A DNA stretch of 64,000 nt from NCBI RefSeq assembly GCF_002803085.1, contig NZ_NNBJ01000005.1:124001-188000 (forward strand), written 5' to 3'. Of the stretch, positions 1 to 64,000 are shown one piece after another; the stretch's first letter is position 1, and every line of letters starts with the position of its first letter. This DNA comes from Streptomyces sp. CB01201 (lineage in GTDB: Bacteria; Actinomycetota; Actinomycetes; Streptomycetales; Streptomycetaceae). The position numbers and the translations under genes were made by a program. The notes beneath the pieces are model-generated. The model searched no databases. It was not told where the DNA came from and saw only the letters and a program-made list of their open reading frames with translations.

Positions 1-70
1 GCGCGAGCGTGCCCCGCACCTCGTCGTCCAGGTGCACGGCCCCCTGCCTCCCTACAGCTTCACGGGGTGA
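1..70 (+). CDS. gvpF: Gas vesicle protein GvpF, C-terminal end (partial)
   Basis: Only the last 22 codons are in the window, read from base 2 to the TGA at 68-70. They end in GPLPPYSFTG, the characteristic C-terminus of the GvpF/GvpL family. GvpF is an accessory protein thought to act early in gas-vesicle assembly together with the structural protein GvpA. The gene is followed within 4 bp by gvpG, so it belongs to the same operon, and the usual Streptomyces order (gvpO-A-F-G-J-L-S-K) predicts gvpA and gvpO just left of the edge. The assignment rests on the C-terminal motif and gene order. Confidence 0.85.
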   Translation, partial: RERAPHLVVQVHGPLPPYSFTG

Positions 71-74
71 ACCC

Positions 75-329
75 GTGGGACTCCTGAAGGAACTGCTGCT
101 GCTTCCCGCGGCGCCCGTCCGCGGCACCTTCTGGGTGCTGGGGCAGGTCGCCGCGGAGGCGGAGCGGCAGTATTACGACCCCGCGACCGTCCGGCGTGAA
201 CTCGCTGCGCTGGAGCTTCAGTTGACGAACGGTGAGATCGACGAGGCCGAGTTCGACCGTCGGGAGGACGAACTCCTCGACCGGCTCGAACACCACGCCC
301 AAGGTGTGGCCGATCCGCGGAGGACCTGA
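75..329 (+). CDS. gvpG: Gas vesicle protein GvpG
   Basis: This is a small (84 aa) acidic, mostly helical accessory protein of the gas-vesicle operon. The GTG at 75 is chosen as start: it lies 5 bp after the gvpF stop behind a GGGGTGA sequence and gives the family beginning GLLKELLLLPAAPVRG. The frame is open further upstream, but that stretch is the gvpF coding region read in another frame. The central part (YYDPATVRRELAALELQL) and the charged region EIDEAEFDRREDELLDRL match GvpG. The stop overlaps the ATG of gvpJ (TGATG), so translation is probably coupled. Confidence 0.9.
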   Translation: MGLLKELLLLPAAPVRGTFWVLGQVAAEAERQYYDPATVRRELAALELQLTNGEIDEAEFDRREDELLDRLEHHAQGVADPRRT

Positions 330-757
330 TGGCGACCCCGGCACGCTTTCCCGACGCGTACCAGCCCGATGGCGGCGGTGCGAACCTGGCCGACATACTC
401 GAACGCGTCCTCGACAAGGGAATCGTCATCGCCGGGGACATCCGCATCAACCTCCTCGACATCGAACTCCTCACCATCAAACTGCGCCTCATCGTCGCCT
501 CGATCGACAAGGCGAAGGAAATGGGCATCGACTGGTGGGAGGACGATCCCGCCCTCTCCAGCGGTGCCCGCCGTCGTGAACTGTCCCGCGAGAACGACGA
601 GTTGAAAGCGCGCATAGCCGCTCTGGAGGCTGCCTCCCGGACGGCTGAGAGCGCTCCCGAGATCGCCGCCGCCGAGGCGAGGCCGCGGAAACGCGGAGGT
701 TCCCCGCGAGCCAAGGGCAGCGAGGGCTCCACTCCGGGCGAAGGCGGTGACCGATGA
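329..757 (+). CDS. gvpJ: Gas vesicle structural-type protein GvpJ
   Basis: A 142-aa protein whose first half is a GvpA-type domain: ADILERVLDKGIVIAGDIRI followed by LLDIELLTIKLRLIVASIDK, the fold that forms or caps the gas-vesicle rib. The residues KEMGIDWWEDDP are typical of the GvpJ branch. The C-terminal 55 residues are a charged, low-complexity tail (ENDELKARIAALEA, then Arg/Lys-rich) absent from GvpA, so this is a minor or cap protein, not the main shell protein. It overlaps gvpG at its start and gvpL at its end. It could be labelled GvpA/GvpJ/GvpS family; operon position supports gvpJ. Confidence 0.85.
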   Translation: MATPARFPDAYQPDGGGANLADILERVLDKGIVIAGDIRINLLDIELLTIKLRLIVASIDKAKEMGIDWWEDDPALSSGARRRELSRENDELKARIAALEAASRTAESAPEIAAAEARPRKRGGSPRAKGSEGSTPGEGGDR

Positions 758-1596
758 TCGACGGGCAGCTGCTCTACGTGTACGCCGTGACCCGGCCCTT
801 CACCGCCGCGCTCCCCTCGGATGTGCGCGCTCTCGACGGAGAGCCGCCCGCGCTGATCGAGCACCGCGGGCTGTGCGCCGCGGTGAGCCGTGTCCCCGCC
901 GCGCACTTCGACGCGGAACCGCTCCGTGCCCATCTGGAGGACCTGGACTGGCTCGCCGGGGTCGCCCGCAATCACCAGGCCGTGGTCTCCGCGCTCGCCA
1001 CCGTCAGCTGCCCCGTGCCGCTCAGGCTCGCCACGGTGTGCCGCGACGAGGACGGGGTGCGCCGGCTCCTCGACTCCGGGAGCGCTCGCTTCGAGTCCGC
1101 CATCGAGCGTCTGGATGGGCGCGTCGAATGGGGCGTGAAGGTGTACGCCGACTCCACCGTGCCCGAACGGGTCGAGCCCGCACCGGAGGTGACGGCCGCC
1201 ACCGGGCGGGAGTACCTCCGTCGGCGGCTCGGTCAGCGCCAGACCCGCGACCGGAGCTGGCAGCGGGCGGGAGCGCTCTCCCGGGCTCTGCACGCCGATC
1301 TGTGCGAGCGCGCCGAGGCGGGGCGCCTGCACCCACCGCAGAGCGGACGGCTCTCCGGCGCATCCGGCGAGAACGTTCTCAACGCCGCCTACCTGGTACC
1401 GCGCGACCACAGCGACGAGTTCGTCGCGGCTGTGCGCGACCGCACCCCGCAGGGGGAGGGCGTACGCGTGGAACTGACCGGCCCCTGGGCGCCGTACTCC
1501 TTCGTCGGCGGCCCGGACGGCAGCCCGGACAGCGGCCCCGACGTGGGGCAGGACGTGGGGCCGGGGCGGGGCCGATCGGAGCAGGAGGGGTCGTGA
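754..1596 (+). CDS. gvpL: Gas vesicle protein GvpL (GvpF/L family)
   Basis: A 280-aa member of the GvpF/GvpL family, assembly factors that interact with GvpA. The N-terminus (LLYVYAVTRP) and the segment VPLRLATVCRDEDGVRRLL are family hallmarks, as is the near-terminal GPWAPYSFVG, equivalent to GPLPPYSFTG in gvpF. The last 30 residues (DGSPDSGPDVGQDVGP and following) are a Gly/Asp/Pro-rich tail beyond the conserved domain. It starts inside the gvpJ stop (4-bp overlap) and its TGA overlaps the GTG of gvpS. Confidence 0.9.
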   Translation: MIDGQLLYVYAVTRPFTAALPSDVRALDGEPPALIEHRGLCAAVSRVPAAHFDAEPLRAHLEDLDWLAGVARNHQAVVSALATVSCPVPLRLATVCRDEDGVRRLLDSGSARFESAIERLDGRVEWGVKVYADSTVPERVEPAPEVTAATGREYLRRRLGQRQTRDRSWQRAGALSRALHADLCERAEAGRLHPPQSGRLSGASGENVLNAAYLVPRDHSDEFVAAVRDRTPQGEGVRVELTGPWAPYSFVGGPDGSPDSGPDVGQDVGPGRGRSEQEGS

Positions 1597-1829
1597 ACGA
1601 AGGCGATGCGCTCGCACAGCGCGAGATAGCCCTGGTCGACCTGCTCGACCGGCTGCTGGCCGGCGGTGTGGTCATCACCGGCGACCTCACGCTGAGGATC
1701 GCGGACGTGGACCTCGTACGCATCGACCTCAACGCCCTCGTGAGCTCGGTCAGCGCCGAAGTCCCTTCCCCGTTCGCCGAGTTCGGGTTCCAGCACGAGC
1801 ACGAGCACGAGCACGAGGAGTCCTTGTGA
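1593..1829 (+). CDS. gvpS: Gas vesicle structural-type protein GvpS
   Basis: A 78-aa GvpA-related protein starting at the GTG in the GTGA overlap with gvpL. The core LVDLLDRLLAGGVVITGDLTL followed by IADVDLVRIDLNALVSSV is the GvpA-type fold. The C-terminus ends in four His-Glu repeats (HEHEHEHE), encoded by a short GAGCAC repeat, which is unusual and could bind metal. It ends within the start codon of gvpK. Named from operon order; GvpA, GvpJ and GvpS are hard to separate by sequence alone. Confidence 0.82.
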   Translation: MNEGDALAQREIALVDLLDRLLAGGVVITGDLTLRIADVDLVRIDLNALVSSVSAEVPSPFAEFGFQHEHEHEHEESL

Positions 1830-2254
1830 TCGACGACCTGCTGAACGACGTGACCGGGCACGCGCCCGGCGGCGGACCGGGACACCCGGCGGGCGCGGAG
1901 GGCGCGCAGGAGAGGGGCGATGAGGGGCCTGATGAGGGGACTGGCCAAGGAAGCGGTGAGGGGAGCGCTACGGGGAGCGGGAGGCGGCGCCGGGTGGAAC
2001 TCGACCCCGACACCGTGGAGCGCGATCTCGCCCGCCTCGTCCTGACCGTGGTGGAACTGCTGCGCCAGCTCATGGAGCGCCAGGCTCTGCGCCGCGTGGA
2101 AACGGGTGAACTCACCGAGGACCAGGAGGAGCGGATCGGGCTCACCCTCATGCTCCTGGAGAACCGGATGGGCGAACTGAGGTCGAAGTTCGGACTGCGC
2201 CCGGAGGACCTCAACATCGACCTCGGCCCGCTCGGCCCCCTCCTCCCCAGGTAG
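1826..2254 (+). CDS. gvpK: Gas vesicle protein GvpK
   Basis: A 142-aa protein and the last recognisable gene of the gas-vesicle operon. The conserved GvpK domain occupies about residues 50-142: VELDPDTVERDLARLVLTVV, LRQLMERQALRRVE and the C-terminal GLRPEDLNIDLGPLGPLL. The first 50 residues are Gly/Pro-rich and poorly conserved. It starts at a GTG overlapping the gvpS stop. The next gene (2304-3773) is convergent, so the operon ends here, although no strong hairpin is visible in the 49-bp gap. Confidence 0.9.
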   Translation: MIDDLLNDVTGHAPGGGPGHPAGAEGAQERGDEGPDEGTGQGSGEGSATGSGRRRRVELDPDTVERDLARLVLTVVELLRQLMERQALRRVETGELTEDQEERIGLTLMLLENRMGELRSKFGLRPEDLNIDLGPLGPLLPR

Positions 2255-2303
2255 TACCTTTCCCGAGCCCGATCCCCGACGAGCCCTCCATGAGTCCCCT
2301 GCG

Positions 2304-3773
2304 TCAGGGACGCACCTGCGGGCGGTAGACCGTGAGCGCCTCCGGGAGCTTGTCCAGCGTCAACTCGGGCGGAGCCGAAGCGACTTCACCGTCGTACGCC
2401 AGAGATGTTCCCTCGGCCAGACCCGCGACATCGAGGCGCCCCGCGCGGCGCGTGGCGTGCACGGGGGAGCGGTGCAGCGGACCCGCGAGGGCGGCGGCCA
2501 GCAGGCGGAGCCCCGGCAGCCGGCCGCCACGCACCGCGCGTACGTCGAGGAGTCCGTCCGCCAGGTCGAAGCGGCGCACGGGCGCCGGGCCGAGCCGCTG
2601 GTAGACGCAGTTGCCCGCGAACAGGAGCCACAGCGCGGGACGGCTGCCGTGCGGGTCCGCCGGCAACGGCTTCTGGGCGCGCAGCACCTCGAAGGCGCCG
2701 AGGACGCCCGCGGCCCAGCCGCCGATCCGGGGCGACCAGCGCTCGCGTACCCTCACCAGCTCCGGATAGACACCCAGGCTGAACGTGTTCACGAAGTACC
2801 CGGCATCAGCGCCGTCGGGGCCCGGCCGGAACCGCCCGAGGTCCACCCGCACGGCGTCGCCCGCCACCAGCGCCCGGCAGGTGTCCTGGACCTCCTCTAT
2901 GCCGAGGTCGAGCGCGAAGTGGTTCAGGGTGCCGCCGGGGAACACGGCGAGCGGCACACCGGCGCGGGCCGCGATCGCCGCGGCCAGGTTCACGGTGCCG
3001 TCACCGCCGCACACCCCGAGCGCCCGGCCACGCCCGGCCGCCTTCTCCAACGCCGTCGGCAGATCGTCGGGATCGCACTCGACGACCTCCGCGAGCGGAA
3101 GCGCCTCGCGCACGAGCGCGGCCTTCGCGAGAGCGCTCCCGGACGCGCGGTTCGCGACGACCACCAGGTCCCGGCCCGCGGGCAGCGCCGGTGCCTCCGC
3201 GTGCGGCCGTCCCGGCGGCGGGAGTTGAGAGCGCGTCGGTACGAGGCCGCGCACGGCGAAAGCGGCACCCACGCCGAGCGCGGCCCCCGCCAGTACGTCG
3301 CCCGGGTAGTGCACCCCGGTGTACACGCGGGAGGCGGCCACCGAGAACCCCAGCGGGGCCAGCGCCGCGCCCCACGCCCGCGACTCCAGGGCAACACCCG
3401 CGACGAACGCCGCGGCGGAGGCGGAGTGGCCCGACGGGAAGGACGTGGTGATCGGCCGACGCTTCAACTGCCGTACCAGCGGCACCGCGTCGGCCAGCGG
3501 ACGGGCCCGGCGGACCGAGTGCTTGGCCACGGTGTTCACCGTCAAGGAGGCCAGAGCGAGCGAGGCGACGCCGCGCAGTGCCGCACGTCGGGCCCGAGGT
3601 GAGCGGGTCGCGCCCATCGCGGCGGCCGCCGCGAACCAGAGGACACCGTGGTTGGCGGAACGGCTCAGCCGGGGCAGCACCGCTTCCGCGGCCGGCCAGT
3701 GCCGCCTCGCCGCGAAGTCGAAGAGCGCCCTGTCCCGGGCGCCGATTCGCTTGTGCCAAGGAGAGTCAGTCAT
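2304..3773 (-). CDS. PAP2 phosphatase / diacylglycerol-kinase-type fusion
   Basis: A 489-aa two-domain protein for membrane phospholipid metabolism. Residues 1-185 are a type-2 phosphatidic-acid phosphatase with all three motifs: KHSVRRARP (Kx6RP), SFPSGHSAS and SRVYTGVHYPGD. From about residue 205 a diacylglycerol/sphingosine-kinase catalytic domain follows (VVVANRASGS, then the nucleotide-binding GVCGGDGTVN and FPGGTLNHFA), with the C-terminal beta domain after about 350. Phosphatase and lipid kinase are predicted to work opposite ways on the same lipid class. Such fusions are common in actinobacteria. Hydrophobic helices in the N-terminal half indicate a membrane protein. Confidence 0.88.
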   Translation of the reverse strand: MTDSPWHKRIGARDRALFDFAARRHWPAAEAVLPRLSRSANHGVLWFAAAAAMGATRSPRARRAALRGVASLALASLTVNTVAKHSVRRARPLADAVPLVRQLKRRPITTSFPSGHSASAAAFVAGVALESRAWGAALAPLGFSVAASRVYTGVHYPGDVLAGAALGVGAAFAVRGLVPTRSQLPPPGRPHAEAPALPAGRDLVVVANRASGSALAKAALVREALPLAEVVECDPDDLPTALEKAAGRGRALGVCGGDGTVNLAAAIAARAGVPLAVFPGGTLNHFALDLGIEEVQDTCRALVAGDAVRVDLGRFRPGPDGADAGYFVNTFSLGVYPELVRVRERWSPRIGGWAAGVLGAFEVLRAQKPLPADPHGSRPALWLLFAGNCVYQRLGPAPVRRFDLADGLLDVRAVRGGRLPGLRLLAAALAGPLHRSPVHATRRAGRLDVAGLAEGTSLAYDGEVASAPPELTLDKLPEALTVYRPQVRP

Positions 3774-4148
3774 GGCACGCGACTACCCGGCCGCCTCCCG
3801 CCCAACCGACCCGACCCCGACCCCGACCTGGGGCGGGGCCCCGAGGACCGGCCCGCGCGTCGGCTTCCGCCGCTCGGCGCGCGGGGCTGTCCCCGCCCGG
3901 ACCGGGTACCGGCGCTCACGCGTGAGAAACTGCGAGAAGCGCTGCGGGGAGCACACTTTCCCTGACCTTGGGGTTTACGCCACGTTTGACCCGAAGGGGC
4001 CCGGGCAGGCGAATCCCGTGCTTCGGACCGGAGGCACGTCCGTGGGAGCGGCTGTCCGCTCCGGGCGTGTCACGCTGCCCGGCCGAAGGCTCCCCGGTGA
4101 CAAACCACCGCCGCACCGTTCCAGGGATTCCAGGGAGCTGGATCGCAT
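3774..4148. other. Intergenic region before the sigma-factor gene
   Basis: 375 bp between the divergent phosphatase/kinase and sigma-factor genes. No coding region with convincing codon use was seen on either strand. It must hold the promoters of both genes. A GTTTAC at 3972-3977 fits the -35 pattern (GNNTAC) of SigB-type promoters, but no clean GGGTAT -10 follows at the right distance, so no promoter is called. Confidence 0.4.
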
Positions 4149-5276
4149 ATGCGTACTGACACCGGCACGGCGAACCACAGGCACCCGCACGACGACGCAC
4201 CCAGGACCGCGGCCGCCTTCGAACGGCTCGCGGGGCTGCCCGACGGACCCGAACGGGACGCCCTGCGCCAGGATCTCGTCCGCGCCTGGCTGCCCATGTC
4301 CGAGCGCCTCGCAGGCCGCTTCCGCAACCGGGGCGAAGCCCTTGAGGACCTCCGTCAGGTCGCGGCACTCGGTCTGGTCAAGGCCGTCGACCGCTATGAC
4401 CCCGACCGGGGCGCCGCCTTCGAAAGCTACGCCGTGCCCACCATCACCGGCGAGATCAAACGCCACTTCCGCGACCACATGTGGACCCTCCATGTGCCGC
4501 GCCGCGTACAGGACTTGAGGGGCCGGGTGCGGGCGGCCACCCAGGAGCTCGCCGCCAACGGCGGCGCCCAGCAGCCCAGTACGGTGGACCTCGCCGAGCA
4601 CACCGGCATGACCGAGGACGAGGTCAGAGCGGGGCTCGAAGCCATCAACAGCTTCAGCGCGCTGTCCCTGGACGCCGAACTGCCGGGCGGCGACGACGGA
4701 TACAGCCTGAGCGACTCCCTGGGGAGCGCCGACCCGGCCCTGGACATCGTCGTCGACCGCGAGGCCGTCAAACCGGGCCTGCGGTGTCTTCCCGAGCGGG
4801 AGCGGAAGATCCTCTACATGCGGTTCTTCCGGGACATGACGCAGAGCAGGATCGCCGAGGACCTCGGCATCTCACAGATGCACGTGTCCCGGCTGATCAC
4901 GCGCTGCTGTAGTCGGCTGCGGGAAGAGGTTATGGGCCAAGAGGCCTTGGGGCGGGCGCCCTTGAGGCGCGAAGCCATGAGGCACGAGGCCTTGCCGCAG
5001 CGGGAACAGGGACGTGAGCGGCAACCGGGACGCGAACGGGAACTGGAACGGATGCGGGAGCGGGGGCGGGCGTCGAGGAGTACGGAAGCCGTGGGGGGCA
5101 GGGCCGATGGCACGTCGGCCGAGAGGAGCAGGGCGAAGGCGCGGCTCAGGGCCGCGGCCGCACCGCGGGCGAAGGGCGCGCAGGGCGCGACGCGTCCAGG
5201 GAGGTCCTATCGAGCCCGTCAACGGATGCGCAGGGGCCCGCTTCTGTCGGTGCGTCAGGACCGGACCGCCGTATAG
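4149..5276 (+). CDS. SigB/SigF-type RNA polymerase sigma factor with basic C-terminal tail
   Basis: A 375-aa sigma-70 family protein of the SigB/SigF/SigG stress and differentiation group. Region 2 lies at about residues 45-120 (EDLRQVAALGLVKAVDRYD, FESYAVPTITGEIKRHFRD), region 3 at about 130-205, and region 4 with its helix-turn-helix at about 205-258 (MTQSRIAEDLGISQMHVSRL). Family members usually end near residue 260-285. Here about 115 extra residues follow, rich in Arg/Glu then Arg/Ala, and the last 130 bp overlap an opposing gene. No anti-sigma or anti-anti-sigma gene is adjacent. The first ATG after GGGAG (about 11 nt) is taken as start. Confidence 0.85.
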   Translation: MRTDTGTANHRHPHDDAPRTAAAFERLAGLPDGPERDALRQDLVRAWLPMSERLAGRFRNRGEALEDLRQVAALGLVKAVDRYDPDRGAAFESYAVPTITGEIKRHFRDHMWTLHVPRRVQDLRGRVRAATQELAANGGAQQPSTVDLAEHTGMTEDEVRAGLEAINSFSALSLDAELPGGDDGYSLSDSLGSADPALDIVVDREAVKPGLRCLPERERKILYMRFFRDMTQSRIAEDLGISQMHVSRLITRCCSRLREEVMGQEALGRAPLRREAMRHEALPQREQGRERQPGRERELERMRERGRASRSTEAVGGRADGTSAERSRAKARLRAAAAPRAKGAQGATRPGRSYRARQRMRRGPLLSVRQDRTAV

Positions 5277-5655
5277 CGCGGGCGATATGACGCACCATCA
5301 CATCCATGGCTCGCCCCTCTTCCATCGAGAAGGGCCGAGCCGATCCGGTACGGAACAGAGTGCGTACCCCCGCCACCGCCCCAGGCGCCCCCATGGGTGC
5401 GCACATCAGGGACGACACCTCGGCGCGGGCCGGAATCGGGATGCCCGCGGCATGGCGACGGAAGCACGCGATGTCCTCGGGCCGCACCTGGAGCGCCCCG
5501 TTTCCGGCCCACGCCGCCTCGACGCCGAGAGGGCAGCCCGCCGGATCCTGACCGGCCACGATCCAGTCGGCGAACCGCCCGCACAGCACCCCGGCGGCCA
5601 CGGCGGGCGCCGACTCCGGTGCTCCGGGCGGGAGTTGGATCAAGGCGGACGCCAT
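5146..5655 (-). CDS. Small GAF-domain-like protein
   Basis: A 169-aa protein whose residues 60-130 look like the end of a GAF sensory domain: EVSSLMCAPMGAPGAVAGVR followed by RPFSMEEGRAMDVMVRHIAR. It is divergent from the broken GAF-ANTAR gene that begins a few bases away and convergent with the sigma factor, overlapping its 3' end by 131 bp. The last 35 residues are low-complexity and lie in that overlap, so either this gene or the sigma factor may really end earlier. The GAF assignment is by pattern only. Confidence 0.5.
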   Translation of the reverse strand: MASALIQLPPGAPESAPAVAAGVLCGRFADWIVAGQDPAGCPLGVEAAWAGNGALQVRPEDIACFRRHAAGIPIPARAEVSSLMCAPMGAPGAVAGVRTLFRTGSARPFSMEEGRAMDVMVRHIARAIRRSGPDAPTEAGPCASVDGLDRTSLDASRPARPSPAVRPRP

Positions 5656-5657
5656 GA

Positions 5658-6253
5658 GACATCACGGCGACCCACCCTGACCTCGCGCCCCTCGCCTCCG
5701 TCCAGCTTGCCTGCGGCGACGGGTCCGATCCCGAGCGCGCTGGCAACGGGTGAACCCGTGGACACCGAAGCCCTGTTGACCGAGCGCCGCTGGCCCGGCT
5801 ATCGCGCCCTCGCCCGCGAATCGGGCGTACGCTCCTGCGTCACCCTGCCCTACCGGCGGTCCGGGATCGAGGCCACCGTCAGCCTCTTCGGATACCGGCC
5901 CGGCGCCCTCGAACGGAGCGTGCGCGGGCCCGTCGGCATGCTGGTCGAGGAGATCACCACCGGCCTGCTCCGCGACCGCCGCTATCGCGCGGCGCTCGCC
6001 GAGGTGGGACAGCTGGAGACCGCTGCGCTCCAGGGCGGTCATCGACCGGGCGAGCGGCATCGTCATGCACGTCCTGGGCTGTGAGGCCGAGCAGGCCTTC
6101 GGCCTTCTTCGCGCCATCTCGCAGCGCACCAACCGCAAACTCGCCGAAGTCGCCGAATGCGCCGAAGTCGCCGAAGTCGCCGAAGCGGTCGTACGCGCCA
6201 AGGGCCGGGACCTGGAATCCGAACTGTCCGCCCTCGCCGGTCCGGGCCACTGA
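5658..6253 (+). pseudogene. Broken GAF-ANTAR antiterminator/regulator gene
   Basis: Three reading frames must be joined to read a GAF-ANTAR protein. Frame A (from 5658) gives PLASVQLACGDG. A shift near 5720 moves to the frame GPIPSALATGEPVDTEALL, ERRWPGYRALARESGVRS and VSLFGYRPGALE. A second shift near 6025 moves to SRAVIDRASGIVMHVLGCEA and FGLLRAISQRTNRKLAEVA, the RNA-binding ANTAR domain. The usual N-terminal 70-80 residues are missing because the opposing gene starts there. Each segment keeps strong G/C third-position bias, so decay is recent, or the two shifts are sequencing errors. Confidence 0.75.
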
Positions 6254-6393
6254 CCCCCGCCGTTGCCCCGTCGCGCCCGGGCCCCCGCATCGCCCGCACA
6301 AGCGGCGGGGCGGGCCAAACCTCCGTATAAAGGCAGGGAAGGGCATGGCGGAAGGTGTGGCCCGTGCCGGACGAAGCCCGAGGAGGAAACGGG

Positions 6394-7611
6394 ATGCAGG
6401 GGACGGCGGCCACAGGGCGCGGGCCGGTGCGCTACGGCCCGCCCGCGCCCGGACCCGGGCTGCCCGTGCTCCCGGAACTCGCCGAAGCCCTTGCCTGCGC
6501 CGCCGCACGCACCGAACCGGAGCCGCCCGGCGGCGGCCCCGAACTGCGCGAGGCGGCCCGCGGCTACTGGCTGCGGCGCGGCCTGCCCACCCCGGCGGAG
6601 CGGGTCGTCGCCGCCCCCGGCGCCCAGGCCCTCCTGATCGCCCTGCTGGGCGCGTACGGCGGTGACATCCTGCTGCCCCGGCCGTGCCCGGCCTGGTGGA
6701 GCCCGCAGGCCCGGCTGCTCGGCCGGCCCTCCTACCATGTGCCGACCCCGGCCGAATGCGGTGGCGTACCGGATCCGTACGCCCTGCTCGAAACGGTCCG
6801 CCGGGTACGCGCCGAGGGCGGCAGGCCCCGGCTGCTCCTGCTGTGCGTGGCCGACGACCCGACCGCCACCGTCGCGCCGCCCGAGACCGTACGGGAGGCC
6901 TGCGAGGCGGCCGTCGGTGAGGGACTGCACATCATCAGCGACGAGACCTGGCGCGACACCGTCCACCACCCGCACGAGACGGTGCCGATCAGCCCCGCCG
7001 AGATGTGCCCCGAGGACGTGACCGTCCTCGCCGACCTCGGTGGCGCCTTCACCCCGCCGGGCTGGCCCGCCGCCGTCGCCCGCTTCCCCGACACCGCGGC
7101 CAACGCCCCGCGCCGGGCCCGCACCCTCGACGTCCTCGCCGCGCTCGGCGCGGTCGTGGCAGCCCCGCTGGCCGCTGCGGCCGCCCTCGCCCTCACCGAA
7201 CCGGCCCCCGTCGTCGAACGGACCCGCCGGGCCGCGGCCCTGCACGGCCGGGTCGCGGCCGCCGCCCACCAGGCCGTACTCGACGCCGGCGCCCTGGCCA
7301 GACCCCCGCAGGCCGGCCGCCACCTCTACGCCGACCTCGGCCCGTTCCGGTCCCGCCTGGCCGCCCACGGCGTCACCGACTCCATGGAACTGGAGGACTA
7401 CCTCACGGCCCGCCTGGCCGCGCCCGCCCCCGGCGGTCACCGCTTCGGCGACGAACTCGGTGCCCTGCGCGTCCGCCTCTCCACCGGCCCGCTCCTCGGC
7501 TCGACCGAGGAGCAGCGCCTGGACTCCCTGGAAGCGGCGGACCCACTCCAACTGCCGCACGTGCGTGAGGCGTTGAGCCGATTCGCCGCCGTACTCACCG
7601 AGCTGCGCTGA
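6394..7611 (+). CDS. Aminotransferase-fold (class I/II) protein lacking an obvious PLP lysine
   Basis: A 405-aa protein resembling fold-type I aminotransferases. AAPGAQALLIALLGAYGGDI and LLPRPCPAWWSPQARLLG match the cofactor-domain start, and IISDETWRDTVHHP matches the Asp-containing strand that contacts the pyridine ring. Where the Schiff-base lysine is expected (usually SxSKxxxxPGxR) the protein reads VLADLGGAFTPPGWPAAVAR, with no lysine. It may therefore be a non-catalytic or regulatory relative. The ATG at 6394 is chosen because AGGAGGAAAC lies 4-13 bases upstream. An in-frame ATG at 6355 lacks such a site. Confidence 0.7.
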   Translation: MQGTAATGRGPVRYGPPAPGPGLPVLPELAEALACAAARTEPEPPGGGPELREAARGYWLRRGLPTPAERVVAAPGAQALLIALLGAYGGDILLPRPCPAWWSPQARLLGRPSYHVPTPAECGGVPDPYALLETVRRVRAEGGRPRLLLLCVADDPTATVAPPETVREACEAAVGEGLHIISDETWRDTVHHPHETVPISPAEMCPEDVTVLADLGGAFTPPGWPAAVARFPDTAANAPRRARTLDVLAALGAVVAAPLAAAAALALTEPAPVVERTRRAAALHGRVAAAAHQAVLDAGALARPPQAGRHLYADLGPFRSRLAAHGVTDSMELEDYLTARLAAPAPGGHRFGDELGALRVRLSTGPLLGSTEEQRLDSLEAADPLQLPHVREALSRFAAVLTELR

Positions 7612-7739
7612 CCCGTGACCGCCCGCCGCCGCGCCCCCGCCAAGCTGCTCCCGCACCGGCCATCCCCCACCCGCCACAGGGGTACGCACCGCCCGCCCTG
7701 CCACCGACCCGTGCGACGCCACCGAACGGAGTTGCCTCG

Positions 7740-8876
7740 ATGACGGAACAGACGGAACAGACGGAACAGACGGACGAGAAGGAACAGACGGAACAGGCAC
7801 CTCAGTTCCTTGAGCTGCCCGATCCACCCGGGCTGCCCGATCCACCCCGACTGCCCGAACCACCCGGACTGCCCGAACCTCAGGAACCGGGTACTGCGCA
7901 GGACGCGGGGCCGGCACCGCGTCCGCTCGGTGAGCTTCGGCGTTGGCCCCGGTCGTTTGCCGACCGGCTCACCGCCCCGCTCCCCGGCGTGCGTGCCATG
8001 GCCAGGCTCGCTCGCGAGGGTGCCATCCGGCCCCGCCCCGAAGGGCTGCGGGCCATCCCCGACCTGCCGTTCGCGCCGGGTCCGCTGCCGGTGGCCGACA
8101 CCGACACGCTGGCCGTGACATGGGCGGGGCACGCCAGTTGGATCGTCCGCATCGGCGGGCTCACCGTCCTGACCGACCCCGTGTGGTCGCGGCGCATCCT
8201 CGGCATCCCGCCCCGGATCACACCGGTCGGTGTGCGCTGGGAGGACCTGCCGCCCGTCGACGCCGTCGTCATCAGCCACAACCATTACGACCACCTCGAC
8301 GCCCCCACCCTCAAACGGCTCCCACGCGACACCCCGCTCTTCGTTCCGGCAGGCCTGGGCGGATGGTTCAGGCGACGCCGTTTCCACCAGGTCACCGAAC
8401 TGGACTGGTGGGAGGCCGCCGAATACAAGGGCGTCCGCTTCGACTTCGTACCGGCCCACCACTGGTCCAAGCGCGGGCTCACCGACACCTGCCGCTCGCT
8501 GTGGGGCGGCTGGATCCTGGGCGACCGCCGGCAGCGCAGGCTCTACTTCGCGGGGGACACCGGGTACGGGCACTGGTTCAAGGAGATCGGCCGCCGGTAC
8601 ACCGGAATCGATCTGGCGCTGCTCCCCATTGGTGCGTACGCCCCGCGCTGGTGGCTCCAGGACGTCCACACCGACCCGGAAGAAGCCGTGCAGGCCTTCG
8701 CGGACCTGGGTGCCCGGCGGATGGCGCCGATGCACTGGGCCGCCTTCGTCCTGTCCGCCGAACCGGTCCTGGAACCGCTCACCCGCGTGAGAGCCGCATG
8801 GGCGCGCGCCGGCCACCCCCGTGAGGACCTGTGGGACCTGCCGGTCGGCGGCTCACGGGTGCTGGCGGAGTCCTGA
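7740..8876 (+). CDS. MBL-fold metal-dependent hydrolase, NAPE-PLD/UlaG-like
   Basis: A 378-aa protein with a metallo-beta-lactamase-fold domain from about residue 120. TWAGHASWIVRIGGLTVLTD, VVISHNHYDHLD (HxHxDH metal motif), FVPAHHW, YFAGDTGYG and PMHWAAF correspond to the metal ligands of the N-acyl-phosphatidylethanolamine phospholipase D / UlaG group. Substrate is unknown. The first 60 residues are low-complexity repeats (TEQTEQTEQTDE, then LPDPPGLP / LPEPPGLP), so the true start could be later. No signal peptide is visible. A second MBL-fold gene lies at 9693-10463. Confidence 0.82.
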   Translation: MTEQTEQTEQTDEKEQTEQAPQFLELPDPPGLPDPPRLPEPPGLPEPQEPGTAQDAGPAPRPLGELRRWPRSFADRLTAPLPGVRAMARLAREGAIRPRPEGLRAIPDLPFAPGPLPVADTDTLAVTWAGHASWIVRIGGLTVLTDPVWSRRILGIPPRITPVGVRWEDLPPVDAVVISHNHYDHLDAPTLKRLPRDTPLFVPAGLGGWFRRRRFHQVTELDWWEAAEYKGVRFDFVPAHHWSKRGLTDTCRSLWGGWILGDRRQRRLYFAGDTGYGHWFKEIGRRYTGIDLALLPIGAYAPRWWLQDVHTDPEEAVQAFADLGARRMAPMHWAAFVLSAEPVLEPLTRVRAAWARAGHPREDLWDLPVGGSRVLAES

Positions 8877-8946
8877 GGTGTGGCTGGGCCGAAGCTCTCG
8901 CACGGCGATGGTGACGGCTGGGGCGATGGGCTCGCGCAATGGGCTG

Positions 8947-8978
8947 GTGTGGCTCTGAGAGCGCTCTCAGAGCCACAC
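8947..8978. terminator. 32-bp perfect palindrome between convergent genes
   Basis: A gapless perfect inverted repeat with half-site GTGTGGCTCTGAGAGC, centred at 8962/8963, lying 70 bp after an MBL-fold gene and 64 bp before the end of the convergent DedA gene. It is well placed as a bidirectional terminator. Its core is GAGAGCGCTCTC, the palindrome that recurs elsewhere in the window, so it may instead or also be a protein-binding site. There is no loop and no T-run. Confidence 0.55.
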
Positions 8979-9032
8979 GGTGCCTGCCTACGCGCGAACG
9001 CCGACGCCCGGCCCCAACGTCGATGAGCGCCC

Positions 9033-9044
9033 GAGAGCGCTCTC
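9033..9044. repeat. AGCGCT-centred palindrome
   Basis: GAGAGCGCTCTC, identical to the core of the 32-bp palindrome 65 bp upstream. It overlaps the last bases of the DedA gene. It is one of the intergenic copies of the dispersed palindrome discussed in the findings. Confidence 0.7.
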
Positions 9045-9696
9045 ACCCGCCCTCCGTGGCGACCGGCCCCCGCTTGCGGCGCCGCAGCCGCCGCCAGCCT
9101 GCAGGAGCACCGCTGATCAGAAGCGTCAGGACCACGGCCACCACCACGCCCTTCCACGGCTCGTCGAAGAGCGAGCCGCCGAGGATGCCGATGAGGCCGT
9201 ACGCACCCGCCCAGGCGAGGCACGCCGGGATGTCGCCGTGTATGAACGCCCTCAGCCGCATCCCGCCGAGCAGGCAGGCCAGCATCACCGGGATCCGCCC
9301 GGCAGGCACCAGGCGGGACAGGACGAGGACGACCACTCCGTGGTCGTCGAGCTTGCGCTGAGCCTGTTCCAAATGGTCCGGCGCGACCCGGCCGCGCAGC
9401 GCACCGAGCCATCGCGAGCCGTTCTTCGAACGCACCCCGCGCTGCCCGAGCCAGTACAGCGCGACGTCGCCGATGAACGCGGCCAGCGCCCCCACCACGA
9501 AGACCAGGAGCAGCGAGAACCAGGCGGTCTGGTGGAAGGCCACCACCGCCGCGGTCGAAACCAGCGCGCCCGTCGGCACCACCGGGAGCAGCGACCCGAG
9601 AGCGACCAGGACGAAGAGCGTCGGGTAGCCGGCGGCCTGCTGGGTCGACTCGGGCGTCACCACGGTGGCGACGGCGAGCAGCCGGTCGGCGCTCAT
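9043..9696 (-). CDS. DedA family membrane protein
   Basis: A 217-aa integral membrane protein of the DedA/SNARE-associated family, linked to lipid transport and proton-dependent membrane homeostasis. Visible family segments are the N-terminal ALGSLLPVVPTGALVSTAA, FIGDVALYWLGQRGV, RLVPAGRIPVMLACLLGGM and a final transmembrane helix ending in a basic tail (RRLRRRKRG). Its ATG overlaps the stop of the upstream MBL-fold gene by 4 bp (ATGA), so the two are probably co-translated. Confidence 0.88.
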   Translation of the reverse strand: MSADRLLAVATVVTPESTQQAAGYPTLFVLVALGSLLPVVPTGALVSTAAVVAFHQTAWFSLLLVFVVGALAAFIGDVALYWLGQRGVRSKNGSRWLGALRGRVAPDHLEQAQRKLDDHGVVVLVLSRLVPAGRIPVMLACLLGGMRLRAFIHGDIPACLAWAGAYGLIGILGGSLFDEPWKGVVVAVVLTLLISGAPAGWRRLRRRKRGPVATEGG

Positions 9697-10463
9697 CGAG
9701 TGGCCTCGATCCGCACGCTCTCACCGTGTCCGAGCCGGTGCACCGCCGCCTTCGGAGCGAGCCGCGCCGCCTGCCGCACGAACTCCTCGCCCGGTGCGTG
9801 GAACTCGTGCGGCCGCACCCCGTCCATGCCGATCGGCCAGTACGTGCCGTAGTGCACGGGCACCGCCGAGAGCGCTCCCAGCGAGGCGAGTGCCTCGGCC
9901 GCGCGACCCGCGTCGAGGTGCCCCTGCCCCAGGTGCGGGCCCCAGCCGCCGACCGGCAGCAGCGCCACGTCCACCGCTCCGACGGCCTCGGCCATGTCGT
10001 CGAAGAGACCGGTGTCCCCGGCGAAGTACGTCCTGGCCTCCCCCTCGACGACGTAACCGAGTGCGGGGGAGCGCAGCGGTCCCACGGGCAGCCGACGCCC
10101 GTCGTGCCGTGCGGGAACGGCCCGCACCCGAAGGCCCCCGATCTGGACCGTGTCACCGGCCCGCACCTCGGTGATGTGCGGACCGAGCCGTCGCAGCCCG
10201 GGCACCGAGCGGGCCGCCCCGGCCGGAACGATCAGCCGGGTGCCGGGCGCGACCCGGGCCAGCGAGGGCAGATGCAGATGATCGGCGTGCAGGTGCGAGA
10301 CGAGCACCGCGTCGGCCACCGCGGCCTCGGGCGGCGGGACCGCGCCCCGGCGCCGGCGCAGATGCGCGAGGCGGCGCGCGAAGAGCGGATCCGTGAGCAG
10401 CCGCACCCCGGAATCCTCGATCGTGCAGGTGGCATGACCCCACCAGGTGATCTCCACCGGCAC
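9693..10463 (-). CDS. MBL-fold metallohydrolase (UlaG/YfnC-type)
   Basis: A 256-aa MBL-fold protein: ITWWGHATCTIEDSGVRLLT, VLVSHLHADHLHLPS (HxHxDH), VPARHDGR, YFAGDTGLFD and VPVHYGTYW supply the metal ligands. It is shorter than the 7740-8876 protein and without its repeats. The GTG at 10463 is chosen because GGAGAAGAGG lies just upstream. Further upstream the frame is open but has no family similarity. It overlaps dedA by 4 bp, forming a two-gene operon. Confidence 0.85.
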   Translation of the reverse strand: MPVEITWWGHATCTIEDSGVRLLTDPLFARRLAHLRRRRGAVPPPEAAVADAVLVSHLHADHLHLPSLARVAPGTRLIVPAGAARSVPGLRRLGPHITEVRAGDTVQIGGLRVRAVPARHDGRRLPVGPLRSPALGYVVEGEARTYFAGDTGLFDDMAEAVGAVDVALLPVGGWGPHLGQGHLDAGRAAEALASLGALSAVPVHYGTYWPIGMDGVRPHEFHAPGEEFVRQAARLAPKAAVHRLGHGESVRIEATR

Positions 10464-10698
10464 GAAAACCTCTTCTCCGCTCGACGACGACGCATGACGA
10501 CGCATGACGACCGATGACGAGCCTAAGTCTCCCCGCGCGCAAACACGGCCCGGCCGCCCCTCGCCTGCCCGCAGGGCCGGGCCCGGTCGGGAAATCCCGG
10601 CCGCGACCGGGGAAGAGACAACGCCGAGGAAGAGGTGGGGGAGAGGAGCGGGAGCGGGGAGTAGGGTCGGCCACCGGCAGCTCGTACAGGGGGAAGAC

Positions 10699-11175
10699 AT
10701 GGACGGTACGCCCGGCAAGGACGGCACGCCCGGCAAGGACGGCACGACCGGCAAGGACGGCACGACCGGCTCGGACGACGTGCGAGTGACGGCGATCGCC
10801 AGTCTGACCCCGCTCGAAGAGCTCGATCACGACCCCTTCCTGGTGGACACCCGCAGCCAGCACGAGATGTGTGCGCAGTGGGCCGCAGGCCGGGGCTATG
10901 CCGTCACCCGGCAGCTCCTCTTCTACGGTCTGCAACCTGACCACGCGGGCCTGTGGGCAGACGTGGACGCGGGCCTCGTCCATGTCTTCGTCGCGCCCAA
11001 CGAGCGTGTGCTGGCAAGGGCGTTCACGTCCGTGCCGGAGTTCTCCGCCGAGTGCGCGAGACGCGGCGTGCGCCTGGAGACGGCCTGCCTCGACGAGCCC
11101 GGCTACGACGGGGCCAGGAAGGCGCACATCCACCGCCGCCTGTCGATGCCCACCGCCGGATACGACGGCTGCTGA
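10699..11175 (+). CDS. Hypothetical protein with collagen-like N-terminus
   Basis: A 158-aa protein of unknown function starting at the ATG after AGGGGGA. Residues 3-26 are eight Gly-X-Y triplets (GTPGKDGTPGKDGTTGKD and on), a collagen-like repeat encoded by near-identical 9-18 bp DNA repeats. The rest is a compact domain (HEMCAQWAAGRGYAVTRQLL, VHVFVAPNERVLARAFTSV, RRLSMPTAGYDGC) with a faint resemblance to the N-terminal part of serine recombinases, too weak to name. It sits 43 bp upstream of the holin-phosphatase gene on the same strand. Confidence 0.6.
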   Translation: MDGTPGKDGTPGKDGTTGKDGTTGSDDVRVTAIASLTPLEELDHDPFLVDTRSQHEMCAQWAAGRGYAVTRQLLFYGLQPDHAGLWADVDAGLVHVFVAPNERVLARAFTSVPEFSAECARRGVRLETACLDEPGYDGARKAHIHRRLSMPTAGYDGC

Positions 11176-11217
11176 GCCGGGCCGCTCTCCACGACGCAAC
11201 GTCTCCCACCTCCCCTT

Positions 11218-13398
11218 ATGGCAGGGTTGAGGAGGAACGGGCGAGGCGAGAGGCAGGCGGCAGTGGGGCGATGGCGGACAACGGGCAGCGCCCTGCTCCG
11301 GGTGATCGTGGTGTGGGTCGTCTCGACGCTCACCATGATGCTGCTCGCCGGGATCCTGCCCGACTTCAAGCTCACCTCCGACAACGGTGAGAGCATCACC
11401 CGGGTCGCGCTCACCGCGGCGTGGGGCGCGGGCGCGTTCGGGCTGCTCAGCGCGCTGGTGTGGCCGCTGGTGGTGCGGGCGTTCCTGCTGGTGCCGGCGC
11501 TGGTGCTCGGCCTTCTGGTGTTCTTCCTCAACGGCTCCCTGCTCCTGGTCGCGCTCCGCCTGATCCCGACCGGTCATGGCGCGGCCGAGCCGGAGACCGC
11601 GGTGATCGTCGCCGCCGTCATGTCGGCCGTGGCGTCGGCGACCTCCACCTCGCTGGCCGTCCGTGACGACGACGCGTATCGGCGCCGGCTCTCGCGGCTC
11701 GCCGACCGGCGCCGACGCAGACGCGGCCTCGATTCGGCGCCGCAGCCGCCGGGACTCGTCCTCATCCAGCTCGACGGCGTCGGTGAACGCACGCTGCGGC
11801 ACGCCGTCGACAGCGGCCTGATGCCGACCGTGGCCGCCTGGCTCCAGGGCACCCACCGGCTCACCCCCTGGCGGACCGACTGGTCGAGCCAGACCGGCGC
11901 CAGCCAGCTCGGCATCCTGCACGGCAGCAACTTCGACGTGCCGGCCTTCCGCTGGTACGAGAAGGAGAGCGGCGAGGTGATGGTCTCCAACCGGCCGGCC
12001 TCCGCCGTCGAGCTCCAGCGCCGGGCCGTCGAGCGCACCGGCGACGGCGGGCTGCTCACCGTCGACGGGGCCAGCCGCGGCAACCTGTTCTCGGGCGGCG
12101 CCGAGGAGGTGGCCCTCGTGCTGACCGCGGCCGCGCGGCGCGGGCGTCGCAACCGCTCTCGCGCCGGATACTTCGCCTACTTCTCCGACCCCGCCAACGC
12201 GGTCCGCACCGCGGGGTCCTTCGTCGCCGAGGTCGGCCGCGAACTCACCCAGTCGACCCGGGCCCGACTCCGCAGGGAGACCCCGCGCATCAAGCGCGGC
12301 GGCCTCTACCCCTTCATCCGCGCCTTCGCGACCGTCGTCGAGCGGGACGTCGTCGTCGCCGCCGTCATGGGCGATCTGCTGGCCGGACGCACCGCCGTCT
12401 ATGCCGACTTGGTCGCCTACGACGAGGTCGCCCACCACTCCGGGCCCCGCGGCCGCGACACCGACCAGGTCCTCAGGCGCCTCGACCGTTCTCTCGCCCT
12501 CATCGCCGGCGCGGCCGGACAGGCCCCGCGGCCCTACCGGATCGTGCTCCTGTCCGACCACGGCCAAAGCCCCGGCGAGACTTTTGAGAGCGCTTTCGGG
12601 CTGACTCTGAAGGACCTGGTGCGGGCCGGATGCGGGCTGCCCGTGCCCCGTCGGGCACGCCGCACCCGCAGCGGCGCTGAGGCCAGGTACGCGGTGCGGG
12701 TCGCGCTGCACCGGCCGGTCGAGGAGGGCGAGGAACGTCCGCCGCAGCGCGAGTCCGACCCGGTCGTGCTCGCCTCCGGCAACCTGGGCCTGGTCTCCTT
12801 CCCCGACGCCGAGGGCCGCCTGACCCGAGAGCAGATCGACCGGCGGCACCCGGCACTGCTCACCACCTTGGCCAACCACCCCGGCATCGGCTTCCTGCTC
12901 GTCCGCAGCGAGGAACACGGAGCGGTGCTGCTCGGCGGAGGCGGGGGCGCTGGCGGGACAGAGGTGCCGTTGGCTCAACTCGCCGACGACGAAGGCCCGT
13001 TGAAGGGCTTCGGCCGCGGCGCCGCCGATGCGGTGCGGCGCACCGACACTTTCCCGCACACCGCCGACATCATGGTCAACTCGATGTACGACCCGGCCAC
13101 CGGCCGAGTGCACGCCTTCGAGGAACAGATCGGTTCGCACGGCGGCCTCGGCGGCGAGCAGTCGCACCCCTTCCTGCTCTCGCCCGTGGAACTGTCCGCA
13201 CCGGTGCCGGACAGCGGGGAACTGGTCGGCGCGGAACAGGTCCACCACGTCCTGCGGCGCTGGCTGGGCGAGGGCCAGGGCCCCCAGATCCCGGTGGGCG
13301 CCGAGGCGCTGACCACGGCGGAGGATTCGCCGCGGACAGCCCAACCGGAAGGATCATTTCCGGTTGTTGACCGGGTAGTACAGGACAAAACCTGCTGA
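11218..13398 (+). CDS. Holin-like membrane domain fused to alkaline-phosphatase-superfamily domain
   Basis: A 726-aa membrane protein. Residues 25-150 hold four hydrophobic segments like the mycobacterial four-helix phage-holin family (LLRVIVVWVVSTLTMMLLAG, VWPLVVRAFLLVPALVLGLL). After a basic linker comes a type I phosphodiesterase/alkaline-phosphatase fold: LVLIQLDGVGERTLR, DWSSQTGASQLGILHGSN with the likely nucleophile segment, YDEVAHHSGPRG and IVLLSDHGQSPGETFE. It may hydrolyse a lipid- or nucleotide-linked phosphate at the membrane. The start is uncertain: ATG 11218 has no ribosome site, and GTG 11263 is an alternative. Confidence 0.78.
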   Translation: MAGLRRNGRGERQAAVGRWRTTGSALLRVIVVWVVSTLTMMLLAGILPDFKLTSDNGESITRVALTAAWGAGAFGLLSALVWPLVVRAFLLVPALVLGLLVFFLNGSLLLVALRLIPTGHGAAEPETAVIVAAVMSAVASATSTSLAVRDDDAYRRRLSRLADRRRRRRGLDSAPQPPGLVLIQLDGVGERTLRHAVDSGLMPTVAAWLQGTHRLTPWRTDWSSQTGASQLGILHGSNFDVPAFRWYEKESGEVMVSNRPASAVELQRRAVERTGDGGLLTVDGASRGNLFSGGAEEVALVLTAAARRGRRNRSRAGYFAYFSDPANAVRTAGSFVAEVGRELTQSTRARLRRETPRIKRGGLYPFIRAFATVVERDVVVAAVMGDLLAGRTAVYADLVAYDEVAHHSGPRGRDTDQVLRRLDRSLALIAGAAGQAPRPYRIVLLSDHGQSPGETFESAFGLTLKDLVRAGCGLPVPRRARRTRSGAEARYAVRVALHRPVEEGEERPPQRESDPVVLASGNLGLVSFPDAEGRLTREQIDRRHPALLTTLANHPGIGFLLVRSEEHGAVLLGGGGGAGGTEVPLAQLADDEGPLKGFGRGAADAVRRTDTFPHTADIMVNSMYDPATGRVHAFEEQIGSHGGLGGEQSHPFLLSPVELSAPVPDSGELVGAEQVHHVLRRWLGEGQGPQIPVGAEALTTAEDSPRTAQPEGSFPVVDRVVQDKTC

Positions 13399-13422
13399 TT
13401 TGGTGCGCTGCCTCACGTACCC

Positions 13423-13432
13423 GACCATGGTC
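13423..13432. promoter_or_regulatory. GACCATGGTC palindrome upstream of permease
   Basis: A perfect 10-bp palindrome 36 bp before the amino-acid permease start, within imperfect flanking symmetry (GTACCC ... GTCCCGTAC). It could be an operator or chance. No adjacent regulator gene is present. Confidence 0.3.
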
Positions 13433-13467
13433 AGGTTTGTCCCGTACGAGAGGCCTGCCACCCCGTC

Positions 13468-14919
13468 ATGACCACGCAAGAAGCCCAGAGCAAGCACGCC
13501 CGGCAATTCGGCCTGCCGGTCGCCGTCTCGCTGGTCATGGGCAACATCATCGGTGGCGGGATCTTCCTGCTGCCGGCCTCCGTCGCCCCGTTCGGCACCA
13601 TCAGCCTGGTCGCCTTCGCCGTGCTCACGGCGGGCGCGATCACGCTCGCCCTGGTCTTCGGCCGGCTCGCCGAACGCCACCCGCAGACCGGCGGCCCCTA
13701 CGTCTACGCCCGCGCGGCCTTCGGCGACTTCGCCGGGTTCCTCGCCGCCTGGTCCTACTGGATCACCACCTGGGTCTCCAACGCGGCCCTCGCGGTCGCC
13801 GCCGTCGGCTACCTCGACGTCCTCATACCGGTGCACGAGTCCAAAGCGGCCACGATCACCGCCGCCCTGGTCCTCCAATGGCTCCCGGCCCTCGCCAACC
13901 TCGCGGGCACCCGGTATGTGGGAACGGTCCAACTCGTCGCCACGGTACTGAAGTTCGCCCCGCTGCTCCTCGTCGCGGTCGGCGGACTGTTCTTCTTCGA
14001 CCCCGCCAACCTCGGCCCCTTCCAGGCCCACGGCCAGTCCGGGCTCGGCGCGATCTCCGCCTCTGCCGCGATCCTTCTCTTCAGCTACCTCGGCGTCGAA
14101 TCCGCCGCCGTGAGTGCGGGCGAGGTCCGTGACCCGCGCCGCAACGTCGGCCGCGCCACCATCCTCGGCACGCTCGGCGCCGCAGTGATCTACCTCCTGG
14201 GAACGCTCTCCGTCTTCGGTACGGTCCCGCACGACCGGCTCGTCTCCTCCACCGCGCCCTTCACGGACGCCGTGAACTCCATGTTCGGCGGCTCCTGGGG
14301 CGGCACCGCGGTCGCACTCGCGGCCCTCGTTTCGATGGTCGGCGCACTCAACGGCTGGACCCTGCTCAGCGCCCAGACCCCGTACGCCGCCGCCAAGGAC
14401 GGTCTCTTCCCGCAGGTGTTCGGCAAGAAGCGGCGCGGCGTCCCGACCGTCGGCGTCCTGGTCACCGCCGTACTCGCCTCGCTCCTCACCGTCTACAACT
14501 ACACGGCCGGGTCGAAGGGCGTCTTCGAGATCCTGGTCCTGGTGACCACCTTCACGGCCACCGTCCCCTACCTCCTGTCGACGGCCGCTCAGATCTACTT
14601 CCTGGCGTCCGGCCAGTCGGACCGCGTCAGCCGTTCCCGCCTGGTGCGCGACGCGGTCCTCGCCGTCCTCGCCTTCGGCTTCTCCATGTGGCTGGTGGCG
14701 GGCTCCGGATACGAGGCCGTCTACCAGGGCGTGCTGTTCCTCTTCGCGGGCGTCCTCGTGTACGCGTGGATGGCCGCGCGCAAGCAGCGCGGCCAGACCC
14801 CGCCCTCCGAGCCCTCGGCCTCCGAGTCCGCCAAGCCGTCCACCTCCTCCGAGCCGTCCACTTCCGCCGAGCCGTCCGAGTCTCGCGAGCCGTCCGAGCA
14901 CCGCGCGTCCCGCGTCTGA
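13468..14919 (+). CDS. APC-superfamily amino-acid permease/antiporter
   Basis: A 483-aa transporter with about 12 transmembrane segments. The first-helix motif GNIIGGGIFLLPAS is the amino-acid/polyamine/organocation signature. RLAERHPQTGGPYVYARAAF and SYLGVESAAVSAGEVRDPRR are typical of basic amino-acid antiporters (AdiC/ArcD-like). The substrate cannot be fixed from sequence. The last 35 residues are a cytoplasmic repeat of Glu-Pro-Ser units (SEPSASESAKPSTSSEPSTS). A GAGAGG lies about 14 nt before the ATG. A strong hairpin follows the gene. Confidence 0.88.
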   Translation: MTTQEAQSKHARQFGLPVAVSLVMGNIIGGGIFLLPASVAPFGTISLVAFAVLTAGAITLALVFGRLAERHPQTGGPYVYARAAFGDFAGFLAAWSYWITTWVSNAALAVAAVGYLDVLIPVHESKAATITAALVLQWLPALANLAGTRYVGTVQLVATVLKFAPLLLVAVGGLFFFDPANLGPFQAHGQSGLGAISASAAILLFSYLGVESAAVSAGEVRDPRRNVGRATILGTLGAAVIYLLGTLSVFGTVPHDRLVSSTAPFTDAVNSMFGGSWGGTAVALAALVSMVGALNGWTLLSAQTPYAAAKDGLFPQVFGKKRRGVPTVGVLVTAVLASLLTVYNYTAGSKGVFEILVLVTTFTATVPYLLSTAAQIYFLASGQSDRVSRSRLVRDAVLAVLAFGFSMWLVAGSGYEAVYQGVLFLFAGVLVYAWMAARKQRGQTPPSEPSASESAKPSTSSEPSTSAEPSESREPSEHRASRV

Positions 14920-14937
14920 CGTGTTGTTCGCCACGCT

Positions 14938-14978
14938 CCCCGGCCCCGGAAGGGGCGCGTGGACCCCGGGGGCCGGGG
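14938..14978 (+). terminator. Hairpin terminator after permease gene
   Basis: CCCCGGCCCCGG (14938-14949) pairs with CCGGGG-G-CCGGGG (14966-14978), a 12-bp stem with one bulge, 19 bp after the permease stop. There is no T-run, as is common for Streptomyces terminators. Confidence 0.65.
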
Positions 14979-15041
14979 CATAACGGACGTACCGTCGGTA
15001 GCGGTTGCGTGCGAGTGGATCATGTGTGGTGGGATGAGTTG

Positions 15042-16364
15042 ATGCGAACCCCCACCCGCATGCACCCCCGTTACCGCAACCCCTATGACGAACTGGCCGC
15101 ACTGGCCGACCCCGAGCCGGACCCCCACCCGGCCGACGCATCCTGGACCGACGCCGCTCGCACGACCCAGCAATCGGCCGACGCCGCGCCCGCCGCGTAC
15201 GACTCGTCTCACGCCGGGCACCGCTCGTCGCACGCCACTGCGGAATCAGCTCAAGCCGCGCAGGACTTCTTCGCCTCGCCGAGCGGCCGCCGGCGCACCG
15301 AACCAGGACGCCGCGCCAGGCGCGGCCGCCGGCGCCGCAGCAGCCTGCTCGCCGCCGTGCCCCGCACCGCGAAACTGCTCGTCGCGCTGGCCGTGGGTGC
15401 CGGATTCCTGGTCCTCGGGGACCGGTGCGCGGTGATGTACGCCGAGAAGAAGGCGCAGCAGGAGCTCCAGTCCGAACTCCATCTGGAGGCCGCGCCCCAG
15501 GTGGACATCCACGGCTTCCCCTTCCTCACTCAAGTCCTGGACAAGCGGCTGGAGCGCGTGGACGTGACCGTGCCCCACGTGCCGGCCGACCGGATCTCGC
15601 TCGCGAAGGTGCAGGCCGGAGCCCACGACATCCGGCTGACCGGCAAGCTGCCGAGCGACATCAGCGGCGCGGTCATCGGCCGGCTCAATGGCGAGATCAC
15701 GCTCTCCTTCGACGATATGAACCGCGAACTGGCCGCATCCCAGGTCAAGTTCAGCCGGCGCAGCGACAACTTGGTCGGTGCGGACGGAAAGCTGACCATC
15801 GCGGGACAGGAACTGCGGGTCAGCGCCGAGGCCCGGCTGCGCCTGGTCGGAGACCACGGCCTCTCCACCGACATCGACGGCATGAGCCTCGACCTGCCCG
15901 GCATCGCCACCTACCGACCCGGTCGTGACCGGGGCCTGACCCTGCACCGCGAGACCGCCGAACTCATCAGTCGCGACACCGCCCGCGCGAAGGCGCTGCT
16001 CGCGGTGCCGGCTGTGGTGAAGCGGCTCGGAGTGCCGGACAAGGACGTCCAGTCGGCCCTGCACAACGAGCAGAAGCTGCACGAGCTGGTCGGCACTCCC
16101 CGGTTCGCCGAACAGCTGACCCACGTCAACCTCGTCGACGTGGTGGTGGACCACCCCTGGCTGCTCTCGAAGATCGGCGTCGATCCGAAACTGATCGCGG
16201 GAGTGCTCGCCATGCGGCCCCCGGAGCTGTCGGACCGTCTGTCCTTCGCCTTCACGCTCCCCAAGCAGGCGCGGGACCTGCACCTGCGCGCGGTACGCGT
16301 CGAGAAGAACGGCATCGTCGCGACCGCCACCGGCACGGGTCTCGCCGTCGGCAAGGGCGACTAG
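15042..16364 (+). CDS. DUF2993 (LmeA-like) phospholipid-binding family protein
   Basis: A 440-aa protein with a disordered Ala/Ser/Thr-rich N-terminus, an Arg-rich stretch (RRARRGRRRRSS), one transmembrane helix (TAKLLVALAVGAGFLVLG) and an extracytoplasmic DUF2993 domain to the end (VDIHGFPFLTQVLDKRLERV, then two repeats of similar strands). Relatives include mycobacterial LmeA, which binds phosphatidylinositol and helps lipomannan synthesis. That role here is only inferred. The ATG at 15042 follows GGGA by 8 nt. Upstream in-frame codons belong to the permease tail read in another frame. Confidence 0.8.
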   Translation: MRTPTRMHPRYRNPYDELAALADPEPDPHPADASWTDAARTTQQSADAAPAAYDSSHAGHRSSHATAESAQAAQDFFASPSGRRRTEPGRRARRGRRRRSSLLAAVPRTAKLLVALAVGAGFLVLGDRCAVMYAEKKAQQELQSELHLEAAPQVDIHGFPFLTQVLDKRLERVDVTVPHVPADRISLAKVQAGAHDIRLTGKLPSDISGAVIGRLNGEITLSFDDMNRELAASQVKFSRRSDNLVGADGKLTIAGQELRVSAEARLRLVGDHGLSTDIDGMSLDLPGIATYRPGRDRGLTLHRETAELISRDTARAKALLAVPAVVKRLGVPDKDVQSALHNEQKLHELVGTPRFAEQLTHVNLVDVVVDHPWLLSKIGVDPKLIAGVLAMRPPELSDRLSFAFTLPKQARDLHLRAVRVEKNGIVATATGTGLAVGKGD

Positions 16365-16498
16365 CGACCGTCGCCGAAGGAGGCAGCGGGCCATCGGCAC
16401 GGGCGACTGGCGCGTGTTCTGCGCACGCCGGTGTGCCGTCAGTGCCTCCGCCCGCCCCCGGGGCGGGCGGCCTCTGGGGGTGCGAACCCCGACGAATG

Positions 16499-16528
16499 CG
16501 CGGATGCTGGAATGTGCCAGCATCCGCG
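16499..16528 (+). promoter_or_regulatory. 12-bp perfect hairpin abutting a ribosome site
   Basis: CGCGGATGCTGG (16499-16510) and CCAGCATCCGCG (16517-16528) form a perfect stem with loop AATGTG. The right arm ends where GAGGAGGCAG, the ribosome site of the antitoxin-like gene, begins. It could be an operator, a translation-control hairpin, or the terminator of the DUF2993 gene. Confidence 0.5.
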
Positions 16529-16539
16529 AGGAGGCAGAT

Positions 16540-16734
16540 ATGTCGATGCTCGACAAGCTCAAGGACCTGATCAAGGGCCACCCGGACCAGGCGCGACAGG
16601 GCGTCGAAAAGGCCGGTGACGCCTTCGACGCGAAGACCGGCAACAAGTACCAGAGCCAGGTTGACACGGCTCAGCAGAAGCTCAACGAGCAGCTGGGCTC
16701 CGACCGGCCGCAGAACCCCCCGCCGGGGACCTAG
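16540..16734 (+). CDS. MT0933-type antitoxin-like small protein
   Basis: A 64-aa, highly charged helical protein (MLDKLKDLIKGHPDQARQGV, FDAKTGNKYQSQVDTAQQKL) matching the small actinobacterial family annotated as MT0933/Rv0909-like antitoxin. In mycobacteria the family pairs with a toxin. No toxin gene lies next to this copy, as is usual in Streptomyces, so an antitoxin role is doubtful. The start is set by the excellent GAGGAGG site 5-8 nt upstream. A perfect hairpin directly precedes that site. Confidence 0.8.
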   Translation: MSMLDKLKDLIKGHPDQARQGVEKAGDAFDAKTGNKYQSQVDTAQQKLNEQLGSDRPQNPPPGT

Positions 16735-16922
16735 CGCGTCAGTACGCGGGGTCGGGGTCGGTTGCGCCGAGCTGCGGTCGCGCCGAGTCGGCTGCGCGGC
16801 ATCGGCGCCCCGCTCCGAAGCGCCGGGTGCTACGGGTCAATACGTCAAGAGGAGTCACCCGGTAGAGCGGATCTGCCCCGGATTCGCGCACGTCACCGGT
16901 GCCGCTGGGCAGAGCTGTCCTC

Positions 16923-17258
16923 GTGCCGTCCGCCTCCCTCGCCATCCTGCGCCGCGCCCTAGTGGTGCTGATGGTGCTTGGCGCGCTGTTCGGGGCGGCG
17001 CCCGGCGTGCAGGCATGCGAGGGGCGGACGGTGGGTTCGGCCGAGGTGTCCATGGCACCCGAACCGTCGAACGAAGGCGTGCCCGACGCGGCCGATGCCG
17101 TACTTCCCGTCCAGCCGAGCCGCATCGCAAGGCCGGGCCGTCCCACGGCGGTCGACGCCGAAACTCCGAAGCCGGTGCCGACGCCCACCACCCCGAACGA
17201 AGACGCCCGTACGCCTGCCACGGCGACGGGCGTCCGCTGTGTGGTGCTGCGCTGCTGA
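16923..17258 (+). CDS. Small secreted/membrane-anchored Pro-rich protein
   Basis: A 111-aa protein with an N-terminal hydrophobic segment (ILRRALVVLMVLGALFGAAP) ending in PGVQAC, which could be a signal-peptidase site or a weak lipobox, then a Pro/Thr-rich region (TPKPVPTPTTPNEDA) and a conserved-looking Cys-containing end, VRCVVLRC. I recognise no function. It lies 60 bp upstream of the short gene at 17319 on the same strand. The start is GTG 16923; GTG 16899 is an alternative, and neither has a strong ribosome site. Confidence 0.55.
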   Translation: MPSASLAILRRALVVLMVLGALFGAAPGVQACEGRTVGSAEVSMAPEPSNEGVPDAADAVLPVQPSRIARPGRPTAVDAETPKPVPTPTTPNEDARTPATATGVRCVVLRC

Positions 17259-17318
17259 CCGTTCCGTACGGAACCAGGTCGGACAGCCAACTCACCTACA
17301 CAGCAAGGTGGTTCAGTC

Positions 17319-17480
17319 ATGCCCATCGACCCCTTCGCGGCGCTCAACGCCATGATCCGTGCCGAAGCCGCGCGGGTACGGCCCGCCGGTGTCCCCGCCC
17401 CCGAGGGCGGGACGAGCCCGGCCGAGGGCGAGGAGGAGCCCCCGAGGCAGCAGCGCCAGGACGACCGGCAGACCGGCTAG
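17319..17480 (+). CDS. 53-aa conserved-type small protein
   Basis: A short gene beginning MPIDPFAALNAMIRAEAARV, then a Pro/Glu/Gln-rich polar tail ending RQDDRQTG. AAGGTGG lies 8 nt before the ATG and third positions are almost all G or C, so it is very likely translated. I recall similar small proteins next to secreted Pro-rich genes in other Streptomyces, but no function. Probably co-transcribed with 16923-17258. Confidence 0.65.
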   Translation: MPIDPFAALNAMIRAEAARVRPAGVPAPEGGTSPAEGEEEPPRQQRQDDRQTG

Positions 17481-17547
17481 CGACGGCGGGCCGGCCGGCG
17501 CGACAGGCCGTGCTGGCCGGCCGGTCAGAGGGAGAGGCTGGGCTGCT

Positions 17548-17559
17548 GAGAGCGCTCTC
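17548..17559. repeat. AGCGCT-centred palindrome
   Basis: GAGAGCGCTCTC in the 153-bp gap between the small gene ending at 17480 and the convergent GH6 gene ending at 17634. It resembles the CebR/CelR cellobiose-responsive operator (GGGAGCGCTCCC core), which is suggestive beside a GH6 gene, but it lies at that gene's 3' end. Confidence 0.6.
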
Positions 17560-17633
17560 GGTGGCTCAGTCCGGCTCCCAGCCGGTCGAACGTCCCGCAG
17601 GACGGCCGGACGCCCGGTCGATCTCCATACGAT

Positions 17634-18653
17634 CTATGTGCGCGCGGCTTGGGCCAGCCCCAGGGCGTACTCGGGCCACCAGCGCCCCGCCTTCGGGCCG
17701 CCCCGGCACGTGCCGTCCGACTCGCCGGGGCGCTTGATCCACAGGTAGGCGTCGATCAGCGGGTCCCCGGTGGCCGTCGTGGGCGGGGTACCGAGGGCAC
17801 GGCCGGGCGGGTTGCACCAGTTGTCGGTGCCGGAGTAGGGGCCGTTGCCGTTGCGGCTGGTGTCGACCACGAAGTGCTTGCCCCCGAGCGCGGCCGACAG
17901 CCGGTGCCCGTACTCGGCGCTGGCCGCGTTCGTCTGGAACGAGGAGACGTTGAGCGAGAAACCGTCCGCCTGCTCCACTCCTGCCTGCCGCAACGGCTCA
18001 AGCAGGGTCGACTGGTCGGTGATCCAGGCGGAGTGCCCAGCGTCCAGGTACACCTTGGTCGCAGGCCCGCGCTTCAACTCCCTTACCGCATAGGCGAGTA
18101 GCGACAGTCGCTCGGCGGAAGGCGCTCCCTGGCATCCGCTCACCAGGTGGGCGATGGCGTCCGGCTCGACGATGACGACGGCCGAACGGTCGCCGATGCC
18201 GCGCGAGAGCGCGTCCACCCACGTCCGGTAGGCGGCCGCGCTCGCGGCGCCGCCGCGCGACTCCCCGTCGCAGTCGCGATGCGTGATGTCGTACGCGACG
18301 AGAACCGGAACCCGTCCGGCCCGGGCGGCCGCGCTTGTGAGGTCGCGCACCTGCTGCTCGACCCCCTCAGGCCGTGGCCAGTCAGCCTGGGGCCGGAGCG
18401 AGATCCGCTCGATCAGCGCCGCGTCCGATTCCCGGCCGGCCCGCCGCCACTCGGAGACCTGCTCGGCGGCCGGCCCCTCGGGGTTCACCCAGTACGGGCC
18501 CGGATACGGATCGGCGGGCGAGGGCGAGGGCGAGGGCGAGGGGATCGGGACGGGGGCGGGCCCCGGGACACCTGGGGTGGTGAACCCCAGCGAGAGCGCG
18601 GCGGCGAGCACCGCGAGGCCGTACCGGATAGGGGAGCGTGACCAGCCGGACAT
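17634..18653 (-). CDS. Secreted glycoside hydrolase family 6 (cellulase-type)
   Basis: A 339-aa protein with a signal peptide (RYGLAVLAAALSLGFTTPG), a short Ser-Pro linker and a GH6 domain filling the rest. VPVLVAYDITHRDCDGESRG, AVVIVEPDAIAHLV (catalytic-acid Asp in EPDA, about residue 165) and KVYLDAGHSAWI are the family signatures. The C-terminus has DAYLWIKRPGESDGTCRGGP. GH6 enzymes cleave beta-1,4-glucans. There is no carbohydrate-binding module, so activity may be on soluble glucan. The ATG at 18653 has GGAG 5 nt upstream. Neighbours are unrelated. Confidence 0.9.
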   Translation of the reverse strand: MSGWSRSPIRYGLAVLAAALSLGFTTPGVPGPAPVPIPSPSPSPSPADPYPGPYWVNPEGPAAEQVSEWRRAGRESDAALIERISLRPQADWPRPEGVEQQVRDLTSAAARAGRVPVLVAYDITHRDCDGESRGGAASAAAYRTWVDALSRGIGDRSAVVIVEPDAIAHLVSGCQGAPSAERLSLLAYAVRELKRGPATKVYLDAGHSAWITDQSTLLEPLRQAGVEQADGFSLNVSSFQTNAASAEYGHRLSAALGGKHFVVDTSRNGNGPYSGTDNWCNPPGRALGTPPTTATGDPLIDAYLWIKRPGESDGTCRGGPKAGRWWPEYALGLAQAART

Positions 18654-18876
18654 AGGACTCCAAGAATGACGGACCCACTGATTCCGGAGATCTTGGCACC
18701 CCAGGCTCGCCGAGCGCCCGGACCCAGGGCCGTACGTGGGGCCGGACGGGGGAACGGGCGCGTTCGGTGTTCGGCCTGGTTGTCCTCCCTCGCCCGCGAG
18801 GGTCCCGCGGGGATCGGTCAGGAACCAGGCAGGGAGGAGGCAGGGAGGTGGCAGGGAGGAGGCCCGCGCGTCCCGG

Positions 18877-19551
18877 TCAGCAAGCCTCGCGCACATGGAG
18901 GTGGCCGTCCCGGGGATAGGGCGGTTCGGCCGGGAGAATCCGTTCGAAGTGGTAGCCGGTCTTCACCGCGACGCGGCACGAGGCGAGGTTGTCGACCTGG
19001 TGGATCAGTTTGATGCGGCGCAGTCCGTCGCCCGCGAAGTTCTCGAACGCCCAGGTTGAGAGCGCTTCCACGGCGCGTGGTGCCACGCCGCGCCCGCGCG
19101 AGTGAGCCATCACCCAGTAACCGACCTCGGCGGTCTCGGGGCCGGAGGCCTCGCTCCATCTGAGGGAGATGTTCCCCAGCACGATTCCGCCCGGCGGCCG
19201 GAGTTGCTCGGCTCGGGCCGCCGGGTCCGCCGGGTCCGCCGGGTCCGCTGGTTCCGCGCGTTCTGCGTGCCCCAGGTGTTCCAGGCGCTCCGCGAGCTCC
19301 GGATTCCGCTCTTGGCCGGCGCAGACCGCGAAGGAGAGGCGAGTCCCGCTCTCGATGCCCCGACGCTGGATGTCGAGCCACCGCAGCGCGTCCGCGCGGT
19401 TGACGATCGGCTTGGTGGTCCAGCGGGATATCTCGGGATCGCCATAGGCCTCGATCACCGTTTGCGCGTCGTACGCCCGCCAAGGCCGCAGCACGAGCGC
19501 GCCCGAGGCCCCGGTCGCCGCCACCCGCAAGATTTCCGTCGTGCCCGTCAT
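18877..19551 (-). CDS. GNAT-family N-acetyltransferase (RimJ/RimL-like)
   Basis: A 224-aa acetyltransferase. The N-terminal LVLRPWRAYDAQTVIEAYGD, the acetyl-CoA loop EVGYWVMAHSRGRGVAPRAV and the C-terminal IHQVDNLASCRVAVKTGYHF are typical of RimJ/RimL-like GNATs that modify protein N-termini or small molecules. A non-conserved insert of about 25 residues (ERAEPADPADPADPAARA) is encoded by a short tandem GGCGGACCC-type repeat. The ATG at 19551 follows GAGGGG by 8 nt. Confidence 0.85.
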   Translation of the reverse strand: MTGTTEILRVAATGASGALVLRPWRAYDAQTVIEAYGDPEISRWTTKPIVNRADALRWLDIQRRGIESGTRLSFAVCAGQERNPELAERLEHLGHAERAEPADPADPADPAARAEQLRPPGGIVLGNISLRWSEASGPETAEVGYWVMAHSRGRGVAPRAVEALSTWAFENFAGDGLRRIKLIHQVDNLASCRVAVKTGYHFERILPAEPPYPRDGHLHVREAC

Positions 19552-19723
19552 CCCTGTGACCCCCTCGCCAGCGCTGTTCCGTGAAGCCCGTGCTCGGTGC
19601 CTGCGCCGGGCCGCCCGCGTCGGAGCCAAGGGTACGTAGGCTGCTGCGGCGGCTCCTCAGGGGCGCCCTCAGTCAGCGGCACCCTCAACTACCGCGCGCC
19701 GTGGCCAAGTTACGGCGCTGGGG

Positions 19724-20608
19724 TCACTTCACGGGGCGCTTCGTCAGGAGGCCGGCAACCGCCTGCTCGGTCCACAGGCCCGCCGTGCCCGGACGCCCCG
19801 CCAGATACGTGGTCACCGTGCTCTCGTCCCAGGCACCCGCCTCAAGGAGCCCCTCTGCCAGGTGTCGGAGATAGGCGGCCGAGGGGGCAGTCCAGTCCAC
19901 CTCGGTCATGCGCCAGGGTGCGGTGAACGTGAGCACGGGGCGTCCATCGAGCTGTCCGCCGTGAACGAGGGTCTCGTAGCGCCCTTCGCCGAGGGTGGAC
20001 CGGCCCGTGCCCAGCACCTCGCCGAGGTCGAGGTCCGCCCCGGGTTCCCGGTACATCTCCTGCGCCGCGATGTCCGCGAACTGACTGACCGTCACCAGGT
20101 GGGCGCGGGCGTACATATGACCGTCCACGCAAGGGTCGTAGAAGGCGCGGCCGCCCCGCCACACGGGAGACCGGGTCGCGAAGTACAGCGCCCCCGGGAG
20201 TTCCACCGGCACCGACCGGACGGGCGGCCACCGCCGATCCCGGCACCCCGGGTAGGACCGGGCCGCTCCCTCCGGACGTCCGCCCTGGATGTAGTGCGCG
20301 AGCCGGTCGAGATGCATGTTGGAGCCGTACGAGGCGTACCAGATCAGCCCGTCCGAGTCAGAACCGGAGCCGGAGCCAGAACCAGAACCAGAACCAGAGT
20401 CAGAACCAGAGTCAGAACCAGGACCCGAGCCCGTATCCGAGCCCGAATCCGAGCCCGATGCAATGCCCGAGCCCGGCGCCTCCGTCCCAGGGCCCCGCGC
20501 GGGCGACCCAGGGGCTTCCGTGTGCGGCCAAGGGGCTTCCGAAGTGCCCTGCGGCCCGGCGGCGTCCGAAGTGACCGGACGCCGGTCAGCCGCATCGCTG
20601 TCGTCCAC
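19724..20608 (-). CDS. Gamma-glutamylcyclotransferase-like protein with Gly-Ser repeat N-terminus
   Basis: A 294-aa protein. The C-terminal 200 residues resemble the gamma-glutamylcyclotransferase-like fold: LIWYASYGSNMHLDRLAHYI (YGSN motif) and RGGRAFYDPCVDGHMYARAH, often annotated in Streptomyces as histone deacetylase without support. The first 90 residues are disordered, including a run of Gly-Ser/Asp-Ser dipeptides (GSDSGSDTGSGPGSDSGSDS) encoded by a 6-bp repeat. GTG 20608 is chosen because GGAGG lies 8 nt upstream. Substrate unknown. Confidence 0.65.
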   Translation of the reverse strand: MDDSDAADRRPVTSDAAGPQGTSEAPWPHTEAPGSPARGPGTEAPGSGIASGSDSGSDTGSGPGSDSGSDSGSGSGSGSGSGSDSDGLIWYASYGSNMHLDRLAHYIQGGRPEGAARSYPGCRDRRWPPVRSVPVELPGALYFATRSPVWRGGRAFYDPCVDGHMYARAHLVTVSQFADIAAQEMYREPGADLDLGEVLGTGRSTLGEGRYETLVHGGQLDGRPVLTFTAPWRMTEVDWTAPSAAYLRHLAEGLLEAGAWDESTVTTYLAGRPGTAGLWTEQAVAGLLTKRPVK

Positions 20609-20855
20609 CGCAGTACCTCCGCCCTTCGCCGCACGGGTTGCCGCACCGGCTGCCGCACGGGTTCCGCACGGGTTCCGCAAGCCTTGCCGCACGTGCCGAA
20701 ATCCAAGCCCATGGCGGCCAACCCCATTACCTCGCCGGTAATCGACCCCTCGCCCGCCTCCCGGCAGAGTTGCCGACATCGGGACCCGGGCGGCGCACTC
20801 CGGTCGGGTCCCGGGTTCCCGACCGGTAGAACGTACTTCACGGAGGCTGATTTCC

Positions 20856-21233
20856 ATGTCCGAGACCCGCTACGAGAACGCCGTCACCCGCTACTTCGAG
20901 GCGTGGAACGCCGATCCTGCCGAGAGCATCGCCAAGGCCGTGGCGGCCGGGTGGACCGAGGACGGCACCTACACCGACCCGCTCGTCGAGGTCGCCGGAC
21001 ACGAGGCGATCGCCGCCGTGATCACGGGGGCACGAGCGCAGTTTCCGGGGTTCGAGTTCCGGCTGCTCGGCGCGGTCGACGGGAACCACGACATCGCCCG
21101 GTTCGGATGGGAACTGGTGTCGGTGGCCGACGGCTCCGCACCCGTCGCCGGGTTCGATGTGATCACCCTCGCCGAGGACGGCCGGATCCGTTCCGTCGCC
21201 GGCTTCCTGGACCGCGTACCGGCTACGGCATGA
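20856..21233 (+). CDS. NTF2-like/SnoaL-fold protein
   Basis: A 125-aa protein of the nuclear-transport-factor-2-like fold. NAVTRYFEAWNADPAESIAK, GWTEDGTYTDPLVEVAGHEA and IARFGWELVSVADGSAPVAG fit the cone-shaped SnoaL-like group, which includes small isomerases and binding proteins. No catalytic role can be assigned. GGAGG lies 10 nt before the ATG. Its 3' end overlaps the convergent XRE gene by 11 bp. Confidence 0.8.
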   Translation: MSETRYENAVTRYFEAWNADPAESIAKAVAAGWTEDGTYTDPLVEVAGHEAIAAVITGARAQFPGFEFRLLGAVDGNHDIARFGWELVSVADGSAPVAGFDVITLAEDGRIRSVAGFLDRVPATA

Positions 21234-22092
21234 GCGACTGAAGGTAAGTCGCCGTCTCCGGGTCGGCCGGCAGGAACGTCTCGATGGCCAATTCGGAGAC
21301 GGTGACGTCCATGGGCGTATTGAACGTCGCGATGGTCGAGATGAGGGAAAGCACCGTGCCCGCGTGCTCGATGCGCAGCGGCAGCGCGAAGGGGAACGCG
21401 GGGTGAGCGCTCGCGTCGCCCGAGCCGTCCGCGTTCGCCGGCGTGGAGGTCAAGGAGGGCGCGGAGGGCGCGGAGGGCGAGGGTGGCACCGGCCGCGCGG
21501 AACACACGGGATGCGCGGCGACCTCCTCGTACAGCTCGCGCAAGTCGTCGTTGCGCAGCAACGCGATCTGCCGCTCCATCTGTTCCAGGAGATGGCCGCG
21601 CCACTCGGGGAGGTTGTGGATGCGCGGGGCGAGGCCCTCGGGGTGGAGGGTGAGGCGCATCGCGTTCACCGGCGGGGTGAGCAGATGCGGCGCCACGCCG
21701 TCGAGCAGGATGCCCATGCCCCGGTTGGCGGCGAGCACCGTGTACGTCGCGTCCACCACCACGGCCGGGTAGGGGTCGTAGGCCCGCAGCAGCCGTTCCA
21801 TTCCCTCGCGCAGGGCGCTCATGGACGGGTCGTCGAGCGGGGTCTGTGCGTAGTGCGGGGCGTAACCGGCCGCCAGGAGAAGGGAGTTGCGCTCGCGGAC
21901 CGGTACGTCCAGGTGCTCGGCGAGGCGCAGGATCATCTCCTCGCTGGGGCGTGACCTGCCGGTCTCGATGAAGCTGATGTGCCGGGCCGACGAATCGGCG
22001 CGCAGCGCGAGCTCCAGCTGGCTGATCCGGCGCTGCTCGCGCCAGCCGCGCAACAGGGGCCCGACTCCCGTATCGATTGCGGCAGTTGTCAT
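21223..22092 (-). CDS. XRE-family regulator with MmyB-like ligand domain
   Basis: A 289-aa DNA-binding protein. Residues 10-75 are a helix-turn-helix (RGWREQRRISQLELALRADS, HISFIETGRSRPSEEMILRL). Residues 95-280 are an MmyB-type ligand-binding domain (YDPYPAVVVDATYTVLAANR, TLHPEGLAPRIHNLPEWRGH), a pairing common in actinobacteria where it often controls a neighbouring oxidoreductase. A Pro/Ser-rich insert (VPPSPSAPSAPSLTSTPANA) interrupts the second domain. It starts 3 bp after the GT87 gene stop, so it is probably transcribed with that gene. Confidence 0.87.
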   Translation of the reverse strand: MTTAAIDTGVGPLLRGWREQRRISQLELALRADSSARHISFIETGRSRPSEEMILRLAEHLDVPVRERNSLLLAAGYAPHYAQTPLDDPSMSALREGMERLLRAYDPYPAVVVDATYTVLAANRGMGILLDGVAPHLLTPPVNAMRLTLHPEGLAPRIHNLPEWRGHLLEQMERQIALLRNDDLRELYEEVAAHPVCSARPVPPSPSAPSAPSLTSTPANADGSGDASAHPAFPFALPLRIEHAGTVLSLISTIATFNTPMDVTVSELAIETFLPADPETATYLQSLMP

Positions 22093-22095
22093 ACC

Positions 22096-23649
22096 TCAGA
22101 CACTAACCCGCCCGTTGGACAGCACCTCGGCGGGACCCGAGTCGTACGCCGGGCGTCGCCGCAAGCGCAGTACGCAACCCGCGAGGACCGCGCCCGCCGC
22201 GATCGCGTAGGCCGTCGTCGCCACCGGGAAACCCGGCGCGGCCCGCGCCGTCACGTAACTGGCCGCCCCCGCGCCCGCGACCGTAAGCCACTCCCAGCGC
22301 CCGTCGAGCGCCACGAGGGCGACCAGGAGCAGGGCGTACCAGGAGTATCCGGGCGTGAGGAGGAGGAACGCCGAGCCGAGCAGCAACAGAGCTCCTGACC
22401 AAGGCCGTTCGGGCTTCCCGAACCGCAGGACGTACGCCGTCAGCGCGAGCAGCACGACGAGTGTCACCGGCAGGGACCAGCTCGGGGGCAGCACCAGGCG
22501 CAGCAGCGCGAAGCGGCCGCGCGCGGCGGGGTCGTCGTACCCCTCCTCCTGGGTGTAGCCGCCGAGGTAGCCGAAGACCGAGGAGTGTGAGGCGAGCACA
22601 TACGGGAGGTAGGAGAGCGCGATCAGGCCCACCGTCGACAGCACCACGGTGACCGGACGCCGCCGCAGCACTGCGGGCAGTACCACGGCAGGCAGCATCT
22701 TGACCGCGACGCCCGCGCCGATCAGCGCGCCACCCAGTGCGGCCCGGATCCGACTGATCGCGCTCTCGGGCCCGCGCCCGCCGGTCGGGGCACCCGGGCT
22801 CTCCGTGCCGCGCCCGCCGGTCAGGGCGGCGAGCCGCCCAGCCCCGCGCCCGCCCGTCAGTACGCCGATGCCCGCGACCGTCAACAGGACGGCCAGCACG
22901 TCGACATGTGCGTTGTTGACCGCCTCCACCGGCAGGGCGGGGCACCATGCCCAGTACGCGGCGCCCGACACCGACACCGACACCGACATCGGCACCGGCA
23001 CCGGCATGGGCGCCGTGCCCGGATCCCCACCCGTGCCGCGCCGCCGCAGGATGCGCACCAGAACGAGCGTGGTGCCCACCGCACACAGCGCGCCACCGAT
23101 CTGGAGCGGCTTGATGCGGGCGGATCCAGGTGAGATCTCGTCCACCAGAAGGAAGTACGCCTCGGCCACCGGCGGGTAAATGGTATGCACCGAAGGCCTG
23201 TTGAGGCGGGTGCAGCCACCGTCCACCCGGGCATGGTCGGGCAGCGCGCACTGGGCCGGATCCGTGGGGAACAGCCAGGGGTCGCGCAGCCCGGTCAGCT
23301 CGCGGTCGCGCGGCGCGTGGTCATAGGGGGAGATCCCGGCCGCCTGCACCCGGCCGTCCCACGCGTAGCGGTAGGAGTCGGTGCTGGTGCGCGGCGGAGC
23401 GAGGAGTCCGGTGGCGGCGACGGCGATGCCGCCCGCGACGATCAGCGCGGCCTGCCTGCGCACCGGAACCTTGCGCAGCGACCAGGCGGCGACGCCGAAC
23501 AGCAGCCAGGAAGCCGCGTACCACCAGGAGAGCCCGCCCGGGTCGGTGTTGTAGCCGTCGTGCAGGACGGTGAGGGCGAGCACCACGGTGAGCGCGGCGA
23601 GCAGGACGCCGGTGCGAACGACGGGGCGAAAGGTGGATCCATGAGTCAC
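22096..23649 (-). CDS. GT87-family membrane glycosyltransferase (mannosyltransferase-like)
   Basis: A polytopic membrane protein of about 517 aa of the GT87 (DUF2029) type, which uses polyprenyl-phosphate-linked sugars. STDSYRYAWDGRVQAAGISP is the conserved early loop with the acidic residue. HTIYPPVAEAYFLLVDEI and NNAHVDVLAVLLTVAGIGVL follow, then repeated hydrophobic helices. Two inserts are repetitive: PVPVPMSVSVSVS and three TGGRG units around residues 280-310. The start is unsure: GTG 23649 is chosen, with the frame open to 23730. Confidence 0.75.
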   Translation of the reverse strand: MTHGSTFRPVVRTGVLLAALTVVLALTVLHDGYNTDPGGLSWWYAASWLLFGVAAWSLRKVPVRRQAALIVAGGIAVAATGLLAPPRTSTDSYRYAWDGRVQAAGISPYDHAPRDRELTGLRDPWLFPTDPAQCALPDHARVDGGCTRLNRPSVHTIYPPVAEAYFLLVDEISPGSARIKPLQIGGALCAVGTTLVLVRILRRRGTGGDPGTAPMPVPVPMSVSVSVSGAAYWAWCPALPVEAVNNAHVDVLAVLLTVAGIGVLTGGRGAGRLAALTGGRGTESPGAPTGGRGPESAISRIRAALGGALIGAGVAVKMLPAVVLPAVLRRRPVTVVLSTVGLIALSYLPYVLASHSSVFGYLGGYTQEEGYDDPAARGRFALLRLVLPPSWSLPVTLVVLLALTAYVLRFGKPERPWSGALLLLGSAFLLLTPGYSWYALLLVALVALDGRWEWLTVAGAGAASYVTARAAPGFPVATTAYAIAAGAVLAGCVLRLRRRPAYDSGPAEVLSNGRVSV

Positions 23650-23763
23650 ACCCTGAGCCTGCCAGCTCCGGACCGCGCCGCACGGCAGGCCGCCCCCGCC
23701 GTCCGCGAACCGTAAGGTTCGGCCGAACATGCGGAGGCGGCCCGGCCACCCGGCGGCGGTGAA

Positions 23764-24153
23764 TTACTTCCAGCCGCCGTACGGAACAGTCAGAAGCTCC
23801 ATTCCGTGTCCGGCCGGATCGGGGAAATACACCCCGCGCCCGCCGTCGTTGTGGTTGATTTCATTCGGGTGCTGCTGATGGGGATCGGCGAAGTACGGCA
23901 GCTTCATTGACTTGATCCGCTCGAATGCCGCATCGAATTCCTCCTCGGACACGAGGAAGGCGTAATGCTGCGGCGTGATGTCCGTTCCCTCGGGTGCCGT
24001 GGCAAAATCGAGAGTGACACCGTTGCTGGTCGAGACGGGGATGAACGGCCCCCACGGCTTCCCGACCTCAAGACCCAGGATCTCGCCGAGGAATTCGGCG
24101 GACACTCGTCTGTCGCGGGCGAAAACGATCGTGTGATTCAACTGTACTGACAC
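23764..24153 (-). CDS. VOC-family (glyoxalase-like) protein
   Basis: A 129-aa vicinal-oxygen-chelate fold protein with two beta-alpha-beta repeats. QLNHTIVFARDRRVSAEFLG carries the first metal-type His, HYAFLVSEEEFDAAFERIKS the second segment, and GVYFPDPAGHGMELLTVPYG the C-terminal Glu-containing strand. Substrate unknown. Codon use is less G/C-biased than its neighbours, with several AAT, ATT, GAA and TTC codons. This may mean a different expression level or a more recent arrival. Divergent from the molybdoenzyme gene at 24368. Confidence 0.85.
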   Translation of the reverse strand: MSVQLNHTIVFARDRRVSAEFLGEILGLEVGKPWGPFIPVSTSNGVTLDFATAPEGTDITPQHYAFLVSEEEFDAAFERIKSMKLPYFADPHQQHPNEINHNDGGRGVYFPDPAGHGMELLTVPYGGWK

Positions 24154-24367
24154 GGTGGAATGCCTCCAACAGGCATCTCACAGACACCTCCATGTCTCAC
24201 CCGGCCGGTGACCGACACGCGATGCTGCCCAAAGATCCTAACCACACATCCACGACCCTGTCACGGTATTGATCGCGCCATCGCATTTCCGTGCCGGGCA
24301 TCGGCGTTCGAGAACCGTAAGGTGTCGACCCGCCCGGAGCGGCGGCTCCTCGCGGTGGGATGGGGCC

Positions 24368-25510
24368 ATGAAGCCACGCCTCCCCGCAGTGCGGCCGCCC
24401 ACCTTCCGTGGCCGGCTGCACGACGCCCGCACGGCGACCTCGATCGGCCGCTGGCTCGGCGCCGCGATCGCGGTCTGTTTCGGCACCGGACTGGTCAGCC
24501 ACTACCTCCAGCATCCACCCGGCTGGCTGGCCGACGACCTCCCCAGTCGGCCCCTGTGGGGATACCGCCTCACCCAGGGCCTGCACGTGGCGACCGGTAT
24601 CGCCGCGATCCCGCTGCTCCTGGCCAAGCTGTGGACGGTGTACCCGAGGCTGTTCGCCTGGCCGCCCGTGCGCTCCGTGCGCCACGCCCTGGAGCGGCTC
24701 TCGGTCGCGGTCCTGGTCGCCGGAGCCGTCTTCGAACTGTTCACCGGCCTCCTGAACACCGTGCAGTGGTACCCCTGGCCCTTTTCCTTCGTGCCCGTGC
24801 ACTTCGCCGTCGCCTGGCTGCTCGCCGGCGCGCTACTGATGCACATCGCCGTCAAGTACCCCGAAATCAAGGCGCATTGGAGCCGCGATTCGCCGGGGAC
24901 ACTCACCCTGCCCGCGGCCGACGGCCCCGACCGGCGCTCCCTCCTGACCGGGGTGGCGGCCGCCGTGGGCGCGGTCACCCTCACCACCGTCGGCCAGTCC
25001 CTAACTCCGCTCAAGGCCTTCGACCTGCTCGCCCCGCGCCACCCCGACCACGGACCCCAGGCCCTCCCGGTCAACCGGACCGCCGTGGCGGCCGGAGTGA
25101 CCCAAGTCGACCTCTCCGCCTACCAGTTGACGGTCGTGGGGCCCACTCCGTACACCCTCACCCTCGATGAACTGGCCGCCCTCACCCAGCACGAATCCGT
25201 CCTGCCCATCGCCTGCGTCGAGGGCTGGAGCAAGTCCGCCCACTGGACCGGCGTTCGCATGACGGACCTGCTGCACCGGGCCGGCGCGCCGCCGGACGCG
25301 CGGGTGCGGGTGGTGTCCCTGGAGCGGTACGGCGCGTACCGCGTGATGGAGATGGGCCGCGAGTACGCCCACGACCCGCTGACCCTGCTCGCCCTCAGGC
25401 TCAACGGGCGGGTCCTGACGCCGGATCACGGCTACCCGGCCCGCATCATCGCGCCGAACCGCCCCGGCGTCCTACAGACCAAATGGGTCAGCCGGCTGGA
25501 GGTGCTGTGA
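24368..25510 (+). CDS. Membrane-anchored molybdopterin-dependent oxidoreductase (sulfite-oxidase-like)
   Basis: A 380-aa protein. Residues 25-175 hold several hydrophobic segments with conserved His residues (GLVSHYLQHPPG, RLTQGLHVATGIAAI, VPVHFAVAWLLAGALLMHIA), like a small cytochrome-b561-type anchor. A twin-arginine-like RRSLLTGVAAAVGA at about 196 precedes a sulfite-oxidase-fold molybdopterin domain. LPIACVEGWSKSAHWTGVRM contains the Cys expected to ligate molybdenum. The ATG at 24368 follows GGTGGGATGGGG. Its stop overlaps the next ATG (TGATG), so the two membrane proteins are coupled. Substrate not predictable. Confidence 0.83.
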   Translation: MKPRLPAVRPPTFRGRLHDARTATSIGRWLGAAIAVCFGTGLVSHYLQHPPGWLADDLPSRPLWGYRLTQGLHVATGIAAIPLLLAKLWTVYPRLFAWPPVRSVRHALERLSVAVLVAGAVFELFTGLLNTVQWYPWPFSFVPVHFAVAWLLAGALLMHIAVKYPEIKAHWSRDSPGTLTLPAADGPDRRSLLTGVAAAVGAVTLTTVGQSLTPLKAFDLLAPRHPDHGPQALPVNRTAVAAGVTQVDLSAYQLTVVGPTPYTLTLDELAALTQHESVLPIACVEGWSKSAHWTGVRMTDLLHRAGAPPDARVRVVSLERYGAYRVMEMGREYAHDPLTLLALRLNGRVLTPDHGYPARIIAPNRPGVLQTKWVSRLEVL

Positions 25511-25968
25511 TGCGTACGGCGCTCATGACGAAGACGCGAACGGCACTGATGCGTACGTTGTCGACGCGCAGCGCGCTCGGCGCGGCGGGGCTCGCGATGA
25601 TGGTGCTCGGCGGAGTACTGCTCTGGGGTCAGGCCACGCACTGGGACGTGCTGATCTGGCTGGCCGGGGCCGTTGTTCTGCACGACGGGCTGATCGCGCC
25701 ACTGGTACTCGGCGTGGGCCTGCTGCTCGGCGGCCTGAAGAACCGCGGCCTGCCGCGTGGCGCGCTGCTCACCGTCGGCTGCCTCGTCCTGATCGCGCTC
25801 CCGCTCCTCCTCCGCCCGCTGCCGACTGCCAACTCCTCGGTTCTGCCCCTGAATTACGTGCGCGGTCTCCTGATCTGTCTGGCGGTGGTGGCTGCTCTCG
25901 CGGGGATGATCGGCGCGGTGCGTTGGGGGAGGGGGAAGGTGAACAACCGCAAATTCAACGGAGGTTGA
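25510..25968 (+). CDS. Small integral membrane protein coupled to the molybdoenzyme
   Basis: A 152-aa protein with four hydrophobic segments (LGAAGLAMMVLGGVLLWGQA, LIWLAGAVVLHDGLIAPLVL, GALLTVGCLVLIALPLLLRP, GLLICLAVVAALAGMIGAVR). I do not recognise a named family. The 4-bp overlap with the upstream molybdoenzyme suggests a partner, perhaps in electron transfer or assembly. That is inference from context only. Confidence 0.65.
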   Translation: MRTALMTKTRTALMRTLSTRSALGAAGLAMMVLGGVLLWGQATHWDVLIWLAGAVVLHDGLIAPLVLGVGLLLGGLKNRGLPRGALLTVGCLVLIALPLLLRPLPTANSSVLPLNYVRGLLICLAVVAALAGMIGAVRWGRGKVNNRKFNGG

Positions 25969-26028
25969 GCACTGCGATCGATCCGTCGAGACGTCTCGCG
26001 CGAGTCCTGACAGCCAATCAATGGCCCG

Positions 26029-26092
26029 GCAGTTGCTGTGCTCGCCAGTTTCTGTGCCCGCCAGTTCCTGTGCCCGCCAGTTCCTGTGCCCG
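26029..26092. repeat. 16-bp tandem repeat, four copies
   Basis: Four consecutive 16-bp units beginning at 26029, 26045, 26061 and 26077, the last two being CCAGTTCCTGTGCCCG. They lie between convergent genes, followed by a second short repeat containing GGCAGTCGGGCAG. The unit length is not a multiple of three and no gene is present. No function seen. Confidence 0.8.
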
Positions 26093-26150
26093 GCAGTCGG
26101 GCAGCCCTGGCAGTCGGGCAGGCGCGGCAGCCCGGTAGGCCCGCGGGCGG

Positions 26151-26981
26151 TCAGGCCTTGTTCCGGGCCGCATCTCGCATCGGCTCCGCCGCCTCCCACA
26201 CGCTCTGGAACGCCAGTCGCAGACAGGCCGCGAGCGCGGGGTGCTCGATGTACAGGGCGGTCGTGGCACCCGTCCCCGCGACCGGGTCCGGCATGTCGCA
26301 CAGCACCAACGAGGCATCCGCGATGACCAGTTTGAGGGGAAGGCGCTGAGCGAAGCGGGCCTCTTCGCCCGCCTCGGCGAAGCGGCGCACGTTCTCCAGG
26401 ACCTCCTCGTCGGCCAGCGCGTCGTGCGTGTAGACCGCCCGCACCGTGCCCTTGGCGCGCCGCAGCCGTCGCGTCGCCTTGATCCCGCTCGTGTTCGCGG
26501 CCGGGGCGACGAACGGGGGCATGCAAAACGTGAGGAGCTCGGAGTCGGCCTGCTCCTGGATGTCGGCGAAGCGCTCGGCGATCTGCCGCTGGTCACGCAG
26601 CACCTCGATGTAGTCGAGCGGGTCCGTGTGGGCCCGGCCGTCCGCCCACAGGGGGAGGAGCATCGAGGTGAGACCGGCCGACACCTTCTCCAGCCGCTCC
26701 AGTGACTCTCTTTGACGGTTCATCAGGCGAGTGAGCGCGAGCTCCGGCGCGACCGCGGTGAAGGTGGCGACCCTGCCTCGGTGGGCCACTGCCAGCTGGG
26801 CGCGCACCAGGCCGTCGAGGACGTCGTAGATGCGCTGGCGCGGCACCTCCGCCTCCCGCGCCACCTGCGCCGCGGTGTAGGAGTCGCGCCTGACGAGGGC
26901 GAGGTAGACCCGTGACTCGTAGCGGGACAGACCCAGCTCGACGAGGTCGTTGACGGACCCCTCATCCGGCTCCATGCGCAT
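26151..26981 (-). CDS. TrmB-family transcriptional regulator
   Basis: A 276-aa regulator. The N-terminal winged helix (LGLSRYESRVYLALVRRDSY, TAAQVAREAEVPRQRIYDVL) is the TrmB HTH. The middle is a helical linker (RQRESLERLEKVSAGLTSML), and the C-terminal part (VLRDQRQIAERFADIQEQAD to the end) is a regulatory domain without the usual sugar-binding signature. The ATG at 26981 has GGAG about 10 nt upstream. It is divergent from the sedolisin gene at 27699, so the protease is a plausible target. Confidence 0.82.
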   Translation of the reverse strand: MRMEPDEGSVNDLVELGLSRYESRVYLALVRRDSYTAAQVAREAEVPRQRIYDVLDGLVRAQLAVAHRGRVATFTAVAPELALTRLMNRQRESLERLEKVSAGLTSMLLPLWADGRAHTDPLDYIEVLRDQRQIAERFADIQEQADSELLTFCMPPFVAPAANTSGIKATRRLRRAKGTVRAVYTHDALADEEVLENVRRFAEAGEEARFAQRLPLKLVIADASLVLCDMPDPVAGTGATTALYIEHPALAACLRLAFQSVWEAAEPMRDAARNKA

Positions 26982-27182
26982 CCCCGTCCAGCTCCATGTA
27001 CGTCCTCCCACGGCAAGTTGCCCGCCACCGTATACACGTACACCCGCTCTGAGCAGCCCCGTGATCCTTTGGAATTCGGCGGGCCGCCCCCACGGTGATC
27101 CATCCCGTTTCGAGGGCAAGGCTTTGCCTCGGGCTTGCCTAACGCTGTTGTCGCACCCGGCGGCCGTCGCTACCTTCGTCCC

Positions 27183-27224
27183 TGCCACCACTTGAGCGGG
27201 TGGCAGTCTTCGCGAGGTGCCACC
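27183..27224. promoter_or_regulatory. Three TGCCACC half-sites upstream of the sedolisin gene
   Basis: TGCCACC (27183-27189), GGTGGCA (27199-27205) and TGCCACC (27218-27224) form two overlapping inverted repeats between the TrmB and protease genes. A TrmB-type or other dimeric regulator could bind here. This is pattern evidence only. Confidence 0.4.
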
Positions 27225-27346
27225 GTCAAGCACTGATCACGCAAAGCCGCACTCGCTGATCACGTGCACATGCACACACGTACCGCCGAACGTGCCGCAC
27301 CCGTAATGCCGATCGCGCATCCGCGCCCGATCGAATCTCCGTTTAC

Positions 27347-27556
27347 GCACCATGTGCTCCCGCACCACGGGCACGGGCACCATGTGCTCCCGCACCACGG
27401 GCACGGGCACCATGTGCTCCCGCACCACGGGCACAGGCATCACGTGCTCCCGCACCACGTATTGCGACGCCATGCACAGCCGCACCAGGTAGTGCCGCAC
27501 CACATGGAGCCGCACCACGTAGCGCCGAGCTATGGAGTGCCGTACCCCGCACTCCG
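27347..27556. repeat. 30-bp tandem repeat array upstream of the sedolisin gene
   Basis: Seven consecutive 30-bp units. The first three (from 27347, 27377, 27407) are nearly identical and contain CATGTGCTCCCGCACCACGG. The later four are progressively degenerate. The array sits in the 717-bp gap between the TrmB gene and the protease, and on the + strand it is open and in frame with the protease, reading as a His-rich decapeptide repeat ([10 protein letters not shown]). No ribosome site precedes it, so it is listed as a repeat, not coding. Confidence 0.8.
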
Positions 27557-27698
27557 CACTCCGTGCCACGCGCTCCGTAACCCGTACCCCCGCCCCGTAC
27601 TGCCGAACGCGCCGGATCAGTTCCGCCGAAGACCCAGCTCCCGGCACCTCTCCGCTCGCCCCGATCCGGCGAACCAACCCCCCATGGAGGGCAGTTCC

Positions 27699-29696
27699 TT
27701 GTACTCGAAGAGACCCTTCGGCCTCCCCGGATTCACTCGCCGGGCCGCCACCGCCGCGCTCTCCGCGGCGGCCCTGGTCACCGGCGGCCTGATCGCCGTC
27801 GCCCCGTCCGTCGCCGCGGCCACCGACAGCGGCAGCTCCCAGCCGGCCAACGTGCAACGCCTGTGCGCCCAGCCCGACAAGGCCGGCGTGATGTCCTGCC
27901 TGGCGCTGGCCCGTACCGACGTGCGCCACCACCTCGGCATATCCCCGAACGCGGCCCCCTCCGGCTACGGCCCCACCGACCTGCAGAGCGCGTACGCCCT
28001 GCCGTCGAGTGCCGGCGCCGGTGCGACCGTCGCGATCGTGGACGCGCAGGACGACCCGAACGCCGAGTCCGACCTCGCCACGTACCGCTCGCAGTACGGA
28101 CTGCCCGCCTGCACCACCGCGAACGGGTGCTTCAAGAAGGTGGACCAGAACGGCGGCACCAACTACCCGACGGCGGACTCGGGTTGGGCCGGTGAGATCT
28201 CCCTCGACGTCGACATGGTCAGCGCCGTCTGCCCGCAGTGCCACATCCTGCTCGTCGAGGCGACCTCCGCGAACATGGGCGACCTCGGTGCGGCCGTGAA
28301 CCGCGCGGTCACCATGGGCGCCAAGTATGTCTCCAACAGCTACGGCGGCAGCGAGGACTCGACCGACCCGAGCTCCGACGCCTCCTACTTCAACCACCCG
28401 GGCGTCGCCATCACCGTCTCCTCCGGTGACAGCGGCTACGGCGTCGAGTACCCGGCCGCCTCCCAGTACGTGACCTCCGTCGGCGGCACCTCGCTGAGCC
28501 GTGCCAGCAACACCCGCGGCTGGTCCGAATCGGTCTGGGGCACCAGCTCCGGCGGCGAGGGCGCGGGCTCCGGCTGCTCGGCGTACGACCCGAAGCCGTC
28601 CTGGCAGAAGGACACCGGCTGCGCCAAGCGCACCGTCGCCGACGTCTCCGCGGTCGCCGACCCCAACACCGGCCTCGCGGTCTACGACAGCTACCAGGCC
28701 ACCGGCTGGAACGTGTACGGCGGCACCAGCGCCTCCTCGCCGATCATCGCCAGTGTGTACGCGCTGGCCGGCACCCCCGCCGCGAACACGGTCCCGGCGT
28801 CCTACCCCTACGCCCACACCTCCTCCCTCAACGACGTCACCTCCGGCGCCAACGGCAGTTGCAGCCCGGCCTACCTGTGCCAGGCGGCCGCCGGTTACGA
28901 CGGCCCGACCGGTCTCGGCACCCCGAACGGCACGGCGGCCTTCACCGGTGGCACCAGCACCGGCAACACCGTGTCGGTGACCAACCCGGGCAACCAGTCG
29001 ACGCAGGTCAACACCGCGGTCTCGCTCCAGATCCACGCGACGGACTCCGACAGCGGCCAGTCGCTGACCTACAGCGCCACCGGCCTCCCGGCCGGCCTGT
29101 CCATCAACGCCTCCACCGGACTGATCTCCGGCACCCCGACCGCCGCCGGATCCTCCAACGTCACCGTGACCGCCAAGGACTCCACCAACGCCAGCGGCGC
29201 CACGTCCTTCACCTGGAACGTCAGCACCTCGGGCGGCGGCTGCACCGCGTCCCAACTGCTCGGCAACCCCGGCTTCGAGACCGGTAGCGCCGCACCCTGG
29301 TCCGCGACCGCGGGCGTCATCGACAGCTCCAGCGGCGAGGCCGCACACTCCGGCTCGTGGAAGGCCTGGCTCAACGGCTACGGCACCACGCACACCGACT
29401 CGCTGTCCCAGTCGGTGACCATCCCGGCCGGGTGCCACGCCACCCTCAGCTACTACCTGCACATCGACACCAAGGAGACGACCACCACCACCGCCTACGA
29501 CAAGCTGACGGTGACGGCCGGTTCGACCACCCTGGCGAGCTACTCCAACCTCAACAAGAACACCGGCTTCGCACAGAAGTCCTTCGACCTCTCCTCGTAC
29601 GCGGGGCAGACGGTGACCCTCAAGTTCAACGGTGTGGAGGACAGCAGCCTGGCCACGTCGTTCGTCATCGACGACACCGCGGTCAACGTGAGCTGA
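27699..29696 (+). CDS. Secreted sedolisin (peptidase S53) with Ig-like and C-terminal domains
   Basis: A 665-aa secreted acid-type serine protease. A twin-arginine-like signal peptide ([19 protein letters not shown]) leads into an S53 catalytic domain with [11 protein letters not shown] (catalytic Glu166, Asp170), [11 protein letters not shown] (oxyanion Asp about 244) and [11 protein letters not shown] (Ser344). The usual long N-terminal prodomain is absent. After about residue 430 come a putative Ig-like domain ([20 protein letters not shown]) and a beta-sandwich C-terminal domain ([20 protein letters not shown]). The start is TTG 27699, 7 nt after GGAGGG. The in-frame ATG at 27684 has no ribosome site. 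Confidence 0.87.
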
Positions 29697-29700
29697 CCTG

Positions 29701-29783
29701 AACGCGCTTGGGGCGGGGCGGGGTTGCACTCCCACGGGGTGAACTCCCACGGGGGCAACCCCTGCCCCGCCCCTTCGCGCGTT
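29701..29783 (+). terminator. Large hairpin terminator after the sedolisin gene
   Basis: GGGGCGGGGCGGGGTTGC (29710-29727) pairs with GCAACCCC-T-GCCCCGCCCC (29755-29773), and AACGCGC/GCGCGTT at the outer ends extends the stem. The loop contains ACTCCCACGGGG twice. It lies immediately after the protease stop and also serves the convergent methyltransferase. Confidence 0.75.
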
Positions 29784-29820
29784 GCACGGTCGGCGTCGCC
29801 TTTCCTTCAGCCGCTTTCCT

Positions 29821-30489
29821 CTAGCCGCGCCGAAGGGCCACGAACGGGCGGCCCGCCGCGGTCCAGCGGCCGGCCGGGCGCCAGCCCAGGGGGCGGGCGC
29901 AGGACAGCAACGCGTTCGTGCCGAGCCGCGCCCAGTCGAAGTCGCCACCCGTCGCGCCGTGTGCGTCGGAGACCCTGACCCGGAGTCGCTCGTCGATCTC
30001 GTACGGAGCCGTCTCCACCATCAACAGGCCATCAGGTACGACGAGTTGGGCCACGCGATCGAGGAGCTTCGCCGGGTCGCCGCCGATGCCCACATTGCCG
30101 TCCATGAGCAGTGCGGTGTCCCAGCGCCCCTCGCCGGGCAGCCGCTCGAAGACCGAGCGGCACAGCGCGCTGCCGCCCCAGTCGCGGGTGTGGCGGACTG
30201 CCTCGGGGCTGACATCGACGCCCAGGGCCGCGACCCCGTCGGCGGCGAGCGCGGCCACCAGGCGGCCCGGCCCGCAGCCGATGTCCAGGACCGCGCCCCG
30301 GCAGCGGCGCAGCACCGTACGGTCCGCCAAGTCGGGCTCCGCACACCAGCGTTCGACATCGAGCGGCAAGAGCCAGCCGTCGGGCCTGCGCAGGAACAGC
30401 GGGCCGCGCCCGGAGCGCAGGGCATCGGTGTAGGGGTCGGCGTGCCAGGCGGCCGGAGCCGCGGTGGTGACCGAGAGCGCTCTCACCAT
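29821..30489 (-). CDS. Class I SAM-dependent methyltransferase
   Basis: A 222-aa methyltransferase with the SAM-binding motif GAVLDIGCGPGRLVAALAAD and the following acidic strand ALGVDVSPEAVRHTR, then LMDGNVGIGGDPAKLLDRVA. Last gene of an operon with a DUF2064 protein and a GT2 glycosyltransferase. It overlaps the upstream gene by 7 bp. The start codon region (ATG GTG AGA GCG CTC TC) contains the 12-bp AGCGCT palindrome found elsewhere. Together with its neighbours it probably modifies a glycolipid or polyprenyl-sugar product. That is inference. Confidence 0.85.
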   Translation of the reverse strand: MVRALSVTTAAPAAWHADPYTDALRSGRGPLFLRRPDGWLLPLDVERWCAEPDLADRTVLRRCRGAVLDIGCGPGRLVAALAADGVAALGVDVSPEAVRHTRDWGGSALCRSVFERLPGEGRWDTALLMDGNVGIGGDPAKLLDRVAQLVVPDGLLMVETAPYEIDERLRVRVSDAHGATGGDFDWARLGTNALLSCARPLGWRPAGRWTAAGRPFVALRRG

Positions 30490-31451
30490 GCGCGCGGCCC
30501 GGGTGTCAGGGGCTCGCCCTGGGCGGACACGGCCCCCGGGGCCGGGTGGCCCGCGATCGGTGCGGGCGCCAGCGGCTCTTCGTTCGGGGCGGCCTCGACC
30601 GCCACGGGTTGTGCGTTCGGGGTGGGCCCGACTGCCACGGGTTGTGCGTTCGGGGTGGGCCCGACTGCCACGGGTTGTGCGTTCGGGGTGGGCCCGACCG
30701 CCATGGGCTGTGCGTTCGGGGCGTGCGGAATGGGCGAGGGCCGTGTTGTCCGGGCGGCCGAGGCCCCGATCGCCGCGGGCCGAGAGGCCGCAGGGCGGCC
30801 GGGGCGGCCGGGGTGGCTCACGTCGAGAGCACGGGCGAACCGGCCGTGCGGCGCGAGCTCCGCGACGAGACGGGCATCCCCCGCGGTGTCCACATCCCGC
30901 AGCCACGCCAGCTCGCGCACCGCGAGCCCGGCGTCGGACAGCCGCTGCCGCTGAACGCGCCCCGTCTCGGCCACCGACATCGGCACCCCGAGCAGCAGCG
31001 CGGGATCGGGGTCGGTCAGGCCGAGCGCCCAGAACCCGCCGTCCTCCGCCGGCCCGAACCACGCCTCACCCGGACGGGGATCGGCGAGCGCGGGCGCGAG
31101 CAGGGCCGGGCTCACCTGCGGGGTGTCCATGCCGATCAGCAGCGCGGGTCCGGAGCACGCCGCGAACGCCGCCGCGATCCGCTCGTCCAGACCGCCCGCG
31201 CACTGCGGCAGCACCTCGATGCCGGGCGGAAGCCATGGCCCCGGCTCGCCGTCGAGGACGAGCACCCTTCTGCCGACGGGGGTGGCGAGCGCCGCGTCGA
31301 GGGTGTCGGCAAGCGAGGCCTCCGCGATACGGGCCGCCTCCTGCGGGGTGTACGGCGGGGTGAGCCGCGTCTTGACCCGGCCGGGCACCGGCGCCTTCGC
31401 CAGGATGATCAGCGTCGTACCCGGGGCCCGTCCAACCGCCGCCGCGCTCAT
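30483..31451 (-). CDS. DUF2064/TIGR04282-type glycosyltransferase-A-fold protein with repeat tail
   Basis: A 322-aa protein. Residues 1-215 are the nucleotidyl/glycosyl-transferase-like TIGR04282 family: TLIILAKAPVPGRVKTRLTP, VLVLDGEPGPWLPPGIEVLP, LIGMDTPQVSP and FGPAEDGGFWALGL. After about residue 215 the protein becomes low-complexity and includes four 11-residue units PNAQPVAVGPT, encoded by a 33-bp DNA repeat. Its ATG overlaps the stop of the upstream GT2 gene (ATGA), so the three genes form one operon. Confidence 0.83.
   Translation of the reverse strand: MSAAAVGRAPGTTLIILAKAPVPGRVKTRLTPPYTPQEAARIAEASLADTLDAALATPVGRRVLVLDGEPGPWLPPGIEVLPQCAGGLDERIAAAFAACSGPALLIGMDTPQVSPALLAPALADPRPGEAWFGPAEDGGFWALGLTDPDPALLLGVPMSVAETGRVQRQRLSDAGLAVRELAWLRDVDTAGDARLVAELAPHGRFARALDVSHPGRPGRPAASRPAAIGASAARTTRPSPIPHAPNAQPMAVGPTPNAQPVAVGPTPNAQPVAVGPTPNAQPVAVEAAPNEEPLAPAPIAGHPAPGAVSAQGEPLTPGPRAW
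30582..30713. repeat. 33-bp in-frame tandem repeat, four copies
   Basis: Units begin at 30582, 30615, 30648 and 30681 with GTTCGGGG; the second and third are identical. On the - strand they encode the 11-residue repeat PNAQPVAVGPT in the tail of the DUF2064 protein. A partial fifth unit follows. Confidence 0.9.
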
Positions 31452-32212
31452 CGTGCGGCCGCCGGAACGCGCTCCGCCACCGGCGGTTCGGCCAGCACCT
31501 TGCGCATGTCCCGCACCGCATGCCAGGTGCCCCGCCAGGTCCCGGTCACCTTGGACCTACCGGTGCGCGGCAGATAGGGCACGTCGTACTCGGCCACGCG
31601 CCACCCCGCGTCCGCGGCGCGCACCACCATCTGGAGCGGGTAGCCGCTGCGCCGGTCGGTGAGGTCGAGCCCGAGCAGCGCCTCACGGCGCGCGGCCCGC
31701 AGCGGGCCGAGATCGTGCAGCCGGAGCCCGGTGCGCCGCCGCAGCATCCGTGCGAGCGCCAGGTTCCCGGCCCGCGCGTGCGGCGGCCAGGCGCCGGGAC
31801 CCTGCGGCCGCCGCCGGCCGAGCACCAGGTCGGCGGCGCCGGACGCCACGTCCCGTACGTACCGGACGAGCTCGGCCGGATCGAGCGAGGCGTCGCAGTC
31901 ACAGAAGCAGACGTACTCGGCCTCGGCGGCGAGCAGCCCGGCGTGGCAGGCCGCGCCGAAGCCCCGGCGCGGCTCGTGCACCACGGTCGCGCCGAGCGCG
32001 CGGGCCACGTCGGGTGAACCGTCCGTCGACCCGTTGTCGACCACGACGGCCCGCCAGCCGTCCGGGATCCGGGCCAGTACCCAGGGCAGCGCCTCGACCT
32101 CGTCGAGGCAGGGCAGTACGACGTCCGCGACCAGGCCGCGCGGGGCGGAGGGAGAAGGCGGAGCGGGAGTGAGCGGCGGCGACCCGGGGGTTGCGGAGGG
32201 GGATTCAGTCAC
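31448..32212 (-). CDS. GT2-family glycosyltransferase (polyprenyl-phosphate sugar synthase-like)
   Basis: A 254-aa GT-A glycosyltransferase: ADVVLPCLDEVEALPWVLAR, AVVVDNGSTDGSPDVARALG and the acidic motif VCFCDCDASLDPAELV bind the nucleotide sugar. RSGYPLQMVVRAADAGWRVA and the basic end RTGRSKVTGTWRGTWHAVRD match dolichyl/polyprenyl-phosphate glycosyltransferases. GTG 32212 follows GGTGAGGG. First gene of a three-gene operon, divergent from a two-component system starting 125 bp away. Confidence 0.86.
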   Translation of the reverse strand: MTESPSATPGSPPLTPAPPSPSAPRGLVADVVLPCLDEVEALPWVLARIPDGWRAVVVDNGSTDGSPDVARALGATVVHEPRRGFGAACHAGLLAAEAEYVCFCDCDASLDPAELVRYVRDVASGAADLVLGRRRPQGPGAWPPHARAGNLALARMLRRRTGLRLHDLGPLRAARREALLGLDLTDRRSGYPLQMVVRAADAGWRVAEYDVPYLPRTGRSKVTGTWRGTWHAVRDMRKVLAEPPVAERVPAAAR

Positions 32213-32336
32213 GCCCTCACCGTACGAAGCCAAACCGGGCAAAACGGATTTCGGGTTCTTACGAAACGCGGACATCGCCCGGTTGAGGCTCACCCGGCGC
32301 AGACGGACGCCTCCGCCCGGTGCGAGGGTGGATGCC

Positions 32337-33260
32337 ATGCACAGCACCGAGAGCCGCATCCTGGTCGTCGACGACGATCCGACCGTCGCCGAGGTCGTCA
32401 CCGGCTACCTGGAACGCGCGGGCCACGCCGTCGACCTCGCCGTCGACGGCCCCGCCGCCCTGCGCGCGGCCGCCGCGCGCCGCCCCGACCTGGTGGTACT
32501 CGATCTGATGCTGCCCGGCATGGACGGTCTGGAGGTCTGCCGCCGACTGCGCGCCACGGGCCCGGTGCCCGTGATCATGCTGACCGCGCGCGGCGACGAG
32601 GACGACCGCATCCTCGGTCTGGAGATAGGTGCCGACGACTATGTGACGAAGCCCTTCAGCCCGCGCGAACTCGTCCTGCGCGTCGAGTCCGTGCTGCGCC
32701 GCTCCCGCGCGGCGGCAGCGCGCCCGGGGCCACCGGTGTCCCGCGCGGGCATCACCCTCGACCCCACTGCCCGCACCGCTGCGAAGGGCGGACATGAACT
32801 CGCCCTGACTCTGCGGGAGTTCGATCTCCTGGCCTACCTCCTGGCCCGTCCTGGCGAGGCCATCACCCGGGAGCGGCTGATGCACGAGGTGTGGGGCTGG
32901 GAGTTCGGCGATCTGTCCACGGTCACCGTCCATGTCCGCCGTCTGCGCGGCAAGATCGAATCCGACCCGGCCAAGCCGACCCTGATCCGCACGGTGTGGG
33001 GAGTCGGCTACCGCTTCGAGGGGGAGGCGCCGGCGGAGGGAGCGGGGACGCGGCCAGGGGTGGCCGTGGCGGCGGCCGGGGAGGTGAAGGTGGCCGCGGG
33101 CAGCCTGCGGGGTGTCGGGAGCGACCCCGACCACCCCCGCCTCCACGCCGACCCCGACCTCCCCCTCGTCGAGCCCGATACCGGCGCGGCAGCCGGCCTC
33201 GGCGCCGGCGCCGCAGTCGGCCTCGACAACGGCGCACATCACGGAGCCGACCATGGGTGA
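32337..33260 (+). CDS. OmpR/PhoB-type response regulator
   Basis: A 307-aa regulator. The receiver domain is residues 1-120, with the acidic pair in LVVDDDP, phospho-acceptor Asp56 (VVLDLMLPGMDG) and Lys105 (YVTKPFSPREL). The winged-helix DNA-binding domain is about 140-228 (LTLREFDLLAYLLARPGEAI, TVTVHVRRLRGKIESDPAKP). About 80 further residues, rich in Gly, Ala, Asp and Pro, extend past the usual end of the family and overlap the kinase gene by 8 bp. GAGGGTGG precedes the ATG by about 6 nt. Confidence 0.9.
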   Translation: MHSTESRILVVDDDPTVAEVVTGYLERAGHAVDLAVDGPAALRAAAARRPDLVVLDLMLPGMDGLEVCRRLRATGPVPVIMLTARGDEDDRILGLEIGADDYVTKPFSPRELVLRVESVLRRSRAAAARPGPPVSRAGITLDPTARTAAKGGHELALTLREFDLLAYLLARPGEAITRERLMHEVWGWEFGDLSTVTVHVRRLRGKIESDPAKPTLIRTVWGVGYRFEGEAPAEGAGTRPGVAVAAAGEVKVAAGSLRGVGSDPDHPRLHADPDLPLVEPDTGAAAGLGAGAAVGLDNGAHHGADHG

Positions 33261-34371
33261 CATCCTCCTCATCGCGCTGTACGCCTTCCTCGGGGCGGCG
33301 GCCGCCGGACTCGTCGGCGCATTGGCCCTGCGGCTGCTTCGCCATCGCTCGCTCACCGCGTCCGTGGCCGTCGTCGCGGCCGTAGCGGTCCTCGCGATGC
33401 TGGCCGGCACGCTCGCCGTGGCCTGGGCGATGCTCCTGAACTCCCACGACCTGACCGTGGTGACGGTAGTCGTCGCCATGGCCGCCGTCGCCTCCCTCGC
33501 GACCGCGCTGCTGCTCGGCCGACGCGTCGTGGCCAGCAGCCACCGCCTCGCCCTGGCCACCCGATCGTTCGGCGACGGCGGCAGCTTCGACGCACCGGCA
33601 GGACCCGCGACCGCCGAACTGGCGGCGCTCAGCCGGGAGTTGGCGGCCACCAGCGCCAAGCTGACGGAGTCGCGCGAACGGGAACGGGCGCTCGAAACCT
33701 CGCGCCGCGAACTCGTGGCGTGGATCTCGCACGACCTGCGCACCCCGCTCGCCGGACTCCGCGCGATGGCCGAGGCCCTGGAAGACGGCATGGCCAAGGA
33801 CCCGGACCGCTACTTCCGCCAGATCAGAACCGAGGTCGAACGCCTCAACTCCATGGTGGGCGACCTCTTCGAACTCTCCCGCATCCACGCCGGAGCGCTC
33901 TCCCTCAACCCGGCCCGGATGTCCGTCCACGACCTGATCGGCGATGCTCTGGCCGGCGCGGACCCCCTGGCCCGTGAACACGGCGTACGCCTCGTGGGCG
34001 AGCGCGTCGATGCGGTGCCCGTCGAGGTGGACGGCAAGGAAATGACCAGAGTCCTCGCCAACCTGCTGGTCAACGCCATCCGGCACACCCCGGCCGACGG
34101 CACGGTCGCGGTCGCCGCCGAGGGTTGCGACGGCGCGGTCACCCTCTCCGTCACGGACGGCTGCGGCGGCATTCCCGACGCCGACCTGCCCCGCGTCTTC
34201 GACACCGGCTGGCGTGGCACCGAGGCACGTACCCCGCCCGGCGGAGCCGGACTGGGCCTCGCGATCGTCCGCGGCATAGTCGAGGCCCACTCCGGCCGCG
34301 CCGAAGTACGCAACGTCGCCGGCGGCTGCCGATTCGAACTCACCCTCCCCGCAGCCCACGCCGTGAACTGA
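33253..34371 (+). CDS. Sensor histidine kinase
   Basis: A 372-aa membrane kinase, partner of the preceding response regulator. Hydrophobic segments lie at about 5-28, 37-62 and 70-90, with no large extracellular sensor loop, so it may sense membrane state. Then come a HAMP-like linker, the dimerisation/phosphoacceptor domain (LVAWISHDLRTPLAGLRAMA, His160) and the ATPase domain with the N box NLLVNAIRHTPADG, the DGCGGIP G1 box and GGAGLGLAIVRGIVEAHSGR. The start codon lies inside the regulator gene, so the two are translationally coupled. Confidence 0.9.
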   Translation: MGDILLIALYAFLGAAAAGLVGALALRLLRHRSLTASVAVVAAVAVLAMLAGTLAVAWAMLLNSHDLTVVTVVVAMAAVASLATALLLGRRVVASSHRLALATRSFGDGGSFDAPAGPATAELAALSRELAATSAKLTESRERERALETSRRELVAWISHDLRTPLAGLRAMAEALEDGMAKDPDRYFRQIRTEVERLNSMVGDLFELSRIHAGALSLNPARMSVHDLIGDALAGADPLAREHGVRLVGERVDAVPVEVDGKEMTRVLANLLVNAIRHTPADGTVAVAAEGCDGAVTLSVTDGCGGIPDADLPRVFDTGWRGTEARTPPGGAGLGLAIVRGIVEAHSGRAEVRNVAGGCRFELTLPAAHAVN

Positions 34372-34641
34372 CCCGTCCCAGGCCTCTCCCCGCCGCATAC
34401 TGGCACGGCCAACCACACCGGCGCGCCACCGCCGGGAACGGACCCGCGCAAGGGGCGCCCTCCACGGAATAACCCTGACGCAACCTGACGCAAGGCGTCC
34501 ATGCCCCGGAGCAGTCCTGAACCGGGCAACCCCGACACGGGCGGCCTGGGGTCGGGCACCGCCAGCCGGGGGTTAGCCCCACCCTCAGGACGCCGGGGCG
34601 CTCCAGTGCACAGGAACCTGTGCGCAGACGACTGTGTACGC

Positions 34642-35211
34642 ATGGCACAAACACCGCGCCCCATCGAGATCACGGAACTGGCCGCGCTGAAGGCGCTGGC
34701 GCAGCCGCGGCGCCAGCGGATCCTCCAGCAACTCACCCTCGGCGGGCCCGCCACCGCGGCCATCCTGGCCCGCGGCCTCGGCCTGAACACCGGCGCCACC
34801 AGCTACCACCTGCGCGAACTGGCCCGATACGGATTTGTCGAAGACGCCGCAGGGCAGAGCCCGCGGGGCGAGCGATGGTGGCGAGCGATCCCGGCCGACC
34901 GACGCTTCCCGCCGCGCAGCCGACAGACTCCCCAGACGCGTCCCGTCCTGGACGAGCTCAACCGCCACGCGTATGCGGCCGACCTCGAACTCTTCGAGCG
35001 CCTCCAACGAGCCTCCACCACCGACGACTTCGCCTACTCCCGCAGCGAGCTGACCATCACCGAGGCCGAACTGGGCGCGTTCTTTGAGGAGTACATCGCA
35101 CTCCTCAACCGCTACAAGCGCACCCCGGACCAAGCGCCCCCGGGTGCCCGCACCGTCCACACCCGACTGATGGCCTTCCCGGCCCCGCCGAACCCCGAGG
35201 ACGCGTCATGA
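34642..35211 (+). CDS. ArsR-type winged-helix regulator
   Basis: A 189-aa DNA-binding protein. Residues 12-75 form an ArsR-like winged helix (LKALAQPRRQRILQQLTLGG, AAILARGLGLNTGATSYHLR). The rest is an effector or dimer region common to Streptomyces regulators encoded before ABC exporters (LDELNRHAYAADLELFERLQ). No metal-binding Cys pair is present, so it is not a classical metal sensor. Its stop overlaps the ATG of the FtsX-like permease (ATGA). It presumably controls that gene. Confidence 0.83.
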   Translation: MAQTPRPIEITELAALKALAQPRRQRILQQLTLGGPATAAILARGLGLNTGATSYHLRELARYGFVEDAAGQSPRGERWWRAIPADRRFPPRSRQTPQTRPVLDELNRHAYAADLELFERLQRASTTDDFAYSRSELTITEAELGAFFEEYIALLNRYKRTPDQAPPGARTVHTRLMAFPAPPNPEDAS

Positions 35212-37883
35212 TGCTGCGCTACGCCCTGACGAGTATCCGGCACCGGAAGGGCGGATTCCTGGGCGCCTTCATCGCCCTGATGTGTGCGGCTGCGTTGATC
35301 ACCGCGTGCGGCACTCTCCTCGAAACCGGCCTGCGCGGCAGAATCGCTCCCGAGCGCTACGCCGCCGCACCGCTGATCGTCTCCGCGGACCAGAACGTGC
35401 ACCAGACCACGGTCGAGAAGAAGAAGGGCAGGACCAAGGTCAAACACAAGGCGAAGCCCGTGGCCGAGCGAGCCTGGCTGCCCGAGAGCACCCTGCGAAC
35501 CGTCCGAGCCGTCCCCGGAGTCAAATCGGCGACGCCCGAACTCACCTTCCCGGCCCGGGCGTTGGTGCCCACCGCCCCGTCGGGCGCGGCGGACGCACCG
35601 AGCCGGACGGCGGGCTCGCAGGGCGAACTCCGGCCCGATACCGCGAGCGCCTCCTATGGACACAGCTGGGACTCCGCAGCCCTCACCCCTTTCGAGCTCA
35701 CCCAGGGGCATGCCCCTTCCGCCACCCACGACCTCGTTGTCGACCAAGGCCTCGCGACCCGTGCGCACCTCGCACTCGGCGACCGGCTGATGGTGCAGTC
35801 GACCCAGTCCCCGCGTGCGTACACCGTCACGGGTATCGCCGCGCCGGCCGACGGCGGGCGGCTGCGCCAACAGACCTCCCTCTTCTTCTCCACGGCCGAA
35901 GCGACTCGCCTGGCCGACCGCCCCGGACAGATCACCGTCATCGGTGTCACACCCGAAACCGGCATCGCACCGGCCCAGTTGGCCGAAGCGCTCCACAAGG
36001 CACTGTCCGGCAGCTCGACCCAGGCATCCACGGCCCAGGCATCCACGGCCCAGGCATCCACGGCCCAGGTATCCACGGGGGACGCCCGTGGCCCGGTCGA
36101 ATTCCTGGACGCTGCCGGAGCGCGGGTCAAGCTGGTCTCCCTGGGCGGTGCCATCGGCGGAACCGCCCTCTTCGTGGCCCTGCTCGTCGTCGTCGGTACG
36201 TTCGCTCTCTCCATCCAGCAGCGCCACCGCGAACTCGCCCTGCTGCGCGCGATCGCCGCCACTCCGCAGCAGATGCGTCGGCTGATCGGCCGCGAGGCGC
36301 TGCTCGTGGGCGTCGTCGCCGGGGTGCTCGGCTCGCTCGCCGGCCTGCCACTGGGAGCCTGGTTGCACGACAGGTTCGTCGAGATGGGTGCCGTCCCCGC
36401 CACCCTCGAACGCGCCGTCAGCGTCTTCCCGATGGCCGCCGCCGTCACGGCGACCCTGCTCGCCGCCTGGGCGGCGGCCCGTATCTCCGCCCACCGTATC
36501 TCGCGCATCCGACCGGCCGAAGCGATGGCCGAGGCATCGGTGGAGCGCCGTCCGGCCCGTGGCCGGATCGTCGCGGGCCTCGCGACCCTCGTCGCAGGCG
36601 CGGTCCTCGTCGCCGTGCTGAGCGTGCTGCGCACGGAATCCGCTTCAACCCCCGTGACTTTCCTGTCCGTTGTCGTCCTCTCCGTAGCGGTCTCCTTGCT
36701 CGGTCCGGTCGTGGTCCGGGCCGCGGCGGCGCTGCTCTCGGGCCCGCTCGCGGCCGGCGGCCCCGGTGGCCGGCTCGCCACCGCCAACCTGCGCGGCAAC
36801 GCGGCCCGTATGGCCGCGGCGGCCACCCCGCTCGCCCTGCTGATCGGTATGACCTGCACCGTCCTCTTCGTCCAGCCCACCCTCGCTGACGCCGCCCGCG
36901 CCCAGACCCGCGACGGCATTCGCGCGGACTGGGTGCTGACCGCCCAGGGCCCCGGCGTACCGGGGGAAGCGGCCCGCAGGGTCCGAACGACCCCGGGTGT
37001 CGCCGCCGCCACCGAGATCGTCCACAGCACCGTGCGTGTCGGCCTCGACAAGTACGCGGCCCAAGGCATCACCCCGGGCGGCCTGTCCCGGACGTGGAAC
37101 CCGGATGTCACAAGCGGCAGCATCGACCGCTTCAGCGCGGACAACGCGACCGAGGCCCGGTCCGCCGCGGTCAGCCAACTCGCCGCAGACCAGCTGGGCC
37201 TCCACCCCGGCAGTCGGCTCAGCCTCACTCTCGGTGACGGAACTCCAGCCACGCTCACCGTCGCCGCGGTATACGCCCGCGGGCTCGGCTTCGGGGACAT
37301 AACCCTCCCGCACGACCTGCTCGCACGCCACATGGACAACCCCCTCGCGTCTGCCGTCCTGATCTCTCTGGATCAGTCAGGCCCCGCCGTTACTCACAGT
37401 GAACTCGTGAGTTCCGTCCGGGAGTTCCAGGGCATCTCCGTCCTCACTCGTTCGAGTGCAAGCGGGATCCAGGCTGACAAACAGCAGAGCAACGCGGAGG
37501 GCAATGACCTCGCGATGGGACTGGTCCTGGCCTTCACGGCCATCGCCGTCGTCAACACGCTGGCGATGTCCATGTCCGAACGCGTCCGTGAGTTCGCCAT
37601 GCTGCGGCTCGCCGGAGCGACCCGCCGGCAGATCCTGCGGATGCTCCGGATCGAGGGCTTGGCCGTCCTGCTGATCGCGGCGGTGCTCGGCTCCGGGATC
37701 TCCCTTGCCGTCCTGGTCGCGTTCAGCATCGGAATGACGGGCGCCGCCGCCCCCTCTGTCGTGCCGATCGGCTACGCCACCGTGGTCGGGGTCGCCGCGC
37801 TGCTGGCGCTCGTCGCCACCGCTCTGCCCGGCCACCTCGCACTCAAGCCCCGCCCGGTGGAGGCGGCCACCGCCAGGCAGTAG
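35208..37883 (+). CDS. FtsX-like ABC-exporter permease without adjacent ATPase
   Basis: An 891-aa membrane protein with two FtsX/MacB-type permease modules. After a first helix (GGFLGAFIALMCAAALITAC) and a large extracytoplasmic domain come helices with the cytoplasmic motif SIQQRHRELALLRAIAATPQ. The second module repeats the plan, ending in SMSERVREFAMLRLAGATRR and GLAVLLIAAVLGSGISLAVL. Four STAQA-type pentapeptide repeats (36021-36080) sit in the first outer domain. Such permeases need an ABC ATPase, usually the next gene, and none is present on either side. Confidence 0.88.
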   Translation: MMLRYALTSIRHRKGGFLGAFIALMCAAALITACGTLLETGLRGRIAPERYAAAPLIVSADQNVHQTTVEKKKGRTKVKHKAKPVAERAWLPESTLRTVRAVPGVKSATPELTFPARALVPTAPSGAADAPSRTAGSQGELRPDTASASYGHSWDSAALTPFELTQGHAPSATHDLVVDQGLATRAHLALGDRLMVQSTQSPRAYTVTGIAAPADGGRLRQQTSLFFSTAEATRLADRPGQITVIGVTPETGIAPAQLAEALHKALSGSSTQASTAQASTAQASTAQVSTGDARGPVEFLDAAGARVKLVSLGGAIGGTALFVALLVVVGTFALSIQQRHRELALLRAIAATPQQMRRLIGREALLVGVVAGVLGSLAGLPLGAWLHDRFVEMGAVPATLERAVSVFPMAAAVTATLLAAWAAARISAHRISRIRPAEAMAEASVERRPARGRIVAGLATLVAGAVLVAVLSVLRTESASTPVTFLSVVVLSVAVSLLGPVVVRAAAALLSGPLAAGGPGGRLATANLRGNAARMAAAATPLALLIGMTCTVLFVQPTLADAARAQTRDGIRADWVLTAQGPGVPGEAARRVRTTPGVAAATEIVHSTVRVGLDKYAAQGITPGGLSRTWNPDVTSGSIDRFSADNATEARSAAVSQLAADQLGLHPGSRLSLTLGDGTPATLTVAAVYARGLGFGDITLPHDLLARHMDNPLASAVLISLDQSGPAVTHSELVSSVREFQGISVLTRSSASGIQADKQQSNAEGNDLAMGLVLAFTAIAVVNTLAMSMSERVREFAMLRLAGATRRQILRMLRIEGLAVLLIAAVLGSGISLAVLVAFSIGMTGAAAPSVVPIGYATVVGVAALLALVATALPGHLALKPRPVEAATARQ
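36021..36080. repeat. 15-bp in-frame tandem repeat
   Basis: Four 15-bp units (CAGGCATCCACGGCC, the last one diverged) inside the permease gene, encoding a QASTA pentapeptide repeat in an extracytoplasmic loop. Confidence 0.9.
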
Positions 37884-37898
37884 CGCGGGCCCGGGCTT

Positions 37899-37917
37899 GC
37901 GCGGTGGCGAACCGCGC
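37899..37917. terminator. Hairpin between convergent permease and epimerase genes
   Basis: GCGCGGT (37899-37905) and ACCGCGC (37911-37917) with a 5-nt loop, inside the 38-bp gap between convergent genes. Likely a bidirectional terminator. Confidence 0.5.
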
Positions 37918-37921
37918 GGGC

Positions 37922-38920
37922 CTAGGCTTCCGCGGTGGCGAACTCGGCCATCCCCTCGGCGAAGCCCACCGCCGGCTTCCAGCCCAGCTCACGCCGCAGC
38001 CGCGCCGAGTCCGCGGTGATGTGCCGTACGTCGCCGAGCCGGTATTCGCCCGTCACCACCGGCTCGGGGCCCCCGTGCGCCGACGCCAGCGCCCGCGCCA
38101 TCTCGCCCACCGTGTGCGGGGTTCCGCTGCCCGTGTTGTACGCGGTGAGCGCGCCCGGCGGGCGGCCCGAGAGCGCTTCCAGAGCCACCACATTGGCCCC
38201 CGCGACATCGCGCACATGAACGAAGTCCCGACGCTGGCGGCCGTCCTCGAAGACGCGCGGCGCCTCGCCCCGTGCCAGCGACGAGCGGAAGAACGAGGCC
38301 ACCCCCGCGTACGGCGTATCGCGGGGCATCCCCGGGCCGTACACATTGTGGTAGCGCAGCGAAACCGCCCGGCCGCCGGTCGCCCGCGCCCACGCGGCAG
38401 CCAGGTGCTCCTGCGCCAGCTTGGTGGTGGCATACACGTTCCGAGGGTCGACCGGCGCCTCCTCCGCCACCAGTCCAGGGCTCAACTCGGCTTGACAGTG
38501 GGGGCATTGAGGTTCGAACCGGCCCGTTTCCAGCCATTCGACCGGCCGCGGCCCAGGGCGTACGACGCCATGCTCGGCGCACTCGTAGCGGCCCTCGCCG
38601 TAGACCACCATCGACCCGGCGAGCACCAGGTCGCGCACCCCCGCGTCGGCCATCGCCGTCAGGAGCACCGCCGTACCGAGATCGTTGCAGCTCACGTACT
38701 CGGCCGCGTCGCCGAACCCCGTTCCCAGGCCGACCATCGCGGCCTGATGGCACACCGCGTCGACTCCACGCAGCGCCCGTGCCACCACGTCCGGATCACG
38801 TACGTCGTCCTCCGGACGGACCGCCCGATCCAGGACGAACGGCTCGTGGCCGTGGGTGGTGAGGGCTGTGACAATGTGCGAGCCGATGAAGCCCGCGCCT
38901 CCCGTGACAAGTACGCGCAT
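37922..38920 (-). CDS. NAD-dependent epimerase/dehydratase (extended SDR)
   Basis: A 332-aa extended short-chain dehydrogenase of the UDP-glucose 4-epimerase type. RVLVTGGAGFIGSHIVTAL is the NAD-binding Gly motif, LVLAGSMVVYGEG carries the active-site Ser, and RNVYATTKLAQEH is the YxxxK motif. Between them a 25-residue insert contains CPHC, a possible metal-binding pair seen in some actinobacterial relatives. RYHNVYGPGMPRDTPYAGVA and DFVHVRDVAGANVVAL follow the fold. The ATG at 38920 has no clear ribosome site and may be leaderless. Substrate unknown, presumably a nucleotide sugar. Confidence 0.88.
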   Translation of the reverse strand: MRVLVTGGAGFIGSHIVTALTTHGHEPFVLDRAVRPEDDVRDPDVVARALRGVDAVCHQAAMVGLGTGFGDAAEYVSCNDLGTAVLLTAMADAGVRDLVLAGSMVVYGEGRYECAEHGVVRPGPRPVEWLETGRFEPQCPHCQAELSPGLVAEEAPVDPRNVYATTKLAQEHLAAAWARATGGRAVSLRYHNVYGPGMPRDTPYAGVASFFRSSLARGEAPRVFEDGRQRRDFVHVRDVAGANVVALEALSGRPPGALTAYNTGSGTPHTVGEMARALASAHGGPEPVVTGEYRLGDVRHITADSARLRRELGWKPAVGFAEGMAEFATAEA

Positions 38921-39000
38921 AGGGGAGACGCTACGGATGTGGAGCCTCTCCGTCACCACTCCACCCCGTCATGTCACCACCCCGTAAGGAGTATTCGGAC

Positions 39001-39312
39001 ATGCCTGTTGAGCCGCTGTCGCAGAAGGACATCGAGGACCGGCTGGGTGAACTGCCCGGCTGGTCGCTGTCGGACAACCACGACCGGATCTCCCGCAGCT
39101 ACCGACTGACGGGACATTTCGCGGCGACGGCCATGGTCGTCCACGTCGCTCAGATCCAGGAGGAACTCGGCCACCACTCCGACCTCACCCTCGGCTACAA
39201 CACGGTCGCCCTGTCCGTGAACACCCACGACGCGGGTGGCGCACTCACCGAGCGCGACTTCCAACTGGCGCACCGGATCGAGGAGATCGCCGCCGTTCAC
39301 GGCGCGGGGTGA
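39001..39312 (+). CDS. Pterin-4-alpha-carbinolamine dehydratase
   Basis: A 103-aa protein of the PCD/DCoH family, which dehydrates 4a-hydroxytetrahydropterins. The signature EELGHHSDLTLGYNTVALSV and NTHDAGGALTERDFQLA contains the paired active-site His and the later His/Asp. AAGGAG lies 10 nt before the ATG. Divergent from the epimerase gene, 80 bp away. Its partner hydroxylase is not in the window. Confidence 0.88.
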   Translation: MPVEPLSQKDIEDRLGELPGWSLSDNHDRISRSYRLTGHFAATAMVVHVAQIQEELGHHSDLTLGYNTVALSVNTHDAGGALTERDFQLAHRIEEIAAVHGAG

Positions 39313-39327
39313 CATCAGCCGCTGGGA

Positions 39328-39568
39328 GGGAGCGCTCTCGGGGGCGGGGCCGAGGGGTGGCTCCGCCGACGGCGAGGGCTGTTGAGCGGCGGGTGCTGGG
39401 GGGCGTGGAAGGGCTAGATGTGGGGCGGTGAGGTGAGAGCGCTCTTACCTGCCGCGCTCGGAATGGTGTGCTGGGAGCGCTCTCGCGCATCGCGCAAGTT
39501 GGGAGCGCTTTCAGTCGGCCGGTGAGTTGGGAGCGCTCCCCGTTGCTGTGTGAGCCGGGAGCGCTCTC
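39328..39568. repeat. Array of six AGCGCT-centred palindromes, four phased at 28 bp
   Basis: 12-bp palindromes start at 39328 (GGGAGCGCTCTC), 39435 (GAGAGCGCTCTT, within a 20-bp near-palindrome from 39431), 39473 (GGGAGCGCTCTC), 39501 (GGGAGCGCTTTC), 39529 (GGGAGCGCTCCC) and 39557 (GGGAGCGCTCTC). The last four are spaced exactly 28 bp. The core matches the CebR/CelR-type LacI-family operator, known as TGGGAGCGCTCCCA. It lies downstream of the dehydratase and more than 350 bp before the streptogrisin-like gene. Confidence 0.85.
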
Positions 39569-39582
39569 CGCTATCCCGTGTA

Positions 39583-39926
39583 CGGCGCAGGCGCCCCGCT
39601 GCCTCGGGCGGGGCCCGGTGCCGCCTTGCCGGAGTCTAGTTGACGGCCGTTTCACAGTCCTTACGAGCACGCCAAGTTCCTTCACGAATGGCCCGCAGAC
39701 CTTCGCGCAACACCCCTGCTCGCACTCAAGTATCGCCAACCCCCGCACGTATCGCGCTAGTTCATTACTTGCGCAAGGGAGCAATGGATGACGATACTCG
39801 ACCCGGCGAGTTGACATGGACGCGCTGTGTGCCGGGGATCCTGGCCGCTGCGCCCGGGTCGGCGCGCCCCAATGGGCCCGGTGTACGACCCGAGGCCGGG
39901 CTCAACCCCCCACAGGAGGTTGTGAG
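39583..39926. other. Leader region of the streptogrisin-like gene
   Basis: 344 bp without a convincing gene. It must hold the protease promoter: TTGACG near 39640 is a possible -35, but no matching -10 is clear. It is less GC-rich around 39640-39790, as promoter regions here tend to be. The AGGAGG ribosome site for the TTG start is at its right end. Confidence 0.4.
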
Positions 39927-40997
39927 TTGAAGCAGCGATGGATGTCAGGCCGACGTGCGGCCACCGCCGCGGCGGGAGCCCTGGCGCTCGGCGCGACCCT
40001 CACCATGCAGAGTGCCGACGCGGCCCCCGCACCGAATGTCGCCCCGTTGACCGCCGCATCGGCCGGTCAGCTGGCGCACCGGATCGACACCACCCTCGCC
40101 GGCCGTACGGCCGGCTCGTTCTATGACGCCAAGACCAAGAAGCTCGTGGTGAATGTGGTCGACGCCGCGACCGCCGACACCGTTCGTGCGGCGGGCGCCG
40201 AGGCGCGCACCGTCAAGCATTCGATGGCACAACTCGACTCCACACGGCGGCAGTTGAAGGCGCAGGCGTCCATACCGGGCACGGCCTGGTCGATGGATCC
40301 GGTCAGCAACACGATGGTCGTCAAGGCCGACCGTACCGTCACGGGTGACCGGCTGGCCCGGCTCGACAAGGTGGTCCGCGGTCTCGGCGACACGGTCACC
40401 CTGAAGAGAACAGCAGGCCGCTTCCAACCCCTCATCGCGGGTGGTGACGCGATCTGGGGGAGCAGTGCCCGCTGCTCGCTCGGTTTCAACGTCACAGTGG
40501 GCGGCCAGCCGTACTTCCTGACCGCGGGACACTGCGGCAACGCCGTCTCCAGCTGGTCCGACCAGCAGGGCGGTTCGGAGATCGGTGTCACCCAGGACTC
40601 CACGTTCCCGGGCCACGACTACGCCCTGGTGCGCTACACCAGCGGCATCGATCACCCGAGCGCGGTGGACCTGTACAACGGTTCGTCTCAGCAGATCAGC
40701 GGGGCCGGTGACGCCACCGTCGGCGAGCAGGTTCAGCGCAGCGGCTCCACCACGGGCGTCAACGGCGGTCAGGTGACCGGCCTCAACGCCACCGTGACGT
40801 ACCAGGAGGGCCAGGTCGACGGCCTGATCGACACCACCGTCTGCGCCGAGCCCGGCGACAGCGGCGGCTCGCTCTTCGATGGCGGTACGGCCCTCGGCCT
40901 GACCTCCGGCGGCAGTGGCGACTGCTCCTCGGGTGGGGAGACCTTCTTCCAGCCCGTCCCGGAAGCGCTCTCGGCGTACGGGGCGCAGATCGGCTAA
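39927..40997 (+). CDS. Streptogrisin-like secreted serine protease (peptidase S1, prepro form)
   Basis: A 356-aa preproprotease. A signal peptide (RRAATAAAGALALGATLTMQ) is followed by a propeptide of about 135 residues of the alpha-lytic-protease type, then a mature chymotrypsin-fold domain beginning near IAGGDAIWG. Catalytic residues are His202 (FLTAGHCGN), Asp231 (PGHDYALVRY) and Ser312 (CAEPGDSGGSLF). TTG 39927 is the start, set by AGGAGG 8-9 nt upstream; the nearby GTG at 39922 is out of frame. There is no C-terminal binding domain. A hairpin terminator follows. Confidence 0.92.
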   Translation: MKQRWMSGRRAATAAAGALALGATLTMQSADAAPAPNVAPLTAASAGQLAHRIDTTLAGRTAGSFYDAKTKKLVVNVVDAATADTVRAAGAEARTVKHSMAQLDSTRRQLKAQASIPGTAWSMDPVSNTMVVKADRTVTGDRLARLDKVVRGLGDTVTLKRTAGRFQPLIAGGDAIWGSSARCSLGFNVTVGGQPYFLTAGHCGNAVSSWSDQQGGSEIGVTQDSTFPGHDYALVRYTSGIDHPSAVDLYNGSSQQISGAGDATVGEQVQRSGSTTGVNGGQVTGLNATVTYQEGQVDGLIDTTVCAEPGDSGGSLFDGGTALGLTSGGSGDCSSGGETFFQPVPEALSAYGAQIG

Positions 40998-41016
40998 ACC
41001 CAGTCGGCCCCCGGAT

Positions 41017-41062
41017 GGGCACCCCGTGCCGCTCGACCTCCCCCCAACGGCGCGGGGTGCCC
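41017..41062 (+). terminator. Hairpin terminator after the streptogrisin-like gene
   Basis: GGGCACCCCGTGCC (41017-41030) pairs with GGCGCGGGGTGCCC (41049-41062), 14 bp with one G-T pair, 19 bp after the stop. Confidence 0.75.
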
Positions 41063-41166
41063 GTCCCATGCCTCTGTTGGGCGCTTGCCTCTATCGGGTG
41101 TCCCTGTCGGGCACCTCCTGCTGTTCCGGGGCGTCGCCCTGTCAATCCCCTTATGGGGGCGGTGAG

Positions 41167-42015
41167 TCAGGCGTCCCCCGACAGGAGGTGTTGGGGCACG
41201 GAACGGAACGTCCAGCGGCCGGATCGTCGGGTGAACACCCACACCAGATCGAACCGGTCAGGCCATTCCTCCGGAACTCCGGCGACCTGTGCGGCTTCCA
41301 GCGCGTCGACGATCGCCGGGATCTTGGAGTGCTCCCAGCAGATGAGTACCGGAGACGCGGCCGAGAGGGCGGCGGCGGCCAGCTCCTTTTCGCTGCCCTC
41401 GGCGAACTCCGTGTTCACCCGCACGTGGAGGGCCTCGCCGAGGGGTGTGACGGTCTGCCGCATCCTGTGCGCACCGGCGTGCGGGCCTTGGTCCGCCGCG
41501 GCATAGAGCGTCGTGGGGCGAGGGAGGGCCGCCGAATCAGCGGAGGGGCCATTCGACGTGCTGGATGGTTCGGATGGTTCGGATGGACCGGGCAGCCCGG
41601 AGGTACCAGCCGCAGTGGTAGGGCTTGCCGCGTCTGGTCCTTCCGACCGCGCTCTGTCCGTCGCCCCTACCCTCGCTCTCGCTACCGTCGTGCCCGCGGT
41701 ACCTACCGCGCCCGCCGTGTTGACCGTATGGGCGAAGAGGCGGGGCAGTGCGCGAGAGCGCTCCCAGCCCTGTCGGGTCAAGGACTTCTTGTCCTGCTTG
41801 CCGGCTTCGTCGAATCCGGGATCGCCGGAATTTGGCTTCTCGCCATGCCGGATGATCATGATGGTGGTGTCCCGATCCGAATCCGCCGGTGGGGTGGCTG
41901 TCGATGTGGAGTGCTTGCCGACGCTTCCGCCGCAGCCCGCCGCGACGATCGGCGCGGCCAGGGCGAGACTCAACAGGACGGACCGTCGGCTGGGGCCGCC
42001 GCTTGCCCGAGTCAC
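41167..42015 (-). CDS. Histidine-phosphatase-superfamily lipoprotein
   Basis: A 282-aa exported protein. SRRSVLLSLALAAPIVAAGC is a twin-arginine-type signal ending in a lipobox Cys, so it is probably a lipoprotein. TTIMIIRHGEKPNSGDPGFD carries the RHG active-site motif, and VLICWEHSKIPAIVDAL the second His typical of bacterial relatives. A variable Ser/Pro/Ala-rich insert of about 70 residues separates the halves. GTG start. Convergent with the streptogrisin-like gene. Substrate unknown. Confidence 0.8.
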   Translation of the reverse strand: MTRASGGPSRRSVLLSLALAAPIVAAGCGGSVGKHSTSTATPPADSDRDTTIMIIRHGEKPNSGDPGFDEAGKQDKKSLTRQGWERSRALPRLFAHTVNTAGAVGTAGTTVARARVGATDRARSEGPDAASPTTAAGTSGLPGPSEPSEPSSTSNGPSADSAALPRPTTLYAAADQGPHAGAHRMRQTVTPLGEALHVRVNTEFAEGSEKELAAAALSAASPVLICWEHSKIPAIVDALEAAQVAGVPEEWPDRFDLVWVFTRRSGRWTFRSVPQHLLSGDA

Positions 42016-42143
42016 CCTCGTACCTCTTCCCGCGATGGACGCACCTGTTTCCAGGGGAGCTTTTCAGGGCGTTGTGCTCCCGGCAAAGTTCCCAACCCCC
42101 GGCATGTAAAAGGTAGTTGTTGCCCCACCGTGAGGTAGGGCAA

Positions 42144-42178
42144 GACGCCGCCGCCCAAGCAATCCGGGCGGCGGCGTC
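42144..42178 (-). terminator. Hairpin terminator after the second sedolisin gene
   Basis: GACGCCGCCGCCC (42144-42156) and GGGCGGCGGCGTC (42166-42178) form a perfect 13-bp stem with a 9-nt loop, 30 bp beyond the stop of the 42208-43593 gene. Confidence 0.8.
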
Positions 42179-42207
42179 ACATGTGGGCCGCGTGGGTGCG
42201 GGGGCCG

Positions 42208-43593
42208 TCAGTGGTGGTGGCGGCTCTCGCGGGCCAGCGCGGGCACGAAGCGGGCCGCGTCGATGGTGCCGACGCCGGTCGCCATGTCGTAGCCCTTCAC
42301 CGCGGTGTAGCCGGTGACGCCGGCGTAGCTGTTGTTCGTGCCGTCCTTGACGTCGACGAGGCCGGACCCCGGCTTGTAGCCCTCGTTCTTGTAGAGCGAG
42401 TACAGCGCGTCGTTGATGTTGCCCAGGCGGTGCCCGGCTGCCTGGTCGGCCAGGGCGACGATGCCGGAGAACAGCGGGCTGGCCTCGCTCGTTCCGCCGG
42501 ACACGTCCCAGCCCACGGCGGTCGGGTCGTAGCTGGAGTACACCCAGGCGCCGCCGTTGACCGCGGCGGACATCGAGATGTCCGGGGTGCCGCGCCGGTT
42601 GCCGACGGCCGCCCGCACGCCGTTCTGGTAGGAGGGCCGCTCGAAGACGTGGGACTGGCCGCCGCCGCCCGAACCGTTGTCGTTGTAAACGCTCTCAGGG
42701 CTGAGGCGGTTGCCCTTGTCGTCGAGGTGCAGCTGGGTGCCGCCGATGGAGGTGACCAGCGGGTCGGAGGAGGGCCAGGAGTTGACGCGCTCCTTGTAGT
42801 AGCCGCTGCCGTCCGCGGTGTTGTCGGTGGCGCCGCCGTCACCGGAGGAGGCGAGCACGGTCACGCCGTGGTCGGCGGCGTCCTTGAACGCGTACCGCAG
42901 CTTCTTGATGCTGGAGAAGTCGCCCTTGTCGAAGCCGGGGAACGTGTTCTCCGTGGCGCCGAAGCTCTGCGTGATGACATCGCCGATGCCGCGGTCGATG
43001 AGGTGCTTCTCCGCGTCCATCATCTCGGGCAGACCGGTGACGCCCTCGGTTTCCGCGATCGCCGTCTCCACCAGGACGATCTTCGCGTCCGGGGCCACCG
43101 CGTGCGCCATCTCGACGTCTAGGGTGGACTCACCGGCCCAGCCGGTCATGTCCTTGTTCTTCGGGTCCCACTTGGGAACGTTGCCCCACTTGACCACATC
43201 GACCTTGCTGCTGGGAATGCCGTACTGCTTGCTGTACACGTCCAGGTCGTGCTGGATCGTCGGCGAGCCGAAGGAGTCCACGATCACGATCGTGCGGCCC
43301 TTGCCGGTGATGCCCGCCCTGTAGAGCGGGTTCAGGTTGTACGCCTGGCGGTATTGCAGGGGGCCGTAGCAGGCGATCTTCCACTTGGCCTGGCACTGCT
43401 CGGTGCTGAGCGGGCCGCTGGTCGAGTGGGCGAGCAGGTGTCCGGCGATGGCCGGAACGGGCTTTACCTGCGGGACGGCAGGCGCGGCGGTGGCGGACCC
43501 GGACAGCGGGGTGGCTATCACCGCGGCGGCGGCAAGGGCGGTGGCCCCAACTGTCGCAGCTGCGGTACGAGTCCGGGGGCGGGCTATGCGCAT
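42208..43593 (-). CDS. Secreted sedolisin (peptidase S53), single-domain
   Basis: A 461-aa secreted protease. The signal peptide is at residues 1-37 (RTRTAAATVGATALAAAAVI). The S53 domain holds GWAGESTLDVEMAHAVAPDA (catalytic Glu155, Asp159), VTVLASSGDGGATD (Asp252) and WDVSGGTSEASPLFSGIVAL (Ser369). A Cys pair (QCQAKWKIACYG) may form a disulfide near the N-terminus. As in the first sedolisin, the large prodomain is missing and only about 60 residues precede the catalytic fold. It ends in four consecutive basic residues, RHHH. ATG 43593 is preceded by AGGGAG at 7 nt. Confidence 0.9.
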   Translation of the reverse strand: MRIARPRTRTAAATVGATALAAAAVIATPLSGSATAAPAVPQVKPVPAIAGHLLAHSTSGPLSTEQCQAKWKIACYGPLQYRQAYNLNPLYRAGITGKGRTIVIVDSFGSPTIQHDLDVYSKQYGIPSSKVDVVKWGNVPKWDPKNKDMTGWAGESTLDVEMAHAVAPDAKIVLVETAIAETEGVTGLPEMMDAEKHLIDRGIGDVITQSFGATENTFPGFDKGDFSSIKKLRYAFKDAADHGVTVLASSGDGGATDNTADGSGYYKERVNSWPSSDPLVTSIGGTQLHLDDKGNRLSPESVYNDNGSGGGGQSHVFERPSYQNGVRAAVGNRRGTPDISMSAAVNGGAWVYSSYDPTAVGWDVSGGTSEASPLFSGIVALADQAAGHRLGNINDALYSLYKNEGYKPGSGLVDVKDGTNNSYAGVTGYTAVKGYDMATGVGTIDAARFVPALARESRHHH

Positions 43594-43716
43594 GAAGGCT
43601 CCCTGAGTGGGGGTGAGGCCGCACGGGGCGGTCTTCGCGATCCCATCGGGAAGGTCATGGGCAGGACAAGAGCATTTAGCGCTTGATGTCGAACGCTTTG
43701 CCTGGATGGTGCACTT

Positions 43717-43765
43717 GAATGAACATTCTTGGTTGGGAGCTGACCAACCAAAGTCGGAAACCGAC
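43717..43765. promoter_or_regulatory. Three abutting inverted repeats upstream of the second sedolisin gene
   Basis: GAATG-AA-CATTC (43717-43728), TTGGTTGG-N7-CCAACCAA (43729-43751) and GTCGG-AAA-CCGAC (43753-43765) lie end to end in an AT-richer stretch about 125-170 bp before the protease start. Likely operator and promoter region. Confidence 0.5.
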
Positions 43766-43816
43766 AATTGAGTCACGGTGATGGCCGACGAACGACGCGA
43801 GCCCGGAAGCGGCAGA

Positions 43817-43852
43817 AGGGGCGCCGCCCGACCGGAGTCGGGCGGCGCCCCT
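43817..43852 (-). terminator. Hairpin terminator after the aldo/keto reductase gene
   Basis: AGGGGCGCCGCCCGAC (43817-43832) and GTCGGGCGGCGCCCCT (43837-43852) make a perfect 16-bp stem with loop CGGA, 57 bp beyond the reductase stop. Confidence 0.85.
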
Positions 43853-43908
43853 CTTGATGCGCTGCTCAGCGCTGCTCAGCACTGGTCCGTACTGATCAGC
43901 GCGGGTGC

Positions 43909-44745
43909 TCAGGCGCCGAGGTTGAACTCCGACGGGTTCGGACCCAGGCGCTTGCCCTCGTCGAGCGCGGCGAGCGCGGCCAGGTCGTCCGCGTCGAGCT
44001 CGAAGCCGAAGACGTCGATGTTCTCCTTGATGCGCGACGGCGTCACGGACTTCGGGATCACGACGTTGCCGATCTGGAGGTGCCAGCGCAGCACCACCTG
44101 GGCCGGGGTGCGGTCGTGCTTCCGCGCGATCGCGACCACGGTCGGAACCTCAAGGAGGCCTCGGCCCTGACCGAGCGGCGACCAGGCTTCGGTCGCGATG
44201 GAATGCTTGGCGTGCAGGGCGCGCGACTCCGTCTGCGCGAGCTGCGGGTGGAGCTCGATCTGATTGACGGCGGGGACCACCGAGGTCTCGCCGAGCAGCC
44301 GCTCCAGGTGCTCCGGCTGGAAGTTGGAGACGCCGACGGACCGGGCGCGGCCGTCCTTGAGGATCTTCTCGAACGCCTTGTACGTGTCGACGTACGCGTC
44401 CTTGGCCGGGACCGGCCAGTGGATCAGGTACAGGTCGACGTAGTCGAGGCCGAGCTTGTCGAGCGAGGCGTCGAAGGCGCGCAGCGTCGAGTCGTAACCC
44501 TGCTCCGAGTTCCAGAGCTTCGTCGTGATGAAGAGCTCTTCACGGGCTACCCCGGAGGCGGCGACGGCCTTGCCGGTGCCCCTCTCGTTCTCGTAGATCG
44601 CGGCGGTGTCGATGCTCCGGTACCCGGACTCGATGGCCGTGGCGACCGCCTTCGCGGCTTCGTCGTCCGGCACCTGCCAGACGCCGAAACCGAGTTGCGG
44701 CATTTCGACGCCGTTGTTGAGGGTGATGGAGGGGACCTTGCTCAC
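43909..44745 (-). CDS. Aldo/keto reductase
   Basis: A 278-aa NADPH-dependent reductase with the (beta/alpha)8 fold. GYRSIDTAAIYENERGTGKA carries the catalytic Asp/Tyr, LFITTKLWNSEQGYD the Lys, YLIHWPVP the His, and VVIPKSVTPSRIKENIDVFG the cofactor phosphate-binding motif. It resembles 2,5-diketogluconate reductase-type enzymes. GTG 44745 is preceded by AAGGAT at 9 nt. The frame is open well upstream but without family similarity. Confidence 0.9.
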   Translation of the reverse strand: MSKVPSITLNNGVEMPQLGFGVWQVPDDEAAKAVATAIESGYRSIDTAAIYENERGTGKAVAASGVAREELFITTKLWNSEQGYDSTLRAFDASLDKLGLDYVDLYLIHWPVPAKDAYVDTYKAFEKILKDGRARSVGVSNFQPEHLERLLGETSVVPAVNQIELHPQLAQTESRALHAKHSIATEAWSPLGQGRGLLEVPTVVAIARKHDRTPAQVVLRWHLQIGNVVIPKSVTPSRIKENIDVFGFELDADDLAALAALDEGKRLGPNPSEFNLGA

Positions 44746-45128
44746 GAGCGGTCGATCCTTACGTCGTCGGTTGGTACTCCCCAGGTCAACGAACGAGCGG
44801 AGCGTCGCATTCCCGACGAGCCGTCCGATTCGAGTCGCTCGGTGTCCGACCCTGGCCCAGGGAGTTTCTCTCCCGCGCCCCGCGCCCTTCCCTGCGCCGG
44901 GAACAGCGCCGCACGCGGTTCGCCCCTCCGGAGGGTGTGCGATGCCGACTGCGGTGGCCCTCCGATGCGGCTCCGGCCTTCTTGGCCCAGCTTGGTTCAG
45001 CTTGGTCCAAACCATTGACCGTGGCCCGACAAGACGTAACTCTAGGGCAGCTGTCTGAACGCTGAGCACCTATGTGAACCGCAGCTCTGGTCCCGCACGC
45101 TCAACTCGCGTGGAAGGAACCCCCCCCC
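44746..45128. other. Divergent intergenic region of reductase and chitinase genes
   Basis: 383 bp with no convincing gene. The right end contains the chitinase control region, including a 10-bp direct repeat (AGCTTGGTTC / AGCTTGGTCC) overlapping a DasR-like site. Nothing was recognised in the left 200 bp apart from the presumed reductase promoter. Confidence 0.6.
45003..45042 (+). promoter_or_regulatory. DasR-type operator and promoter of the chitinase gene
   Basis: TGGTCCAAACCA (45003-45014) matches 10 of 12 central bases of the DasR-responsive element consensus (TGGTCTAGACCA) and resembles the direct repeats of Streptomyces chitinase promoters. It abuts TTGACC (45015-45020), a good -35, with TAACTC (45037-45042) 16 bp later as a possible -10. 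The gene starts 86 bp downstream. Implies control by N-acetylglucosamine. Confidence 0.6.
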
Positions 45129-46157
45129 ATGAACGCTGACTTGTCCCCGCGCCGACTCGTCCCGGCGCTGACCGCTCTCGGCTGTCTGCTTCTGCCCCTG
45201 CTCGCCACGCCTCCCCAGGCCGCCGCCGCGCCTGCCGTTCCCACCGCGGAGGCCGCCCCGGCGGTGGCCGGCACGATGGCGGTCGCCCCGTACGAGTACC
45301 TCGGCTGGGGCAACCCGCAGAAGCCGACCGACGTGATGGCAGCTACCGGCGTCAAGTGGTTCACGCTGGCGTTCATCCTGTCCGACGGCGGCTGCAACCC
45401 GAAGTGGGACGGCTCGCGAGCCCTGACCGGCGGCTCGGATGAGAGCGCGATCAAATCCATTCGCGGGGCGGGCGGTGACGTGGTCGTCTCGGTCGGCGGC
45501 TGGAGCGGCAACAAGCTGGGCGAGAAGTGCTCCAGCGCCTCGGCACTCGCGGGCGCCTACCAGAAGGTGATCGACGCGTACCACCTCAAGGCGCTGGACA
45601 TCGATATCGAGGACACCGAGTTCTCCAACGCCACGGTGCGGCAGCGGGTGGTGAGCGCGCTCAAGATCGTCAAGACGAACAACCCCGGGATCGTCACATA
45701 CGTGACCATGGGTACCACCACGAACGGGCCCGACGGCAACGGCAAGGACCTCATCAACAAGGGAGCCGCCGCAGGTCTCGCCAATGACGGCTGGACGATC
45801 ATGCCCTTCGACTTCCAGGGCCACAGCGGCACCATGGGCTCGGTCACGGTGAGCGCTCTTGAGGGACTCAAGGCGGCCGTGAAGAGTGCCTATGGCTACA
45901 GCGACGACGCCGCCTACCGCCACATCGGTGTCTCCTCCATGAACGGCAAGACCGACGAGTCCGACGAGACCGTCTCCACGAACGACTTCCAGACCATCCT
46001 CGGCTATGCCAAACAGCACCACATAGCGCGCTTCACCTTCTGGGCGGTCAACCGGGACCGCCAGTGCGGCTCGGGCGGGGATGCCGGAAGTTCGTGCAGC
46101 GGGATCGGCCAGTCCCCGTATGCCTTCACCAAAATCGTTGCGCAGTACGCGGGTTGA
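45129..46157 (+). CDS. Secreted chitinase, glycoside hydrolase family 18
   Basis: A 342-aa chitinase. The signal peptide is LVPALTALGCLLLPLLATPP. The catalytic GH18 barrel contains DVVVSVGGWSGNKLGEKC and the active-site motif LKALDIDIEDTEFSN (Asp157, Asp159, Glu161). There is no binding module. It resembles Streptomyces ChiC/ChiD-type bacterial GH18 enzymes with FTFWAVNRDRQC near the end. A GGAAGGAA ribosome site is separated from the ATG by a run of nine or ten C. A DasR-like site upstream supports induction by chitin breakdown products. Confidence 0.9.
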   Translation: MNADLSPRRLVPALTALGCLLLPLLATPPQAAAAPAVPTAEAAPAVAGTMAVAPYEYLGWGNPQKPTDVMAATGVKWFTLAFILSDGGCNPKWDGSRALTGGSDESAIKSIRGAGGDVVVSVGGWSGNKLGEKCSSASALAGAYQKVIDAYHLKALDIDIEDTEFSNATVRQRVVSALKIVKTNNPGIVTYVTMGTTTNGPDGNGKDLINKGAAAGLANDGWTIMPFDFQGHSGTMGSVTVSALEGLKAAVKSAYGYSDDAAYRHIGVSSMNGKTDESDETVSTNDFQTILGYAKQHHIARFTFWAVNRDRQCGSGGDAGSSCSGIGQSPYAFTKIVAQYAG

Positions 46158-46165
46158 GGGAAACC

Positions 46166-46197
46166 GTGGGGGCGGGGTGCGTCCATCCTGCCCCCAC
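46166..46197 (+). terminator. Hairpin after the chitinase gene
   Basis: GTGGGGGC (46166-46173) and GCCCCCAC (46190-46197), 9 bp after the chitinase stop. The remaining 220 bp to the next gene shows nothing recognisable. Confidence 0.6.
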
Positions 46198-46417
46198 ACC
46201 CGTGATCCGGTTGCCGAGCCCGGTGCCGGGTGGGGCGCGGTGTGACGGGTGCTGCGCCGTGGGGCCGGATGGTGTGGCGAGGGCATCGGCAGCGGTCTGT
46301 GTGGTGTCCCTCGCGGTGTCTCGTTGCTTCGGTGTGGGGGAGCACTACGGAAACACTGTGGGGGTGGGGCAGGCGCACCTGTTGGCTGTTGGCTGTTGGC
46401 TGTCGGCGTGGTGGCGT

Positions 46418-47494
46418 CTAGGGGGTCAGGACGACCTTCCCGGCGACCGTGCCGGACTCGGCCAGTCGCAGCGCCTCGGCGGCGTGGACGAGCGGGAGTT
46501 GGGCGGCGACCTGGGCGGTGATGTCGCCGCGCTGGAGAGCGGCGAACACCTCGGTGAGGTCGGTGCGCAGCCGAGTCCGGAAGCGGTTCTTGGCCAGGGC
46601 CCGCCCGGCCCAGACGTTGAAGAAGTAGGCGTGGCGCCCATTGGGCAGGGAGTTCCACAGCCACACCCGGCCGAGCAGCTTGAGCACTGGCCACTGCTTG
46701 GAGCCGGAGTCGTCGCGGGTGGCGGCGCTGCCGTAGGAGACGAGGGTGCCGCCGGGAGCGAGAAGGCGCCAGGAGTCGACGATGCCGCGGCCGCCGACGT
46801 GGTCGAACACGGCGTGCACACCCTCGGGCGCGAGTGCGCGAATGCGCGCGGCGACGTCTTCATCGCGGTAGTCGACGGGGTCGACTCCCCGCTCGCGCAG
46901 GGCCTCGTGATGACGGCCGGAGGCCGTGCCGATCACGCGTGCGCCCGCGGCCAGGGCGAGCTGGACGAGGACCGAGCCGACTCCGCCGTTGGCGCCGTGC
47001 ACCACCACGGTCTGCCCCGCCCGGATCCGCGCCTTGCGGTGCAGCATCTGCCAGGCGGTGATGCCGTTGACGACCAGGGTCTCCGCCTCGGCCGCTGCCA
47101 CCCCTTCGGGTACTCGCACCACATCCGCCGCGTCGATCAGTATGTGGCTGGCCCACCCGCCGACCTTGAGCAGGGCGGCCACTCGGCTGTCGGCGAGTGT
47201 CGCGTCGACGCCCTCGCCGACCGCCACCACCGTGCCGACCGCGTCGTAGCCCGGCACGAAGGGGAACGGAGGCTGGTCGTAGTACCGCCCGCGGCGCATC
47301 TGCTGCTCGGCGAAGGAGACCCCGGTCGCCTCCATGCGGATGACCACCTGGCCCGGGCCGGCGGGGGGCACGACGCCGTATCGGATCTGGAGCCCCTCCG
47401 GCTCGACCCTGCCGGGCAGTACGACCTCGACGAGCCGTTCGGCCTTCGCGTTGTCCAGGGTGCTCGCGGTGCTCAAGCTGTCCACGGTGCTCAC
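46418..47494 (-). CDS. MDR-family (quinone oxidoreductase-like) NADPH oxidoreductase
   Basis: A 358-aa medium-chain dehydrogenase/reductase. The substrate domain has VVIRMEATGVSFAEQQMRRG and PFVPGYDAVGTVVAVGEGVD. The cofactor domain has the Gly motif TVVVHGANGGVGSVLVQLAL. Zinc-binding Cys residues are absent, as in quinone oxidoreductases and enoyl reductases. GTG 47494 is chosen because GGAGG lies 5 nt upstream; GTG 47506 is possible. The N-terminus begins with Ser/Thr-rich residues (STVDSLSTAST). Divergent from a TetR gene that probably controls it. Confidence 0.87.
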   Translation of the reverse strand: MSTVDSLSTASTLDNAKAERLVEVVLPGRVEPEGLQIRYGVVPPAGPGQVVIRMEATGVSFAEQQMRRGRYYDQPPFPFVPGYDAVGTVVAVGEGVDATLADSRVAALLKVGGWASHILIDAADVVRVPEGVAAAEAETLVVNGITAWQMLHRKARIRAGQTVVVHGANGGVGSVLVQLALAAGARVIGTASGRHHEALRERGVDPVDYRDEDVAARIRALAPEGVHAVFDHVGGRGIVDSWRLLAPGGTLVSYGSAATRDDSGSKQWPVLKLLGRVWLWNSLPNGRHAYFFNVWAGRALAKNRFRTRLRTDLTEVFAALQRGDITAQVAAQLPLVHAAEALRLAESGTVAGKVVLTP

Positions 47495-47506
47495 GGTGTC
47501 CTCCAC

Positions 47507-47632
47507 TGCTTCCCCGACGGTTATGGTTATGTGCTGTCGTGTTCGTTATAAGGTCTAACATACCCACGGGATGGGCGTCAATAACCTTGGTGATAGCCTC
47601 TAACTGGAGCTGGTGGCTGTGGTGGCGAGGAT
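47507..47632. promoter_or_regulatory. Divergent promoter region of the MDR/TetR pair
   Basis: An AT-richer 126-bp stretch with TAAGGT (about 47550) and ACCTTG (about 47584) in inverted orientation, and GTCTAAC / CTCTAAC repeated about 48 bp apart. A TetR dimer could bind here. No operator is certain. Confidence 0.4.
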
Positions 47633-47650
47633 GTGGAGAGGTGGCTGGTC

Positions 47651-48337
47651 GTGGCGGAAACGGGTGGCGGGGGTACCCCGCGGGAGCGGTATCGGGCCCA
47701 GGTGCGCGCGGAGATCAAGCAGCATGCGTGGGAGCAGATCGGCACGGCGGGCGCCTCCGCGTTGTCGCTGAACGCGATCGCGAAGCAGATGGGGCTGAGT
47801 GGTCCGGCGCTCTACCGGTATTTCGCGGGACGGGACGAACTGATCACCGAGTTGGTCCGGGACGCCTACCGCAGCTTGGCCGACACCCTGCGTGCGGTGG
47901 TCGACGGTAAGGCATCCGGAAAGGGCGCCCAGGGCGCGCCGCTCGCCCCCGACCTCGCCAAGCTCGCGCACGCGCTGCGCGGCTGGGCCCTGGAGGATCC
48001 CAACCGTTACTTCCTCGTCTACGGCACCCCCGTGCCGGGCTATCACGCGCCCGACGACACCACCGTCATCGCCGACGAGATCATGCGCATGCTCCTCGAC
48101 GCCTGCATGGCGCTCCCCGGGGATCGCGAACCGGCGCCCTTCGCGGCGCACCTCGCCGAACACCGGCAGTGGGGCGAGGGTCATCCCGCCCCGCCGGCCG
48201 TGCTCCACAAGGCGGTGACGTTCTGGACCCGGTTGCACGGCGTGCTGTCCCTGGAAGCCGCGGGCCACTTCAACGGAATGGGCTTCGACCCGGCCCGGCT
48301 CTTCGACGCCGAACTCGACGATCTCCTGAACGGCTAG
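47651..48337 (+). CDS. TetR-family transcriptional regulator
   Basis: A 228-aa repressor-type protein. The DNA-binding domain is residues 14-65, with the HTH SLNAIAKQMGLSGPALYRYF followed by AGRDELITELVRDAY. The ligand domain begins near SLADTLRAVVDG and includes GWALEDPNRYFLVYGTPVPG, typical of the TetR_C WHG group. GTG 47651 is preferred (GAGAGG about 11 nt upstream); GTG 47633 is an alternative. Divergent from the MDR oxidoreductase, the likely target. Confidence 0.88.
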   Translation: MAETGGGGTPRERYRAQVRAEIKQHAWEQIGTAGASALSLNAIAKQMGLSGPALYRYFAGRDELITELVRDAYRSLADTLRAVVDGKASGKGAQGAPLAPDLAKLAHALRGWALEDPNRYFLVYGTPVPGYHAPDDTTVIADEIMRMLLDACMALPGDREPAPFAAHLAEHRQWGEGHPAPPAVLHKAVTFWTRLHGVLSLEAAGHFNGMGFDPARLFDAELDDLLNG

Positions 48338-48460
48338 CCCAAATGGCTTGATTCCAGGTCGAGTTGAGGCACAGTCCTCGTTGGACTCGCCGCCGTCCGG
48401 CCCGGCCGCCTCATCCCCGTCAGGCCCCGCCGCCCCGGAGTGCCGCTCCGCCCCGCCGCC

Positions 48461-50284
48461 TCACCGGTACAGCGCGTCCACCTCGGCCTCATACGCCTCC
48501 TCGATCGCCCGGCGCTTCAGCTTCAGGGACGGGGTGAGCAGGCCGTGTTCCTCGGTGAACTGGTGGGCCAGTATGCGGAACGTACGGATCGATTCCGCCT
48601 GCGAGACCAGGGTGTTGGCGGCCACCACCGCGCGCCGCACCTCGGTCTCCAGGTCGGGGTCGCGGACCAGCTCGGACGGGGTGAGCGGGGGCTTGCCGCG
48701 CATGGCGAGCCAGTGGTCGATACCCTCCTGGTCGAGGGTGACCAGGGCCGCGATGTACGGGCGGTCGTTGCCGACCACGATGCACTGGGCGACCAGGGGA
48801 TGCGCCCGTACCCGTTCCTCCAGGGCGACCGGAGACACGCTCTTGCCGCCCGACGTCACCAGGATCTCCTTCTTGCGCCCGGTGATGGTGAGGTAGCCGT
48901 CCTCGTCCAGCGCGCCGATGTCCCCGGTGGACAGCCAGCCCTCCCTCAGCACCGCCTCGGTGGCCTTCGGCTCGTTGAGGTAGCCGGAGAAGATCTGTCC
49001 ACCGTGGACCCACACCTCTCCGTCGTCGGCGATGTGGACCGTGGTGCCCGGGATGGGCTGGCCGACCGTGCCGTACCGGGTGCGCTCGGGAGGGTTGGCG
49101 GTCGCGGCAGCCGTCGACTCGGTCAGACCGTAGCCCTCGTAGACCGTGACGCCGGCGCCCTCGAAGAACAGGCCGAGCCGGCGCCCCATACTGGAGCCGC
49201 CCGACATGGCGTGCCGCACCCGCCCGCCCATCGCCTCGCGGACTTTTCCGTACACCGTTTTCTCGAAGAACTGGTGTTGCATGCGCAGTGCCGCCGAGGG
49301 GCCGGGGCCGACGCCGAAGGCCTTCTGCTCCATGGCCTCCGCGTACTTGACCGCGATGTCCACGGCCTTGTCGAAGGGGCCGGTCTTCCCCTCGGCCTCG
49401 GCTCTGCGCCGGGCCGCGTTGAAGACCTTCTCGAAGATGTAGGGGACCGCGAGGATGAAGGTCGGCCGGAAGGACCGGAGGTCGGGGAGCAGCGCGGACG
49501 CGGAGAGGGCGGGCTGGTGCCCCAGTTTCACCCGGCCCCGGATCGCCGCGACCTCCACCATGCGCCCGAACACGTGGGCCAGCGGCAGGAAGAGGAGAGT
49601 GGACGCCTCGTCGCCGGGGCGGGAGTGGAACACCGGCTCCCAGCGGGAGATCAGCATGTCGGTCTCGAACATGAAGTTGGCGTGGGTGATCACACACCCT
49701 TTGGGGCGTCCTGTGGTGCCCGAGGTGTAGATGACGGTCGCCACCGACTCCGGCGTCACGGCCCGCCGGTGGCGGTGCACCACCTCGTCGTCGATGGACC
49801 CGCCCAGACCGAGCAGCCCTTCCAGCGCCCCGGTGTCCAACTGCCACAGCCGTTTCAGGTGGGGGAGGCGATCGACGACCGAGCCGATCGTCATCGAATG
49901 GTCCTCGTGCTCCACCACACAGGCCGTGGCCTCGGAGTCGTGCAGCATCCAGAAGACCTGCTCGGCGGAGGACGTCGGATAGATCGGGACCGACTGGGCG
50001 CCGATGGTCCACAGGGCGAAGTCGAAGAGTGTCCACTCGTACCGGGTGCGAGCCATGATCGCGACCCGGTCCCCGAAGCGCACACCATCCGCGATCAGCC
50101 CCTTGGCGAGGGCGAACACCTGGTCCCGGAACTGGGCCGAGGTCACGTCCTGCCAGTGCCCCGCTCCGTCCTTGCGGCAGAGGGCGATGCGTCGCGGGTC
50201 GTCCAGGGCATGGTCGAAGACGGCGTCCGCCAGTCCGCCGACCTGAGGCGCCGCGTCCATGGGTGGGACCGTGAACTCGCGCAA
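48461..50284 (-). CDS. Long-chain fatty-acid-CoA ligase (AMP-forming)
   Basis: A 607-aa adenylate-forming enzyme. VATVIYTSGTTGRPKGCVIT is the phosphate-binding loop, VTVYEGYGLTESTAAATANP the A5 motif, GWLSTGDIGALDEDGYLTIT the A7/A8 hinge, and GRKKEILVTSGGKSVSP and LTPSLKLKRRAIEE the C-terminal motifs with the catalytic Lys. It activates fatty acids to acyl-CoA. The start is set at TTG 50284, just after GGAGGGAGGCAGG. The in-frame GTG at 50311 lies upstream of that site and would place it inside the gene. Confidence 0.9.
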   Translation of the reverse strand: MREFTVPPMDAAPQVGGLADAVFDHALDDPRRIALCRKDGAGHWQDVTSAQFRDQVFALAKGLIADGVRFGDRVAIMARTRYEWTLFDFALWTIGAQSVPIYPTSSAEQVFWMLHDSEATACVVEHEDHSMTIGSVVDRLPHLKRLWQLDTGALEGLLGLGGSIDDEVVHRHRRAVTPESVATVIYTSGTTGRPKGCVITHANFMFETDMLISRWEPVFHSRPGDEASTLLFLPLAHVFGRMVEVAAIRGRVKLGHQPALSASALLPDLRSFRPTFILAVPYIFEKVFNAARRRAEAEGKTGPFDKAVDIAVKYAEAMEQKAFGVGPGPSAALRMQHQFFEKTVYGKVREAMGGRVRHAMSGGSSMGRRLGLFFEGAGVTVYEGYGLTESTAAATANPPERTRYGTVGQPIPGTTVHIADDGEVWVHGGQIFSGYLNEPKATEAVLREGWLSTGDIGALDEDGYLTITGRKKEILVTSGGKSVSPVALEERVRAHPLVAQCIVVGNDRPYIAALVTLDQEGIDHWLAMRGKPPLTPSELVRDPDLETEVRRAVVAANTLVSQAESIRTFRILAHQFTEEHGLLTPSLKLKRRAIEEAYEAEVDALYR

Positions 50285-50560
50285 TGACCTGCCTCCCTCC
50301 GGGGTGGCCACTCCCGGTGGCGCTCCGCACAGCGCGGTGACCGTACCCCACGGGCAAGTGCGGTGGCAGGGGTCTTCTGTAAGTCGAGACGTACGGCGTC
50401 TTCACAGGTCAGAGGCCGAAACAGGCCCACATGGGGACTGCTCGGGCGCTCAGCTGACTCAAAGGCAGGCTCTGCGCAAGGCAATCTCCACGGAATCTGT
50501 ACGCTCCGGTCACCCTCGGCCCACGGCTGCACCGTGTTTGGTCCGGACCACGCTCCGTGG

Positions 50561-50574
50561 TGAGAGCGCTCTCA
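50561..50574. repeat. AGCGCT-centred palindrome
   Basis: TGAGAGCGCTCTCA, a perfect 14-bp palindrome in the 309-bp region between the acyl-CoA ligase start and the LysR gene end. The rest of this region shows only the presumed ligase promoter. Confidence 0.7.
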
Positions 50575-50593
50575 GACGGGACCTGCCCTGCGG

Positions 50594-51469
50594 TCAGCCC
50601 GTCCCGCGCCCCCGGTGCAGCCGGTCGCCGCCCGCCAGGATCGCCGAGGCCAGCGCGCCCGCGGCCTCCTGCGCGGCCGAGCCCCTCCGATTGTGCAGCA
50701 GGACGAAGTCGACGCCGCCGAGGTCCGGCAGACCCGCCCGGGGCGGCAGCGGGTCGAGGCCGGGCGGGATCAGGCCACGGGTGTGGGCCATCACGCCGAG
50801 GCCGGCCCGGGCCGCCGCGATCAGACCGCTGAGGCTGCCGCTCGTACAGGCGATGCGCCAGGAGCGACCGTGCTCCTCCAGGACTTCCAGCGCCCGTGCC
50901 CGGGTGATGCCGGGCGGCGGGAACAGGATCAGCGGTACCGGGCGCTCCGCGTCGAGGCGCAGGCCCGGCGCCCCGATCCAGCACAGCTCGTCCGTCCACA
51001 CCAGTTCGCCGTGGCTGTCGCCGTCCCGCCGCTTGGCGAGCACGAGGTCGAGGCGGCCCGCTTCCAGCCGCCGGTGCAGGGTGCCGGACAGTTCGACCGT
51101 CAGCTCCAGATCGACCTCGGGGTGGTCGCGACGGAAGGACTGGAGGATCTCCGGCAGCCGGGTCAGGACGAAGTCCTCGGAGGCGCCGAACCGCAGCCGG
51201 CCGCGCAGCCGCGTCCCGGTGAAGTAGTTGGCGGCCCGTTCGTGCGCGGCCAGGATCGTCCGGGCGAAGCCCAGCATCGCCTCGCCGTCCTCCGTCAGCC
51301 GCACGCTGTGCGTGTCGCGGCTGAAGAGGAGCCGCCCGGCAGCGTCCTCCAGGCGGCGCACATGCTGGCTCACCGTCGACTGCCGCAGCCCGAGCCGCTG
51401 TGCGGCCTGCGTGAAGTTCAAGGTCTGCGCGACGGCGAGGAACGTCCGCAGCTGGGTGGCGTCGTACAT
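50594..51469 (-). CDS. LysR-family transcriptional regulator
   Basis: A 291-aa regulator. The N-terminal winged helix is LRTFLAVAQTLNFTQAAQRL and GLRQSTVSQHVRRLEDAAGR. The substrate-binding domain starts near GRLRFGASEDFVLTRLPEIL, with DLVLAKRRDGDSHGELVWTD. Divergent from the sodium-symporter-family gene. The 279 bp between them hold a 28-bp tandem repeat. LysR proteins usually control the divergent gene. GGAGGG lies unusually close (1 nt) to the ATG. Confidence 0.9.
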   Translation of the reverse strand: MYDATQLRTFLAVAQTLNFTQAAQRLGLRQSTVSQHVRRLEDAAGRLLFSRDTHSVRLTEDGEAMLGFARTILAAHERAANYFTGTRLRGRLRFGASEDFVLTRLPEILQSFRRDHPEVDLELTVELSGTLHRRLEAGRLDLVLAKRRDGDSHGELVWTDELCWIGAPGLRLDAERPVPLILFPPPGITRARALEVLEEHGRSWRIACTSGSLSGLIAAARAGLGVMAHTRGLIPPGLDPLPPRAGLPDLGGVDFVLLHNRRGSAAQEAAGALASAILAGGDRLHRGRGTG

Positions 51470-51617
51470 CCCTCCACGCTAGCGCTGCCCATCGTGGAAC
51501 GTGATGACAGTGAGAGTGGTGTACGGGATTCCCGATAGGAGGGGCCGGGAGGACCATGGAGACGGCACGCGTACGTACATGGGGAGCCGACGCCGACCGA
51601 GCTCGTAGACGCGCCCC

Positions 51618-51745
51618 GAGCACGTAAGCAACGCATAGACATCCCGAGCAGGTAAGCAACGCGCGCACACCCTGAGCACGTAAGCAACACCCAGACACCC
51701 CGAGCACGTAAGCAACATGCAGACATCCCGAGCACGTAAGTGGAG
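51618..51745. repeat. 28-bp tandem repeat array upstream of the symporter gene
   Basis: Units start at 51618, 51646, 51674, 51702 and 51730, exactly 28 bp apart. Each begins GAGCACGTAAGCAAC (GAGCAGGTAAG in the second) and ends GACAYCCC or similar. The fifth unit is cut short as it runs into the ribosome site GTGGAG and ATG of the symporter gene. The sequence is unrelated to the other 28-bp array at 39471-39582. Confidence 0.95.
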
Positions 51746-51748
51746 CAC

Positions 51749-52804
51749 ATGAGCCGCCGCCGCACCCCGAAGCTGCCTTCCTGGCTGCCGGTCGATCCGT
51801 ACATCCTGGCGCTGCTCGGCACGGTGGGGCTCGCTGCCGTGCTGCCCGCGTCCGGGGCGGCTGCCCCGGTGGCCAGTGGTGCCTCGACCGGAGCCGTCGC
51901 GCTGCTCTTCTTCCTCTACGGCGCCCGGCTCTCGACCCGCGAGGCGATGGACGGCGTACGCCACTGGCGGCTCCACATCACCGTACTGGCCTGCACGTTC
52001 ATGGCGTTCCCCCTGCTCGGCCTGGCGGCCAGGGGACTCGTTCCGTTCGTCCTGACGCCGGACCTCTACAACGGTCTGCTCTTCCTGTGTCTGGTGCCGT
52101 CCACGATCCAGTCGTCGATCGCGTTCACCTCGATCGCCCGTGGCAATGTGCCCGCCGCGATCTGTGCGGGCTCCTTCTCCAGCATCGCCGGAATCGTGGT
52201 CACACCGCTGCTCGCGGCCGGCCTGCTCGGCAACAGCGGGGGCGGCCTCTCGGCGGACTCGCTCCTGAAGATCGTGCTGCAACTGCTCGTGCCGTTCCTG
52301 GCCGGCCAGTTCCTGCGACGCTGGGTCGGCGGGTTCCTCGTCCGGCACAAGAAGGTGCTCGGGTACGTGGACCGGGGCTCGATCCTGCTTGTCGTGTACA
52401 GCGCGTTCAGCGAGGGCATGGTGCGCGGCATCTGGCACCAGGTGAGCGTGGTCAGGCTCGGCGCACTGCTCTGTGTGGAGGCCGTCCTGCTGGCCGCGAT
52501 GCTCGCACTGACCTGGTACGGGGCGAAGCGGCTCGGGTTCGACCGGGGCGACCGGATCGCGATCCAGTTCGCCGGGTCGAAGAAGAGCCTGGCCGCCGGA
52601 CTCCCCATGGCCAGCGTCCTGTTCGGCGCCCAGGCCTCGCTCGCGGTGCTGCCGCTGATGCTGTTCCACCAGATGCAGCTGATGGTCTGCGCGGTGATCG
52701 CCAAGCGCCGCGCCCGCGACCCGCTGCCTGAGCCGCGGCCCGCGGAGGCGGACCCGGCTCCCGCCGGGCAGGGCAGCGGCTCGGGCGTACGGGCGGGCAG
52801 CTAG
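51749..52804 (+). CDS. Bile-acid:sodium symporter family transporter
   Basis: A 351-aa membrane protein of the BASS family (SBF-like DUF4137 branch). Ten hydrophobic segments are visible, with PASGAAAPVASGASTGAVAL, FLVPSTIQSSIAFTSIARGN-like LVPSTIQSSIAFTSIARGNV, and FAGSKKSLAAGLPMASVLFG at the crossed helices that bind sodium. The substrate is unknown; relatives carry organic acids. ATG 51749 is the start, with GTGGAG just before it in the last repeat unit. A short disordered Pro/Ala/Gly tail ends the protein. Confidence 0.87.
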   Translation: MSRRRTPKLPSWLPVDPYILALLGTVGLAAVLPASGAAAPVASGASTGAVALLFFLYGARLSTREAMDGVRHWRLHITVLACTFMAFPLLGLAARGLVPFVLTPDLYNGLLFLCLVPSTIQSSIAFTSIARGNVPAAICAGSFSSIAGIVVTPLLAAGLLGNSGGGLSADSLLKIVLQLLVPFLAGQFLRRWVGGFLVRHKKVLGYVDRGSILLVVYSAFSEGMVRGIWHQVSVVRLGALLCVEAVLLAAMLALTWYGAKRLGFDRGDRIAIQFAGSKKSLAAGLPMASVLFGAQASLAVLPLMLFHQMQLMVCAVIAKRRARDPLPEPRPAEADPAPAGQGSGSGVRAGS

Positions 52805-53436
52805 GGAACGTCCGTGAGGGCGGGCCGGCCCGGCCGCCGCACCCGGTCCCGGGCCGGCTGCGGCACCTCGTCCCGGGTCAGGTGCCCCACTTGATCCCGG
52901 GTCAGCCGCCACACCTGGTCCATGCCGGTCTCGGCCGGGGCGAGGGCCTCCTTGGGGCGGCGCTCGTACGCGGTGAAGCCGAGCCGGGCGGGCACGGCCG
53001 CGCTCGGCAGGTTGGCGGCGTCGTGCACGATCTCGACGACATCGACCCCGAGCAGCCGGAAGGCCAGCTCCGTCAGTGTCCGCGTGGTGCGGGTGGCCAG
53101 TCCGCGGCCGGTTGCGGACGGATGCAGCCAGTACCCGATCTCGCGCAGACCGTCCTGGTTCTCATCACGCCGGAACAGCCCGCACATCCCGACGATGGCA
53201 CCGTCGAGGGTGATCGCGTAGGCGTAGGCCGCACCGGTCGCCCACAGTTCGGTGCGCTTGGTCAGGAACTGGGCGGTTCGGTCCCGGCTGTGTTCGGACA
53301 CCCAGGGCATCCAGGGGCGCAGGTGTTCCAGCGACTCATCGATGACGCGAAACAGCTCCGCGAGGTCCGCCTCACCGGCGAACGCGCGCAGCGCGAGCGT
53401 GTCGTCCAGGCTGATGATCCGAGGTGGTGGCTCCAT
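52801..53436 (-). CDS. GNAT-family N-acetyltransferase
   Basis: A 211-aa acetyltransferase. DESLEHLRPWMPWVSEHSRD is typical of RimJ/RimL-like enzymes. EIGYWLHPSATGRGLATRTT is the acetyl-CoA loop and HDAANLPSAAVPARLGFTAY the C-terminal motif with Asn-Ser. The last 35 residues (LTRDQVGHLTRDEVPQPARD) are a repetitive extension. Its stop overlaps the convergent symporter stop by 4 bp. Confidence 0.87.
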   Translation of the reverse strand: MEPPPRIISLDDTLALRAFAGEADLAELFRVIDESLEHLRPWMPWVSEHSRDRTAQFLTKRTELWATGAAYAYAITLDGAIVGMCGLFRRDENQDGLREIGYWLHPSATGRGLATRTTRTLTELAFRLLGVDVVEIVHDAANLPSAAVPARLGFTAYERRPKEALAPAETGMDQVWRLTRDQVGHLTRDEVPQPARDRVRRPGRPALTDVP

Positions 53437-53507
53437 GCGGTGATGATCTTACGAAGGGGCGCTCGGAGGCAATGGGATTCAACGGCTCCAGGCCTCCGCC
53501 TCCGATC

Positions 53508-53590
53508 CCGTGTCCCGTGTCCTGTGCCCTGTGCCCTGTGCCCTGTGCCCCGGGCCCTGTGCCCCGGGCCCCGGGCCCGTGCCCTCGGGC
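53508..53590. repeat. 7-bp tandem repeat
   Basis: CCTGTGC repeated at 53521, 53528, 53535 and 53542 with degenerate copies on both sides and CCCGGGCC interruptions, in the 292-bp region between divergent genes. No gene or other signal was seen in this region. Confidence 0.8.
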
Positions 53591-53728
53591 CGCTGCCCCC
53601 CCGGCCCCTGGGTTTCCCTCCCGGGGCGGTCCGCCCCGGGCCCTCGTCCTCCCCGTTCGCCGTGCGGGCATGGCCAGAACAGGTCCCCGGTCTCTGGTGT
53701 GGATCATCGAGGCCGGTACGGTGCCGCC

Positions 53729-54262
53729 ATGACCGCACTCGAAGGCGAGCCCGCCCTTCTCGACCCCGCGCACACCGCGCTCGTCCTCGTCGATCTGATG
53801 GACCGGATCACCGCGCTGCCCCTCGCCCCCCGCTCCGGGGATCAAGTGGTCGCTGTATCAAGGGAGTTGGCGGAGAGATTCCGCGCGGCAGGGTCGACCG
53901 TCGTGCTGGTGCGGGTGGAACGGCCCGGAGTTGCCGTGCAGCCGCCCGGCAGTGATCTCGTGGGCGGCCTCGCGCAGGACGGCGACCTGGTCGTGGTGAA
54001 GCGCACCGTAGGCGGATTCCACCGGACCGGTCTGCACGAGTCGCTCGCCGAACGCGGCGTCACCACCCTCGTGTTCGGCGGCATCGCCACCAACCTCGGT
54101 GTCGAGTCGACGGCCCGCGCCGCCGCCGACCACGGCTATGAGCTGCTGTTCGTCGAGGACGCGATGGCGGCCCTGACCGAGGACGAGCACCGGGCCGCGG
54201 TCGCCCTGAACTTCCCGCGCCTCGGCCGCGTCGTCGCCGCGACCGCCGTCGGGTTCGGCTGA
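53729..54262 (+). CDS. Isochorismatase-fold protein (YecD-like, no catalytic Cys)
   Basis: A 177-aa isochorismatase-like hydrolase fold. TALVLVDLMDRITALPLAPR carries the first Asp, VVVKRTVGGFHRTGLHESLA the Lys, and VFGGIATNLGVESTARAAAD replaces the usual nucleophile loop. Cysteine hydrolases have Cys where Gly occurs here, while the E. coli YecD type has the same GISTNIGVESTAR-like loop. So it is probably not a cysteine amidase. Starts 5 bp before-spaced with the ferredoxin-like gene downstream. Confidence 0.83.
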   Translation: MTALEGEPALLDPAHTALVLVDLMDRITALPLAPRSGDQVVAVSRELAERFRAAGSTVVLVRVERPGVAVQPPGSDLVGGLAQDGDLVVVKRTVGGFHRTGLHESLAERGVTTLVFGGIATNLGVESTARAAADHGYELLFVEDAMAALTEDEHRAAVALNFPRLGRVVAATAVGFG

Positions 54263-54266
54263 GCGC

Positions 54267-54671
54267 ATGCCCAAGTTCTCGATATCCGCAGCCGGTTCAC
54301 GTCCCTGCACCCTCGTCGTCTGCCGCGGCTGCTGCTGCGGGGACGCCCGCAAGACCCCCGGCACCGATCACGCGCGCCAGTTGGAGCGGCTGCGTGGCGC
54401 GGCCGCCGAGTCCGGTGGACGGATCGCCGTACGCACCACCGACTGCCTCGGCCCCTGCGGCCAGGCCAATGTGATCGTGGTGCAGCCGTCCGGCCGGGCC
54501 CGCCAGAGCGGGGCCCGCGCGGCCTGGATCGGCTGGGTCCTGGACGACGACGCCACCGACGACATCCTGGCCTGGGCCGAGCAGGGTGGCCCCGGAGTCG
54601 CCGAGCCCCCGGCCACCCTCGCCCTCCAGATGATCCCGGCCCCCGCCGAGGCCCGCAGGCGCGCGCGGTAG
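54267..54671 (+). CDS. Thioredoxin-like [2Fe-2S] ferredoxin domain protein
   Basis: A 134-aa protein with Cys residues arranged as in thioredoxin-like 2Fe-2S ferredoxins: TLVVCRGCCCGD at the start and TTDCLGPCGQANVIVV later. The last 40 residues are Ala/Pro/Arg-rich. It begins 4 bp after the isochorismatase-fold gene and is convergent with fdhD 39 bp away. Being next to fdhD and a formate-dehydrogenase remnant suggests an old link to formate or molybdoenzyme electron transfer. That link is inference. Confidence 0.72.
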   Translation: MPKFSISAAGSRPCTLVVCRGCCCGDARKTPGTDHARQLERLRGAAAESGGRIAVRTTDCLGPCGQANVIVVQPSGRARQSGARAAWIGWVLDDDATDDILAWAEQGGPGVAEPPATLALQMIPAPAEARRRAR

Positions 54672-54709
54672 AGCGGTAGAACGGGAGAGCGGGAGAGCGG
54701 GAGAGGGGG

Positions 54710-55549
54710 TCAGACGCCCGAGTGCAGGGTGATGCGCTCGTCCCCCGCGTACACGTTCATGGAGCTGCCGCGCAGGAAGCCGACCAGCGTCAGGCCCGAC
54801 TCGACGGCCAGGTCGACGGCCAGCGAGGACGGCGCGGAGACGGCTGCGAGGACCGGGATGCCTGCCATGACCGCCTTCTGGGCGAGCTCGAACGAGGCCC
54901 GGCCCGACACGAGCAGGATGCAGTGCGACAGCGGAAGCCGGTCGTCCTGGAGAGCACGGCCGACCAGCTTGTCCACCGCGTTGTGCCGGCCCACGTCCTC
55001 GCGTATGTCCAGCAGTTCGCCCTCGGGCGAGAACAGCGCTGCGGCGTGCAGGCCTCCGGTCCGGTCGAAGACCCGCTGCGCCGCGCGCAGCCGGTCGGGG
55101 AGGCTCGCGAGCAGTTCGGGCTCCACCCGGACCGGGGGAGTGTCGGCGATCGGGAAGCGGGCCTGGGTACGGACGGCGTCCAGGCTGGCCTTGCCGCACA
55201 GGCCGCACGAGGATGTCGTGTACACATTGCGTTCGAGGGTGATGTCGGGGACCTCGACATCCGGCGCGAGCCGTACATCGACCACGTTGTAGGTGTTCTG
55301 TCCGTCCGCCGTGGCCCCGGCGCAGTACACGATGGACCGGAGCTCGGACGCGGCGCCGAGCACTCCTTCGCTCACCAGGAACCCGGCGGCGAGCGCGAAG
55401 TCGTCGCCGGGGGTGCGCATCGTGATCGCGAGCGGCTTTCCGTTCAGCCGGATCTCCAGCGGCTCCTCGGCCACCAGGGTGTCCGGGCGGGCCGACACCA
55501 CCCCGTCCCGGATGCGGATGACGCGGCGGCGCTCGGTGACCCGTCCCAT
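54710..55549 (-). CDS. fdhD: Formate dehydrogenase accessory sulfurtransferase FdhD
   Basis: A 279-aa protein required for active formate dehydrogenase: it passes sulfur from IscS-type desulfurase to the molybdenum cofactor. The conserved Cys pair is in [14 protein letters not shown] (Cys115, Cys118). [51 protein letters not shown] and the C-terminal [13 protein letters not shown] all match the family. Directly upstream lies only a decayed fragment of a formate dehydrogenase gene, so the enzyme it serves must lie elsewhere, if any remains. Confidence 0.93.
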
Positions 55550-55608
55550 GTCTCAGTCCCTCGATCGCTCTCGTTGAACCCGTCGAACTTTTCAGGTTCG
55601 CACTCTCG

Positions 55609-55825
55609 TCAGTTTCGCGTCTGCATGTGCTGGAAGCCGAATCGGCCCATGGTGCAGAGGCTGCCGTGGGTCACCGGGCTGTGGTACGGCGGGCTGACCC
55701 ATGACGCTCTCATTGTCCTGCACATGGAGGGTGAGGTCGCCGCCGACGTCGCAGCACACGCGCTCGGTGTCGGTGTACGCCGACATGCCCGCCTCGGCGC
55801 GCCGCGAGCCTGCGAGGGTGCGGGG
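55609..55825 (-). pseudogene. Remnant of formate dehydrogenase iron-sulfur/alpha-subunit gene
   Basis: On the - strand two frames join into a shrunken formate-dehydrogenase N-terminal region. From about 55822 one frame reads RTLAGSRRAEAGMSAYTDTE, like the end of the 2Fe-2S domain of such enzymes, then jumps directly to CDVGGDLTLHVQDNESV of the 4Fe-4S/molybdopterin domain. About 180 residues normally in between are missing. Near 55698 an extra G in GGG shifts the frame to VSPPYHSPVTHGSLCTMGRF and GFQHMQTRN, stop. Third positions are mostly G/C. It lies 60 bp upstream of fdhD. Confidence 0.7.
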
Positions 55826-56057
55826 GTACGGGGAGTGCGGCGAGGCCGACCGAATCCGAGTGCGGCCTTCGGTGCTTCCTTCCAACTCGCCTGCATCGGC
55901 GGTCTGTTCGGGTGTCGGACGTCCGGGCGAGGGGGCGGCGGGCGCGTGCACCGCCCGCAGGGTCGGAACCGGGGGACCGGTGGCCGTCCCGGGGAGGAGG
56001 AGGCGCGGTAGATGGAGCGCGGAAGACGGAACCGTAGAGGTCATTCGTCGGCAGAAT

Positions 56058-56069
56058 ATTGTCTACAGT
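56058..56069. promoter_or_regulatory. FadR-type GntR operator-like site
   Basis: ATTGTCTACAGT, with core GTCTAC fitting the FadR-subfamily consensus GTMKAC. The same 9 bases (GTCTACAGT, read on the other strand) occur upstream of the GntR gene at 58971. It lies between the formate-dehydrogenase remnant and the FabH-like gene. The rest of 55826-56264 shows no gene. Confidence 0.45.
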
Positions 56070-56264
56070 ATGCGGATGCGCTTCCCGAGGGTTACGACGC
56101 GCGTCGCACTCCGCGCGGGCGTCCCGGGGCGAAACGCTGACACAAGGCTCCAAAGGTGCGGCAGTGAATCCTGTTGGATCTCGCGCCCCTGTACCCATCA
56201 GTAGCCACGAAGACTGGATGGCTCCGGATGTCAGCAGTAAATGCTCGTACCGAGGGGATCCGCC

Positions 56265-57212
56265 ATGACCGGCATGCGAGGCTCACGTCTTGTCGCAGTC
56301 GGGCACTACCAGCCCGCCAAGGTGCTCACCAATGACGACCTCGCCGAGCTGGTCGACACCAGCGACGAATGGATCAGCAGCCGGGTCGGCATCCGTACCC
56401 GGCATGTCGCGGGGCCGGACGAGCCCGTGGACGAACTGGCCGCGCACGCCGGAGCGAAGGCGCTGGCCGGCGCGGGCCTGACTCCCGCCGACATCGATCT
56501 CGTACTGGTCGCCACCTCCACGGCCACCGACCGTTCCCCGAACACGGCGGCCCGGGTCGCCTCACGCCTCGGCATGGGCTCGCCCGCGGTTCTCGACCTC
56601 AATGTGGTCTGCGCCGGATTCACCCACGCCCTGGCCACCGCCGACAGCCTGGTGCGCACCGGGACCGCCAGGCGCGCCCTCGTCATCGGCGCGGACAAGA
56701 TGACGGCGGTCACCGACTGGAGCGACCGCAGCACCTGCGTCCTGGTCGGCGACGGCGCGGGCGCGGCGGTCGTCGAGGCGAGCGAGGAAGCGTTGATCGG
56801 ACCGGTGCTCTGGGGTTCGGTGCCGGAGATGGGTCACGCGGTACGGATCGAGGGCAGCCCGCCGGTGTTCGCACAGGAGGGCCAGTCCGTGTACCGCTGG
56901 GCCACCACGCAACTGCCGCCCATCGCCCGCCAGGTGTGCGAGCGTGCGGGGCTCACCCCCGAGGATCTCGCCGCGGTGGTGCTCCACCAGGCCAACCTGC
57001 GGATCATCGAGCCCGTCGCACGCAAGATCGGCGCCGTGAACGCGGTCATCGCCCGCGATGTCGTCGAATCCGGCAACACCTCGGCGGCCAGCATCCCGAT
57101 GGCCCTGTCCAAGCTGGTGGAGCGCGGCGAGATCACCACCGGCGACCCGGTCCTCCTCTTCGGCTTCGGCGGCAACCTGTCGTACGCGGGGCAGGTCGTA
57201 CGCTGCCCGTGA
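56265..57212 (+). CDS. FabH-like 3-oxoacyl-ACP synthase III
   Basis: A 315-aa ketosynthase III with the complete triad: Cys116 (DLNVVCAGFTHAL), His241 (VLHQANLRIIEPVARK) and Asn271 (VVESGNTSAASIPMALSK). EWISSRVGIRTRHVAGPDE and the end GDPVLLFGFGGNLSYAGQVV are typical of FabH. It starts fatty-acid chains or is a paralogue for secondary metabolism; being isolated from other fab genes it is likely a paralogue. GAGGGG lies 7 nt before the ATG. Confidence 0.9.
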   Translation: MTGMRGSRLVAVGHYQPAKVLTNDDLAELVDTSDEWISSRVGIRTRHVAGPDEPVDELAAHAGAKALAGAGLTPADIDLVLVATSTATDRSPNTAARVASRLGMGSPAVLDLNVVCAGFTHALATADSLVRTGTARRALVIGADKMTAVTDWSDRSTCVLVGDGAGAAVVEASEEALIGPVLWGSVPEMGHAVRIEGSPPVFAQEGQSVYRWATTQLPPIARQVCERAGLTPEDLAAVVLHQANLRIIEPVARKIGAVNAVIARDVVESGNTSAASIPMALSKLVERGEITTGDPVLLFGFGGNLSYAGQVVRCP

Positions 57213-57280
57213 CACACCTCGCGGTTGGCCCGCCCGAGCAGGCCAGGGCCGAGGCCGCCGCACTCACGGGGTTCCTGCGG

Positions 57281-57366
57281 CCCGGCTGCGCTCAACCGCG
57301 AGGCCCGGCTGCGCTCAACCGCGCGGCCCGGCTGCGCTCAACCGCGCGGCCCGGCTGCGCTCAACC
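57281..57366. repeat. 23-bp tandem repeat
   Basis: CCCGGCTGCGCTCAACC recurs at 57281, 57304, 57327 and 57350, a 23-bp period, between the FabH-like gene and the convergent gene ending at 57361. The last copy includes that gene's stop codon. Confidence 0.92.
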
Positions 57367-58314
57367 AGTCAGGCGCTTGCGCCAGTCCAGCGGTGTGAGG
57401 TCGAGGGCGCGGCCGGGATCACCGTCCCACTCCACCGACAGGCCGCACCGCTCCACCGCGGCCACCACCTCGCGGCCCACGGACGCGGTGGTCTCCGGCA
57501 GACCGTCGAACCCGCCGTAGTGCAGGGTCAGTCCGTGTCCGGAGGCCGCCGCGTCGGTGCTCTGGGCGTGGAAGTACACGAAGCCGCGAGCCCGTGGCGA
57601 TCCCGCCGCACCGATCTCCGACTGGCCGCAGGAGCGGCAGCAGGTGAAGTTCTCCCGCGCCGTGATGCCCGTCGCCTCCAGCGCGGCGAAGGCCCGGGTG
57701 AGCCGCTCGGGGTCGGTCTCGCCCTGCCAGGTGGCCTGTTCGGCGACGCGCTCCAGCCATATGCGGTCCACCAACTGCTGTGCCTGCGCGAGCGATATGG
57801 GGTGGACTCCATCGGACACCAGATAGTCCTCGGCCAGCTCCGCGAGCTCCGCCCGCGTCGCATAGCCACCCGTCATGACCTGACGTACGTGGGTTTCGAG
57901 CAGCTCCCGGTCCTCATCCGTGAGGTCCAACTCGGGGACGGCGGCCGGAGGTTCGAACTCCATCCGCTCCCACTCAAGCCCCGCGTTCCAGTCCGCGCGG
58001 GCGCGGGCCCACCCGGTCATGGCCGCGATCACCGGGTCCGGTGAGCCGAGCGTCGCCCGGAAGTGCCGGTCGTAGGCCCCGTCGCGGTACTCCAGCGTGT
58101 AGGACCCCGACCCGGCCCCCGCCCCCGAGCCAATGCCCGTGGCTTCGCTCTCGTGCCACACCTGGACGAACACGTCCGGTCGATCCGGTATCCGCTGGAG
58201 CACCAGGAACCGGTCGCCCTCGGCACCGATCTGGCGCACCAGATCGGCGAGTTGAGCTGCCGTGACCGTGCTGTGCCGTCGGCCGTTCTCCGTGTCCACC
58301 GTGATCGCGAGCAT
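57361..58314 (-). CDS. DUF6891-like hypothetical protein
   Basis: A 317-aa soluble protein I recognise only as a Streptomyces family (DUF6891 from memory, not checked). Residues 1-85 are a small domain (QRIPDRPDVFVQVWHESEAT). The rest contains FTCCRSCGQSEIG with a CCxxC group, GFVYFHAQSTDAAASGHGL and LHYGGFDGLPETTASVGREV. The Cys group could bind zinc. A short Gly-Ala-Ser linker encoded by a repeat lies near residue 70. ATG 58314 has no strong ribosome site; the frame is open to a TTG at 58344. Confidence 0.7.
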   Translation of the reverse strand: MLAITVDTENGRRHSTVTAAQLADLVRQIGAEGDRFLVLQRIPDRPDVFVQVWHESEATGIGSGAGAGSGSYTLEYRDGAYDRHFRATLGSPDPVIAAMTGWARARADWNAGLEWERMEFEPPAAVPELDLTDEDRELLETHVRQVMTGGYATRAELAELAEDYLVSDGVHPISLAQAQQLVDRIWLERVAEQATWQGETDPERLTRAFAALEATGITARENFTCCRSCGQSEIGAAGSPRARGFVYFHAQSTDAAASGHGLTLHYGGFDGLPETTASVGREVVAAVERCGLSVEWDGDPGRALDLTPLDWRKRLTG

Positions 58315-58455
58315 GTGGCCAACTGTCGCACCCGCCACTGACAACGCCCTCGCAGCAGCCTCCGCACGGACCCCCGTACGGCCCCGGTACGCCCTCCCCG
58401 CACGGCCTCCGTAGGTACCCCGTACCGGAGGAACCTCCGGGCCCCGCCACCGGCC

Positions 58456-58806
58456 TCAGAGCCAGCGCCGGGCCGATTCCACGCTGTCGCCCCCGCTGGT
58501 GTTGAACGCGATCGCGGCCCCCGGAGCGTGCCGGCGGACCAGGTTCACCACCAACTCGAAGAAGGTGAGCAGCGGTTCGGGCTTGCGGATGCCGCCACCG
58601 ATGACGACGACGTCCCACGCCCGCTCGGTCAGCGCGGCCACCACCGTGGACTCGGCCGTGTCGTCCGGCTTGATCAGCGCCATGGACGCCTCGATGCCGT
58701 GCGCGGCGAACCGGGCCAGTTCCTCGTCGAGGAGGGCGCGCAGACCGTCCCCGTCGAGGCCGGGGACGGTGTGCGGGTCGAAGCCGAGAATCAGAGTGGA
58801 AGCCAT
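58456..58806 (-). CDS. Hypothetical protein, alpha/beta fold
   Basis: A 116-aa protein with alternating strands and helices: STLILGFDPHTVPGLDGDGL, AWDVVVIGGGIRKPEPLLTF and APGAAIAFNTSGGDSVESAR. It looks like a Rossmann-type small domain common in actinobacteria. No function is recognised. ATG 58806 is chosen over upstream in-frame starts because similarity-like composition begins there. Divergent from the GntR gene, sharing its control region. Confidence 0.65.
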   Translation of the reverse strand: MASTLILGFDPHTVPGLDGDGLRALLDEELARFAAHGIEASMALIKPDDTAESTVVAALTERAWDVVVIGGGIRKPEPLLTFFELVVNLVRRHAPGAAIAFNTSGGDSVESARRWL

Positions 58807-58890
58807 GCTCCGAAGGACGTCCGGCCGGGCCGCCGAGTTGCGCCCCGCAGGGACCGGATCAGGCCGGCGAACGTGCTGGGAGGATTGCGC

Positions 58891-58908
58891 TCGTAGACTG
58901 TAGACGAT
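58891..58908. promoter_or_regulatory. GntR (FadR-type) operator-like site
   Basis: TCGTAGACTGTAGACGAT contains GTAGAC twice, 7 bp apart, and on the other strand GTCTACAGTCTAC. The core GTCTAC fits the FadR-subfamily consensus. It lies 63 bp before the GntR start and is shared in part with the site at 56058. Confidence 0.55.
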
Positions 58909-58970
58909 AACCAATCTGCATGGTCGGCCGTACGCCCGTGGTGCAACCCGTGGTGCAAGAGGGGTAGGCG

Positions 58971-59651
58971 ATGGTGTCCGCAGGACTGCCGCAGGGAACC
59001 GTGCCCAAGCTGGAGCGGCCCGGGCCGCTGCGTGAGCGCGTCTACGAAGCCCTCCTCGAACTGATCACCACCCGCGCCCTGCGCCCCGGCCAGCACCTGG
59101 TCGAGAGCGAACTCGCGGGCCAACTCGGGGTTTCCCGGCAGCCGGTGCGCGAGGCGCTCCAGCGGCTCAATACCGAAGGGTGGGTCGATCTGCGGCCCGC
59201 GCAGGGCGCGTTCGTGCACGAGCCCACCGAGGAGGAGGCCGACCAACTGCTCTCGGTGCGTACGGTCCTGGAGGCCGAGGCGGCCCGGCTCGCCGCGGCC
59301 AACTCCGGCGCGGCCGGGATCGCGGCCCTGGAGAAGCTGTGCGCCAAGGGCGAGCAGGCCGCCGCGGACGGCGACGTGGACCTGGCGGTGGCGACCAACG
59401 CCGAGTTCCACGCCAAGGTCATGGAGCTCGCCGGGAACGTGGTGCTCGCCGAGCTCGCGGGCCAGGTCGACCGACGAGTGCGCTGGTACTACACGCCGGT
59501 CGCCCGCCAACGCGGCAAGCAGTCCTGGATCGAGCACCGGGATCTGATCGCCGCGTTCTCGGCGCACGATGAGCGCCGTGCCACGGAGGTCATGCGCGCC
59601 CACACCGAGCACACGCGCACGACCTACCACGAGCGGTCCGACCGGGCCTGA
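58971..59651 (+). CDS. GntR-family regulator, FCD (FadR) subfamily
   Basis: A 226-aa regulator. The winged helix is residues 20-85 (LRERVYEALLELITTRALRP, LVESELAGQLGVSRQPVREA). The C-terminal all-helical FCD ligand domain carries VRTVLEAEAARLAAANSGAA, ATNAEFHAKVMELAGN and the metal-binding His positions EHRDLIAAFSAHD and RAHTEHTRTTYHER. FCD regulators bind organic acids. Likely autoregulated via the GTAGAC repeats upstream. The next gene on the strand is an aldehyde dehydrogenase. Confidence 0.9.
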   Translation: MVSAGLPQGTVPKLERPGPLRERVYEALLELITTRALRPGQHLVESELAGQLGVSRQPVREALQRLNTEGWVDLRPAQGAFVHEPTEEEADQLLSVRTVLEAEAARLAAANSGAAGIAALEKLCAKGEQAAADGDVDLAVATNAEFHAKVMELAGNVVLAELAGQVDRRVRWYYTPVARQRGKQSWIEHRDLIAAFSAHDERRATEVMRAHTEHTRTTYHERSDRA

Positions 59652-59781
59652 CCCGACCTGACTGCACCGGGCCGACGCAGGCGCCGACGGGGTGCGGCGT
59701 ACAGCGTGCGGCGTACGAGACGTGGTGCGGCCGGCTCGGACTGGCCCAGCTCCGGGGCGGCCGTACGTGCAGGGGCCCGCA

Positions 59782-59904
59782 TCACCTCACGGCTATGGAG
59801 CCGAGGCCGCCGCCGAACAGGCCGCTCAGCAGCTTGCCGCTCCAGACCAGGTCGTAGTTGGTGGCGCTGCAGAGGTCGCGCCTCGGCCCCAAGCTGCGCA
59901 CCAC
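59782..59904 (-). CDS. Possible 40-aa ORF or gene remnant
   Basis: A short frame reading RRDLCSATNYDLVWSGKLLS and GLFGGGLGSIAVR, stop. Over its last 33 codons nearly every third base is G or C, far stronger than the alternative frames. It has no clear ribosome site (GTG 59904 or 59901 are the only starts) and no family is recognised. It could be a small protein or the C-terminal remnant of a lost gene. The rest of the 547-bp gap 59652-60198 shows nothing else. Confidence 0.3.
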   Translation of the reverse strand: MVRSLGPRRDLCSATNYDLVWSGKLLSGLFGGGLGSIAVR

Positions 59905-60198
59905 CGCCGGACATCGCGCGGCGGGGCCGCGAGTGGCACGGTGGGAAGGGGAACGGGAAGGGGTGGAGCGGTGCGGACGGGGCGGGCGAACGAGCCCCGC
60001 TGTAGGCGCGAGGCGAGCCCGCACCTACGCACGGCCCCAGGCACCGCCTCTACGCCCGCCCCCCCCCCCGCGATCACGTGACGTCACTCACCTTCACGCC
60101 CTGTACGTGCCGAACCGCCCTCCAACTCACTACCGTCCGGTAACACAAGCCATCGCACCCCCGCCCCGACAGCCTGCGCACCGAGAGCGGAGACCCTC

Positions 60199-61863
60199 AT
60201 GGCACCCAGTCCCAGCCCCGCACCCAGCCCCAGCCCCAGCCCCGCACCGGCTTCCCGCCCCGCACCCGGTACCACTCGGACACCTGGCAGCGGCCCCGCA
60301 CCTGGCAGCGGCCCCGCCGGGAAGTCCGCCCCCCTCGTTCTCAAGCCCGGCACCGCCTGGTCCGACGCCTGGGGGCGCAGTCGGGCCGTCGCCCCCGAGG
60401 CCTTCCGGGACGACCGTGTCCTGAACCTCTGGGCCGGCCAGTGGCACACCGACGGCCGGGCACTCGCCGCCTCATCCCCGGTCGACGGCACCCCCATCGC
60501 GGGCCCGCCCCGCCTCGACGGGCCCGCCGCCGGGCAGGCAGTACGCGCCTCGCTCGATCAGCACCGGGCCTGGCGCCACGTGGCGCTCGCCGAGCGCCGG
60601 GCCCGCGTGGGCGCCACCCTCGACGCCCTGGCCGAACACCGCGAGCTGCTCGCCCTCCTTCTCGTCTGGGAGATAGGCAAGCCCTGGCGCCTCGCCCAGG
60701 CGGACGTGGACCGGGCGATCGACGGCGTCCGCTGGTACGCCGACAGCATCGACACGATGCTGGACGGCCGCACCCCGCTCCCCGGCCCGGTGTCGAACAT
60801 CGCGAGCTGGAACTACCCGATGTCGGTCCTGGTCCACGCGATGCTGGTGCAGGCGCTCGCAGGCAACGCCGTCATCGCGAAGGCCCCGACCGACGGCGGC
60901 GTCGCCTGCCTCACCCTGGCGGCCGCCCTGGCCGTGCGCGAGGGAATCCCGATCACGCTGGTCAGCGGCAGCGGGGGAGAGCTGTCCGAAGCCCTGGTGC
61001 GCTCCCCGGAGATCGGCTGCGTCTCCTTCGTCGGCGGCCGGGACACGGGCGCCCGGATCGCCACCGCCGTCGCCGACCTCGGCAAGCGGCACATCCTGGA
61101 ACAGGAGGGCCTGAACACCTGGGGCATCTGGAACTTCAGCGACTGGGACGCCCTCGCCGCAGTCGTCCCCAAGCTCTTCGACTACGGCAAGCAGCGCTGC
61201 ACCGCCTACCCCCGGTTCGTGGTCCAGCGCTCCCTGTTCGACCAGTTCCTCGCCGCCTACCTGCCGGCCGTACGCTCCGTGAGCCTCGGCCATCCCCTGG
61301 CCGTCGAGCACCCCGAACAGGCCCTGCCCGCACTGGACTTCGGGCCGCTCATCAACGCGGCGAAGGCCAAGGAGCTCGGCGACCAGGTGGCCGAGGCCAT
61401 CGACCGGGGCGCCGTCCCGCTGCACCGCGCGACCCTGGCCGACGGCCGCTTCCTGCCAGGCCAGGACACCGGCGCCTATCTGCCGCCGGTCACCCTCCTG
61501 AACCCGCCGCCGTCCTCGCCGCTCTTCCACGCGGAGCCATTCGGCCCGGTCGACACCATCGTGCTGGTCGACACGGAGGCGGAGCTGCTCGCCGCGATGA
61601 ACGCCTCCAACGGCGCGTTGGTCGCCACTCTGTCGACCGACGACCCGGAGACGTACGACCGCCTGGCTCCGCACATCCGGGCGTTCAAGGTCGGAAGGGG
61701 CAAGCCCCGCTCGCGCGGCGACCGCGAGGAGCTGTTCGGCGGCTTCGGCGCGTCGTGGCGCGGAGCGTTCGTCGGGGGCGAGCTGCTCGTGCGGGCCGTG
61801 ACCGAGGGCCCGGCCGGTGAGCGCGCTCCCAGCAACTTCCCGGCGTACCAGCTGATCCCGTAG
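60199..61863 (+). CDS. Aldehyde dehydrogenase family protein
   Basis: A 554-aa NAD(P)-dependent aldehyde dehydrogenase. Residues 1-45 are disordered Pro/Ser/Ala repeats (PSPSPAPSPSPSPAPAS). The catalytic core has NIASWNYPMSV (Asn204), NAVIAKAPTDGG (Lys228), ILEQEGLN (Glu) and the nucleophile in YGKQRCTAYPRF (Cys334), and ends with EPFGPVDTIVLVD. The substrate is unknown. GGAG precedes the ATG by about 8 nt. The GntR regulator upstream may control it. Confidence 0.87.
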   Translation: MAPSPSPAPSPSPSPAPASRPAPGTTRTPGSGPAPGSGPAGKSAPLVLKPGTAWSDAWGRSRAVAPEAFRDDRVLNLWAGQWHTDGRALAASSPVDGTPIAGPPRLDGPAAGQAVRASLDQHRAWRHVALAERRARVGATLDALAEHRELLALLLVWEIGKPWRLAQADVDRAIDGVRWYADSIDTMLDGRTPLPGPVSNIASWNYPMSVLVHAMLVQALAGNAVIAKAPTDGGVACLTLAAALAVREGIPITLVSGSGGELSEALVRSPEIGCVSFVGGRDTGARIATAVADLGKRHILEQEGLNTWGIWNFSDWDALAAVVPKLFDYGKQRCTAYPRFVVQRSLFDQFLAAYLPAVRSVSLGHPLAVEHPEQALPALDFGPLINAAKAKELGDQVAEAIDRGAVPLHRATLADGRFLPGQDTGAYLPPVTLLNPPPSSPLFHAEPFGPVDTIVLVDTEAELLAAMNASNGALVATLSTDDPETYDRLAPHIRAFKVGRGKPRSRGDREELFGGFGASWRGAFVGGELLVRAVTEGPAGERAPSNFPAYQLIP

Positions 61864-61912
61864 AACACCGGGCCCCCGCGCCGGCCTCCCGCGCTGTGCC
61901 CCCCCCCGCACA

Positions 61913-61966
61913 GAGCCGGGCCCCCGCATCGAGCCGGGCCCCCGCATCGAGCCGGGCCCCCGCGCC
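61913..61966. repeat. 18-bp tandem repeat, three copies
   Basis: GAGCCGGGCCCCCGCATC at 61913, 61931 and (diverged at the end) 61949, followed by a looser repeat of ACTCAGGGCCCC, between convergent aldehyde dehydrogenase and DUF2254 genes. Confidence 0.88.
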
Positions 61967-62049
61967 GAGCCCCAACGTCGGGCCCAGGACTCAGGGGCCC
62001 CGCGACTCCGGGACTCAGGGCCCCACGACTCCGGACCGGCATGGCGATC

Positions 62050-63453
62050 TCACCCGATGCCCTGCCGGTCCGGTTCCAGGGCGAAGCCCCGCTCGGCCTC
62101 CGGGACCGCGAGCATGACGGCCTGTGCGAGCAACTCCCGCTGCCGCAACAGCGGTTGGCGCCTTTCTCCGGGCGCGATCCGGAGCAGATCGTCGAGGCCC
62201 GCCATGATGCGACGGGTGACCTGCGGGCTGCCGACCGCGCAGAGCCGGATTTCGGCGAAGGCGAGATCGACGAGGTCGGCCCAACTCGGCACATCCTGCA
62301 CCAGCCTGATCTCGCCCTTGCCGTCCGGATGGCCGACGGCGCCGAGCGGCCGGTTGGCCAGCACCGTGAGCAGCTGGACGATCCGGTCGAGGCAGAGCAC
62401 GGCGGTGGTCGGGTCGTTGATGGCGTGGGACAGCGCCCGCAGAGCGATGTCGCAGAGCTGGCGCAGCCCGAACGCCAGGTCCTGGTGGAACGTACGCTCC
62501 ACGCCGACCATCACCGTGTAGCGCAGCGCGCTCCGGGTCGGCCCGTCGCCCTGCCCGCTCCCGTGCACCGAGAGCAGCGGCGTACCCGGCACCACGAAGT
62601 CCCCGATGCGGGGGAGCAGTCGGAGCACCACGCCCTGAGCCTTGGCGGCGCGCACGAGCCGGGCGATGTTGACGTCCCGCAGCACCCCGGACTGCCCGAC
62701 GTAACCGATGCGCCCGCGCTCCGGACCCACCAGCGCCTCGTCGAAGTCGCCCCGCGGCATCCGGTCCAGGACCCGCAGGCACTCACCCGTGATCCGGTCG
62801 ACGACGTGTCCGACGCGCATGAGCCGCAGCGTCGAGTTCACGTACGCGATGAACAGGAAGAGGCTCAGCGCGACCATCAGCAGCGTGAGGACGCTCTGCA
62901 CGATGGGCACGGTGGTCACGTGCCGCGCCTCGGCCTCGCTCTCGAACGAGGTGAGGACGAGCAGCGACAGCGTGAACGTGGACAGGAAGACCGCGAAGGT
63001 CAGCTTGGTGATGCGGGACCGGACGAAGATCCGCACCACGCGCGGGCTGAACTGGCCGCTCGCCATCTGCACGGCGACCAGCGAGATGCTGAACACCACA
63101 CCGATGAAGGTCATCATCGCCGAGCTGACCGTGCTGACCACGGGCTTGATGTCATTGACGATCCGGATGAGTTCGTCGATCTCGGCGAGGTTCTGATGCT
63201 CCTGGAGCAGCCGGACGATGGCCGCGTCGAGTGCGGACGCGCCGGTCCACAGCACGAAGATCAGCACCATGGCGGCGGTGGGCGCGAACCAGAAGGTGTC
63301 GCGCAGGTGCTCGCGCAGCGGCGAGAGCGCGCGCGGCCGCCGGTACCCCTTGCCCCTGCGGGCGCGGGCGCCCTCGCCGCCGCCCTCGCTCGCGCCGCCG
63401 TCCCTGCCGCCGCCATCGGCGTCGCTGTTGCCCTCGCCCTTGCTGTTGCTCAC
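62050..63453 (-). CDS. DUF2254 membrane protein
   Basis: A 467-aa protein. After a disordered Gly/Arg-rich start come about four transmembrane segments (FWFAPTAAMVLIFVLWTGAS, MMTFIGVVFSISLVAVQMAS, LTFAVFLSTFTLSLLVLTSF, VLTLLMVALSLFLFIAYVNS) and a soluble domain of about 230 residues with HQDLAFGLRQLCDIALRALS and AINDPTTAVLCLDRIVQLL, the DUF2254 signature. Function unknown; possibly a channel-like or sensory protein. Confidence 0.85.
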   Translation of the reverse strand: MSNSKGEGNSDADGGGRDGGASEGGGEGARARRGKGYRRPRALSPLREHLRDTFWFAPTAAMVLIFVLWTGASALDAAIVRLLQEHQNLAEIDELIRIVNDIKPVVSTVSSAMMTFIGVVFSISLVAVQMASGQFSPRVVRIFVRSRITKLTFAVFLSTFTLSLLVLTSFESEAEARHVTTVPIVQSVLTLLMVALSLFLFIAYVNSTLRLMRVGHVVDRITGECLRVLDRMPRGDFDEALVGPERGRIGYVGQSGVLRDVNIARLVRAAKAQGVVLRLLPRIGDFVVPGTPLLSVHGSGQGDGPTRSALRYTVMVGVERTFHQDLAFGLRQLCDIALRALSHAINDPTTAVLCLDRIVQLLTVLANRPLGAVGHPDGKGEIRLVQDVPSWADLVDLAFAEIRLCAVGSPQVTRRIMAGLDDLLRIAPGERRQPLLRQRELLAQAVMLAVPEAERGFALEPDRQGIG

Positions 63454-63649
63454 CCGGCGAGGCTAGGCGTGCGTCGCGAGGCGGAGGCCGCCACGCCACC
63501 CAGTGGTCCCACAGACGTACACACATTGGTCCTCACGGAGTACGAATCGGTACATCCGCGCCGGAAGAATGGAAGACAACGAACACGACGCACTCGACTG
63601 ATCACCTGATCACCCCACCCTCGCCCGAGCAGAACCAGGAGCGATCGCC

Positions 63650-64000
63650 ATGCCTCCGAAGCGCACTCCCCGCCGGCCCCGGACCATCGTCATCACGGTC
63701 GTGTCGGTCCTGGTGGCCCTGGGATTCGCGGCGGTCGTGGCCGTACCGGCGGCGAAGGACTGGTACCAGAACCGCCACGACGAGGCCGCCTCCTACCGCT
63801 CGGGCCAGGAGGCGAAGGGCGACCGGGCCTCCGTGCCCCGCTGGCTGCCGGACGGGGCCAAGCGCATCGAGTACGCGATGAAGACCACCGGCGGCGACCG
63901 CCTCATCAAGGCCACGCTGCCCTCGCCCGCCCTTCCCGCCACCTGCACGCCCCACAAGCCGGACACGGCACCGCGCCCCCCGGCCATCAGGTCGACCTGG
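63650..64000 (+). CDS. Membrane-anchored hypothetical protein (partial, 3' end beyond window)
   Basis: The frame stays open to the end of the window (117 codons seen). A basic N-terminus (PPKRTPRRPRTIVITVVS) leads into one transmembrane helix (TVVSVLVALGFAAVVAVPAA) and an extracytoplasmic region (RASVPRWLPDGAKRIEYAMK) with one Cys in TCTPHKP. It fits small actinobacterial envelope proteins of unknown function. AGGAG lies 8 nt before the ATG. Confidence 0.7.
   Translation, partial: MPPKRTPRRPRTIVITVVSVLVALGFAAVVAVPAAKDWYQNRHDEAASYRSGQEAKGDRASVPRWLPDGAKRIEYAMKTTGGDRLIKATLPSPALPATCTPHKPDTAPRPPAIRSTW

Follow-up and report, generated by a model that had tools for sequence, protein, structure and literature searches.

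The window analysed here is a stretch of 64,000 nucleotides from Streptomyces sp. CB01201 (contig NZ_NNBJ01000005.1, positions 124,001 to 188,000 of the forward strand), and all coordinates below refer to it. At the locus, a gene coding for a LysR-type regulator (HTH_1 and LysR_substrate domains; Pfam PF00126, 3.5e-20, and PF03466, 4.8e-30) is divergent from a gene coding for an SBF-like (bile-acid-symporter-like) transporter (PF13593, 1.6e-94), and the 279-bp intergenic region between them contains a 28-bp tandem array. Since the transporter scored far under the cut-offs of NCBIfam PanS (32.2 bits, cut-off 400) and of the NCBIfam BASS subfamily (19.5 bits, cut-off 326.3), no substrate is named for it. 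The features of the locus are given below; conservation is counted in 79 sequences, which are the window and 78 relatives from the best 80 loci among the matches listed.

50594..51469, minus strand: LysR-type regulator gene, divergent from the transporter gene
51491..51505, no strand assigned: dyad ATCGTGGAACGTGAT, predicted LysR recognition site of the T-N11-A type (column conservation in the 79 sequences)
51526..51536, plus strand: GGATTCCCGAT, predicted LysR activation site over the predicted -35 (near-invariant columns)
51529-51534, plus strand: predicted -35 hexamer TTCCCG (in 77/79 sequences)
51552..51557, plus strand: predicted -10 hexamer GACCAT, 17 bp past the -35 (NANNAT form)
51564..51748, plus strand: predicted 5' leader of the transporter mRNA (placed relative to the -10; start predicted)
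51614..51740, plus strand: 28-bp tandem array (TRF; unit table and shuffles)
51742..51745, plus strand: ribosome site GGAG, with 3 bases between it and the ATG (by reading; in relatives [TC]GGAGC is frequent ahead of the start)
51749..52804, plus strand: SBF-like transporter gene

The first-pass annotation had described four full 28-bp units and a partial fifth that merges into the ribosome site, placed them in the LysR/transporter intergenic region and considered them non-coding. TRF, the unit table and the shuffles bear out this structure, and the placement and the non-coding nature hold as well; the coordinates given there, 51618-51745, have the location right but shift to 51614-51740 according to TRF (period 28, 4.5 copies, score 170). 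The full units start at 51614, 51642, 51670 and 51698, and the fifth consists of 15 bases from 51726, followed by TGGAGCAC and the ATG at 51749, so that 8 bp separate the end of the array from the transporter start codon. Pairwise identity among the four full units is 21-25 of 28 positions. TRF rows are frequent in the window (64, counting overlapping periods). In the 279-bp intergenic region the period-28 match score reaches 58, whereas 200 dinucleotide shuffles of that region never exceed 12.5 over periods 5-79; the head-to-tail copies exceed chance, and the array is an intergenic tandem repeat, i.e. a minisatellite.

In the four full units, 15 adjacent bases form a core with 1 variable column, and among the remaining 13 columns 8 vary and 5 are invariant. 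The permutation p was ∼0.04 for a stretch allowing one variable column at most and 0.18 for the longest fully invariant stretch, the patterns being in both cases defined post hoc. Such clustering of the variable columns could reflect selection on the core. A CRISPR array was rejected, as the whole period is 28, the 13 non-core columns are alike across units and there are no unique spacers. A mobile origin was also rejected, since blastn returned no match at E up to 0.01 either from plasmids or from phages. We noted by eye that CCGAGCTCGTAGACGCG (51597-51613), which adjoins the array on its 5' side, may be an extra unit lacking 11 bases.

Two short frames were considered and discarded. A leader peptide from the ATG at 51556, after GGAGGACC, with its stop (TAA, 51625) inside the first unit (found by eye), would start on an ATG that overlaps the end of the -10-like hexamer. 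In L009, L010, L011 and L014 this ATG is replaced by ATC while the -10 pattern is intact, which argues against the peptide. The frame from the ATG at 51717 to a TGA overlapping the transporter start was set aside as chance; its ATG lies in unit 4 only, and no ribosome site was seen by eye before it.

Orthologous loci were taken as the best 80 among the matches listed, 79 of them titled Streptomyces and 1 Actinobacteria bacterium. The neighbouring LysR gene was found in 78, and the two loci without a LysR match (L045 and L058) were dropped. None of these 78 orthologous regions carries the array, the 15-base core at up to 2 mismatches or a period-28 score above 6.5; at 3 mismatches the core appears as single copies in L054, L069 and L082. 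The exact pattern of two linked cores was absent from 391 other Streptomyces genomes, the sole match among the 392 being the window's own, and a different second pattern, searched in 346 genomes that were apparently already among those covered, again matched only the window's own genome. Moreover, a DNA search covered 100 genomes; apart from that of the window, 46 matched parts of 51470-51800, and positions 51571-51737 were covered by no listed match except the window's own. Each species is represented by one genome in the collections, and very near genomes were possibly left out, so that the term lineage-specific holds against other species and not against sister strains. Among the papers listed on tandem repeats in Streptomyces and on variable tandem repeats in bacteria, none names the array in its title or in the opening part of its abstract.

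The closest relatives among the matches listed are S. violascens (L009) and Streptomyces sp. WM6378 (L010), with 95.9% and 95.5% identity in the LysR-type regulator and 90% and 93% in the transporter, respectively. Up to the ATG, their intergenic regions come to 151 and 152 bp: the ungapped anchor gives 148 and 149, to which the 3 bases CAC are added. These lengths fall 127-128 bp below the 279 bp of the window, a difference that corresponds to the length of the array. Both align on either side of the array, and at the array end they read GTAAGTGGAGCAC and GTGAGTGGAGCAC, respectively; TGGAGCACATG is common to five aligned sequences. Within the genome of the window itself, the core with 0-1 mismatch occurs at 4 places, all within the array. 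Membership in a dispersed repeat family of the MIRU-like kind, with related units at many places of a genome, was rejected: outside the array the core occurs, with 2 mismatches, at only 7 scattered places, compared with 2 for a reversed control pattern.

What the relatives do share lies upstream of the array. Across the 79 sequences, the block from ATCGCG-N3-CGTGAT through GGATTCCCGAT is strongly conserved, with many invariant columns. At least 5 of the 7 pairs of the dyad are kept in 64/79 sequences, against ∼2.5% of all 15-mers in the same regions, and a NANNAT hexamer stands exactly 17 bp past the -35 in 77/79 (the exceptions are L055 and L068). Matrices built from the 78 relatives score 24.3 at the 51491 dyad and 22.2 at the 51526 element. 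From the -35/-10 reading, a transcript start near 51564 is predicted, and the centre of the dyad would then stand ∼66 bp before it. In LysR-type promoters as described in PMC8407307, recognition often takes place near -65, and the activation site is at -35 and -10; the upstream block resembles this layout, with a putative recognition dyad at about -66 and a second element over the -35, its operator sites being predicted ones, and the array stands outside it.

The predicted -35 and -10 hexamers fit poorly to the consensus reported for Streptomyces in two studies, TANNNT and NTGACC (PMC4895711) and TANNNT and TGAC (PMC6742748). An alternative -35, the conserved TGACAG at 51505-51510, is nearer to TGAC than TTCCCG is, and was rejected because no TANNNT was seen by eye 16-18 bp further on; a start driven by it would still leave the array downstream. 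Transcription of the transporter gene would be set by the conserved LysR-type promoter, which the array does not touch. Because the predicted start precedes the array, the latter should lie within the 5' leader.

As a separate observation, the first 21 nt after the -10 may form a hairpin of the type GGGNNN-loop-NNNCCC near the predicted start (for instance in L084, L074 and L017). A perfect 6-bp stem occurs in 22/79 sequences (shuffle mean 5.3, maximum 12), and in one fixed register 12/77 are fully paired, with differing stem sequences, against a shuffle maximum of 7; the window is absent from these 12. Overall pairing in this register, 0.584, falls inside the shuffle range (mean 0.550, maximum 0.591), and the mean folding z of the region is near zero.

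The predicted leader of the window measures 184-185 nt, against a median of 50 nt in the 79 sequences (approximate to a few nt; range 5 to 210, with only two, of 190 and 210 nt, longer than that of the window). Leader and intergenic lengths of the relatives depend on an ungapped transporter anchor and can carry an error of a few bases, and a larger one if the protein has an earlier start, as for L077 and L083. For S. coelicolor, a median leader length of 44 nt is reported, with 15.3% of the leaders longer than 150 nt (PMC4895711); by these statistics the leader of the window is long for the transporter gene and not exceptional for the genus.

We also surveyed tandem signals in the leaders of at least 35 nt (69 of the 79; the 10 shorter ones were dropped), using mononucleotide shuffles of each leader. 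A signal at p ≤ 0.01 was found in 14/69 leaders, or 13/68 without the window, and the repeats vary in both period and sequence; among coding stretches matched in length, 3/69 gave a signal. The 3' flanks, taken after each of the two stop codons, may include coding sequence of the next genes and gave 5/67 and 7/67 at this threshold, and the excess in the leaders without the window is not significant (Fisher 0.07 and 0.23). At p ≤ 0.05 the corresponding values are 23/68 in leaders against 9/67 and 10/67, and the difference is significant (Fisher 0.008 and 0.016). The idea of the transporter leader as a significant repeat hot spot is therefore partly supported, and the survey points weakly to a leader that tolerates repeats.

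The RNA of the array has little predicted structure. It folds less well than 198/200 shuffles (z +2.25), and for the leader together with the gene start 198/200 shuffles fold at least as well (z +2.21); the opposite strand of the array showed nothing notable (z +1.04, 164/200 shuffles). We rejected a structured RNA or an attenuator formed by the array, since the RNA is less structured than its shuffles and an Rfam covariance-model search of 51400-51900 found nothing at E up to 1. In 47 leaders, the final 40 nt are likewise mildly less structured than mononucleotide shuffles (mean z +0.78; z ≥ 1.5 in 12/47). In the folding model, the cost of opening the GGAG goes from 3.96 kcal/mol without any full unit to 3.83 (one unit), 3.80 (four) and 3.79 (eight); from the GGAG through the ATG the cost is 4.69 with zero full units, 4.28 with one, 4.23 with four and 4.26 with eight. 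Shuffling the four full units brings the mean GGAG cost to 4.50 (sd 0.97), and 28/200 shuffles equal or beat the real array, which is thus not unusually good in this respect. The median GGAG cost in relatives is 3.5 (n = 75, from the best 80 loci). By this model, the array would keep the ribosome site about as open as it is in relatives, with no tuning by copy number.

With some confidence, we favour the reading of the array as a lineage-specific minisatellite that is transcribed as part of the 5' leader and serves mostly as a near-neutral spacer, with the promoter upstream of it. The array unit resembles what lies next to the ribosome site. The GTAAG in front of TGGAGCAC probably predates the expansion, which points to a repeat seed next to the ribosome site, with the additional copies upstream of it. 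The starting point would have been a sequence like that immediately upstream of the ribosome site, tandemly duplicated, presumably by replication slippage or unequal recombination, up to 4.5 copies, which then would have diverged. The expansion would have stretched the leader from ∼50 to ∼185 nt with weakly structured RNA while leaving the native ribosome site in place. Such an array would probably be close to neutral; if it affects translation or mRNA stability, it would do so mildly, as a spacer. Like bacterial intergenic minisatellites and VNTR loci, the array consists of head-to-tail imperfect units of tens of bases that related species do not share; copy-number polymorphism among strains is the defining property of a VNTR, whereas the array is known from one genome.

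Copy-number variation was the other proposal of the first-pass annotation. It is unlikely, although it survives better than the other alternatives, that the array acts as a copy-number switch in which gains and losses of units by slippage change the leader length and tune expression of the transporter. Such a switch could plausibly act on imperfect 28-bp tandem repeats that separate a promoter from a start codon, and changes in tandem copies upstream of genes have been reported as phase-variable in M. tuberculosis (PMC12817950). The repeats described there (dop, cysG and lpdA) also lie close upstream of actinobacterial coding sequences; however, their unit of 54-58 bp is described as promoter sequence, whereas the unit found here falls in the predicted leader, with the predicted promoter outside the repeat. 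The differences between full units, at 3 to 7 of 28 positions, suggest an old array with slow turnover, and the modelled cost of opening the GGAG is flat from one to eight units.

We consider it improbable that the 15-base core is a repeated binding site, in DNA or RNA, for some factor acting on the transporter leader. The core is nearly invariant across units while the linkers vary, and the units follow one another at a regular spacing of 28; however, the core has no obvious dyad by eye, it is missing at up to 2 mismatches from all orthologous regions compared, and its scarcity elsewhere in the genome (7 places, all with 2 mismatches, against 2 for the reversed control) leaves no evident regulon. 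A broader proposal, that the leader is a site of recurrent, independent repeat expansion across Streptomyces, where the copies tune translation or mRNA lifetime through an unstructured leader and the core is under selection, seems to us improbable to the same degree. Finally, the first-pass annotation had suggested regulator binding to the array; that each unit binds the divergent LysR protein is very hard to sustain: the array is placed between the LysR gene and its likely target and has T-N11-A at 5 places in 51614-51748, a motif too weak to count, but it shows no operator similarity (best matrix scores of -10.7 and -6.5 at 51614 or later), it lies downstream of the predicted start, and none of the relatives in which the site and promoter at 51491-51557 are conserved has the array.

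By itself the minisatellite matters little; it offers a clean case in which the comparison of relatives parts a conserved promoter from a showy repeat. The more useful lead is the conserved LysR-type promoter upstream of an SBF-like transporter in Streptomyces. Should it be true that leader repeats tune expression, they would give this industrially used genus an evolvable dial.

Other repeated stretches were noted in the window. A period-28 stretch at 39497-39570 contains repeated GGGAGCGCT palindromes, which may resemble LacI-family operators, and is probably the 28-bp palindrome array with which the first-pass annotation had compared the leader array, leaving the choice between coincidence and a common spacing rule. 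Coincidence looks right, because the two sequences are unrelated and the leader array lies in a predicted transcript. A palindrome similar to the 39497-39570 motif, GAGAGCGCTCTC, is present at 50562-50573 between an AMP-binding enzyme gene and the LysR gene. The stretch 53507-53591 is repeat-rich, with TRF periods of 7, 14 and 21, and lies a short way upstream of where a minus-strand GNAT acetyltransferase gene (52801-53436) starts.
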